From a virus, in the IMG/VR virus record IMGVR_UViG_3300046512_000239, positions 1 through 35,582 of that record: 35,582 bases of DNA; one strand, written 5' to 3'. Positions within the stretch are counted from its first letter, which is position 1. Each line of letters begins with the position of its first letter. The position numbers and the translations under genes were made by a program. Shown one piece after another: positions 1 through 35,582 of this stretch. The notes beneath the pieces were generated by a model. The model was not told the origin of the DNA and did not search any database. It worked only from the letters and a program-made list of their open reading frames with translations.

Positions 1-2
1 GT

Positions 3-599
3 AGCTACGTTGCCAAGGGTGTCGTTTCTTCAAACGACACCCCCTATGTCCACCCGCAGAACGGACAGGTCTACCGCGAGTTCCTCCTGTCACAGCGCGA
101 CACCCTCGTGGTGGTTTCGGGTTACAGCGTTGAGTTGCGGGCGCGGATCATTGACCGCTGGCAGGAGCTGGAATCTCAGGTAGGTCATTTCCTAATTCCG
201 GCGACATACGCCGAAGCATTGCAGGCTGCTGCCGATCAGGCCCGGGACAACCAGTCGCTTCGTCTGGTCATCCTCGATCAGGCGCCGAAGGTTGCGGCCA
301 TCAAGCGGCTCGCAGCAGCTGGCGGTGCCATCTGCATCACAGACGCTGCCAAGCACCTGCAAGTCCAGCCCTCGAAGCTGTTCGCCTGGCTGGAACAGCA
401 CCGGTGGATTTTTCGGCGCGCAGGATCAGGCCGTTGGACGGCCTACCAGCCGCGTATCACGTCCGGCTACATGATCCACAAAGTCACTTCCTTGAAGGCT
501 GATCCTGAAACCGGCGTTGAGCGCGCGGCCTTCGATCCATTGGTCACGCCGAAAGGTCTTGCCCGTTTGGCTGAAATCAATATCGGAGCCTCGCTGTGA
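3..599 (+). CDS. Rha/KilAC phage antirepressor (5' truncated)
   Basis: The frame is open from base 3, so the gene begins before the window; the GTG at 108 is internal. The first visible residues carry the Rha-family signature (HPQNGQ, YREFLLSQRD, then a basic-hydrophobic VSGYSVELRARIIDRW helix). The C-terminal ~110 residues resemble the KilAC DNA-binding domain of phage antirepressors (ICITDAAKHLQVQPSKLFAWL, then WIFRR and a YQPR segment). Such proteins act on lysis/lysogeny control or early gene expression, but the exact target here is unknown. The gene ends in a GTGA overlap with the replication initiator, so it belongs to the early right operon. I am sure of the family, less sure of the role. 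Confidence 0.85.
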   Translation, partial: SYVAKGVVSSNDTPYVHPQNGQVYREFLLSQRDTLVVVSGYSVELRARIIDRWQELESQVGHFLIPATYAEALQAAADQARDNQSLRLVILDQAPKVAAIKRLAAAGGAICITDAAKHLQVQPSKLFAWLEQHRWIFRRAGSGRWTAYQPRITSGYMIHKVTSLKADPETGVERAAFDPLVTPKGLARLAEINIGASL

Positions 600-1390
600 G
601 TGTTCAAGCAATGTCCTGGGCGCTCTCTCTGCCCACCCAATCCCTGAAAGACTCAAGCGCACGTCACGTGCTGTTGTGCTTGGCCAACTACGCCGGTTCG
701 AACGGTGCCGGGGCTTTCCCATCAGCTTCGACTCTGGCTCAAGACACCGGGCTGTCCGAGCGCACCGTGCGTTACAAGTTGGACGATCTGGAGAAGTCCG
801 GGTTAATCCAAAAGGGCAATCAGGCCATTGCCGCCGTGCACATCGACCGTCACGACCGCCGCCCAGTCGTTTACGACCTTCAACTATTGCGGGGTGCAAA
901 TCCTGCACCCCGTACAAAACGGGGTGCAAATGACGCAACGGGGTGCAACTCACAACAGAACGGGGTGCAGCCTACGACAGAACGGGGTGCAGCCACTGCA
1001 CCCAATACATCAATTAACCATCAAGTAACCGAAGAGCAGCAGCGCGAGATTTCCGAAGTCATCGCCGAGCAGGATCGTCAGGCCCTCGCTGCCGATGATC
1101 GCCAACGCTTCCCCATGTTCACCACCTGGGCACCGAGTGAAAAGGCGTTGGCTGATCAACTCACCATCGCCGGCTTGCCTCACGACTCGGTCACTGACGA
1201 ACTTCTCGCGGGGTTCAAGGGGTTCTTCGTCGCCAAGTCTTCGACCGTCGACAGCACAGCGGGCTGGTGCTTCCGTCTGGTCGCTTGGGTCAAGCGTGAG
1301 CGAGTAAAGGCAGCAGGATCCGCATCGCCTACCGCTTCGGACGAGTTCGATGACGAAAACACCGAATGGATGAATGGGGGTGCGAAATGA
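596..1390 (+). CDS. Phage replication initiator (O-like, winged HTH)
   Basis: Start GTG at 596 overlaps the upstream stop by four bases (GTGA). Residues ~15-85 form a helix-turn-helix/winged-helix domain of the phage replication-O type (FPSASTLAQDTGLSERTVRY, DLEKSGLI). Residues ~100-145 are a low-complexity linker that is simply the translation of tandem GGGGTGCA repeats in the DNA. The C-terminal part (W.PS.....DQL..AGLP, then FKGFF and GWCFRLVAWVKRER) resembles the DnaT/primosomal ssDNA-binding fold. The arrangement copies lambda O: an origin-binding N-terminus, iterons in the middle of the gene, and a C-terminal part that contacts the loader encoded next (1387). Assignment as initiator is by domain and position. 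Confidence 0.82.
   Translation: MSVQAMSWALSLPTQSLKDSSARHVLLCLANYAGSNGAGAFPSASTLAQDTGLSERTVRYKLDDLEKSGLIQKGNQAIAAVHIDRHDRRPVVYDLQLLRGANPAPRTKRGANDATGCNSQQNGVQPTTERGAATAPNTSINHQVTEEQQREISEVIAEQDRQALAADDRQRFPMFTTWAPSEKALADQLTIAGLPHDSVTDELLAGFKGFFVAKSSTVDSTAGWCFRLVAWVKRERVKAAGSASPTASDEFDDENTEWMNGGAK
889..1003 (+). repeat. Iterons inside the initiator gene: candidate replication origin
   Basis: The nonamer CGGGGTGCA starts at 890, 920, 939, 961 and 983 (spacings 30, 19, 22, 22, close to two helical turns). Inverted copies lie at 904-912 (TGCACCCCG) and 997-1003 (TGCACCC). The repeats are followed by an AT-richer stretch at about 1005-1030. Lambdoid phages keep their origin iterons inside the O gene, followed by an AT-rich unwinding region, so this is the best origin candidate in the window. 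That the protein encoded around the repeats binds them is inference. Confidence 0.72.
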
Positions 1391-2088
1391 GAGCAGTTTC
1401 CACGGTGGCGGCACAGGCCGTGACCAAGGTTCGTCACGGCGAATTCGTCGACTCGACCACTGAAATATCGGTGCAGGTCCAGCAGGATCAGGCCCACGAA
1501 ACCGGCAAGGTGATCAACCAGCTGTTCCGCCAACTGCGCTCGATCCGCACCGCATGGCGTCAGGCTTGGCCGGACGCGAAGGCCTACAAGGAATCGAAAG
1601 CCACCTGGTTGCAAGCGTTCATCGAGAACGGTATCTGCACTCAGGAACAGATCAATATCGGCCTGATCCGCTGCCGCGCCGAGCCCTCCGACTTCATCCC
1701 GAGCGTCGGCAAGTTCATTCAAGGTTGTGTGCCGATGCCGGAAATGCTCAGCCCGCCGCTGCCGAACGTGGAGACGGCGTACAAGCAGGCCCTGCGTAAC
1801 TGCCATCCAACGATGCACGGTGTTGCGAAGTGGTTTCACCCGGCCGTCTACCACGCTACTGCCGCCGCTGGATTTAACAGCCTGCCACTGCTCAGCCGGG
1901 AGCTGGGCTTGATCAGCTTCGAGAAGCGGTATCTGGAACAGGTTCGCAAAGTTTGGATGGGCGAGCAGCTCGGCCCAGTTCCGGTAGCTGAGTTGGCCGC
2001 ACCGGCTGCTGAACGTACCCCCGAGGTTGGAAATCAAGCGTTGGCCGCTCTCCGTGCTATGCGCTCGGGAGGTGTGGCCCGTGTCTGA
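1387..2088 (+). CDS. Replication protein P-like helicase loader
   Basis: I chose ATG 1387, which overlaps the upstream stop as ATGA, over the in-frame ATG 1366; the protein is 233 aa. It resembles the replication protein P family (lambda P): an N-terminal segment with VINQLFRQLRSI and AWRQAWPD, then TWLQAFIENGI and a CRAEPSDFIPSVGKF stretch typical of the family, and an alanine-rich C-terminus. In lambda, P brings the host DnaB helicase to origin-bound O. Direct coupling to the O-like gene supports the same job. No ATPase motif is visible, so a DnaC-type AAA+ loader is unlikely. Confidence 0.8.
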   Translation: MRAVSTVAAQAVTKVRHGEFVDSTTEISVQVQQDQAHETGKVINQLFRQLRSIRTAWRQAWPDAKAYKESKATWLQAFIENGICTQEQINIGLIRCRAEPSDFIPSVGKFIQGCVPMPEMLSPPLPNVETAYKQALRNCHPTMHGVAKWFHPAVYHATAAAGFNSLPLLSRELGLISFEKRYLEQVRKVWMGEQLGPVPVAELAAPAAERTPEVGNQALAALRAMRSGGVARV

Positions 2089-2284
2089 TTCCCGCCTTGC
2101 GCCGACCAATCCCGCTGAGTACCGCTTCGCCGTGCACTGTTGCGGCTACAAGTGGGACCTCACTGATCAGCCAGACCGTGCCGTCGCGCTGTTCGAACAT
2201 CAATCTGCGGCTGAGAAGTTTGGCAGCCTGATGTGGCCGACCACCTTCGAAGTTATCGATGTCGTCACTGGAGAAAAGTTATGA
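2081..2284 (+). CDS. Small hypothetical phage protein (67 aa)
   Basis: GTG 2081 is preceded by GGGAGGT at 2067-2073 with 7 nt spacing, a strong Shine-Dalgarno, so I prefer it to the upstream ATG at 2027, which lies well inside the P-like gene. The protein is short and soluble, with HCCGYKWDL near the N-terminus and an EVIDVVTGEKL end. No family is recognised. It overlaps the P-like gene by 8 nt and the next ORF by an ATGA, so it is translated as part of the replication operon. Confidence 0.65.
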   Translation: MSDSRLAPTNPAEYRFAVHCCGYKWDLTDQPDRAVALFEHQSAAEKFGSLMWPTTFEVIDVVTGEKL

Positions 2285-2400
2285 GCGAAATCCTGATCCA
2301 TCTGTGGCTCGGCTTCCTGTTGATCACCTCCGGCGGCGTCCTCGAAGCCTGTCGCCGTCTTGATCGTCGGTACCGGATTGCGCGAGGTGAGCGTAAATGA
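2281..2400 (+). CDS. 39-aa predicted single-pass membrane protein
   Basis: A short ORF sits exactly between two 4-base overlaps: ATGA at 2281-2284 with the gene before it and ATGA at 2397-2400 with the nuclease gene after it. Residues 4-21 (ILIHLWLGFLLITSGGVL) are hydrophobic enough to span a membrane. The tail after it is strongly basic (CRRLDRRYRIARGERK), which by the positive-inside rule puts the C-terminus in the cytoplasm. Function is unknown. The perfect overlap at both ends is the main reason to believe it is translated. Confidence 0.55.
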   Translation: MSEILIHLWLGFLLITSGGVLEACRRLDRRYRIARGERK

Positions 2401-2828
2401 CACCTGCCGTCCCGAAGCTATTCAAGTCAAAGCCCATGCGCGCCAAGTCAGTCGACCGTGAAGGGCAGGAGCAGGCCGCACTGCTGACTGAGTTGCGCAT
2501 CCGTATGCCGGAGGTGGCTGACCTGATCTATCACGTCCCCAACGGCGGGCATCGGCACGTACTTGTGGCGATGAAGCTGAAAGAGCAGGGCGTGGTCGCC
2601 GGTATTCCCGATCTGGTGCTGACCATGGCTCGCGGTGGCTACTTCGGGCTGTACATCGAGTTCAAGGCTACACCGCCGAACGATGCCCCGATCTCACCGA
2701 GTCAGCACGAACGCATCCGCAAGCTGAATGCCCAGGGCTACTTGGCGGTGGTGTGTCGGGGCCACTTCGACGCGATGGAGCAGATCCGCGCCTATCTGCG
2801 CATGGCTCCGACCGTGGTGGCTGCATGA
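2397..2828 (+). CDS. VRR-NUC domain nuclease
   Basis: This 143-aa protein is a stand-alone VRR-NUC nuclease of the PD-(D/E)XK superfamily. Visible catalytic elements are E25 (GQEQAAL), D72 in GIPDLVL, and E88/K90 in IEFKA, with VPNGGHR between them. Phage VRR-NUC proteins are thought to cut branched DNA or process replication and recombination intermediates. Here it sits in the replication operon where lambdoids keep nin-region recombination genes, and it overlaps the tyrosine recombinase by ATGA. A joint role with that recombinase in resolving replication intermediates is inference. Confidence 0.88.
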   Translation: MTPAVPKLFKSKPMRAKSVDREGQEQAALLTELRIRMPEVADLIYHVPNGGHRHVLVAMKLKEQGVVAGIPDLVLTMARGGYFGLYIEFKATPPNDAPISPSQHERIRKLNAQGYLAVVCRGHFDAMEQIRAYLRMAPTVVAA

Positions 2829-4105
2829 GTAGCGCCGCGGTCAAGATCACAGATGCCGAGATCAAGCGACAGGCTGTCGGCGACGTGCGGGATCTGCGCG
2901 ACATCGAGAACCGTGGCCTGTACCTACGGTTTACTAAGGCCCGCGAACGTGCCTCTTGGTACCTGGTGGTGAAGGGCGAGTGGAAGCGCATCGGCAGCTT
3001 CCCTGACCTCAATGCCAAGCAGGTCGTTGCCGCATTGCCGGCGATTCGTCTGCGCCTCGATGCCGGTGCTGGCTCAAACCTATCAAAGTGGGTTCTGGTC
3101 GGTGAGTTGCTGGGCTGGTACGCCGACCGGATGGCCCGCGACCGTAGCCTGTCGAGCAAGCGCAAAAGGACCGGCGCCTCGCTGATCAAGTGCCACCTGA
3201 AGCCGTTGCTGGGGGCTGTGCCACTGGCCTCAATCAACAAAGCCACCCTGGACGATCAATTCATGTGGCCTGCACAAGAAACCATCGGCATCGACTACGT
3301 GCGCTCAGCGTTTCAGCTGCTGGCCTTGGCATTCCGCCAAGCATTCAAGCTTCGGCTGATCTCGGCCAACCCGATGAAGGACGTCAAGTTCAGCGACTTC
3401 TCCAAGGCCAAGGTGGGGGTGAAGCCGTCACGGTTGCGGGTCACCCAGCTTCAGGAACTGATTACCCTGCTGCGGGATGCCATGGCCAGCGCGCCTGCTG
3501 ACGCCATGCTCGCCCTGATGATGCTGTGCCACGGCACCCGCATTGGTGAGACCCGGCAGGCCCAGTGGTCGCATATCAGCCTTGCTGAGCGGGAGTGGTT
3601 CATTCCAGCCGAGAACACCAAGACCGGCGTCGAGCACCATTTACCACTGACTGACCAAGTACGGCAGATGCTGATCGGTTATCGCGAAACTCAGCGGGTG
3701 AACGGTTACGACGGTCAGTTCCTGTTCCCATCCCGCAATGGCAAGGCCCTGAGTGAAGGTCAAGCCAGTTCCGTGTTCACACGGTTGGGGCAGGGCGAGT
3801 GGACCAGTCACGACCTTCGCAAAGTGGCCCGCACCGGGTGGGCAGATATCGGCATTGACCACCTGATTGGTGAGCTGCTGATCAACCACGCCATGGGCCA
3901 CAACGTGAAGGTGTACATCCAGTCGGACGTGATGAGCCGCAAGCGTGAAGCCTTGGACAGGTGGTGCGCGTATCTAGACGCAAAAGGTTTCAAGCGTATC
4001 CACACCTTGACCGGCTTTAGATCGGGAGATTCTGGTAATGCGCTGGAAGCCTCACAGGATAAGGGCTGCGAGGCCATTCAAGAATCAACCATAGGCGAGG
4101 TTTAA
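2825..4105 (+). CDS. Tyrosine recombinase inside the replication operon
   Basis: Start ATG 2825 (ATGA overlap) gives 426 aa. Residues ~5-75 look like an integrase arm-binding domain (GLYLRF...SWYLVVKGEWKRIGSFPDLNAK), ~85-195 a SAM-like core-binding domain, and ~205-385 the catalytic domain. All six active residues are present: R239 (GTRIGE), K266 (NTKTG), H329 and R332 (SHDLRK), H355 (INHAMGHN) and the nucleophile Y364 (VYIQSD). It is therefore probably active. The position is odd: integrases normally sit next to attP, but this one is about 28 kb from attR and cotranscribed with O/P-like genes. It may be the integrase after a rearrangement, or a resolvase acting on replication products. Confidence 0.88.
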   Translation: MSSAAVKITDAEIKRQAVGDVRDLRDIENRGLYLRFTKARERASWYLVVKGEWKRIGSFPDLNAKQVVAALPAIRLRLDAGAGSNLSKWVLVGELLGWYADRMARDRSLSSKRKRTGASLIKCHLKPLLGAVPLASINKATLDDQFMWPAQETIGIDYVRSAFQLLALAFRQAFKLRLISANPMKDVKFSDFSKAKVGVKPSRLRVTQLQELITLLRDAMASAPADAMLALMMLCHGTRIGETRQAQWSHISLAEREWFIPAENTKTGVEHHLPLTDQVRQMLIGYRETQRVNGYDGQFLFPSRNGKALSEGQASSVFTRLGQGEWTSHDLRKVARTGWADIGIDHLIGELLINHAMGHNVKVYIQSDVMSRKREALDRWCAYLDAKGFKRIHTLTGFRSGDSGNALEASQDKGCEAIQESTIGEV

Positions 4106-4107
4106 AA

Positions 4108-4422
4108 ATGATGAAAAAGAGCAGTGGCCCCGCCTTTGTGCGCAGTTTGATCCCGATGACCGAGTGCCCTTCGTGTGCTGGGAAGGGGCTCATCAAGGGT
4201 TTGCTTCATGAACTCGACTGCCTCGGCTATCACTCATCCGGCTTTGTTCATGCTCAAACGCTGGAGCCGTTGCTGATGGAAGACCTGGTTGTCCAGCTTG
4301 GTCGGATGGTTCGCCGGGAGCGGAGCCAGCTGAACTGTTCGCCGGGCGTTGGTGGAGCCCAAGGCCAATACGAACAGAACAACCGCCGCGGTGCCGGCGG
4401 ATCGAACTTCACAGGGGATTGA
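4108..4422 (+). CDS. Hypothetical protein with a CxxC zinc knuckle
   Basis: This 104-aa protein starts three bases after the recombinase stop with GAGG upstream. It holds CPSCAGKG at about residues 20-27, the half-site of a DnaJ-type zinc knuckle, followed by a short helical region (LVVQLGRMVRRERSQ) and a glycine/asparagine-rich tail. Only one further cysteine pair candidate is visible (C38, C77), so full zinc coordination is uncertain. It lies directly upstream of the candidate Q gene. Function is unknown; a role in regulation would be inference from position only. Confidence 0.65.
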   Translation: MMKKSSGPAFVRSLIPMTECPSCAGKGLIKGLLHELDCLGYHSSGFVHAQTLEPLLMEDLVVQLGRMVRRERSQLNCSPGVGGAQGQYEQNNRRGAGGSNFTGD

Positions 4423-4425
4423 TCG

Positions 4426-4989
4426 ATGGGCATATATAAAGACGTGATGGGCACCCTGGTACGTGTACTGGCCGCAGACAACATCGACAACAGCACGAAG
4501 CAGTCTTGGCAGAAGCTGATCGATGCCGACCTTCGCTCAGGCGGTACCGGCAGTTCGATCTCCGTGCGGGACAAGTTCGATTACGACTGCTGCCTATATG
4601 CCTTGCTTCATCGCGAACTGGCTCCTGCTCAGTGGGATGCGCTGGTGGCGAAGTACTCGACGCACAAGGCCAACAAGGTTTCCGCTATTGGGCGCCTGGT
4701 GTCCCGAATGGTTTCCCCGGCGCCACAGCTGTTCGTTTATAAGGCGCTCACCGCATGGGCAATTCCTAAGCTCAAGGGTGTCCAGACTGGCAAGCGATCC
4801 ACGGACATGATCGTTCTGCCCGCTGAGTTCTACGATATGAACACATGGGACCTCGCCGGCTCTCCGGAGCGCACTCGCCGCAACTGGCGCGGCGGTATTC
4901 ACAAGCGGCTTGAGCAGTTGGAAGAGGCCGCCGTGATCCATGCGACAGAGATCTTCGACGCCGAGCAAATCTTCGTAGACGCTGCTTGA
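4426..4989 (+). CDS. Candidate Q-like late gene regulator
   Basis: A 187-aa soluble protein with AGGGGAT ahead of ATG 4426. Residues ~85-155 contain a helix-rich region with basic patches (AIGRLVSRMVS, AIPKLKGVQTGKRS, SPERTRRNWRGGIHKRLEQLEE) that could bind nucleic acid. I do not recognise a named domain. The case for a late antiterminator or activator is positional: it is the last gene of the early operon, a sigma70-type promoter overlaps its stop codon, and the next transcript passes two intrinsic terminators before the first late gene. This is exactly where lambda has Q, pR' and tR'. It could instead be another early regulator. Confidence 0.6.
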   Translation: MGIYKDVMGTLVRVLAADNIDNSTKQSWQKLIDADLRSGGTGSSISVRDKFDYDCCLYALLHRELAPAQWDALVAKYSTHKANKVSAIGRLVSRMVSPAPQLFVYKALTAWAIPKLKGVQTGKRSTDMIVLPAEFYDMNTWDLAGSPERTRRNWRGGIHKRLEQLEEAAVIHATEIFDAEQIFVDAA

Positions 4990-5015
4990 CCATGATGGCC
5001 GTTTGGCCGTAAATT
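4986..5015 (+). promoter_or_regulatory. Candidate late promoter (pR'-like)
   Basis: TTGACC at 4986-4991 and TAAATT at 5010-5015 are separated by 18 bp. The -35 overlaps the stop codon of the candidate Q gene. Transcription would start near 5022, about 40 nt before the first terminator. The match is good at -35 and moderate at -10. Confidence 0.5.
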
Positions 5016-5056
5016 AACCCCATCATGTCGATCTTGCGCGTTATGAGAGACGACAC

Positions 5057-5085
5057 AAAAAGCCCAGCCCATCGCTGGGCTTTTT
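5057..5085 (+). terminator. Intrinsic terminator in the late leader (tR'-like)
   Basis: Stem AGCCCAGC (5061-5068) pairs with GCTGGGCT (5074-5081) around loop CCATC; flanking A and T runs extend the stem and would let it work on both strands. It lies just downstream of the candidate late promoter. Confidence 0.85.
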
Positions 5086-5106
5086 GCATTATGCAGATGA
5101 ATGCGC

Positions 5107-5163
5107 AGGCTGATGCGATAGGGATTCGTACTCCCGAGCCTGATGCCGGAGATCAGCACCGGC
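5107..5163 (+). ncRNA. Two-hairpin leader RNA between terminators (put-like candidate)
   Basis: The first structure pairs AGGCT (5107-5111) with AGCCT (5137-5141) and encloses GGGA (5121-5124) with TCCC (5132-5135), loop TTCGTAC. The second pairs GCCGG (5145-5149) with CCGGC (5159-5163), loop of 9 nt. No credible ORF with a ribosome binding site occupies this leader. Two adjacent stem-loops in a leader are reminiscent of the HK022 put RNA, which modifies polymerase in cis, but no sequence match to put is claimed. Alternatively this is only leader structure. Confidence 0.4.
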
Positions 5164-5180
5164 CATTTGCACCAAATTCC

Positions 5181-5207
5181 AAGCCTCGCCACCGTGCGGG
5201 GCTTTTT
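5181..5207 (+). terminator. Second intrinsic terminator of the late leader
   Basis: AAGCCTCGC (5181-5189) pairs with GCGGGGCTT (5196-5204, one G-T pair) and runs into TTTTT. It ends 19 bases before the first late gene, whose Shine-Dalgarno AAGGAG follows directly. Confidence 0.82.
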
Positions 5208-5226
5208 CGTTTTCTAAGGAGCACCA

Positions 5227-5610
5227 ATGGCTGAGCCGAGCAGCAGTGCAGTCGTCGCTGGCGCAGGGATTGTCGGTGTCACCGCTGTGAGTCTGTGGCC
5301 TGGCGTGGACGTGAACGCTGTCATTGGATCATTCGCCGGCGCCATCTTCTTCGTGGTGTTCGCCAAGGAACTGGGATTGCTGGCTCGGGCGGGCTATTTC
5401 GTCGCGTCATGGATTGGTGGGTACTACGTGGCCAGTGAGGTCATGGAGCGCGAACTGGCCAAGGCTTCAGGGCTGGTCGCCTTCATTGGCGCGCTGCTTT
5501 GCGTCACGGTTGGAGTCAGTCTGCTGCTGTGGTTGGGCGGCGGGAAAATGCCCGGCTGGATGCAATGGGTGGCCGACAGATTCGGAGGCAGCCGCAATGG
5601 TAATGGTTGA
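5227..5610 (+). CDS. Putative holin / phage membrane protein
   Basis: ATG 5227 follows AAGGAG with good spacing. The 127-aa protein has three to four hydrophobic segments (about residues 10-24, 32-48, 50-70 with GYFVASWIGGYYVA, and 82-103 with LVAFIGALLCVTVGVSLLLWL) and a short hydrophilic end (DRFGGSRNGNG). First gene of the late operon, small and multi-spanning, it fits a holin that opens the inner membrane at lysis. The next gene also looks holin-like, so one of them may be an antiholin or pinholin partner. The assignment is by topology and position, not by a unique motif. Confidence 0.7.
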   Translation: MAEPSSSAVVAGAGIVGVTAVSLWPGVDVNAVIGSFAGAIFFVVFAKELGLLARAGYFVASWIGGYYVASEVMERELAKASGLVAFIGALLCVTVGVSLLLWLGGGKMPGWMQWVADRFGGSRNGNG

Positions 5611-5887
5611 TCCATGGACTCTACTTGCTGGTGCCTTCTGTGGTGCCATTTGCTACCGCATCGCGACCTACCGCAGAGACGGTGCCCGCTACCGGGCTGG
5701 TGTTTCGTGCCTTGCCTATCTGCTCGCCGTAGCAACCGGTTGTGAGTGGCTAACGGTCATGCTCGCAGTTCTACTAGCCAAGCCTGTGACCGCTGTTTCC
5801 CCATTCATTCTCGTCGAATTGCTCGTGCTGCTGATACTGGTGTACCGAGCTCGCGGCAACGTCGCAAGAGTCCTGAGGCTTGACTGA
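5597..5887 (+). CDS. Putative 3-TM holin-family protein
   Basis: I chose ATG 5597, which has GGAGG at 5583-5587 and overlaps the upstream gene by 14 nt, over far-upstream starts in the same frame. The 96-aa product has three hydrophobic helices: WTLLAGAFCGAICYRIA, VSCLAYLLAVATGCEWLTVMLAVLL, and SPFILVELLVLLILVYRA, with the dibasic YRRDGARYRAG loop between the first two. This pattern matches small three-TM phage holins found beside another holin in many proteobacterial siphophages. Its partner relation to the upstream protein is inferred. Confidence 0.68.
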   Translation: MVMVDPWTLLAGAFCGAICYRIATYRRDGARYRAGVSCLAYLLAVATGCEWLTVMLAVLLAKPVTAVSPFILVELLVLLILVYRARGNVARVLRLD

Positions 5888-5888
5888 T

Positions 5889-6083
5889 ATGCAACTGATC
5901 GACAACTGGAAACAAGCACTGAGCATGACCAGCGTTCAGGCCGGTGGTGCTATTGCTGCGCTGGGTATCGCTGAGCAACTGATGCCGCAACTCCAGGCAG
6001 TGCTGCCGCCGATTGCTTATGGCGTGCTGGGCCTGTTGGTGATGGTTGCCCGCGTGGTGCTTCAGCCGAAGTTGACCAAGTAG
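5889..6083 (+). CDS. Small phage membrane protein (64 aa)
   Basis: ATG 5889 is preceded by GAGG at 5875-5878. A TTG at 5880 in the same frame is a weaker choice. The protein has an amphipathic N-terminus (LIDNWKQALSMTSVQ) and two hydrophobic stretches (GGAIAALGIAEQLM and PPIAYGVLGLLVMVARVVL). Such proteins are common between the holin and terminase genes of Pseudomonas siphophages and are of unknown function. It could take part in lysis timing. Confidence 0.68.
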   Translation: MQLIDNWKQALSMTSVQAGGAIAALGIAEQLMPQLQAVLPPIAYGVLGLLVMVARVVLQPKLTK

Positions 6084-6092
6084 GAGTTGGTG

Positions 6093-6275
6093 ATGGCTTG
6101 CGGTGGGTGTGCGTCACGGCGTGACTGGATAAAGAAGTGGAGCAAGGTGGCGTATGAACGATCCATTGATCTCATTGCTGGAAAGACTGGTGACCGCTCA
6201 AGAGAGCGCGGCCCAGTCAATGAGCCAGGTAGCCGAGAGGCTGGACCTGTTGATTCAGGCGATGGCCGAGGATGA
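6093..6275 (+). CDS. Small Cys-motif phage ORF (60 aa)
   Basis: TAGGAG at 6081-6086 stands six bases before ATG 6093. The N-terminal half looks like a real protein (MACGGCASRRDWIKKW, then VAYERSIDLIAG), with a CGGC pair that could bind metal. The C-terminal half is rich in G, R, P and D, which is what results when a frame overlaps another coding sequence. It overlaps the next ORF by 122 bases in a different frame. I believe the start; the biological extent of the C-terminus is less certain. Confidence 0.5.
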   Translation: MACGGCASRRDWIKKWSKVAYERSIDLIAGKTGDRSRERGPVNEPGSREAGPVDSGDGRG

Positions 6276-6333
6276 GCCAGAAGATCCTGATGCTCAACCA
6301 CTTACCTACATGGACGGCACCCCATGCCGCTGA
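6154..6333 (+). CDS. Small helical phage protein (59 aa), overlapping frame
   Basis: ATG 6154 has AAGG at 6144-6147. The product is a regular amphipathic helix (LISLLERLVTAQESAAQSM, then QVAERLDLLIQAMAEDE) with an acidic tail ending YMDGTPCR. This helical pattern is coherent, unlike the other frame over the same bases. It overlaps the HNH gene by 10 bases at its end. Function is unknown. Confidence 0.6.
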   Translation: MNDPLISLLERLVTAQESAAQSMSQVAERLDLLIQAMAEDEPEDPDAQPLTYMDGTPCR

Positions 6334-6698
6334 GGCCACAGAAGCCATGCAACGCGCAAGGTTGCAATATCCTGACCCGCAACCCTCGCTACTGCGATGA
6401 CCATGCTCACCTACTGAAGAGCGCGGCCAGAGCCAAGCCAAGGGAGAGCAGCACCAAGCGCCACTACAACTACAAGTGGCAACAGGCCCGTGCTGGGTTC
6501 CTTGCCAAGTACCCGCTGTGTCGTCATTGCTCTGCTCGTGGCCTGGTCGTGGTGGCCACCGATGTCGACCACATCATCCCGCACAAGAACGACATGGCTC
6601 TGTTCTGGGACAAGTCCAACTGGCAAAGCCTGTGCGGACCGTGCCACTCGGCCAAGACGGCCGCCGAGGACGGTGGATTCGGCAATGCGAGGCGCTGA
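6324..6698 (+). CDS. HNH endonuclease next to the packaging genes
   Basis: This 124-aa protein has an N-terminal zinc-binding segment (C9, C14, then YCDDH) and a C-terminal HNH core: CRHCSARG, then DVDHIIPHKND with the first histidine, the N in KSNWQSLC, and GPCHSAKTA with the metal-binding histidine. HNH nucleases directly upstream of small terminase genes in HK97-like cos phages take part in cos cleavage and packaging with the terminase. Position immediately before the noncoding cos candidate and terS supports that role here. Confidence 0.88.
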   Translation: MPLRPQKPCNAQGCNILTRNPRYCDDHAHLLKSAARAKPRESSTKRHYNYKWQQARAGFLAKYPLCRHCSARGLVVVATDVDHIIPHKNDMALFWDKSNWQSLCGPCHSAKTAAEDGGFGNARR

Positions 6699-6741
6699 AA
6701 GCAGAAAAACCTCGAAAAAACAGTGAAATTCGACCAAATGA

Positions 6742-6790
6742 GAGCGATTCGCGCTCAGGGGAGGGGGAGGGTCGAAAGTCTGGGCCTTTT
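6742..6790 (+). other. Candidate cos / terminase recognition region
   Basis: The 158-bp gap between the HNH and small terminase genes contains a hairpin (GAGCG 6742-6746 with CGCTC 6752-6756), then a purine-only G-run (GGGGAGGGGGAGGG ending at 6771), then TCGAAAGTCTGGG. In lambda-like prophages cos lies between the lysis region and terS, which is this spot. The cut position cannot be read from the sequence. The rest of the gap is AT-rich leader ahead of terS. Confidence 0.4.
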
Positions 6791-6856
6791 TGCTTCTAGA
6801 CCGCGCCCTCAATCGTTTTCTTACACCCGCGAAATTAAAAATTCAGGAGTTGCGCG

Positions 6857-7342
6857 ATGGGAGGCACCGCCACGGTCGCCGGCCGTGGTCGCAAACCCAA
6901 GCCGACGGCGCAGAAGAAACTTGCCGGGAACCCCGGAAAGCGGGCGCTCAACAATGATGAGCCTCAGTTCACGACCGTCAGAAATATTGATCCGCCGGAG
7001 TGGTTGAGCGATCGCGCCGCCACCATGTGGAAGATGCTTATCCCTGAATTACTCCGGGAAAAAGTTGTTGCGCTGACCGATCTGCACAACGTCGAGGCGT
7101 TCTGTACAGCCTATGACAAGTGGCGGATGTCCGAAGAAGCGGTGCAGAAATTCGGGATCGTCGTCGAGTCTGCCCAGGGCAGCCCAATGAAAAACCCAGC
7201 GCTCACCGCCGCGAATGAATCCATGCGGCAGTTGGTCACTTTCGGCTCGCTGCTGGGACTCGATCCCGCCAGCCGGACGCGAATCATCGGCGGCAACAAG
7301 CAATCATCCACCAACGAATTCGCCAAACTACTGAGTTCCTGA
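6857..7342 (+). CDS. Terminase small subunit, P27 family
   Basis: This 161-aa protein begins with the P27-type N-terminus ([20 protein letters not shown]), followed by [16 protein letters not shown] and a long helical region, and ends with [11 protein letters not shown], a hallmark of the family. It recognises the packaging site and loads the large subunit. It overlaps the large subunit gene by ATGA, which supports coupled synthesis. CAGGAG lies upstream of ATG 6857. Confidence 0.93.
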
Positions 7343-9069
7343 TGACCAAAGCCCTGCACGCCAATGTCGATAAGGCAATGGCGTGGGGCCGCTCCGTGTT
7401 GCGCGGCAAGGTGCCGGCGTGCCGGTACATCCATCAGGCAGTGCAACGCCACTTCGATGACCTGGCGGCCAGCCGCAAACGCGGCTTTCGCTTCAAGTTC
7501 GATCCAGTCAAAGCCGAGAAAAAACTCAAGCTGATCCAGCTGCTGCCGCACACCAAGGGTGAATGGGCGTTCAAGCGTCAACTCATCACCCTTGAGCCGT
7601 GGCAGCTTTTCGGCCTGGCCGTCACCTTCGGCTGGGTGAAGAAGAAGGGCGGGCACCGCCGGTTCCGAGAGAGCTACTGGGAAGTGCCGCGCAAGAACGG
7701 GAAATCTGTTGTCGCCGGCGGCGTGGGCATCAGCATGTTCGTTGCCGACGGCGAGTTCGGTGCCGAGGTGTACTCAGGTGCGACCACAGAGAAACAGGCG
7801 TGGGAGGTTTTCCGCCCTGCGAAGTTGATGGTCAGCAAGTCACCACATCTCATCGAGGCAGCCGGCATCGAGGTCAACGCCTCGAACATGAACATCCCGT
7901 CCGACTTCAGCCGCTTTGAGCCGCTGATCGGCAACCCGGGCGACGGTGCATCCCCCAGCTGCGCCATCGTCGACGAATACCACGAACACCCGACGTCGGC
8001 CCAGTACGACACCATGCTGACCGGTATGGGTGCAAGACGTCAGCCGCTGATGTTCATCATCACCACCGCCGGCGCCGATATCGAAGGCCCGTGTTATGAC
8101 AAGCGGCGCCAAGTCATCGAGATGCTCGAGGGCACGGTGCCGGATGAGGAGCTGTTCGGCTGGATCTGGACGCTCGACGAGGGCGACGATTGGACCGATC
8201 CAAAAATGCTGGCCAAGGCCAACCCAAACCACGGGGTTTCGGTATTCCAGGAATATCTGGAGAGCCAGCAGGCCAGGGCAATTCGCTCGGCTCGGTTCAC
8301 CAACACCTTCAAAACGAAACACCTAAACCTCTGGGTGAGCGCCAAATCCGGCTTCTTTAACATGGAAGACTGGAAGTCGTGCGAGGACACCACACTCACC
8401 CTGGAGCAGTTCGAGGGTCAGGAGTGGATTGCAGGCTTCGACCTGGCGCGCAAGCTGGACATGAACTCCCGGGCGCGCTTGTTCTGGCGAGTGATCGACG
8501 GGAAGACCCACTACTACAGTGTCGCTCCGAAGTTCTGGGTGCCCTATGACACTGCGTATGACAGCGACAACAAGCGCATGTCAGAACGGTTCCAGGCCTG
8601 GATCAACTCCAAGCATTTGGAGATAACCGACGGCGCCGAGATCGATTATCGGGAGATCTTCGAAGACACCAAGGAAGCCAATCACCAGGCACCCGTTCGC
8701 GAATGCTCGATTGACCCGCACGGCGCCACGGGGTTGAGCCACGACCTTGACGACGAGGGTTTCAATCCGATCACGATCACGCAGAACTACACCAACATGT
8801 CAGATCCGATGAAGGAACTCGAGGCGGCCATAACCGCCGGCCGGTTTCATCATGATGGCAATCCGATCATGACCTGGTGCATCGCCAATGTGATCGGCAA
8901 AAACATGCCCGGCAACGACGATGTCGTTCGCCCGATCAAGCAGGGCGAAGACAACAAAATCGATGGTGCGGTGGCGCTGATTATGACGATCGGCAGGGTA
9001 ATCGCGAACGCCCATCCAGAGGAAACCCTCTCTGATCACATAACGAAGCACGGACTCAGGACGCTCTAA
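7342..9069 (+). CDS. Terminase large subunit (ATPase-nuclease)
   Basis: A 575-aa TerL of the type paired with P27 small subunits. The ATPase half shows Walker A PRKNGKS at 116-122 and Walker B AIVDE at 208-212, followed by the coupling segment FIITTAGAD. The nuclease half shows conserved acidic positions in [22 protein letters not shown] and [11 protein letters not shown]. It motors DNA into the prohead and cuts at cos. Length is normal and no frameshift is seen. Confidence 0.95.
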
Positions 9070-10292
9070 TGCGGCTATTAAAGAACATCGGTCGACTGTT
9101 CGGCATCAAGGGTGATCCTCTGATTATCGATACACCCGAAAAACTAGCCCAGGCACTGGGGTCGGGATATGAAACTGCCTCCGGCCAGCACGTCACAACG
9201 TCCAGCGCCATGCAGCAGCTCACGGTATTCAATTGCGTGCGGGTGCTTGCCGAGTCGATTGGCATGCTGCCCTGTCAGTTGCTTAAAAGAGTGGGCAGAA
9301 ATCGCGAGCCTGCGACAGATCATCGCCTGTTTCCGCTATTGAGTATGGCACCCAACGGCTACATGACCTCCCAGGAGTTTTGGGAGCTGCTGATTGTGTG
9401 CCTCTGCCTTCGCGGGAATTTTTATGCCTACAAGGTCATGGCGCTGGGCAACGTGGTTGAGTTGCTTCCGATCAATCCTGATCTGGTCAAGCCAAAGTTG
9501 AAGGACGACTGGACGGTCGAGTACACCGTCAACTTCAAGTCCGGAATCAAGGTGCTAACGCAGGATGAAATCTGGCACGTTCGGCTGTTCACCCTTGATG
9601 GCCTCAACGGGCTGAACCCAATTGCTTATGCGCGACAGGCTCTAGGGTTAGGCCAAGCGATGGACGCTCATGCCGCCAAACTGTTCACCAACGGCGCGGT
9701 TGCGAGCGGTGTGCTTTCAACATCGGAGGCGTTGACCGACGAGGCTTTCGAAAGACTTAAGACGCAATTCAACGGCGAGCACATGGGTGTGGCCAACGCC
9801 TATAAGCCGATGATCCTTGAGATGGGGCTTGATTGGAAACCTATCAGCCTAAGCGCCCAGGACACTCAATTCATTGAGTCCAAAAAGCTGACTGCCGCGC
9901 AGATCTGCGGCCTGTTCCGTGTTCCACCCCACTTAGTGGGTTCCATGGAGCAGATGACACTCAACAACATTGAGCACATGGGCATGGCCTTCGTGAACTA
10001 CTCGCTTGTTCCGCTGATGACTCGTATCGAGCACCGCGTGAGTGTCGGTCTGCTCAACGAAAAAGACCGCCTGACGCATTACGCCAAATTCAACGCCGGC
10101 GCCTTGATGCGTGGCGACCTCAAGGGCCGCTACGAGTCTTACGGCAAAGGCATCCAATGGGGGGTTTTGAGCCCGAACGATTGCCGCGACCTGGAAGACC
10201 TGAACCCCCGAGAGGGCGGCGACATTTACTTGACCCCCATGAACATGACAACCAAACCGGAGTCGGCTGATGCAGACAAAACAACGCCTTGA
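9069..10292 (+). CDS. Portal protein, HK97 family
   Basis: This 407-aa protein overlaps the TerL stop by one base. It has the family's N-terminal VFNCVRVLAESIGMLPCQL region, the central GLNGLNPIAYARQALGLG, and the late RVPPHLVGSMEQMTLNNIEHM segment typical of the HK97 portal (gp3) family. It forms the dodecameric vertex through which DNA enters and to which the connectors bind. The 3' end overlaps the protease gene by 23 bases, the usual close packing of this module. Confidence 0.94.
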   Translation: MRLLKNIGRLFGIKGDPLIIDTPEKLAQALGSGYETASGQHVTTSSAMQQLTVFNCVRVLAESIGMLPCQLLKRVGRNREPATDHRLFPLLSMAPNGYMTSQEFWELLIVCLCLRGNFYAYKVMALGNVVELLPINPDLVKPKLKDDWTVEYTVNFKSGIKVLTQDEIWHVRLFTLDGLNGLNPIAYARQALGLGQAMDAHAAKLFTNGAVASGVLSTSEALTDEAFERLKTQFNGEHMGVANAYKPMILEMGLDWKPISLSAQDTQFIESKKLTAAQICGLFRVPPHLVGSMEQMTLNNIEHMGMAFVNYSLVPLMTRIEHRVSVGLLNEKDRLTHYAKFNAGALMRGDLKGRYESYGKGIQWGVLSPNDCRDLEDLNPREGGDIYLTPMNMTTKPESADADKTTP

Positions 10293-10923
10293 TCTGCCGC
10301 TGACCATCAAGTCGGTCAGTGACAGCGGCGAGTTCGAAGGTTACGGATCCGTCTTTGGCGTAGAGGACAGCTATGGCGACGTAGTTGTTCGCGGAGCGTT
10401 CGCTGCCACATTGGCCAAATGGAAAGAAAAAGGCCGACTACCTGCGATGCTTTGGCAGCACAACATGAGCGAACCGATCGGCATCTACACCGAGATGCGC
10501 GAAGACGATACCGGTCTTTATGTGAAGGGGCAGCTGCTGGTCGAAGCTGATCCGCTCGCCAAGCGCGCCCATGGGCATATGAAGGCTGGCAGCCTCACCG
10601 GCATGTCCATCGGTTACATGCTCGACGATTACGAATACGACAAGGAAAAGGGCGTTTGGATCTTGAAAGCGATCGATCTGTGGGAAGTCTCCCTGGTCAC
10701 CTTTCCTGCCAATGATGAAGCCCGGATCACTGATGTGAAATCTCTGCTGGCGCGCGGTGAAACACCGCCGCCCAGCAAAGTGGAGCGAGCCCTTCGAGAG
10801 GTTGGGTTTTCTGGCTCCCAAGCCAAGGCATTCATGGCCAAAGGCTACGGCGCAGTTTCACCGCGAGAGGCGGGTGCCGACGAAGCACTGCAATCACTTA
10901 AATCCCTGATTGAACGAATGTAA
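10270..10923 (+). CDS. HK97-type prohead protease
   Basis: This 217-aa serine protease carries the family landmarks: EGYGSVFGVEDSYGDVV near the N-terminus, the catalytic histidine H64 in MLWQHN, and the catalytic serine S113 in LTGMSIGY, followed by LWEVSLVTFPAN. It matures the capsid by removing the delta domain of the major capsid protein. It lies between portal and capsid genes, as in HK97. The C-terminal ~50 residues are a helical tail that may target it into the prohead. Confidence 0.94.
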   Translation: MQTKQRLDLPLTIKSVSDSGEFEGYGSVFGVEDSYGDVVVRGAFAATLAKWKEKGRLPAMLWQHNMSEPIGIYTEMREDDTGLYVKGQLLVEADPLAKRAHGHMKAGSLTGMSIGYMLDDYEYDKEKGVWILKAIDLWEVSLVTFPANDEARITDVKSLLARGETPPPSKVERALREVGFSGSQAKAFMAKGYGAVSPREAGADEALQSLKSLIERM

Positions 10924-10933
10924 GGAGCCTCTC

Positions 10934-12136
10934 ATGGCTGTTGAAAAGAAAGATATCGAAGACGTCGCTGAAGCCCTGGGCAAGAAGTTCGACGAGTTCA
11001 AAAAGACCAACGACAAGCGTATTGACGGCCTTGAAGAAGAAAAAGGCAAATTGTCTGGCCAGGTCGACACACTCAACGAAAAACTGGGCGAGTTGGACGA
11101 GCTGAAAAGTGCGCTGGAAAAGGAGCTGATTGCACTGAAGCGTCCCGACGGCAGTGGCACCAAGGCTGCCAGCGAGCACAAGGCCGCCTTCATGCAGTTC
11201 GTGCGCAAGGGTATCGATACCGGTCTTGGCGATCTTCAAGCGAAGGCGCTTCAGATCGGAACCGAAGCTGATGGCGGCTACGCGGTTCCCGAAGAACTGG
11301 ACCGCAACATCATCGAATTGCTGCGTGACGCTTCGCCTATGCGCCAAGTGTGCAACCAGATCACCGTCGGCACTCCGGACTACAAGCGCCTGGTGGGACT
11401 CGGCGGTGCGGGTTCAGGTTGGGTTGGTGAAACAGCAGCACGACCTGCCACCGGCACTCCGACCCTCGGCCAGATCTCGGCATTCATGGGCGAGATCTAC
11501 TCCAACCCGCAGGCCACCCAGACTAGCCTCGACGATATCTTCTTTAATGCTGAAGAGTGGCTGAACAGCGAGGTAGCTCGCGAGTTCTCCGAGCGCGAAG
11601 GCAATGCCTTTCTGCTCGGCGATGGCACGAACAAGCCGAAAGGGTTGTTGGCTTATCCAATGCTTGCGACCGGCGATGACACGCGCGCTTTTGGCACTCT
11701 CCAAAAGATGGTCTCCGGCATCGCTGGCGGCTTCAACGGTGACAAGCTGATCGACTTGATTCATGCGCTGAAGGCTGGATACCGCGCGAACGGCACCTTC
11801 ATGATGGGTAACCTAACCGTGGCTTACACCCGCAAGCTTAAAGATAGCGATGGCAACTATCTGTGGCGCCCAGGCTTGGAAGCCGGTCACCCGTCGACCC
11901 TTCTGGGCTACGGCATTACCGAGAACGAAGACATGCCGGATGTCGCTGCAGATGCAAATGCGATCGCGTTCGGCGACTTCAAACGCGCCTACACCATCGT
12001 GGATCGCATCGGCACTCGCGTGCTTCGTGACCCCTACACCAACAAGCCGTACGTTGGTTTCTACACCACCAAGCGCGTCGGCGGCATGCTGGTCGACTCC
12101 CAGGCCGTTAAGATTTTGACCCTCAGCGCTGTGTAA
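10934..12136 (+). CDS. Major capsid protein, HK97 family
   Basis: ATG 10934 has AAGGAG ten bases upstream and gives 400 aa; an in-frame ATG at 10910 lies inside the protease gene. Residues ~1-75 are charged and heptad-like (KKFDEFKKTNDKRIDGLEEE, then LNEKLGELDELKSALEKEL), the scaffold-like delta domain. The mature fold starts around QIGTEADGGYAVPEEL, with MRQVCNQITVG, GGAGSGWVGETAARP and FLLGDGTNKPKGLL as recognisable capsid segments. The protease encoded just upstream is expected to cut between delta and shell domains, near residues 90-110. Confidence 0.95.
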   Translation: MAVEKKDIEDVAEALGKKFDEFKKTNDKRIDGLEEEKGKLSGQVDTLNEKLGELDELKSALEKELIALKRPDGSGTKAASEHKAAFMQFVRKGIDTGLGDLQAKALQIGTEADGGYAVPEELDRNIIELLRDASPMRQVCNQITVGTPDYKRLVGLGGAGSGWVGETAARPATGTPTLGQISAFMGEIYSNPQATQTSLDDIFFNAEEWLNSEVAREFSEREGNAFLLGDGTNKPKGLLAYPMLATGDDTRAFGTLQKMVSGIAGGFNGDKLIDLIHALKAGYRANGTFMMGNLTVAYTRKLKDSDGNYLWRPGLEAGHPSTLLGYGITENEDMPDVAADANAIAFGDFKRAYTIVDRIGTRVLRDPYTNKPYVGFYTTKRVGGMLVDSQAVKILTLSAV

Positions 12137-12142
12137 CCGTGG

Positions 12143-12162
12143 CGGGCGCCTTCGGGCGCCCG
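12143..12162 (+). other. UUCG-capped hairpin after the capsid gene
   Basis: CGGGCGCC (12143-12150) pairs perfectly with GGCGCCCG (12155-12162) around a TTCG tetraloop. There is no T-run after it, so it is not a standard terminator. It may protect the 3' end of the capsid message or act as a processing site. Confidence 0.5.
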
Positions 12163-12179
12163 GCCCGCAGGAGTGCAAC

Positions 12180-12461
12180 ATGCCAACAATCAATGTGACC
12201 CAGTCGTTCCCCTTTGCGGTTGACGGCAACGAAGTCATTCAAATCGAAGTCGGCGAGCAGGAGGTTTCTGATCGCTGCGCTCTGGTTGCCGTAGAGCACC
12301 TGGGGTTCGCCACGTTGCTCGATGTCGAAGGCAGAATCGAAACTGATCCGCTCAAAATGAAGATCGACGACCTTCGTGTTTGGCTGACAGAGAGACACAT
12401 CGACTTCGATTCCGCGGCGAAGAAGCCAGAACTACAAGCCCTGGTCCCGAAGGATGATTGA
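12180..12461 (+). CDS. Small head-region protein with HeH/LEM-like C-terminus
   Basis: This 93-aa protein starts at ATG 12180 after GCAGGAG. The N-terminal half is beta-like (INVTQSFPFAVDGNEVIQIEV). The C-terminal ~30 residues (MKIDDLRVWLTERHIDFD, then KKPELQALV) match the helix-extended-helix/LEM-like motif seen in small phage head proteins. It lies between the capsid and connector genes and overlaps the connector by 8 bases. A role in head completion or decoration is inference from position. Confidence 0.65.
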   Translation: MPTINVTQSFPFAVDGNEVIQIEVGEQEVSDRCALVAVEHLGFATLLDVEGRIETDPLKMKIDDLRVWLTERHIDFDSAAKKPELQALVPKDD

Positions 12462-12771
12462 TCTACTTATCGTCAAGACTCATTTGCGGGTCGATTATGA
12501 CGATGAGGATGCGCTGATTGAGGGTTACAGAGATGCAGCCCTCAGCGCATTTGAAGCCTGGACAAATCGCACCCTTATCTCCCCGGAAACCCCTCTTCCT
12601 GATCCGGTAGGCAACGCATTGGTAATGAGCAAATCAATTCAGCAGGGGGCTTTGTTGTTGATTGGGCATTGGTATAGCAACCGCGAAACAGTGGTGATTG
12701 GGACAATTACTGCCGATTTGCCGATGGCCACCAATGCGCTGTGGAAGCCTCATCGATGGATTAATTTTTAA
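12454..12771 (+). CDS. Head-tail connector protein (gp6-like)
   Basis: This 105-aa protein has the compact all-helical pattern of the HK97 gp6-like connector family: IVKTHLRVDYDDEDALIEGY, then AALSAFEAWTNRTL, a proline-rich loop, SIQQGALLLIGHWYSNRE and a short C-terminal end. It forms a ring under the portal. It is translationally coupled to the gene before it and lies ten bases upstream of the head closure gene. Confidence 0.85.
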   Translation: MIDLLIVKTHLRVDYDDEDALIEGYRDAALSAFEAWTNRTLISPETPLPDPVGNALVMSKSIQQGALLLIGHWYSNRETVVIGTITADLPMATNALWKPHRWINF

Positions 12772-12780
12772 GGGGGGTCT

Positions 12781-13119
12781 ATGCGAGCCGGTAAATTGCG
12801 GCATCGAATAGTTTTCCAAGGGCCGGGACAAGTTCAGGATCCGCAAACCGGCGAGATGATCGATGGCTGGGAGACCATCTGGGAGAAAGTGCCGGCCTCG
12901 GTCGAACCACTCAGCGCTCGCGATCTCATCGCGGCGCAGGCGGGGCAGTCCGAGGCATCCGGCCGCATGGTGATCCGTTACCGCTCCGGCGTATTGCCGA
13001 CGATGCGCATTCTTCACCGTGGCGACGTCTACAACATCCAGGGTCAGCCGATGCCAGATCCGGTGTCAGGCCTCGAGTACCTCACCATCCTGGTGTCGAA
13101 GGGGTTGAATGATGGCTAA
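12781..13119 (+). CDS. Head closure protein (SPP1 gp16 / HK97 gp7-type)
   Basis: ATG 12781 follows AAGGGGGG. The 112-aa protein has the family's N-terminal MRAGKLRHRIVFQGPG, a central WETIWEKVPASVEPLSARD, and the beta hairpins RMVIRYRSGV and DVYNIQGQPMPD. It closes the head after packaging and provides the platform for the tail. The order connector, closure, gp10-like, terminator is typical. Confidence 0.88.
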   Translation: MRAGKLRHRIVFQGPGQVQDPQTGEMIDGWETIWEKVPASVEPLSARDLIAAQAGQSEASGRMVIRYRSGVLPTMRILHRGDVYNIQGQPMPDPVSGLEYLTILVSKGLNDG

Positions 13120-13597
13120 CAACATCGAGTTCAGCTTGGCCGGCATGGATTCGCTGATCGGAAAACTCGAAGCCATCAGCTACGACGTGAAGCGCAAGGG
13201 CGGCAGGACAGCTCTGCGTAAGGCAGCACAGCTGATTGCCGGCAAGATGAAAGAGGGCGCCCAGAACATCGATGATCCTGAAACGGGGCGCTCTATCGCG
13301 GATAACGTCGCGTTGCGGTGGAATGGCCGGCTGTTCAAATCGACCGGCGATCTCGGTTTCAGGGTTGGCGTTCTGCGCGGCGCCGTGCTGAAAAACGGTG
13401 GTGACACATCGGCCCACTCGCCGACACCCCACTGGCGCTTGATTGAATTCGGTACGGAGAAGATGCGTGCACAACCCTTCGCGCGGAAAGCTTTGGCAGA
13501 CAACATCAGCGAAGCGACAAACACATTCATAACGGAATACGAGAAAGCCATTGACCGTGCGATCAAACGTGCGACCAAGGCTACCGGGAGTAACTGA
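13109..13597 (+). CDS. HK97 gp10-like tail/head-joining protein
   Basis: This 162-aa protein of the HK97 gp10 family shows AGMDSLIGKLEAIS, RTALRKAAQLIAGKMKEGA and the typical C-terminal WRLIEFGTEKMRAQPFARKAL. Two consecutive ATGs (13109, 13112) both follow GAAGGGG, so the exact start is undecided by one codon. It overlaps the head closure gene by 11 bases. Function: joining of head and tail or tail completion. Confidence 0.88.
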   Translation: MMANNIEFSLAGMDSLIGKLEAISYDVKRKGGRTALRKAAQLIAGKMKEGAQNIDDPETGRSIADNVALRWNGRLFKSTGDLGFRVGVLRGAVLKNGGDTSAHSPTPHWRLIEFGTEKMRAQPFARKALADNISEATNTFITEYEKAIDRAIKRATKATGSN

Positions 13598-13965
13598 TGC
13601 CAGCAGCTCCTATATTCGCCGTGTGCGCGGCTGATGTCGGCGTTCGCGCTTTGCTTGGAGTAACGCCACACCGGCTGTATCCATTCGGTGAGGCGCCGGA
13701 AGGCGTGACCAAACCATATGCTGTTTGGCAGTTGGTCACTGGCAGCCCGGAGAATTACTTATCCGGCCGCCCAGACTTGGACGGCTTCACGCTCCAGGTT
13801 GACGTGTACGCGGTCACTGCCACATCTGCGAGAGCGGTCACCGACGCAATAGCCCATGCCATTGAGCTAAAGGCCAACGTCGTCAGCTGGGGCGGTGAGA
13901 GCAAGGACACAGCAACAAATCTTTACCGGTCGAGCTTTGACGTCGACTGGCTTGTACCCAGATAG
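13597..13965 (+). CDS. Tail terminator / completion protein (DUF3168-like)
   Basis: The start ATG shares one base with the upstream stop. The 122-aa protein has the DUF3168 pattern: [27 protein letters not shown], then a beta-rich [12 protein letters not shown] and SFDVDWLV at the end. The family caps the tail tube. It is the last gene of the head module; a terminator follows directly. Confidence 0.85.
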
Positions 13966-13982
13966 CCAATCCCTGAACCCGT

Positions 13983-14003
13983 CCCGCCATGTGCGGGTTT
14001 TTT
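13983..14003 (+). terminator. Intrinsic terminator before the tail tube gene
   Basis: CCCGC (13983-13987) pairs with GCGGG (13993-13997) around CATGT, followed by six T. A GGAG Shine-Dalgarno and the tail tube ATG follow within 24 bases. Confidence 0.82.
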
Positions 14004-14026
14004 ATGTCCGACATTTGGAGAAAGCC

Positions 14027-14527
14027 ATGTCGATGCTCACCCAAGGCACACAGATTTATGCGCTGGTGCCGACCGCCGCTGACCCCGCCATTCTCGAAGT
14101 CCTCGAGATCGAGTGCGCCACAGCATTCAATCCGGGTGGAAACCCTGCCGATCAGATCGAAGTTACATGTCTTAGCGATAAGGTACGTCGCTATCTGCGC
14201 GGTCTTCGCACCCCCGGCCAAGCGTCCCTTACCCTCAACGCCGATTCGCGCAACGCCTCGCACATTCGCCTGCACGCCCTCTCCGAAGACGACACCATCG
14301 AGAGCGTTTCGTGGGCTGCTGGCTGGTCCGATGGCATCGGCATCCCGCCGACCCTTAACGTCGCCGGCGATGACTTCGAGCTGCCGGCTACGCGCACCTG
14401 GTTCATTTTCGAGGGCTATGTCTCGGACTTCCCGTTCGACTTTGCAGCCAACACTGTGGTGACCACCGCGGCCACCATCCAGCGTTCGGGCGGCTCTGCC
14501 TGGATCCGCAAGACAACTACTCCGTAA
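14027..14527 (+). CDS. Phage tail tube protein
   Basis: I chose ATG 14027, with TTTGGAGAAAGCC upstream, because an earlier start would run through the terminator hairpin. The 166-aa protein has [10 protein letters not shown] at the N-terminus, [31 protein letters not shown] in the middle, and a beta-rich C-terminus ([20 protein letters not shown]). This matches long-tailed phage tube proteins of the lambda V / Phage_tube type. Hexamers stack to form the tail tube. Confidence 0.85.
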
Positions 14528-14536
14528 GGATCAATC

Positions 14537-14962
14537 ATGCAGCTGAGTATCAACAGCCTGAAAGAGGTGGGCGCCTTCACCGGCGCTCCGGTAGAAAAGA
14601 AAATCACCTGGAAGCAGGGCGATACCGAGCTCACTGCTACCGTGTTCGTCCGTCCGCTTGGTTACTTGTCTGCGGTCAGCGATGTGCTGGCGGCTGGCGG
14701 CAAGCGTGATGGCATTGCCGGGCGCATTGCGGCGTGCATTTGTGATGAGAGCGGCGCGCCTGTGTTCACGGTCGACGACATTACTGGCGCCGCTGATCCG
14801 GAGCGTGGCGCCTTGGATGGCAACTTGACCATGGTGCTTCTGTCGGTGATCGCGGAGGTTACCGGTATGGGAAAGACGATGAGCTCAGCGCCCTCGACGA
14901 GCTCTGGCACGAAATCGCGATCACGTTCGGCTGCTCCATCGCGGAAGCGCAAGCCCGCCTGA
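14537..14962 (+). CDS. Tail assembly chaperone G (zero-frame product)
   Basis: This 141-aa product follows the tube gene by nine bases with AAGGATC upstream. Residues 1-113 are a coherent protein (SINSLKEVGAFTGAPVEKK, RPLGYLSAVSDVLAAGG). After the slippery site the zero frame becomes serine- and basic-rich and unlike a fold, consistent with a tail that is only read through in the non-shifted product. In lambda the G and GT forms chaperone the tape measure protein during tail assembly. Confidence 0.85.
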   Translation: MQLSINSLKEVGAFTGAPVEKKITWKQGDTELTATVFVRPLGYLSAVSDVLAAGGKRDGIAGRIAACICDESGAPVFTVDDITGAADPERGALDGNLTMVLLSVIAEVTGMGKTMSSAPSTSSGTKSRSRSAAPSRKRKPA

Positions 14963-15171
14963 GTTATCCGGAGTTCCGGCGGTGGCAGAAGTACCGAGAA
15001 AAGCGCGGGTCGCTCAACTGGGGAATGCGCATAGAGCACGGCACAGCAATGCTCGCGACGCTCTATGCCAACACAAACAGCCAGAAGGGTGGGTTCAAGA
15101 TTTACGATTTCATGCCGCATGATTCGGAACAGCCGCTGTCGCTCGAGCAGGCGATGGCGTCGTGGGCATAA
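14537..15171 (+). CDS. Tail assembly chaperone GT (-1 frameshift fusion)
   Basis: After codon 113 the -1 frame opens into about 98 more residues (DDELSALDELWHEIAITFG, EAQARLSYPEFRRWQKYRE, LNWGMRIEHGTAML), a T-like domain with no start codon or ribosome binding site of its own, ending at TAA 15169-15171. The shift site is the heptamer at 14869-14875. Expected fusion length is about 211 aa. The T part binds the tape measure and links it to tube protein in lambda. A minority product is expected, but the shift rate cannot be read from sequence. Confidence 0.85.
14869..14875 (+). promoter_or_regulatory. Slippery heptamer GGGAAAG for -1 frameshift
   Basis: Zero frame reads GGA AAG at 14870-14875; slipping back one base gives GGG AAA. 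This is the same heptamer that lambda uses between G and T. The downstream -1 frame is open to 15171. Confidence 0.85.
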
Positions 15172-15205
15172 CTGCCGCATCTCGCTGAGCGCATCCGACA
15201 ACTCG

Positions 15206-15227
15206 ACTCGCTAAGGCGGGTTTTTTT
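15206..15227 (+). terminator. Intrinsic terminator before the tape measure gene
   Basis: ACTCGC (15206-15211) pairs with GCGGGT (15216-15221, one T-G pair) around TAAG, and the T-run reaches 15227. GGAG and the tape measure ATG follow within 16 bases. Confidence 0.7.
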
Positions 15228-15242
15228 ACGCCTGGAGTTTTT

Positions 15243-17672
15243 ATGGCTTCCCGATCGCTTGGTACGTTAACGCTGGACCTGATCGCCAAGATCGGAGGGT
15301 TTACAGGTCCACTCGACAAAGCCAGTCGCGAATCTCAAAAGCGTATGGCCGAGATCCAAAAATCCGCAGAGAAAATCGGGATTGGCATCAGTGCTGGCGT
15401 CTCGGCTGGTGTTGTAGCTCTGGCCGCACTGACGGTTTCGTCGGTCAAAGCTGGGGCCGAGATTACTCGTTTTGCACAGTTGTCCGGTACGAGCTCCACC
15501 GAGTTTCAGAAATATGCTGCTGGTGCAAAAACCGTAGGGATTGAGCAGGACAAGCTGGCTGATATATTCAAGGATGTGAACGACAAAGTCGGCGATTTTT
15601 TGCTCAACGGCGGCGGAGAGTTGCAGGACTTCTTCAAAACCATCGCGCCTAAAATTGGCGTGACTGCCGAGCAGTTTCGGAACCTCTCGGGCCCCCAGTC
15701 GTTGCAGTTGTTCACGTCCAGCCTGCAAAAAGCAGGGCTGAGCCAGGCAGAAATGACGCAGCAAATGGAGTCGCTGGCGGACGATGCAACATTGCTCCTG
15801 CCTCTATTGCGGGACAACGGTGCGGCGTTCAAGGTGCTGGGCGAATCAGCCCAGGAAGCTGGCGCAATCATGGACGAGAAAACCATCAAGGCCACTCAGG
15901 GCTTGGCGGCTGCCAGCTGGCTCGCAGAGCAATCCCTGGCAGGGATCAAGAATCAAGTTGCGGCATCGCTGATGCCGACGCTGAGCGATTACGCGGACAT
16001 TCTTTTCGGTCTGAGCAAGGACACCGCCTCGGTTTCTGCGTTTTCCGATGGCCTCAATACCATTCTCAAGTTTACTGCGAAAACTGCGGTTGGCATTGCG
16101 TACACCTTTGAGCTGCTAGGTAAATCCATTGCTGGCCTCGTTGCGATCGTAGTAGGCGCTTTTGATGGGGTGGATTTTTCCAGCCCGATCGATGCAATCA
16201 ACAAAATTGGCGAAAACTCATCCCGTATGGCGTCGATCGTCGGCGATGACTTGGATGGGTTGGACAAAAAATACAACGACCTCTGGGGGCGAATCGACCA
16301 GGCGGGTTCGAGCGGACAGGCAAGCGGGCACCTGAAAGAAATCGCTGATGCATTGAATGCGGTGGGAGTGGCGGGGCGACCGGGCACTTTTAAAGCGCTG
16401 ACCAAGGATCAACAGGATGCGGCCAAGGCGGCGGAGGCTACAGCAAAGAAATTGCAGGGTGTCTTCGATACCACTGAAGAGGGCTACGAGCGTCAAATCG
16501 AGCTGATCAATACGTCAAACGACGCCAGGAAAAATGCTACCGAGATCGCCAAACTTCAGTTTGAGGTCGAGTCCGGCAAGCTGTTTGGCATCAACGCTCA
16601 GCAGCAGAAGCGCCTCGAGGGGTTGGCTGCTGAACTGGACGGCTTGAACAAGCTGAAGCAGGCCAATGAAGACGCTGCAAAACTGGTTTCCTTCGGCGAT
16701 AAGCTCACAGACAGCAATCAGACGTTCAAACAAGGGTTTGAGGTTGAGTTGGCTGGTGCTGGTTCAGGCGACAAACTTAAAGAGCGCCTGCAAGCCAACC
16801 TCGAGATTCAGCAGGACTACAACAAACAGGCTGCAGACCTACAGAAACAGCTCAACGGTGGAGACATTACCCAGGGGTTGTATGACAAAGAATCCCAAAT
16901 GCTCAGCAAGGCGCTCGCTGAACGGATGGTGATCCAGGAGGACTATTACAAGGGTCAGGACGAAGCTCAGAAAAACTGGGTGGACGGGGCCTCAGCCGCG
17001 TTTAACAACTATGTCGACCAGGCTCGGGATCTGGCCAGCCAAACCCAGAATGTTTTCACCTCTCTGTATGACGGTCTTACCGACGCTGCTGTTGAGTGGG
17101 CATTCGGTGCGGATCAAACGTTTGAAGACGTAGCTGTCAGTTTCGCAAAGATGATCGCGGAAATGGCTGTGCAGGCAGCCGCTGCCCAGACCTTCGCCGG
17201 TATATCCAGTGGTGTCTCTGGGGTGTTCAGCAGCGGCGCGGCTTCTGCAGGCAGCACCGCTGCCGGTTACAGCAGTGCCTACGGGTTTTCCGATGGTGGC
17301 TATACCGGGGATGGCGGAAAAAACGAGCCAATGGGTGTTGTGCACGGGGGCGAAGTTGTAATCCGCAAAGAGGTCGTCGAGCAGCCAGGTATGAGGCGTT
17401 ATCTAGAGCAGCTCAATAAGGACGGCAAGGGGTACGCCGATGGTGGTTACGTCGGCGGCAGTTCGGGATCCTCTACAGCGTCGCCTGCTGGACAGGTTTT
17501 GATCCAGCAAACAATTCAGGTCTCCGATTCGGCTGGGGGAACTGCATCACAACAGGACACGCAGGCGCTTGGGCAGGCGTACGCCGATGTGGCCAAGCGC
17601 GGAGCTCAGCAGGAAATTGCGAAAGAACTGCAAGTTGGCGGACAAATATGGAGGCTCGTAAATGGCCGTTGA
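15243..17672 (+). CDS. Tape measure protein (lambda H-like)
   Basis: An 809-aa tail length protein. The N-terminus (LGTLTLDLIAKIGGFTGPLD) and the SGTSSTEFQKYAAGAKTVGI segment are typical of the family. Hydrophobic helices appear near residues 45-65 and 280-305 (TAVGIAYTFELL, LVAIVVGAF), followed by long helical, Q/E/K-rich stretches (~390-600). The C-terminus is glycine-rich with two FSDGGYTGDGG / YADGGYVGGSSG motifs, the first followed by VHGGEVVIRKE. Using about 0.15 nm per residue the tail would be near 120 nm. It overlaps the M-like gene by 11 bases. Confidence 0.93.
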   Translation: MASRSLGTLTLDLIAKIGGFTGPLDKASRESQKRMAEIQKSAEKIGIGISAGVSAGVVALAALTVSSVKAGAEITRFAQLSGTSSTEFQKYAAGAKTVGIEQDKLADIFKDVNDKVGDFLLNGGGELQDFFKTIAPKIGVTAEQFRNLSGPQSLQLFTSSLQKAGLSQAEMTQQMESLADDATLLLPLLRDNGAAFKVLGESAQEAGAIMDEKTIKATQGLAAASWLAEQSLAGIKNQVAASLMPTLSDYADILFGLSKDTASVSAFSDGLNTILKFTAKTAVGIAYTFELLGKSIAGLVAIVVGAFDGVDFSSPIDAINKIGENSSRMASIVGDDLDGLDKKYNDLWGRIDQAGSSGQASGHLKEIADALNAVGVAGRPGTFKALTKDQQDAAKAAEATAKKLQGVFDTTEEGYERQIELINTSNDARKNATEIAKLQFEVESGKLFGINAQQQKRLEGLAAELDGLNKLKQANEDAAKLVSFGDKLTDSNQTFKQGFEVELAGAGSGDKLKERLQANLEIQQDYNKQAADLQKQLNGGDITQGLYDKESQMLSKALAERMVIQEDYYKGQDEAQKNWVDGASAAFNNYVDQARDLASQTQNVFTSLYDGLTDAAVEWAFGADQTFEDVAVSFAKMIAEMAVQAAAAQTFAGISSGVSGVFSSGAASAGSTAAGYSSAYGFSDGGYTGDGGKNEPMGVVHGGEVVIRKEVVEQPGMRRYLEQLNKDGKGYADGGYVGGSSGSSTASPAGQVLIQQTIQVSDSAGGTASQQDTQALGQAYADVAKRGAQQEIAKELQVGGQIWRLVNGR

Positions 17673-18000
17673 GACGTTCACATGGTGTCCGAGAGTTGAG
17701 CCGACCAGCTCGCCAGAGTATCGGGTGCGTGCTTCGAAGTTCGGCGACGGATATGAGCAGGTCGTCGGCGACGGCATCAACAGCCGCGTCGACAGCTGGC
17801 CACTCACTTTTGTCGCGCGTGAAGCGGTAGCCCTTCAGATAAAAGCGTTTCTTGATCGGCATGGTGGTTTCAAGTCCTTCCTCTGGACCCCGCCGCTCGG
17901 TCAGCTCAGTTTCTTTCGTGCCACAGCGCCGACAATCACCCCAAATGGGGCGGGGATTTTCACCCTCAGCACCACCTTCACCCAATCATTCCTCCCATAA
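17662..18000 (+). CDS. Minor tail protein M-like
   Basis: This 112-aa protein shows the lambda M / phage minor tail signature: ETFTWCPRVEPTSSPEYRVR, KFGDGYEQVVGDGIN, WPLTF, and GFKSFLWTPPLGQ near the C-terminus. It is part of the tail tip. The order H, M, L, K, I, J is exactly the lambda tip order. Confidence 0.9.
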   Translation: MAVETFTWCPRVEPTSSPEYRVRASKFGDGYEQVVGDGINSRVDSWPLTFVAREAVALQIKAFLDRHGGFKSFLWTPPLGQLSFFRATAPTITPNGAGIFTLSTTFTQSFLP

Positions 18001-18009
18001 GGGGCATAC

Positions 18010-18759
18010 ATGCCGCTGATCAGTGATATCCAGGTGCTTGAGCCTGGCAGCGAAGTGCTGCTCTTTGAATTGGATGGCACGGACTACGGCGCAGACATTT
18101 TGCGCTTTCACGGACATTCGATTCCACACACGCCGGCCGAGATCATTGCCGCCGGCGCCAATGCCGATCTGCTCCCCGCGAAAGCGATTTGGTGGCAGGG
18201 CAACGAGTACGGCGCCTGGCCGGTGCAGATTGACGGCATCGAGGCCAACGGTGACGGTACAGCTGTACGACCAACACTGTCGGTGGGCAACGTCAACGGG
18301 CGCATCACCGCGCTCTGCCTCGCCTTCGATGACCTACTCGAGTTCAAGCTGACCATGCGTCACACGCTGGGCACGTACCTGGACGCGCAGAACTTTCCAA
18401 CCGGCAACCCGACTGCTGATCCGACCCAAGAGACGATTGAGGTCTGGTATGTCGACCAGAAAAGGAATGAAGACGGTGAAAATGTCAGCTGGGAGTTGGC
18501 CAGCCCGGGCGATGTCGGCGGGGAGTCCATCGGCCGGCAGGCAACGACGCTATGCCATTGGTGCCTAACCGGCGGATATCGAGGGCCAAGCTGCGGTTAC
18601 ACCGGCGGCTATGTCACGAAGGATGGCGTTCCGACCGACAACCCGGAACTAGACGAGTGCGATGCGACTCTTGCCCGCGGCTGCGAGCCTCGCTTCGGAA
18701 TTGGGAACCCGTTGCCGTTCGGTGGTTTCCCTGCCGTTTCCCTGATCGCACGGAGTTGA
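18010..18759 (+). CDS. Minor tail protein L-like (Fe-S tail-tip protein)
   Basis: This 249-aa protein has the L-like N-terminus (MPLISDIQVLEPGSEVLLFE) and a C-terminal cysteine cluster: C182, C185, C195, C217 and C225, in LCHWC, GPSCGY, DECDA and RGCEPRFG. Lambda L binds an iron-sulfur cluster through conserved C-terminal cysteines, and the spacing here (four conserved plus one extra) is compatible. It bridges the tail tube and the J-like tip protein. Metal content is inferred. Confidence 0.9.
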   Translation: MPLISDIQVLEPGSEVLLFELDGTDYGADILRFHGHSIPHTPAEIIAAGANADLLPAKAIWWQGNEYGAWPVQIDGIEANGDGTAVRPTLSVGNVNGRITALCLAFDDLLEFKLTMRHTLGTYLDAQNFPTGNPTADPTQETIEVWYVDQKRNEDGENVSWELASPGDVGGESIGRQATTLCHWCLTGGYRGPSCGYTGGYVTKDGVPTDNPELDECDATLARGCEPRFGIGNPLPFGGFPAVSLIARS

Positions 18760-18761
18760 TC

Positions 18762-19529
18762 ATGCGCAAGCACATATTGAGCGCGATCCAGTCCCATGCT
18801 GCCGCCGAGTATCCGAAAGAGTGTTGCGGGCTGCTGCTGGCCATTGGTCGAAAGCAGCAGTACTTCCCGTGCAGCAATATAGCTTCCGATCCAAAAGAAG
18901 AGTTTCGAATCGACCCGGAGCAATACGCCGAGGCAGAGGATATCGGCGAGGTGATCGGCATTGTCCATTCGCACCCTGACGCCACCAGCCGCCCGTCACC
19001 GCGTGACCTGGCCATGTGCGAGGCGACCGAACTGCCGTGGCACATCCTGAGCTGGCCGGAAGGCGACTTGCGAACGGTTATGCCGAGCGGTGATGTTCCG
19101 CTGCTGAAGCGCCCGTTCGTGCACGGTGCCTGGGACTGCTGGCAGGTCTGTGCTGATTGGTACAAGCGTGAGTGGGGGCTTGAATTCGAAGCCTTCAAGC
19201 GCGCCGATGGGTGGTGGGAAAACAAGGAAAACGCCAGCCTGTACGAGGCGAACTATGAGGCAGCCGGTTTCTACAGGGTTGATCAGCCGCAGCGCGGCGA
19301 CATGATCGTGATGGAAGTAGGGCGGACGGTTTATCCGAACCACGCCGGGATATTTCTCGGCAGTGATCCGTCACTACCCGGCGAGGACGCAGCAACCTTC
19401 GGCCCTGGGCCGTTCCTGCTGCACCACCTGTACGGACGCCCGAGCGAGATCATCGTATTCGGCGGTCCTTGGCTACAACGAACGCGATTGGTGCTCAGAC
19501 ATAACGATAGTGTCAAAAGGACGGCGTAG
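18762..19529 (+). CDS. Tail assembly protein K-like (JAMM + NlpC/P60)
   Basis: ATG 18762 (255 aa) lies two bases after the L stop; upstream in-frame starts lie within L. Residues 1-110 form a JAB/MPN metalloprotease-like domain with E20, H69-S-H71 and D82 (VHSHPDATSRPSPRDL). Residues ~118-245 form an NlpC/P60-type peptidase with Cys126 (AWDCWQVC) and His194 (NHAGIFLG). In lambda K is needed for tail tip assembly; the peptidase domain may also cut peptidoglycan at infection. Confidence 0.92.
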   Translation: MRKHILSAIQSHAAAEYPKECCGLLLAIGRKQQYFPCSNIASDPKEEFRIDPEQYAEAEDIGEVIGIVHSHPDATSRPSPRDLAMCEATELPWHILSWPEGDLRTVMPSGDVPLLKRPFVHGAWDCWQVCADWYKREWGLEFEAFKRADGWWENKENASLYEANYEAAGFYRVDQPQRGDMIVMEVGRTVYPNHAGIFLGSDPSLPGEDAATFGPGPFLLHHLYGRPSEIIVFGGPWLQRTRLVLRHNDSVKRTA

Positions 19530-19599
19530 TGATCGGGGGGATTCCCGCTCCGATAAGCACCCGTTTCATCATCTGATTTAGCGAATGATTTAGCGGCAG

Positions 19600-19646
19600 T
19601 TGATCAAATATGAGTAACGGTTATAATTGGTTGACATCAGTGTCAA
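19600..19646 (+). promoter_or_regulatory. Moron promoter with palindromic operator
   Basis: TTGATC (19600-19605) and TATAAT (19622-19627) are 16 bp apart, a strong sigma70-type promoter in the middle of the late tail operon. Over the expected start point lies the perfect inverted repeat TTGACA-TCAG-TGTCAA (19631-19646). The -35 itself sits in TTGATCAA, an 8-bp palindrome. This suggests repression of the two-gene cassette by a dimeric regulator, possibly its own first product. Confidence 0.75.
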
Positions 19647-19697
19647 AGCCGAATGGCTGACTTGGTGCTTTCTCCGACCCAATGGGCGAGCAAAAAC

Positions 19698-19871
19698 ATG
19701 GCAAGTACTGAAATCCGTACGGATGGTAAAAAGACTAATCTTAGCGCTTTTGAACGCAAGATGGCCCGTCAGCGCCCCGAATTTATCCCTCAGGATGTAA
19801 TGGATAAAGTCGCCCGCGAGCATGCTGCGTTTTTCAGATCAATGGATATGGGGAAGACCCTCACACCATGA
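19698..19871 (+). CDS. Candidate antitoxin / partner of the YafO-like protein
   Basis: A small basic-acidic protein of 57 aa from ATG 19698, which has GGCGAG upstream. An in-frame ATG at 19653 would add 15 residues, but it has no Shine-Dalgarno and lies about 20 bases from the predicted start of transcription. Visible segments are TNLSAFERKMARQRPEF and DVMDKVAREHAAFFRSM, probably helical. It overlaps the next gene as ATGA, the coupling typical of toxin-antitoxin pairs. No known antitoxin fold (YafN/Phd type) is recognisable and it is shorter than YafN, so the antitoxin call rests on arrangement. Confidence 0.55.
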   Translation: MASTEIRTDGKKTNLSAFERKMARQRPEFIPQDVMDKVAREHAAFFRSMDMGKTLTP

Positions 19872-20326
19872 CAGCTGTTGTTGTGAGTAGGAAGCTCACG
19901 CTATCAATTGGCCGAGAAGCAGCTCAAACGTACGCGGACGAATTCTCTCTCTGGAAGCAGGGAGGGATTGGGCCCGGCGATTTTTTTGGGAAAACCACTC
20001 CGTTTGTAGCTCCTCCGGCGATCAAAGGTGTACTTGAGAAAGTTCATCTGGAGAACGAAGGGGTATCTCGACGCTGGGACTCGATGCTGAAAGAAGGGAT
20101 CGACGATCCCCAGGCATATACATCAGACAAGATCCTAGTTTTTGGGCGGATGTGGGACGTAAAGCTCAGTCCGTACATGCTGGTCACCATTCTTGACCCT
20201 GGTCATGACCAAATGAAGGACTGGCCTATGCTTGCCGGCGTCGGTGCATACTTTGGCGCCGAAAGTGCAGCTTTCGCCAGAGCGTATCCCAGCACAGCTT
20301 GGGTAACATCAGGATTCCCTGCCTAA
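19868..20326 (+). CDS. YafO-like toxin (candidate mRNA interferase)
   Basis: This 152-aa protein follows the pattern of the YafO family through most of its length: ADEFSLWKQGGIGPGDFFGK matches the early YafO stretch with its spaced aromatic and FGR/FGK, then EKVHLENEG corresponds to its VAHIHLANE, then TSDKILVFGR and YMLVTILDPGHDQMKD correspond to its strand and LLIAILxPxxH. YafO is a ribosome-dependent mRNA cleaving toxin of E. coli. Here the gene has its own promoter, upstream partner and terminator, a typical moron. Toxicity is not shown; similarity was judged by eye. Confidence 0.65.
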   Translation: MTAVVVSRKLTLSIGREAAQTYADEFSLWKQGGIGPGDFFGKTTPFVAPPAIKGVLEKVHLENEGVSRRWDSMLKEGIDDPQAYTSDKILVFGRMWDVKLSPYMLVTILDPGHDQMKDWPMLAGVGAYFGAESAAFARAYPSTAWVTSGFPA

Positions 20327-20328
20327 AC

Positions 20329-20352
20329 GCCCAGCCTTGTGCTGGGCTTTTT
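20329..20352 (+). terminator. Intrinsic terminator of the toxin cassette
   Basis: GCCCAGC (20329-20335) pairs with GCTGGGC (20341-20347) around CTTGT, followed by TTTTT. It isolates the cassette from the lipoprotein gene. GATAAT at 20372-20377, 17 bp after TTTTCA, could be a weak promoter for that gene. Confidence 0.85.
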
Positions 20353-20407
20353 CATTTCGGTCCACCCCGGTGATAATCTTGCAGCCTTTCCCACAGGAGT
20401 GACCTGC

Positions 20408-20830
20408 ATGAAATTGATCGTAGGGGTGTTGGCTGTTGCGTTGCTGGCGGGGTGTTCGACCTCTCCCACGCCTTCGAGTGAAGCTAAACAGGCTCCGCCA
20501 AGTCAGTTAATGGCGTATCAGATTAAGCCGGCAGGGGCTTTTGGCGTGCTCCAGGTCATTCGGGACTCCGGCCACACTGGCAGCATGTGCTCCATGGCCG
20601 TGTTCATTGACGGGAAACAGGCGGCGCGTCTAGACGCCGGTCAAAAAGCATCGTTCTATTTGCCGCCTGAGACAGTGTCAGTGGGGGCGGCATATACCGG
20701 ATCCGGCATGTGCTCAATGGGCGCTGATCGGGTCGAGCGGGAAGCGACTGTAAAAGATGGTGCTGTGAAGAAATATCGAGTGTTTACCGGCGGTGATGGG
20801 CAGATAGACATACTCCCCACAACGCTTTGA
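20408..20830 (+). CDS. Prophage outer-membrane-type lipoprotein
   Basis: ATG 20408 follows AGGAG with 8 nt spacing. The first 16 residues form a lipoprotein signal peptide with lipobox LLAGC and Cys16; Ser at +2 fits sorting to the outer membrane. The mature part (about 124 aa) is beta-rich (FGVLQVIRDSG, MAVFIDGKQAARLDAGQKA, SFYLPPETVSV) and carries two MCSM motifs (C61, C102) that could form a disulfide. Phage lipoproteins expressed from the prophage often block receptors or DNA entry by related phages; that role is only suggested by the location between tail genes. Confidence 0.82.
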   Translation: MKLIVGVLAVALLAGCSTSPTPSSEAKQAPPSQLMAYQIKPAGAFGVLQVIRDSGHTGSMCSMAVFIDGKQAARLDAGQKASFYLPPETVSVGAAYTGSGMCSMGADRVEREATVKDGAVKKYRVFTGGDGQIDILPTTL

Positions 20831-20836
20831 AATTGG

Positions 20837-20857
20837 CCGCCTCCGGGCGGTTTTTTT
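20837..20857 (+). terminator. Intrinsic terminator after the lipoprotein gene
   Basis: CCGCC (20837-20841) pairs with GGCGG (20846-20850) around TCCG, followed by seven T. The Shine-Dalgarno GGAGAA and ATG of the I-like gene follow. Confidence 0.8.
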
Positions 20858-20874
20858 ATTGTCCGGAGAACAGT

Positions 20875-21483
20875 ATGTGTTCAGCAATCGCTTACACCCC
20901 GGTGACGAGAGTTATGCTTTCGGGCTCACTGGCGAAAAAGTTTTTCCGCAGCAAGCCATACCACTTGGATGGCGGATCAACCGCAGAAGTGTTCCGAGCA
21001 CTCAATGCGACTAACGATGGCTTTGCCGAGGAAATAAGACGGCTTGAGCGTCTCGGGTTGAAGTTCGCAATCTTCCGTAACCGTAAGAACATCGGAATGG
21101 ATGACTTGGATCTTGGTGGGACAAGGGAGATTCGTATCGTTCCAGTGATTGGAGGCAGCAAGCGAGAAGGTGGCCTTCAGACGATCATCGGCACGGTAAT
21201 GATCGCCGCCGCCTATGTGCTTTCGTTCACGCCATTCGCGGCAGCATCCCCGTTTCTATATACAGCCGGCACAGCCATGGTCGCAGGTGGCGTCGTTCAG
21301 TTGCTCAGCCCCCAGCAGGGCGGCCTCAAGCAAAGCTCTTCACCCGAAAACGCCCCGTCCTATGCATTCGGTAGCGCCAAGAACACCACGGCCAGCGGCA
21401 ACCCCGTGCCGATCTGCATCGGTGACCGTCGGTGGGGCGGCATGATCATTTCCGCCTCGATCTACGCGGAAGACAAAGTGTAA
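20875..21483 (+). CDS. Tail assembly protein I-like
   Basis: ATG 20875 follows CGGAGAA; the earlier in-frame ATG at 20827 would translate through the terminator. The 202-aa protein has the lambda I pattern: a soluble N-terminal domain (GSLAKKFFRSKPYHLDGGST, EEIRRLERLG, REIRIVPVIGGSK), a hydrophobic middle (TIIGTVMIAAAYVLSF, LYTAGTAMVAGGVVQLLSP), and a C-terminus ending in NPVPICIGDRRWGG. It is required for tip assembly in lambda. Its separation from K by the moron block is unusual. Confidence 0.88.
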   Translation: MCSAIAYTPVTRVMLSGSLAKKFFRSKPYHLDGGSTAEVFRALNATNDGFAEEIRRLERLGLKFAIFRNRKNIGMDDLDLGGTREIRIVPVIGGSKREGGLQTIIGTVMIAAAYVLSFTPFAAASPFLYTAGTAMVAGGVVQLLSPQQGGLKQSSSPENAPSYAFGSAKNTTASGNPVPICIGDRRWGGMIISASIYAEDKV

Positions 21484-21502
21484 TCAGCACACAGCAAGCC
21501 GG

Positions 21503-21524
21503 CCGCCCATGAGGCGGTTTTTTT
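21503..21524 (+). terminator. Intrinsic terminator before the J-like gene
   Basis: CCGCC (21503-21507) pairs with GGCGG (21513-21517) around CATGA, followed by seven T. GGAGAAA and the ATG of the next gene follow within 16 bases. Confidence 0.82.
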
Positions 21525-21540
21525 ATGTCTGGAGAAAAGC

Positions 21541-24500
21541 ATGGGCGCAGCATTAAAGATGGACATCCACGGCGAGAAAGGCGGCAGCAGCAAGCCGAAG
21601 TCGCCGGTTGAGGCCAGCGACAGCCTGCGCTCTACCAACCTGGCCAAGCTCCTGATCGCCGTGGGCGAGGGTGAGTTTGACGAAGTCCCGACCGACTACA
21701 GCATCTTCCTCGACAACACCCCGATCCGTGATGCCAGCGGCAACTACAACTTCCCGAACGTGAAGTGGGATTGGCGCTCGGGCTCCGTGGATCAGACCTA
21801 CATCCCTGGCATTCCTGCTGTAGAGAACGAAACCTCGCTGAACGTTGAGCTGCGCAGCGATGCGCCGTGGGTGCGTTCGATCAGCAACACCCAATTGTCG
21901 GCCATCCGTATGCGCTTCGCGTGGCCGGCCCTGCAACAGCAAGACGACGAAGGCAATGTCGGCGGCTATCGCATCGAGTACGCCATTGATCTGGCTACGG
22001 ATGGCGGGGCTTATCAGCAGGTTTATCCCGACGCCGTGGACGGCAAGACCACCACTCGCTACGAGCGCTCAATTCGTGTTGATCTGCCTGAAGCCACCAC
22101 TGGCTGGCAGATCCGCGTCCGTCGCCTGACACCGAACCAGAACAGCAACAAGATTGCCGACACCATGCTGATCGCTGGTTACACCGAAGTGATCGACGCC
22201 AAGCTGCGCTACCCGAACACCGCGCTGCTCTACATCGAGTTCGACGCCGAGCAGTTCACCAATATTTCAGCCGTCACTGTGCGTTGCCGTGCACGCAAGT
22301 GGCAGGTGCCGAGCAATTACGACCCGATCACCCGGACTTATACCGGCACTTGGGACGGCACCATGAAGCAGGCGTGGACCAACAACCCCGCCTGGATCAC
22401 CTACGGCATCTGCACCGAAGACCGTTTCGGCCTCGGCAAGCGCATCAAGTCGTTCATGGTCGACAAGTGGGAGCTGTACCGAATTTCGCAATACTGCGAT
22501 CAGTTGGTGCCGAACGGCCTTGGCGACGTCGAGCCCCGCTTTCTGTGTGACATGAACCTTCAGGGCAAGGCTGATGCCTGGTCGTTATTGCGCGATATCG
22601 CCGCCATTTACCGAGGCATGACCTACTGGGCCCAGGGCCAGCTGGTGATGCAAGCCGACATGCCGCGAGCGCAGGACTTCGACTACGTTTTCACCCGGGC
22701 GAACGTCATCGACGGGAAGTTCTCCTACGGCAGCGCCTCAGCCAAAACCCGCTACACCCGTGCGCTGGTCAGCTATGACAATCCGGCGAACAATTACGAT
22801 ACCGACGTCATCCCATTCGCGGACCTTGGCCTTCAGCGCCGCATGGGCGACAAGCCCATCGAGCTTAGTGCCATCGGCTGCACCCGTGCGTCCGAGGCCC
22901 AGCGCCGCGGTAAGTGGGCGATCCTGAGCAACAACCAAGACCGCACCGTGTCGTTCAAAACTGGCATGGAGGGCGTGATTCCGCTCCCTGGCCACATCAT
23001 TTCTGTAGCGGATTCGTTGTTGGCTGGGCGCGAAGTGGGCGGACGCATATCGGCGGCTGCTGGACGAGTCGTGACGCTCGACCGTGACACTCAGGCCAAG
23101 GTCGGTGATCGTCTGATTATCAACTTGCCGGGTGGGCTGGCCGAAGGCCGCACCGTGCAAAGCGTGAGCGGCCGCGACGTGACCGTCACCACCAGCTACA
23201 GCGATGCGCCGCGCGCCCAGCTTCAATGGGCACTCGATGCCGATGATCTGGCAATCCCGCTGTATCGCGTGCTGAGCACCCGGCGCACGACCGAAGGCGA
23301 CTTCGAAATCAGCGCCTTGCAATACAACCCAAGCAAGTTTGCATTCATCGACACCGGTGCTCGCCTGGAAGAGCGGCCAATCAGCGTCATCCCGATCACT
23401 GTGGTTCCGGCGCCGGCTAGCGTAACGCTGACATCAAGCTCGGTCGTGTCCCAAGGCATCGCCGTCGCAACCATGTCCATTACCTGGCCAGCAGTTAACG
23501 GCGCCGTCGGGTATGACGTCGAATGGCGCAAGGACAGCGGCAACTGGATCAAGCTGCCGCGGACCGGCATGACCAGCGTCGATGTTGTCGGTATATATGC
23601 CGGTGCTTATGTGGCCCGCGTCCGTGCCGTGAGCGCGTTCGATATCTCGTCGGTGTGGCGTGCCTCGATTCTGACCAATCTCACCGGCAAGCAAGGGTTG
23701 CCGCCGGCGGTGTCGTTCCTCACGGCCACGCCGCTGCTGTTCGGCATCTATTTGAAGTGGGGATTTCCGGCCGGTGCCGAGGACACGCAACGAACTGAAA
23801 TCTGGTACGGGCCAACCACCAGTCTGGAAGCAGCCACCAAGCTGACAGACCTGTCGTACCCCCAAAGCGATTTCTCCATGCTCGGCCTGGCTGCGGGGGT
23901 CACGTTCTACTTCTGGGCGCGGCTGTTTGATCGGATCGGCAATACCGGGCCGTGGTATCCGATCGGGATGGGCGTTCAGGGTCAGTCGAGTGCTGACGCC
24001 GAAGCCATTCTGGAGATGCTTGCCGGTCAGATCACCGAAACGGAACTCGGCGAAGACCTGCTGGCGGAAATCCAGAAGATCCCGGGGCTTCAGGCGCAGA
24101 TCGACGCGCTGGATGGTCTGAAGGGCTACGACCCTGCAATCACCTACGTCGAGTACGACATGGTGGTCCAGGGCAAGCGGATCTATCAGGCGACCGGCAA
24201 CGTGCCGATCGATACGCCGCCGCCGAACCCGGCTTATTGGCTCGATGTTGGCCAGACGGTGGAAACAGCCAACGGCTTGGCGCAGCAGGTGGCCACCAAT
24301 ACCGCCGAGATAACTGTGATTGACGGCGAAGTCACTGCTCAAGCGACGGCATTTCAGGCATTACGCGCATCTTCGCGAGACGACAACGGGGGAGGGGATC
24401 TTGCAGATGCGATGAAGGGGTGGACCAGTACTGCCTCGATTGCTACCGAAGAGAAAGTGCGGACCTCTGAAAACTTTGCGATGGCTCAGCGACAAACCAC

Positions 24501-25146
24501 GCTCGATGCAAAGGTGGCTGAGAACGCGGCGAACATTACCAGTTTGGAACAGGTGGTCGTCACTAACGATTCAGCGCTATCCACAAAGATCGACCAGGTT
24601 AGCGTGTCAGTAGTGCAGAACACCTCGGATATTGGAGCGAACAGTTCTGCGATCAGCACTAACACTGCGGCGATCCAGCAGACAGCCACAGCCTTTGCAG
24701 ACACCAACGGCAAGCTGTCCACCATGTGGTCGGTGAAAATGCAGGTCACTGGTGGAGGGCAGTACGTCGCGGCCGGCATCGGGCTGGGCATCGAGAATAC
24801 CGGTGCCGGTCTACAAAGCCAGTTTCTGGTCAGCGCTGATCGGTTCGCCGTCGTCAACACCATTGCCGGTGGCACCGTCTCGGTACCGTTTGCGGTGCAG
24901 GGCGGGCAGGTGTTCATCAACCAGGCGTTCATCGCTGATGGCACGATAACCAATGCCAAGATCGGCAGCTACATCAGCTCCACCAACTATATCGCCGGTC
25001 AACAGGGCTGGATTCTCAACAAGGACGGCACATTGGAGATCAACGGCATTGTTCCGGGTCAGGGCCGGCTGGTAATCAATTCGCTGAACGTTTCGGTCTA
25101 TGACGCCAGCAACGTGTTGCGTGTCCGTCTCGGCTATCTGGGGTGA
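21541..25146 (+). CDS. Host specificity protein J-like (central tail fibre)
   Basis: A 1201-aa tail-tip protein. The N-terminal ~600 residues follow the J-like core (KGGSSKPKSPVEASDSLRST, EGEFDEVPTDYSIFLDNTPI, then the NPAWITYGICTEDRFGLG region and PLPGHIISVAD). Residues ~620-830 hold fibronectin-III-like repeats (SITWPAVNGAVGYDVEWRK, YVARVRAVSAF). Beyond ~850 are helical and repetitive segments, and the C-terminal ~200 residues (GLGIENTG, SQFLVSADRFAV, DGTITNAKIGSYI) resemble the DUF1983 tip domain. It is the main candidate for receptor recognition. Confidence 0.93.
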   Translation: MGAALKMDIHGEKGGSSKPKSPVEASDSLRSTNLAKLLIAVGEGEFDEVPTDYSIFLDNTPIRDASGNYNFPNVKWDWRSGSVDQTYIPGIPAVENETSLNVELRSDAPWVRSISNTQLSAIRMRFAWPALQQQDDEGNVGGYRIEYAIDLATDGGAYQQVYPDAVDGKTTTRYERSIRVDLPEATTGWQIRVRRLTPNQNSNKIADTMLIAGYTEVIDAKLRYPNTALLYIEFDAEQFTNISAVTVRCRARKWQVPSNYDPITRTYTGTWDGTMKQAWTNNPAWITYGICTEDRFGLGKRIKSFMVDKWELYRISQYCDQLVPNGLGDVEPRFLCDMNLQGKADAWSLLRDIAAIYRGMTYWAQGQLVMQADMPRAQDFDYVFTRANVIDGKFSYGSASAKTRYTRALVSYDNPANNYDTDVIPFADLGLQRRMGDKPIELSAIGCTRASEAQRRGKWAILSNNQDRTVSFKTGMEGVIPLPGHIISVADSLLAGREVGGRISAAAGRVVTLDRDTQAKVGDRLIINLPGGLAEGRTVQSVSGRDVTVTTSYSDAPRAQLQWALDADDLAIPLYRVLSTRRTTEGDFEISALQYNPSKFAFIDTGARLEERPISVIPITVVPAPASVTLTSSSVVSQGIAVATMSITWPAVNGAVGYDVEWRKDSGNWIKLPRTGMTSVDVVGIYAGAYVARVRAVSAFDISSVWRASILTNLTGKQGLPPAVSFLTATPLLFGIYLKWGFPAGAEDTQRTEIWYGPTTSLEAATKLTDLSYPQSDFSMLGLAAGVTFYFWARLFDRIGNTGPWYPIGMGVQGQSSADAEAILEMLAGQITETELGEDLLAEIQKIPGLQAQIDALDGLKGYDPAITYVEYDMVVQGKRIYQATGNVPIDTPPPNPAYWLDVGQTVETANGLAQQVATNTAEITVIDGEVTAQATAFQALRASSRDDNGGGDLADAMKGWTSTASIATEEKVRTSENFAMAQRQTTLDAKVAENAANITSLEQVVVTNDSALSTKIDQVSVSVVQNTSDIGANSSAISTNTAAIQQTATAFADTNGKLSTMWSVKMQVTGGGQYVAAGIGLGIENTGAGLQSQFLVSADRFAVVNTIAGGTVSVPFAVQGGQVFINQAFIADGTITNAKIGSYISSTNYIAGQQGWILNKDGTLEINGIVPGQGRLVINSLNVSVYDASNVLRVRLGYLG

Positions 25147-25149
25147 TAA

Positions 25150-25506
25150 ATGGCTTTATTTGGCATGCGTGTCTGGGACGGAAGCGGCAATCTGTCCATG
25201 GACACCAACAGCTTCACGTACCAGGTGATCTGGCAAGGCGTCATCGACTTCAGTGGGTCAACGCCCAGCTACACGCTGAACATCCCAGGCTTCAATCCGT
25301 CGACCTGCGTATTCATGATCATTCCGACCCGGGCACAGGATGTGCAGTCGGCAGAGAACGATGGCTTGGGAAACATGAAGTCATATCCCTACGTCACAAC
25401 AGCGGTGGGGCAGGTAGTGGTCCAACCTAAAAATCCATCATCCAGCGCTACTACGCTTCAGACACGGATCGTCGCCAAGGCCTACGCGGTGAGGTTCGCC
25501 ACATGA
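25150..25506 (+). CDS. Small tail-tip accessory protein (118 aa)
   Basis: The gene begins three bases after the J-like stop. The product is beta-rich (ALFGMRVWDGSGNLSMDT, TYQVIWQGVIDF, SYTLNIPGFNPSTCVFMI) with a VRFAT end. No family is recognised. The position directly after J and the 4-base overlap with the next gene suggest a tip or fibre accessory protein. Confidence 0.72.
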   Translation: MALFGMRVWDGSGNLSMDTNSFTYQVIWQGVIDFSGSTPSYTLNIPGFNPSTCVFMIIPTRAQDVQSAENDGLGNMKSYPYVTTAVGQVVVQPKNPSSSATTLQTRIVAKAYAVRFAT

Positions 25507-26165
25507 GTTTTGGATTTCAGAGCATCAACGACGGCGCATTCATTCAGATCGACTCCGAGGCGCCCAGGCTGTGCATGCTCACCCAAGGGTCGTATTCCGG
25601 TAGCGGAACCGCCTCCGGCTCCTTTGCCAGGGCAATCACAAGCCAAGATCCACCACTGGTGTTTATTCGACCAACTCAGACTGGCGTTATTCAGGTGCCG
25701 ATATCGGTCTGGTTCACTGGAACGCCGGGAAACTGGACCGGCTTCTCGATGAAAGCCTCGGTCGTCGATGCAACCCTCAGCGGGCAGTACTTCGTGGCTG
25801 CCTGGGCATCCATGGGAACCGCAGCCTATGGCTTGCGGATATGGGATCAGAGCGCCGCCCTGATCTATGACAGCGGCGCGCCCGCAGTCGTCGTGACCTT
25901 TGCCGCGGGCAATTGGGCGTACTTGGGGAGCGAGGTGCTCGTCGTTGGTCGGCGGTACATCTGGTCAATTACCAAGACGCTCGCGTCGGGGGAGTACATC
26001 TCGCTGAACCCTTTTGCCATGCATTGCCACAACGATGCATCGGGCGGCGGCTGCGCTTTGGCCGTTGATTACGCCAACGGCAGGATATTGATGTACAGCC
26101 TCGCATCAACTGCTTGGACTAACCAAGGGCACCGGTCATTCCTCTGCGCCAAATTACTGGCCTGA
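25503..26165 (+). CDS. Hypothetical tail-tip / fibre protein (220 aa)
   Basis: ATG 25503 overlaps the stop of the gene before it (ATGA). The first 40 residues resemble the N-terminus of the preceding protein type (FGFQSINDGAFIQIDSE), and the rest is beta-rich with many small residues (GSYSGSGTASGSF, YGLRIWDQSAALIYDSGAP). Two histidine-cysteine spots (MHCHN, GGGCAL) lie near the end. It probably forms part of the baseplate-like tip or a receptor-binding module; the specific role is unknown. Confidence 0.7.
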   Translation: MSFGFQSINDGAFIQIDSEAPRLCMLTQGSYSGSGTASGSFARAITSQDPPLVFIRPTQTGVIQVPISVWFTGTPGNWTGFSMKASVVDATLSGQYFVAAWASMGTAAYGLRIWDQSAALIYDSGAPAVVVTFAAGNWAYLGSEVLVVGRRYIWSITKTLASGEYISLNPFAMHCHNDASGGGCALAVDYANGRILMYSLASTAWTNQGHRSFLCAKLLA

Positions 26166-26189
26166 TCACCTTACATCTGGAGATATTCA

Positions 26190-27260
26190 ATGCCCTGGCA
26201 CAGATTGGGGACGATTTCTGTCACCCTGAATTCCAGCACCGTGACCGGTGTTGGTACCGGATTTGCTGCAAATACCCGTATCGGCGATGCCTTTATTGGC
26301 CCAGACGGACGTCAATACGAGCTTGCAAACGTCGCAAGCGATACGGTCATTTCGATCACTCCGGCCTACCTTGGGCCGACGGCATCTGGCGCGACCTACG
26401 CGATAGTGCCCGTTCAGGGTTACCAGAAAGGCTTGTCCGATCAGGTGCGCGACTGGGTAAACACTTACGGCTCGAAGATGGCCGCGCTCGGGACGACCGG
26501 TAATTACGACATTCTTCCGGTTAATAAGGGTGGTACTGGTGGAACAACCGCCTTGGGAACGGCCGCGTTCCTGACGGCTACAACTTCCAATACCGATTCA
26601 ACCGTAGGCAGGGCGCTAAAAGTAGGAGACCTGGGCGTCGGCGTGCCAATTGTACTGACATCTCCAAACCTCAACACCCTCGTCTCGAACGGCACCTATT
26701 ATTGTGATACCCCAACCAACTCCCCAGGCAATGCCAGCGGCTGGCTGGTAGTTACTGGTGTCTCCGCTAACTACGCATCTCAAACCTTTAATGCGCTGAG
26801 CACGGGTATTAAATATTGGCGCGAACTAGTAGCAGGTGTATGGGGGAAATGGGACGCCGTTTACAGTTCGCGCAACTCAGTTGGCACCGTCTCGCAGGCA
26901 GGTGGCGCCCCTACTGGTGCACTCATGGAATATGTTTCCACGGCTTCCGGAGAAGCCTGGAAGTTTGCATGCGGGCTGATGATTTGCACAAGGACGATAT
27001 ACTCGGGGTCAACGCCAATAACCTCGGCGCTTGGACCGCTCTTCTACTATCCACTCCTGCCCAGGTTCTCGTTTGCGGCAACCTTCGCCGCGTTGCCCGA
27101 CACAAAGATAACTATCCGTTCATATGGGCCTGTGATCTGGGCCGCAAACGGCAACAGTGACGCAACTACCACGCAGGGTCCGGTTGTCTACCCAATCTGC
27201 GTTGGGTCCGTCACCGTAGATATTGAAATTCACCAACTTGCGATAGGGCGGTGGTTCTAA
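26190..27260 (+). CDS. Tail fibre protein (356 aa)
   Basis: CTGGAG precedes ATG 26190. The N-terminus (VTLNSSTVTGVGTGFAANTR, RQYELANVASDTVISI) is a beta-structured anchor domain, followed by NKGGTGGTTALGTAAF, a motif typical of tail fibre shafts. The C-terminal ~190 residues (NASGWLVVTGVSANYASQTF, GIKYWRELVAGVWGKWDAV) resemble the pyocin/phage fibre knob family. This is the likely side or straight fibre contacting LPS or another surface sugar. Confidence 0.85.
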   Translation: MPWHRLGTISVTLNSSTVTGVGTGFAANTRIGDAFIGPDGRQYELANVASDTVISITPAYLGPTASGATYAIVPVQGYQKGLSDQVRDWVNTYGSKMAALGTTGNYDILPVNKGGTGGTTALGTAAFLTATTSNTDSTVGRALKVGDLGVGVPIVLTSPNLNTLVSNGTYYCDTPTNSPGNASGWLVVTGVSANYASQTFNALSTGIKYWRELVAGVWGKWDAVYSSRNSVGTVSQAGGAPTGALMEYVSTASGEAWKFACGLMICTRTIYSGSTPITSALGPLFYYPLLPRFSFAATFAALPDTKITIRSYGPVIWAANGNSDATTTQGPVVYPICVGSVTVDIEIHQLAIGRWF

Positions 27261-27595
27261 TGCGCATTAAATTGACACCATCTCGTCGTGACGATTCTCT
27301 TGTCGTAGTTCGCTCAGGAAACATCCTCATGGTTAATGGCGAAGCATTTGATTTTTCGCCAATGGGTGATGGGGACACGCTGCCCCGTTCAGCGATTCAA
27401 TCGGAGTGGTTTCCCGGCGATGTCGATAAAGTGGATGGCGAGTTGACGCTTACGCTTCTGCTCCCAATCCCTCCAAACTACAGCCCCGAGCAAGCGTTTC
27501 CCGTTGACTTGCTAAGCGTTGTTGATGGGCCATTAATCTTCCCCGCGCCGTTGCCTGACAAGTTGATCTCTGTAGATATCGAGGTGCCAACATGA
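27260..27595 (+). CDS. Small protein next to the fibre gene (111 aa)
   Basis: ATG 27260 shares one base with the fibre stop, with GGCGGTGG upstream; the GTG at 27251 is less likely. The protein is compact and beta-rich (MRIKLTPSRRDDSLVVVRSG, LMVNGEAFDFSPMGDGDTLP, LTLTLLLPIPPNYSPEQAF). I recognise the type as a frequent neighbour of fibre genes in Pseudomonas prophages but know no established function. It may assist fibre folding or attachment. Confidence 0.72.
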   Translation: MRIKLTPSRRDDSLVVVRSGNILMVNGEAFDFSPMGDGDTLPRSAIQSEWFPGDVDKVDGELTLTLLLPIPPNYSPEQAFPVDLLSVVDGPLIFPAPLPDKLISVDIEVPT

Positions 27596-27957
27596 ATATC
27601 GACTGGAGCCAACTGATCACCAAGTCCATGAAGGACGCCACGGCACAGGCTGCACTACTGGCTAACGCCAAGTCTGAGCTCTCGACTAAAAATGCCAAGT
27701 CGGTCGCGCAGATCAAGCGCATACAGGAGAGAGTCGACACGCTCGGCTACGGCATCGACGCCGGCGAGGCAACGGCAGAGGACGAAGCGGAGCAGGCCGC
27801 GCTGCTGGTGAACCTCAAAGCCTGGAAAGCCTACAAGTTCGCACTGGGTAAAGTCCCCGTACAGCCAACCTGGTATGCCGCGCCGATCTGGCCGCTGGAG
27901 CCAGCTGTTCCGGTGATCGTGGCCGATCCCGATGATCGAGCTGCTGATCTGATGTAA
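27592..27957 (+). CDS. Tail fibre assembly-type protein
   Basis: The gene overlaps the one before it (ATGA) and encodes 121 aa. The N-terminal half is helical (WSQLITKSMKDATAQAALLA, IQERVDTLGYGIDAG). The C-terminal part (LLVNLKAWKAYKFALGKVPV, then WPLEPAVPVI) matches the end of tail fibre assembly chaperones, in which a helix with a conserved W/Y pair is followed by a proline-rich end. It would help fold the fibre encoded at 26190. The family call is by this C-terminal pattern. Confidence 0.7.
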   Translation: MNIDWSQLITKSMKDATAQAALLANAKSELSTKNAKSVAQIKRIQERVDTLGYGIDAGEATAEDEAEQAALLVNLKAWKAYKFALGKVPVQPTWYAAPIWPLEPAVPVIVADPDDRAADLM

Positions 27958-27977
27958 CGCGCCGCATTGCACAGCGC

Positions 27978-28003
27978 ACCCGCCACCGAGCGGGTATTTT
28001 TTT
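27978..28003 (+). terminator. Intrinsic terminator before the endolysin gene
   Basis: ACCCGC (27978-27983) pairs with GCGGGT (27990-27995) around CACCGA, followed by A and seven T. CGGAGAAA and the endolysin ATG follow within 15 bases. Confidence 0.82.
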
Positions 28004-28017
28004 GCCCGGAGAAAAGC

Positions 28018-28443
28018 ATGACCGTTACTGAAAGAGACCGCGACATCCTCGCTCGAACGCTTTGGGGCGAGGCCCGAGGCGAAGGAGTTGCCGGCCAGAT
28101 CGCCGTAGCCTGGACCATCCGCAACCGAGTATTCGACGGCAAAGACCGGTCATGGTGGGGCGAAGGCTATGCCGGTGTGTGCCAAAAGCACTACCAGTTC
28201 AGTTGCTGGAACAGGAACGACCCGAACTTCGCGTACTTGAGTGGCGCGAAGACGATACCGTTCCGCGAATTGGCTCAAGCTAGGATTGCCGCTGACCAGG
28301 TGATCGATGGCAAGGTGCCCGATCCAACCGGTTGCGCCACGCACTATTACGCGACCACCATGCCGAAGGCGCCGACTTGGGTGAAGGGTGCCACACAGAC
28401 CTTGAAGCTGGGGCACCACGTTTTCTTCAAGGATGTGCCATAA
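28018..28443 (+). CDS. Endolysin, SleB-type cell wall hydrolase
   Basis: ATG 28018 with CGGAGAAA upstream gives 141 aa; earlier in-frame starts lie in the terminator. The fold is the SleB/cell wall hydrolase family: RDILARTLWGEARGEG with the catalytic Glu18, then AVAWTIRNRV, and the late GCATHYYATTMPKAPTW motif. No signal peptide is present, so it needs the holin to reach the wall. It is far from the holin genes (about 22 kb), at the right end of the late operon. No Rz/Rz1 spanin pair is recognisable beside it. Confidence 0.9.
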   Translation: MTVTERDRDILARTLWGEARGEGVAGQIAVAWTIRNRVFDGKDRSWWGEGYAGVCQKHYQFSCWNRNDPNFAYLSGAKTIPFRELAQARIAADQVIDGKVPDPTGCATHYYATTMPKAPTWVKGATQTLKLGHHVFFKDVP

Positions 28444-28447
28444 AAGC

Positions 28448-28765
28448 TCACGCTGTGCCTTTTGTTGAGAAGGCTCGAACCTGCTTTTCAAGCTGATCAT
28501 TAATGAAGGTGAGGCGTTGAATCTCGCCCAGCTGCACCGTGGTGTCAGCTTCACGGTTTGCCAGCCAAATGCGAGCTTTCGTCAGGTTCGCTGATAGCTG
28601 GTCGTTCACTTCAACAAGGCCGGAAATATTTTCCTTCGCTGCTCGAAGCTCCCGTTTAAGCGCCTGAATGTCCTCTTCCAGCATGCTTGCGTAATGCTCG
28701 ACGGTTTCTAACCTGGTCGGACTGCCCATCCAGTCGCTGGTGTCTTCGATTTCGTAGGGGTCCAC
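28448..28765 (-). CDS. Coiled-coil protein behind a LexA box (105 aa)
   Basis: GTG at 28765 (read leftward) with AAGG upstream is the only start before an in-frame stop. The 105-aa protein has a short acidic head (DPYEIEDTSDWMGS) and then an almost continuous heptad helix (MLEEDIQALKRELRAAKENI, LVEVNDQLSANLTKARIWL, EIQRLTFINDQLEKQVRAF). No enzyme motif is visible. The perfect LexA box 18 bases upstream makes it a likely SOS-induced gene. Its stop nearly meets the endolysin stop on the opposite strand. Function is unknown; an adaptor or regulator of lysis or host proteins is possible. Confidence 0.7.
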   Translation of the reverse strand: MDPYEIEDTSDWMGSPTRLETVEHYASMLEEDIQALKRELRAAKENISGLVEVNDQLSANLTKARIWLANREADTTVQLGEIQRLTFINDQLEKQVRAFSTKGTA

Positions 28766-28783
28766 GGTAAGGCCTTATTGATA

Positions 28784-28799
28784 CTGTTTGGATATACAG
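28784..28799 (-). promoter_or_regulatory. LexA (SOS) box
   Basis: CTGT-N8-ACAG is perfect (CTGT 28784-28787, ACAG 28796-28799), with flanking TA on both sides and AT-rich spacer. It stands 18 bases ahead of the leftward GTG at 28765, where LexA would block transcription until DNA damage. Confidence 0.8.
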
Positions 28800-29065
28800 T
28801 AATAGAGGCGCAGTGATTGGGCGAGGGTGGAGCGACGAGCAGTAGGATTTGGGGCTTTGTATTCGGTCGGCAGGACGCCGTAGGTGGGATTTTCTGCGGG
28901 AAATTCTTCCCCAAAACGCAACCGTTTGGACCAATGTTTATTGGGTTCTAAAGAGTCGCAAAAGGTGTTGATTTTTGGGGCTGCTTTGTAGCTCAAGGCC
29001 TTGATTATAAAGGACTTTGGCGATTCCTATACGGCATCCCAGGCTTTGATGCCGCATTTCGGAAA
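28800..29065. other. Stretch without a convincing gene
   Basis: Between the LexA box and the stop of the next leftward gene. One leftward frame is open (28775-28996, 73 codons from a TTG, and open further to 29029) but has no Shine-Dalgarno and runs through the LexA box. I see no terminator or tRNA. It may be a promoter or leader region for the SOS gene. Confidence 0.4.
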
Positions 29066-29269
29066 TTATTTTGTAGATATTTGACGGACTATTTTCTCAA
29101 ACGCGTCCTGTGCCTCGTAGAACGAATCCCTGGCAGCCAGCCAGGCAACTAAGTCTTCAGTGGTTGGTGCCACTTTGGCTTGAAGAAAATCCCATTGTTC
29201 GCAGTGGTGATCAAAGGCTAGGTTCGCTTTATCCCTTGATTGATCAAGATATTCGGAGGTGGCTGTCAT
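29066..29269 (-). CDS. Small hypothetical protein (67 aa)
   Basis: The leftward ATG at 29269 has AAGGAATG about eight bases upstream, so I prefer it to the longer in-frame version from 29335, which would translate a strong hairpin. The product is acidic and helical (EYLDQSRDKANLAFDHHCEQ, then WLAARDSFYEAQDAFEKI). No family is recognised. It belongs to the leftward accessory block next to attR. Confidence 0.55.
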   Translation of the reverse strand: MTATSEYLDQSRDKANLAFDHHCEQWDFLQAKVAPTTEDLVAWLAARDSFYEAQDAFEKIVRQISTK

Positions 29270-29305
29270 TAGTGCATTCCTTACCGGTTCGAACTGGTTA
29301 TGAGT

Positions 29306-29326
29306 CTTCCGGCTCGTCGCCGGAAG
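29306..29326 (-). other. Perfect hairpin upstream of the 67-aa gene
   Basis: CTTCCGGC (29306-29313) pairs with GCCGGAAG (29319-29326), loop five bases, no T-run. Beside it is a near-palindrome centred on GTTCGAAC (about 29283-29298). These may be a leader structure or an operator of the leftward gene. Confidence 0.4.
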
Positions 29327-29488
29327 TGACCGCATCTTGTACCTATTTTTGTACTACTGACCGTGTAATGCAGGTGAAAACCGGGTGTGCCTGAGTAGGC
29401 AAATGCCCGGATTCATTGCCTATTGTTACTTTGCCTTACCCTTTAAAGTCACGGTGTAACTCTGTGCGAGCAAAGCTTAGTATACTCG

Positions 29489-30445
29489 TTACCCCGCAGC
29501 GGTATTTAAATAGCCATACTCAGCGATAAGCTGTCGAATCTCCTTTGCATCTTCTGGGTAGTCGATTTCGAGCTTTACAAGCCGTTTTTCAATAAAGCCT
29601 TGTAGCTCCTCATCGAGTGAATTTTTTAACTCGATGAAGTCGGTTTTGATTACACGCTTGAGCTCCATGATAAAGTCTTCGATATGCCATTCTACTCCAG
29701 AGAGTAGTGCGGCATCTAAGCCCTGTAGAGCACTAATTAGCACATTTGCAGGGACTTTCCTGATATCCCAAATCAGCGTTTCCGCTTTGCGAAGCTCTGC
29801 TTTCAAACCGGATTGTATTTTTTCAAGGTTATCTACCTTTGTCTCAAGCTTAGTCGTCCCTGAGAGCAATTGATCAAATTTCCCCTCAAGCGAAAGTCTT
29901 ACGGTTTCAAACTGAGATCTAACTTCGGCAGCTTGATTTAGCATTCTGTTTAGATCTTGTTGACTCCTTGCCTCTTGTACATTCGCCATCTCTTGGCCTG
30001 CTTTGGTAAGACTGGTATCCATCTCGGATCGAAATATTTTTATTTTGGCATCGTAGTCTGCCTGTATTCTTTGTACATCCTTTTCATGGAGTTTAAAGTT
30101 GGTGAAAAGGCTAGCGCCAACTAACAATATCACTACGCTCACTACTGCACTAAGGGACCAGATAACGATCGAAATTAATGAGTTTTGAAAGTCGGCGATA
30201 AGTAAATTTTTTTCTTTCAATATCTTCAGTTCGGTCTCGACAGCTGATTCGATTTTGTCAGTTTTAGGGTTGGCAGGTGATATAGATGGGGCATTGTTGT
30301 TCGTCTCTGAGGCTTTAACTGGGCGCTCGTTGGTAGACGGTAAGGCGGAGGAAATCTGGTTTGCAGTTGACACTTCTCCCAAGCATAACAAAGCCCCAAT
30401 ACTAAGCAACAAAGTTAGCGCGGTTGATCGACAGCGTTTAATCAT
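29489..30445 (-). CDS. Membrane-anchored coiled-coil protein of unknown function
   Basis: The leftward ATG at 30445 has AGGGAG upstream and gives 318 aa; the longer frame from a GTG at 30484 is less likely. Residues 1-28 are a signal peptide-like segment (basic, then LTLLLSIGALLCLG, ending VSTA). A Ser/Pro/Asn-rich linker follows (29-88), then a transmembrane helix (about 90-115, ISIVIWSLSAVVSVVILLVG). Residues ~118-235 form a long coiled coil and the last ~80 a helical domain (VLISALQGLDAALLSGVEWH, EELQGFIEKRLVKLEI). The topology puts the coiled coil in the cytoplasm. The DNA is visibly AT-richer than the phage genes, a sign of separate acquisition. No known family. Confidence 0.8.
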   Translation of the reverse strand: MIKRCRSTALTLLLSIGALLCLGEVSTANQISSALPSTNERPVKASETNNNAPSISPANPKTDKIESAVETELKILKEKNLLIADFQNSLISIVIWSLSAVVSVVILLVGASLFTNFKLHEKDVQRIQADYDAKIKIFRSEMDTSLTKAGQEMANVQEARSQQDLNRMLNQAAEVRSQFETVRLSLEGKFDQLLSGTTKLETKVDNLEKIQSGLKAELRKAETLIWDIRKVPANVLISALQGLDAALLSGVEWHIEDFIMELKRVIKTDFIELKNSLDEELQGFIEKRLVKLEIDYPEDAKEIRQLIAEYGYLNTAAG

Positions 30446-30492
30446 TTTTAGCTCCCTGCGAGTTTTCCGCGAGAATAACACCACAAAGTGGC

Positions 30493-30720
30493 CTATGTGA
30501 AAACTAGGTATCCATCCGGCGCCATCATCACCATGAGGGTCATCTTGATAAATTCTTCATTCTTATCGATGGCTTCCAGGGCGCGGCGCACGTTGTCGGC
30601 TACCTCCGCTGATCCTCTATGCTCAACTCAAAGTGTCAGCTCCATGATGGCGGCTTCCAAGGCGAGTTGGTTTTCGTTGATCTTGAATAGCCGGGAAGGG
30701 AGTAGGTCTGAGTTGGGCAT
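30493..30720 (-). pseudogene. Small ORF interrupted by an in-frame TGA
   Basis: Read leftward from ATG 30720 (GGAGG upstream), 30 codons (MPNSDLLPSRLFKINENQLA, then LEAAIMELTL) run into TGA at 30630-30628. The same frame then continues for 44 codons without further stop (VEHRGSAEVADNVRRALEAI, DKNEEFIKMTLMVMMAPDGY) to TAG at 30495-30493. Both halves have the same helical, charged style, so a TGG-to-TGA change in one gene is the simplest reading. Alternatives are a 30-aa peptide or a sequencing error. Confidence 0.55.
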
Positions 30721-30962
30721 CGCGATTTCCTCCGTGAAAGAGATCAGCGTAGCAATCAAAAAAACTTCTCGGAGGGTTGGGTTGATCGCGTGGCAGAACG
30801 CCAGGGCAGGGAGCGTAGGAATATACAACGCTAAGGTATTGATTCTTAAGGGCAACGTGGCTGTTTTTCAACTGCCTTAAAACGCCTATTTGCCGTTATG
30901 GATCAACAGCTTGCATGGGTTTAGGGGTCACCTTGCCATGGTGGCGTTTCTTTTTAGGCGCA

Positions 30963-31568
30963 TCATGATCGCTGGGGTTGAGCATCACCGTGGTAAATCG
31001 TATGTTGTGGGTTATCAGTAACGCTGCGCGCTGCAATCGCACGCTCAATTGCCGCACGTATTGGCGGTTGACACTCTGAATACTTCATACCTCGGCCAGA
31101 GGGATGCTTGATGTAGGCAATTTCGAATCCCGCAGGAAGGGTGGGAAGGTACTTTTTGAGTTCCTTTCCGAGAATAACAAGCACTTCTGGTTCCACCTCT
31201 TTGAGCACTTTGAGCAGTACTGTTGCCCCCGTGTCCCACATCGCAGCTGTCGGCCTTTGACGAGCTTTGCCACCAACAATCGCCTGCACGTAGTTGCAAA
31301 ACACGACTGAATTCCAAAATGCTCTTTTGCTAGCCACTGAGTATGTCCCGCGCTTCGTATCAAGCGAGACGAGGCGCTGGATTACGCTGAAAAATCTCCG
31401 TCGCTCAGTGATTGCGTAGCGCCCAACGATGTAATTCGTGAAGTCCAACCTCGCATCGGTGGGCTTGCCGTAATGCGACTCACCGAGAATCATAATTCTG
31501 CAATTGTGCTCGCTGCCGGCCTGGTAGTTGGCGCCAATCCATGGTTGAAAAACTCTTTCCATTTCCAT
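30963..31568 (-). CDS. Uracil-DNA-glycosylase-fold-like protein
   Basis: Start is uncertain: ATG at 31568 or 31562 (the latter has GTGAG six bases upstream), or a TTG at 31631. From 31568 the protein has 201 aa. Two landmarks fit the UDG superfamily: CRIMILGESHYG near the N-terminus (the water-activating loop region) and IAYIKHPSGRGMKY near the C-terminus (the HPS-type DNA-intercalation loop), with EPEVLVILGKELKKYLP as the middle strand. Substrate is unknown. It sits beside attR, a usual place for genes protecting the lysogen. Assignment is by motif only. Confidence 0.6.
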   Translation of the reverse strand: MEMERVFQPWIGANYQAGSEHNCRIMILGESHYGKPTDARLDFTNYIVGRYAITERRRFFSVIQRLVSLDTKRGTYSVASKRAFWNSVVFCNYVQAIVGGKARQRPTAAMWDTGATVLLKVLKEVEPEVLVILGKELKKYLPTLPAGFEIAYIKHPSGRGMKYSECQPPIRAAIERAIAARSVTDNPQHTIYHGDAQPQRS

Positions 31569-31793
31569 CTCACTATGTACGGCTCGAACATGCTTCGTAC
31601 GTGTTGTTGTAGACGTATCTAAACCAGCCAAGGGTAGCCGGCTGTTTCACGTTGCCTTTTTTGGGGAGGACTGACAAGTGGGGAGTACTACGGAACGTGC
31701 GCAAAACCTCCGCTGGAGGCCCCGTGTTTCCGTTTGCATAAGCACAAAAAAGAGGATGTTTTGCCACTACCAAATAGGGGTTTTATCCTTATA

Positions 31794-31805
31794 AAGCAAT
31801 TGCTT
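31794..31805. repeat. 12-bp perfect palindrome next to attR
   Basis: AAGCAATTGCTT lies 15 bases before the tRNA-like segment, on the phage side. It could be a recombinase arm or regulatory site, or chance. The rest of 31569-31820 holds no gene I can support; a CCTCC/GGAGG hairpin with a leftward T-run lies near 31710. Confidence 0.35.
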
Positions 31806-31820
31806 ATGTCACTATGGTTC

Positions 31821-31870
31821 CCAGCATGGGGTGCTAGGGGTCGAGTGTTCGAATCACTCCGTCCCGACCA
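31821..31870 (+). other. attR: 3' half of tRNA-Pro(GGG)
   Basis: Anticodon stem-loop CCAGC-ATGGGGT-GCTAG (31821-31837, anticodon GGG, one mismatch), variable loop GGGTC, T arm GAGTG-TTCGAAT-CACTC (31843-31859), acceptor strand CGTCCCG, discriminator A and encoded CCA ending at 31870. The 5' half (acceptor CGGGACG, D arm) is absent upstream, where phage DNA begins. This is the pattern left when a prophage integrates into the 3' end of a tRNA gene; the intact gene should lie at attL. Core length cannot be known without attL. Confidence 0.8.
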
Positions 31871-31886
31871 TATTTTTCAATGACTT

Positions 31887-31914
31887 AGCCCAATCTGAAA
31901 AGATTGGGCTTTTT
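31887..31914 (+). terminator. Terminator belonging to the tRNA locus
   Basis: AGCCCAATCT (31887-31896) pairs perfectly with AGATTGGGCT (31901-31910) around GAAA, followed by TTTT. This is the host terminator of the tRNA-Pro gene, left beside attR. Confidence 0.85.
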
Positions 31915-32013
31915 CATTTCTGGCTTAGGGGTAAACGTAGGGGTAAACACACGCCTTCCTTTTGGAAGTCGATGCGCGCAAATATTTGATTTAGCTGCTG
32001 ATAAGGAAGTGGT

Positions 32014-32229
32014 TCAGCTGCAGCGCGGCATGCGCAACGTGCTGTTGATCCTAAGCCCAATGGTTCGCCGCAGTACCTGCTCCGCCAGTTCAGCATCAGC
32101 GATGCAGATCCGTCCGCTCTCCGTCACGCCGAAAAGTGATTCAGGAATTCGACCCTGGTTGCGCGCCTGAATGATGGCGGCTTTTGATATGCCGATGCGT
32201 CGGGCGATCTCAGTGATGGTGCATCGCAT
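32014..32229 (-). CDS. Orphan HTH DNA-binding protein (71 aa)
   Basis: Read leftward from ATG 32229. The N-terminal ~35 residues form a helix-turn-helix with wing (MRCTITEIARRIGISKAAII, ARNQGRIPESLFGV), similar to small MerR/Nu1/AlpA-like phage regulators, then GRICIADAELAEQVLRRTIG. The last residues (INSTLRMPRCS) look less regular and may be a frameshifted end. It lies outside the prophage's attR but still beside the tRNA, so it may be the trace of an earlier integrated element. Confidence 0.6.
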   Translation of the reverse strand: MRCTITEIARRIGISKAAIIQARNQGRIPESLFGVTESGRICIADAELAEQVLRRTIGLRINSTLRMPRCS

Positions 32230-32670
32230 GACACTTCACCTCGCGGCTACTTTCTGGAAGCGTATCTCAGATGATAGCTTTTTCGTATTGCGAGACTTGG
32301 CGCGGGCTAAGTCCTAACCAACTTCAATTAAATAATCCCTAACATATTTGGCCATCCGTGAGCGGCAGCAGCCCAGTCATAGTTGCCGGTCAGCATCGGC
32401 TGAAATTGGCCGATTTTTGCCTGTCGCGAAGGGCCGCAGTCGGACCCTTAGCTGCCGTTGGTCAAAGGCAGAAAACGGCTGTGGATTCAACTGGTCAATG
32501 CGTTTTTGGTTTAGCCCGTTGCTTGCCCATGACAACACTGGCACGACGGCCATTGGCAGGATCGATATACGATCGGCGCCCGGATGATTACCACTAAGAT
32601 CGCCGCTAAGGCGAAGTGACTTCACTAAAGGGGATAGATTTTTCTGAAAGTACATCTGTCTTTTTCCTTT
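32230..32670. other. Host intergenic region with an imperfect inverted repeat
   Basis: No gene is supported here. CCGATTTTTGCCTGT (32410-32424) is roughly inverted as AAAGGCAGAAAACGG (32464-32478), which would form a long imperfect stem. This looks like the repeated intergenic hairpin sequences seen in Pseudomonas genomes, but I cannot confirm copies elsewhere. The remainder shows AT-rich stretches near 32320. Confidence 0.4.
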
Positions 32671-33594
32671 TCAATCCGTCCCCACTGTCGCTCCCTTCAT
32701 TTTTTCCATTGTTATCGACGTTCGCCCCAGTGCATCACGCAGCCAGGTCCCGGCTTTACCCGAGCGCAAACTTGAAGACCAGACCAGGTCGACGCCCACT
32801 TTCCAGTCAGTGCACGGGTAAGCCTCCAGCTGCAGTTCCACAAACTCCCCATTGCGACCCAGGGCCTGCATTAATTGCCTGGGCACTGTGGCCCAGCCCA
32901 TGCCGGCGCGCAGCATGTCCATCAAGGTCAAATAGCTTTCGACTCGCCAATGGTTGGGCGAGTTGAGGTATTCGCTGGTGGGCAAGCGGTCCTGGAAGGG
33001 CAGGTAGATCAACTGACGGTAGTTGCTCAACTGGTTGAAGCTGACCGTGGGCATCCCGGCCAGCGGATGGTCGCGGCAGGCGACGTTGCTGAAAGTAATG
33101 CTGCCAAGGCGTATGAACTGCAGGTTCCTCGGGTAATGGGGGCGCGTGCACATCACCCCAAACAAGACCTTTTTCTCCTCGATCATCGCCAGGGCGCCCT
33201 GCCCGGAAGGGTGTAGCACGGTCAGATCAACATGGGTGAAGCGCCGGGAAAACTCTTCCAGCACAGGCGCGAGGGATTCATAAGGAATCGCCTCGTCGAT
33301 GCTGATCACCAACTCGGTCTCTAACTCCTCCGCCAAGCTGCTGGCACGATTTTCCATGTTGAAGCACTGGCCCAGGATGGCCTCGGCATCACGCAATAAA
33401 GCCCGGCCTTCATTGGTCAATTGCGGATAGCGCTGGCTGCGGTCGAACAGGGTGATCCCCAGATCGATTTCCAGATTGCCCACGGAAATGCTCACTGCGG
33501 ATTGCGACTTGCCCAGTTTGCGTGCCGCCGCCGAAAACGAGCGCTCGCTGACCACCGCTGAAAATGCCGCCAGTTGTTCGAGGGACAACCTCAT
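32671..33594 (-). CDS. LysR-family transcriptional regulator
   Basis: Leftward ATG 33594 with GGAG upstream gives 307 aa; the longer frame from 33654 would run into the control region. Residues 1-60 are the LysR winged HTH (MRLSLEQLAAFSAVVSERSF, SAAARKLGKSQSAVSISVGN, LEIDLGITLFDRS). The rest is the effector-binding domain (ELVISIDEAIPYESLAPVLE, TVPRQLMQALG). It is divergent from the NCS2 permease, so it probably senses a purine or related compound and controls permease and hydrolase. The effector is inference. Confidence 0.92.
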   Translation of the reverse strand: MRLSLEQLAAFSAVVSERSFSAAARKLGKSQSAVSISVGNLEIDLGITLFDRSQRYPQLTNEGRALLRDAEAILGQCFNMENRASSLAEELETELVISIDEAIPYESLAPVLEEFSRRFTHVDLTVLHPSGQGALAMIEEKKVLFGVMCTRPHYPRNLQFIRLGSITFSNVACRDHPLAGMPTVSFNQLSNYRQLIYLPFQDRLPTSEYLNSPNHWRVESYLTLMDMLRAGMGWATVPRQLMQALGRNGEFVELQLEAYPCTDWKVGVDLVWSSSLRSGKAGTWLRDALGRTSITMEKMKGATVGTD

Positions 33595-33621
33595 CGCTGC
33601 TCCATTAAAAAAATCAATAGG

Positions 33622-33672
33622 ACCCATTTTTACAACGGGTACGGCTAGGCGCATGTTGGCTGCGCGCTACCC
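33622..33672. promoter_or_regulatory. Divergent control region with LysR-type dyads
   Basis: ACCC (33622-33625) and GGGT (33637-33640) are 11 bases apart, the usual geometry of a LysR recognition site. Overlapping it, GGGTA (33637-33641) and TACCC (33668-33672) enclose GCGCA/TGCGC (33649-33653, 33661-33665). No clear -35/-10 pair can be chosen. Confidence 0.45.
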
Positions 33673-33732
33673 ATAACCACAATAACTATTTAACTCATCA
33701 CTGCCTCGACAACACTTTTCAGGAGAGGACAC

Positions 33733-35106
33733 ATGACCCATAGCGTGCACCCAGTCGATCAGCGCCTGCCGCTGATACAAACGGCAGTACTCGGTTTCCA
33801 GCATGTGCTGGTGATGTATTCGGCGTGCATCATCGTGCCACTGATTCTCGGCGCGGCACTCAGGCTTCCCAAGGACCAGTTGACCCTCATCATCAATGCC
33901 GACCTGTTTGCTGCGGGCCTGGCCACGCTCTTGCAGTGCGCGGGCAACCGATTCTTCGGCATCCAGCTACCGATCATGATGGGAGTGACCTTCGCCTCGG
34001 TCACGCCGATGATCGCCATCGCCCTGACACCCGGCATCGGCCTGCCGGGTGTGTATGGTGCGATCATCGCGTCGGGGCTGTTCGGCCTGCTGTTCGCGCC
34101 GGTCATGGGCCGACTCATGCGCTATTTCCCGCCGGTGGTGACCGGGACTGTGCTGTTGGTGATCGGCATCAGCCTTATGCGCGTCGGCATCGACTGGTCC
34201 GCAGGGGGCCAACCGACCCTGGCCAATGGCGGGCCCAACCCGGATTACGGCAATCCGGTCTACCTGGCCATCTCCTTGGCCCAGTTGCTGTTGATCTTGG
34301 GGCTCAACCGTTTCGCCAAGGGCTTCATTGCCAATATTGCGGTTTTACTGGGTGTCCTGGTCGGCTTCGTCATTGCCTTCATTCGCGGCGATATCGTTCT
34401 TGATGGCATTGCTCAAACCCCCTGGTTCTCCACCATCACCCCCTTTGCCTTTGGCCTGCCAACTTTCGATGTCGTGGCGGTGGTTTCCATGTGCATGGTG
34501 ATGCTGGTGACCATGGTCGAATCGACCGGGATGTTCCTGGCGCTGGGCAACATGGTTGGCCGGTCGACTACTCGGGAGCGCCTGGTGCGCGGCCTGCGAG
34601 CCGATGGCATGGGCGCCATCCTCGGCGGCGTGTTCAACGCATTTCCCTACACTTCGTTCTCCCAGAACATCGGCCTGATTACCATGACCGGGGTCAAGAG
34701 CCGCTACGTGTGCATGGCCGGTGCGCTGATCCTCATCGGCCTCGGGCTCTTCCCCAAGCTGGCCTATATCGTCGCCTCTACACCGCAATACGTGCTCGGC
34801 GCCGCCGGCATGGTGATGTTCGGCATGGTCACGCTGATGGGCGTGCGCATCCTCGCTACCGTCGACTTCGAGGAGTCGCGCTACAACCTGCTGATCGCCG
34901 CCACCAGCGTCGGCATCGGCATGATCCCGATGGTCTCGCCGCTGTACTTTCACCACCTGCCCCAATGGAGCCGGGTGTTCACCGAAAGCGGAATCATCCT
35001 CACCGTCGTCACGGCGCTGATCCTTAACCTTGTGTTCAACGGCCCCACCCAGCCAGAAGAAGCCGAGGTCAGTGCAGCCCGTTCCGCGGTACTGGGCGAA
35101 AGCTGA
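33733..35106 (+). CDS. NCS2 purine/uracil-xanthine permease
   Basis: ATG 33733 follows AGGAGAGG. The 457-aa protein has about 12-14 hydrophobic segments and the NCS2 signature QNIGLITMTGVKSR in the middle C-terminal half, preceded by TMVESTGMFLALG. The family imports purines (xanthine, urate, guanine-type) with protons. The neighbouring amidohydrolase and LysR regulator fit uptake and deamination of a purine. The exact substrate is not readable from the motif. Confidence 0.9.
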   Translation: MTHSVHPVDQRLPLIQTAVLGFQHVLVMYSACIIVPLILGAALRLPKDQLTLIINADLFAAGLATLLQCAGNRFFGIQLPIMMGVTFASVTPMIAIALTPGIGLPGVYGAIIASGLFGLLFAPVMGRLMRYFPPVVTGTVLLVIGISLMRVGIDWSAGGQPTLANGGPNPDYGNPVYLAISLAQLLLILGLNRFAKGFIANIAVLLGVLVGFVIAFIRGDIVLDGIAQTPWFSTITPFAFGLPTFDVVAVVSMCMVMLVTMVESTGMFLALGNMVGRSTTRERLVRGLRADGMGAILGGVFNAFPYTSFSQNIGLITMTGVKSRYVCMAGALILIGLGLFPKLAYIVASTPQYVLGAAGMVMFGMVTLMGVRILATVDFEESRYNLLIAATSVGIGMIPMVSPLYFHHLPQWSRVFTESGIILTVVTALILNLVFNGPTQPEEAEVSAARSAVLGES

Positions 35107-35144
35107 GACCCATCTTTTAAAAAACACTCAATAAAAGGTCAAGC

Positions 35145-35582
35145 ATGATGATCAGCGAACTCCTGCGGGCAGACGTAGTGCTCACGATGGACGCCCATAA
35201 CACCGTCATCGAAGATGGCGCCGTATTGATCACCGACGGCGTGATTGCCGATGTCGGACCGGCGAACGTACTGCTCGCCCGGCATCCCCTGGCCAAGGTC
35301 CGGCGCCTGACCGACCGGCTGCTGATGCCCGGCCTGGTCAACACCCATTGCCACTCCGGCATCCTTCGCGGCACGGCGGAAGGGCTACCGGTGTGGGACT
35401 GGCTGCAGCAGTACATCGACCCCATGCACCGCGTCCTGCTCCCTGCCGAAGCGCACCTGGCGTCCATGCTCTGCTACAGCGAGGCCCTGCTGTCCGGCAC
35501 CACGACCATCGTCGACATGTGGCGCTACATGCACGGCAGCGCCGAAGCGGCCAATGAACTGGGGATACGCGCCGTGCTGGTG
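35145..35582 (+). CDS. Amidohydrolase, purine deaminase-type (3' truncated)
   Basis: ATG 35145 follows AAAAGG and the frame is open to the window end (146 codons). The visible part has the N-terminal beta-sandwich of the ATZ/TRZ and guanine deaminase group (VLTMDAHNTVIEDGAVLITD) and the first metal site in LLMPGLVNTHCHSGILRG (HxH). SGTTTIVDMW follows. It is the kind of enzyme that deaminates guanine, 8-oxoguanine or related rings. Its place 38 bases after the permease suggests one operon. Substrate is unresolved because most of the gene is missing. Confidence 0.85.
   Translation, partial: MMISELLRADVVLTMDAHNTVIEDGAVLITDGVIADVGPANVLLARHPLAKVRRLTDRLLMPGLVNTHCHSGILRGTAEGLPVWDWLQQYIDPMHRVLLPAEAHLASMLCYSEALLSGTTTIVDMWRYMHGSAEAANELGIRAVLV

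What the first reader, a model, noticed from the sequence alone, without database searches (positions are those of the whole stretch)
28448..31568. Leftward accessory block between endolysin and attR, candidate lysogen defence island
All genes here run against the late genes and do not resemble structural phage genes; part is visibly AT-richer than the phage backbone. A membrane-anchored coiled-coil protein, a UDG-fold-like protein and two small unknown proteins sit where prophages often carry superinfection or anti-phage systems. None belongs to a named system I recognise.
Basis: inference. Interest (0 to 1): 0.68.

Follow-up and report, generated by a model that had tools for sequence, protein, structure and literature searches.

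The report
Prophage defence slot with glycosylase-like gene
At the right end of this Pseudomonas prophage lies a cargo slot whose genes differ from one related prophage to the next and often encode known anti-phage systems; here it carries a rare protein with the fold of a DNA-repair glycosylase that may protect the bacterium by cutting bases out of rival phages' DNA.

Summary
Five leftward genes lie between the endolysin and a tRNA-Pro attR, and the 318-aa gene has 42.7% G+C against 57.7% for the phage backbone. The block is not one island but a modular cargo slot. In 80 sibling prophage contigs two leftward genes recur as bookends: a 105-aa coiled-coil gene and phrog_12397, which carries a nonsense codon here. 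The DNA between and beside them is swapped. Sibling slots hold Septu, CBASS (cyclase plus Cap15-type effector), pAgo-associated nuclease, SAVED-HNH, TIR and FRG genes: a prophage defence hotspot of the kind described for P2/P4. The UDG-like gene is a clean ~750-bp cassette beside attR. It is a real UDG-superfamily protein (Pfam above cut-off; model matches family-4 UDG 4zby, Z 10.1) of a rare GESHYG clade: 7/399 Pseudomonas genomes, mostly plasmids in E. coli. Three chromosomal relatives sit beside Zorya, Dnd/Pbe or Shango genes. Most likely it is an antiviral base-excising glycosylase like Brig/Dag, but catalysis, substrate and phage protection are untested and membership is not shown. The 318-aa membrane coiled-coil protein is a separate rare prophage cargo gene of unknown function.

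The parts
28448..28765 (-). 105-aa coiled-coil protein gene (GTG start); recurrent left bookend of the slot, convergent with the endolysin
   Evidence: Relatives downstream of the endolysin in 26 of 80 sibling loci, always leftward; relative at the same place in phage VW-6S
29066..29269 (-). 67-aa ORF of unknown function, preceded by an AAGGA-type ribosome site
   Evidence: no match in phage records, Pfam or NCBIfam
29340..29464 (-). Conserved non-coding module that stands upstream of different genes in different prophages
   Evidence: 75-89% identical in 8 loci
29489..30445 (-). 318-aa membrane-anchored coiled-coil protein gene, AT-rich; independent cargo unit
   Evidence: G+C 0.427; 4 of 299 Pseudomonas genomes, 4 viral contigs; model with one very long helix
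30493..30720 (-). phrog_12397 gene, broken by in-frame TGA at 30628-30630; recurrent right bookend of the slot
   Evidence: Both halves hit phrog_12397 (1.3e-11 and 3.8e-15); siblings have Trp at this codon; present downstream of the endolysin in 34 of 80 loci
30792..30944 (.). Conserved non-coding anchor on the left of the UDG cassette
   Evidence: Shared with L148, L096, VW-6S and others
30963..31568 (-). 201-aa UDG-superfamily protein of the GESHYG clade, candidate antiviral DNA glycosylase
   Evidence: PF03167 25.8 bits; model Z 10.1 to 4zby; invariant P9 G12 S31 Y33 N92 H155 P156; dN/dS 0.16-0.25
31697..31823 (.). Conserved att-proximal anchor on the right of the UDG cassette; upstream of whichever cargo gene is here
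   Evidence: 84-90% identical in L092, L088, L148, L096
31824..31870 (+). attR core: 3' part of a tRNA-Pro gene
   Evidence: Matches tRNA-Pro and att regions of phage records; no complete tRNA in the window

Best explanation
The block is a cargo slot of a temperate Pseudomonas phage, between the lysis cassette and attR, in which genes useful to the lysogen are exchanged between conserved flanks, probably by homologous recombination (inferred). In this prophage it holds at least two unrelated cargo units: a UDG-fold protein of the GESHYG clade and a membrane-anchored coiled-coil protein. The UDG-like protein most likely acts as an antiviral DNA glycosylase: made in the lysogen, it flips a modified base of superinfecting phage DNA into its pocket and hydrolyses the glycosidic bond, and the abasic sites block replication of the rival. 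Own DNA would be spared because it lacks that modification. Shown: fold, patchy mobile distribution, purifying selection, swapped position, defence neighbours of relatives. Inferred: expression in the lysogen, catalysis, the modified-base target, protection against phages.
For: Slot: 80 sibling contigs; recurrent bookends and 116 ORF clusters, 96 singletons, in 34 loci; Septu, CBASS, pAgo nuclease, SAVED-HNH, TIR, FRG genes in sibling slots, also in a rule-picked sample of 35 ORFs. UDG cassette: about 55 bp or other DNA in its place in siblings. Protein: Pfam UDG above cut-off, 10 of 15 relatives match the same family at E <= 0.1, fold match to 4zby Z 10.1, pocket Asn and HPS motif kept, dN/dS 0.16-0.25. 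Mobility and defence context: 7 of 399 Pseudomonas genomes, 65 of 67 E. coli places on plasmids, only evident cargo of a 3.7-kb plasmid, relatives beside Zorya II, Dnd/Pbe and Shango. The lineage already has Ung. UDG-fold antiviral glycosylases are established (PMC11078745, PMC13160076).
Against: No activity, substrate or expression data. The motif-1 Asp of Ung is Ser here, so catalysis is not assured. Most relatives in chromosomes had no defence neighbour that I could see, and those tested were picked by eye. Comparison with Brig and Dag sequences was not possible. UDG-like genes also serve repair. An adjacent slot gene is already broken, so decay is possible, though dN/dS speaks against it for this gene.
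Confidence: 0.5

Rival explanations
1. The UDG-like protein is an accessory DNA-repair enzyme (uracil or damaged-base excision) that benefits host or phage, with no antiviral role.
For: The fold and the retained pocket Asn and HPS motif are those of repair UDGs; phages and plasmids do carry repair genes, and SRAP abasic-site genes are frequent in sibling slots.
Against: The relative's host already has Ung; distribution is very rare and mobile; the slot and three relatives' neighbourhoods are rich in defence genes.
Confidence: 0.2
2. The protein has the UDG fold but is not a DNA glycosylase: it acts on another substrate (nucleotide, RNA) or only binds DNA, for example as a toxin or sensor.
For: Ser replaces the catalytic Asp of Ung in GESHYG, and similarity to characterised UDGs is too low for function transfer (10-21% identity).
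Against: N92, Y33, H155 and P156 are invariant across very diverse relatives, and several UDG families work without that Asp (established knowledge).
Confidence: 0.13
3. The protein protects the mobile element itself (counter-defence or aid to establishment), which would explain its presence on plasmids next to a type III restriction system.
For: 65 of 67 E. coli places are on plasmids; a plasmid copy lies near type III restriction genes.
Against: Chromosomal relatives in Zorya, Dnd and Shango neighbourhoods and a slot full of known defence genes point to defence of the cell.
Confidence: 0.12
4. The whole leftward block is one multi-gene system in which the membrane coiled-coil protein and the UDG-like protein act together.
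For: Same strand, near each other, in one hypervariable slot.
Against: Each has relatives without the other: UDG-like in G001, which has no coiled-coil hit, and the coiled-coil protein in L073-L076 and L158-L161 with no UDG-like gene seen. A broken gene separates them, and G+C differs (0.427 against 0.513).
Confidence: 0.05

Closest known systems
Brig1 / Brig3 (and Brig2, Dag1, Dag2) antiviral DNA glycosylases
   Same: UDG-type fold, the same best structural match as Brig1 (4ZBY); single gene; relatives in defence islands.
   Different: Different size and motif 1 (GESHYG; Brig3's reported pocket has N50-P51-S52-R53 and E55); prophage/plasmid cargo; no substrate or activity known; sequences could not be compared.
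Family-1 uracil-DNA glycosylase (Ung)
   Same: Fold, pocket Asn (N92) and HPS motif (H155-P156-S157).
   Different: GQDPYH is GESHYG, so the catalytic Asp is Ser; rare and mobile, not housekeeping.
P2/P4 prophage and satellite anti-phage hotspots (Rousset et al. 2022, PMC9122126)
   Same: Conserved flanks around one position with swapped anti-phage cargo.
   Different: Other phage group and position: lysis cassette to tRNA-Pro attR in Pseudomonas prophages; no activity tested for this slot.
Superinfection-exclusion membrane proteins
   Same: Small membrane-anchored protein encoded as prophage cargo (the 318-aa protein).
   Different: No sequence match to a known exclusion protein was found; the weak PADLOC PD-Lambda-1 hit (E 6e-4) is coiled-coil background.

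Membership tests
UDG superfamily (PF03167) | Sequence match above the curated cut-off | tested here: met
   25.8 bits against 24.3
UDG superfamily (PF03167) | UDG alpha/beta fold | tested here: met
   Model pLDDT 82.6; all 50 rows shown are UDG, TDG, MUG or UdgX, best Z 10.1
UDG superfamily (PF03167) | Base-excision activity | not testable with these tools
   Needs purified protein
Family-1 Ung | GQDPYH motif with catalytic Asp | tested here: not met
   GESHYG; Ser at the Asp position, invariant in 15 relatives
Family-4 UDG | Four conserved Cys for the Fe-S cluster | tested here: not met
   3 Cys in this protein, 0 to 4 in relatives, none conserved
Brig/Dag antiviral glycosylases | Sequence homology to Brig1-3 or Dag1-2 | not tested
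Brig/Dag antiviral glycosylases | UDG-type fold close to that of Brig1 | tested here: met
   Best match 4zby, as reported for Brig1
Brig/Dag antiviral glycosylases | Excises a modified phage base and restricts phages carrying it | not testable with these tools
   Needs assays
Brig/Dag antiviral glycosylases | Genes lie in defence islands | tested here: inconclusive
   Three relatives beside Zorya II, Dnd/Pbe, Shango; others without visible defence neighbours
Prophage anti-phage hotspot (P2/P4 type) | Conserved flanks with swapped content at one position | tested here: met
Prophage anti-phage hotspot (P2/P4 type) | Known anti-phage systems among the cargo | tested here: met
   Septu, CBASS, pAgo nuclease, SAVED-HNH, TIR, FRG
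Prophage anti-phage hotspot (P2/P4 type) | Cargo from this slot protects cells against phages | not testable with these tools
   Needs plating tests
Superinfection-exclusion membrane protein (318-aa gene) | Blocks adsorption or DNA entry of phages in the lysogen | not testable with these tools
   Only membrane anchoring and prophage distribution were seen

The most novel reading that the evidence does not exclude
The GESHYG clade is a hitherto unnamed, mobile family of antiviral DNA glycosylases with its own catalytic residue set (Ser in place of the motif-1 Asp) and its own modified-base target, spread by prophages, conjugative plasmids and even minimal ColE1-like plasmids; and the endolysin-attR slot of this Pseudomonas phage group is a previously undescribed defence hotspot in which DUF1643 proteins (L085, L119) may be a second glycosylase type.
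Probability: 0.4. Interest if true: 0.72.

Novelty: new variant of a known kind. Interest (0 to 1): 0.55.

Why it matters
Antiviral base-excision enzymes were recognised only from 2024 and few are known. A compact, mobile clade with a changed active site would widen the range of phage DNA modifications that bacteria are known to attack, and gives a 201-aa single-gene candidate to test. The slot itself is a ready source: dozens of sibling prophages hold swapped genes there, many without any annotation but next to known defence systems, so it can be mined for new systems.

Tried and rejected
Single-sequence scans of viral contigs with the UDG-like and coiled-coil proteins found nothing; alignments found 9 and 4 loci. 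The UDG-like protein has no match in deposited phage records. Its profile finds no solved structure by sequence, and no Brig entry is among the rows shown of the structure searches, which does not exclude it. A link to SRAP, the abasic-site cross-linker, beside relatives in L027 and L026 looked attractive, but SRAP genes are frequent in sibling slots anyway (11 of 80), so it was not used as evidence. The PD-Lambda-1, capH and phrog_4070 hits of the coiled-coil protein were set aside as coiled-coil background. The conserved module at 29340-29464 shows no convincing covariation. Rfam found no RNA in the block. Host-flank matches gave no clean empty site. Promoter-like sites are no more frequent than in shuffles, so lysogen expression could not be argued from them. 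None of the 35 sibling cargo ORFs scanned is a relative of the GESHYG profile, and none of the 80 sibling loci holds a relative of the UDG-like or the 318-aa protein.
Full report
WHAT IS THERE. The window is a virus record (G000): the right part of a Pseudomonas prophage and host DNA beyond it. Rightward genes run from antirepressor, replication and holin genes through terminase and tail-related genes to an endolysin ending at 28443. From 28448 to the tRNA-Pro attR core at about 31824-31870 all genes run leftward: a 105-aa coiled-coil gene, a 67-aa ORF, a 318-aa membrane/coiled-coil gene, phrog_12397, and a 201-aa UDG-like gene. phrog_12397 is split by an in-frame TGA at 30628-30630; siblings read Trp there. 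The 318-aa gene is 42.7% G+C, about six standard deviations below 1-kb phage windows (0.576 +/- 0.023); the UDG-like gene is 51.3%.

THE SLOT. I fetched 80 viral contigs with an endolysin 82-91% identical. The 105-aa gene lies downstream of the endolysin in 26 and phrog_12397 in 34, always leftward; contig ends limit both counts. Between endolysin and phrog_12397 lie 0.6 to 6.1 kb. The slots of the 34 loci give 116 ORF clusters, 96 of them singletons (mechanical ORFs, some surely spurious). Among ORFs of at least 100 aa, 51% are singletons in the slot against 29% in an equal stretch upstream, and 59% against 15% are leftward.

WHAT SIBLING SLOTS CARRY. Ten cargo proteins chosen by eye gave complete Septu (PtuA 3e-128, PtuB 7e-77), a CBASS cyclase (8e-130) with a 2TM effector (2e-93), PDC-S15, a PtuB-like HNH, a SAVED-HNH-like protein and an AriA/GajA-like ATPase. 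To reduce that selection I scanned 35 of 42 leftward cargo ORFs listed by a fixed rule. They again gave CBASS cyclase and effector, and also an Argonaute-associated nuclease, PDC-S35, SAVED-HNH, PtuB, a CAP12/Pycsar TIR and pP_pnuc domains. phiPSA1 and psageK9, with a 97% identical att core, hold a spanin-type gene, a gene annotated as lipase or tape measure, and the integrase there. The slot is thus a prophage defence hotspot in the sense of Rousset et al. (PMC9122126). I found no description of this one in the papers searched.

THE UDG-LIKE CASSETTE. Siblings L092 and L088 join the DNA matching window 30757/30754 to that matching 31697 with about 55 bp between; L148 and L096 share 30515-30944 and 31697 onward but hold 387 and 464 bp of other DNA between. 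The UDG-like gene therefore fills a discrete cassette of about 750 bp beside attR. Its closest relative (83% aa, 85% nt) lies in a P. fluorescens prophage, G001, between a 76% similar endolysin and an integrase, with other neighbours. dN/dS between the two is about 0.16 over the first 180 codons and 0.25 overall, so the protein is under purifying selection.

THE PROTEIN. It passes the Pfam UDG cut-off. An AlphaFold2 model from nine family members (pLDDT 82.6, pTM 0.81) aligns best with family-4 UDG 4zby (Z 10.1, rmsd 3.3 over 145 residues); all 50 rows shown are UDG, TDG, MUG or UdgX. 4ZBY is also the best structural match reported for Brig1 (Dali Z 9.2; PMC11078745). Against the Ung of G001 the motifs line up as GQDPYH to GESHYG, the pocket Asn to N92, and HPS to H155-P156-S157. 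P9, G12, S31, Y33, N92, H155 and P156 are invariant in 15 diverse members. The catalytic Asp of Ung is a Ser, and there is no family-4 cysteine set. It is therefore a distinct clade; whether it is catalytic is not shown.

DISTRIBUTION. The clade is rare: 7 of 399 Pseudomonas genomes including G001, 5 of 369 and 3 of 398 genomes of the class and phylum, again with G001, 9 viral contigs. In E. coli one homologue occurs in 65 of 5,426 genomes, 65 of 67 places on plasmids. Another is the only evident cargo of a 3.7-kb mobilizable ColE1-like plasmid. Chromosomal relatives sit beside Zorya type II ZorA/B/E (L018), in a Dnd/Pbe region (L065, where the relative has lost GESHYG) and beside Shango SngABC (L068). 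Others had no defence neighbour that I could see within about 20 kb.

THE MEMBRANE COILED-COIL PROTEIN. It occurs in 4 of 299 Pseudomonas genomes, 4 viral contigs, and no deposited phage or plasmid record. Relatives lie in an integrated element beside an integrase (L073), near ATPase-like genes (L074, L159), in prophages in the replication/early-late region (L075, L160, L161), and beside phrog_12397 (L158). The family conserves the TM and juxtamembrane residues, and the model is an N-terminal helix followed by one very long helix and a small helical C-terminus. It behaves as an independent cargo gene. A superinfection-exclusion or membrane-effector role is a guess.

HOW IT LIKELY WORKS. DNA glycosylases of the UDG type can be antiviral: Brig1 removes alpha-glucosyl-hmC (PMC11078745) and Brig3 removes 5hmC (PMC13160076). 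Brig2 and Dag1/Dag2 remove modified thymine and guanine according to citing papers (the Getz preprint itself is not held). A rare, mobile, selected UDG-fold gene in a hotspot of known defence genes, in a lineage that already has Ung, fits this role best. I put antiviral glycosylase at about 0.5, repair at 0.2, non-DNA or non-catalytic function at 0.13, element self-protection at 0.12 and a joint system of the whole block at 0.05. That the slot is a defence hotspot I hold at about 0.9.

LIMITS. The left prophage end and the host genome are missing, so the attL integrase was not seen. No expression data exist. Brig and Dag sequences could not be compared. Most defence neighbours of relatives were tested after being picked by eye, without a matched random control. 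Slot ORFs were called mechanically without manual curation.

Noticed in passing
window 29340-29464 (and L156, L142, L120, L102, L085, L115, L022): A ~125-bp non-coding module, 75-89% conserved, stands upstream of different genes in different prophages (67-aa ORF here, phrog_12397 in three, unrelated ORFs in others). It has a CCGGG...CCCGG hairpin followed by T-rich DNA and GGTACAAAAATTGGTAC; perhaps an insulating terminator/promoter or a recombination anchor.
   Followed up: partly
L085:10654-11214 (-); L119:10275-10703 (-): Sibling slots hold DUF1643 proteins (30% identical to each other; the L119 one lies beyond phrog_12397, where the window has the UDG-like gene). MNPS...LN...HPLY motifs resemble UDG motifs, including the N50-P51-S52 pocket residues reported for Brig3; a possible second glycosylase type, by motif only.
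   Followed up: partly
window 30493-30720: phrog_12397, a recurrent small gene beside the att site of these prophages, is broken by an in-frame TGA where siblings have Trp; its function is unknown.
   Followed up: yes
slots of L085, L089, L111, L115, L149, L156 and others: Many leftward cargo ORFs beside known defence genes have no Pfam or PADLOC match; candidates for unknown anti-phage genes.
   Followed up: partly
L027:6591-7271; L026:6395-7051; 11 sibling slots: SRAP (abasic-site cross-linking) genes lie next to two UDG-like relatives and in 11 of 80 sibling slots; the link may be chance, but glycosylase plus SRAP would make biochemical sense.
   Followed up: partly
window 31904-32229: Just beyond attR lie the direct repeat GGGGTAAACGTAGGGGTAAAC and a leftward HTH (excisionase-like) ORF at 32014-32229, which may be the remnant of a second element integrated at the same tRNA.
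   Followed up: no
window 28443-28448: No spanin (Rz) gene follows the endolysin, unlike many siblings, VW-6S and phiPSA1; the leftward 105-aa gene starts at once.
   Followed up: no
window 2753-4105: An integrase-family gene (phrog_1) sits inside the replication-to-holin region, far from attR; the integrase of the tRNA-Pro site is presumably beyond the left end of the record.
   Followed up: no
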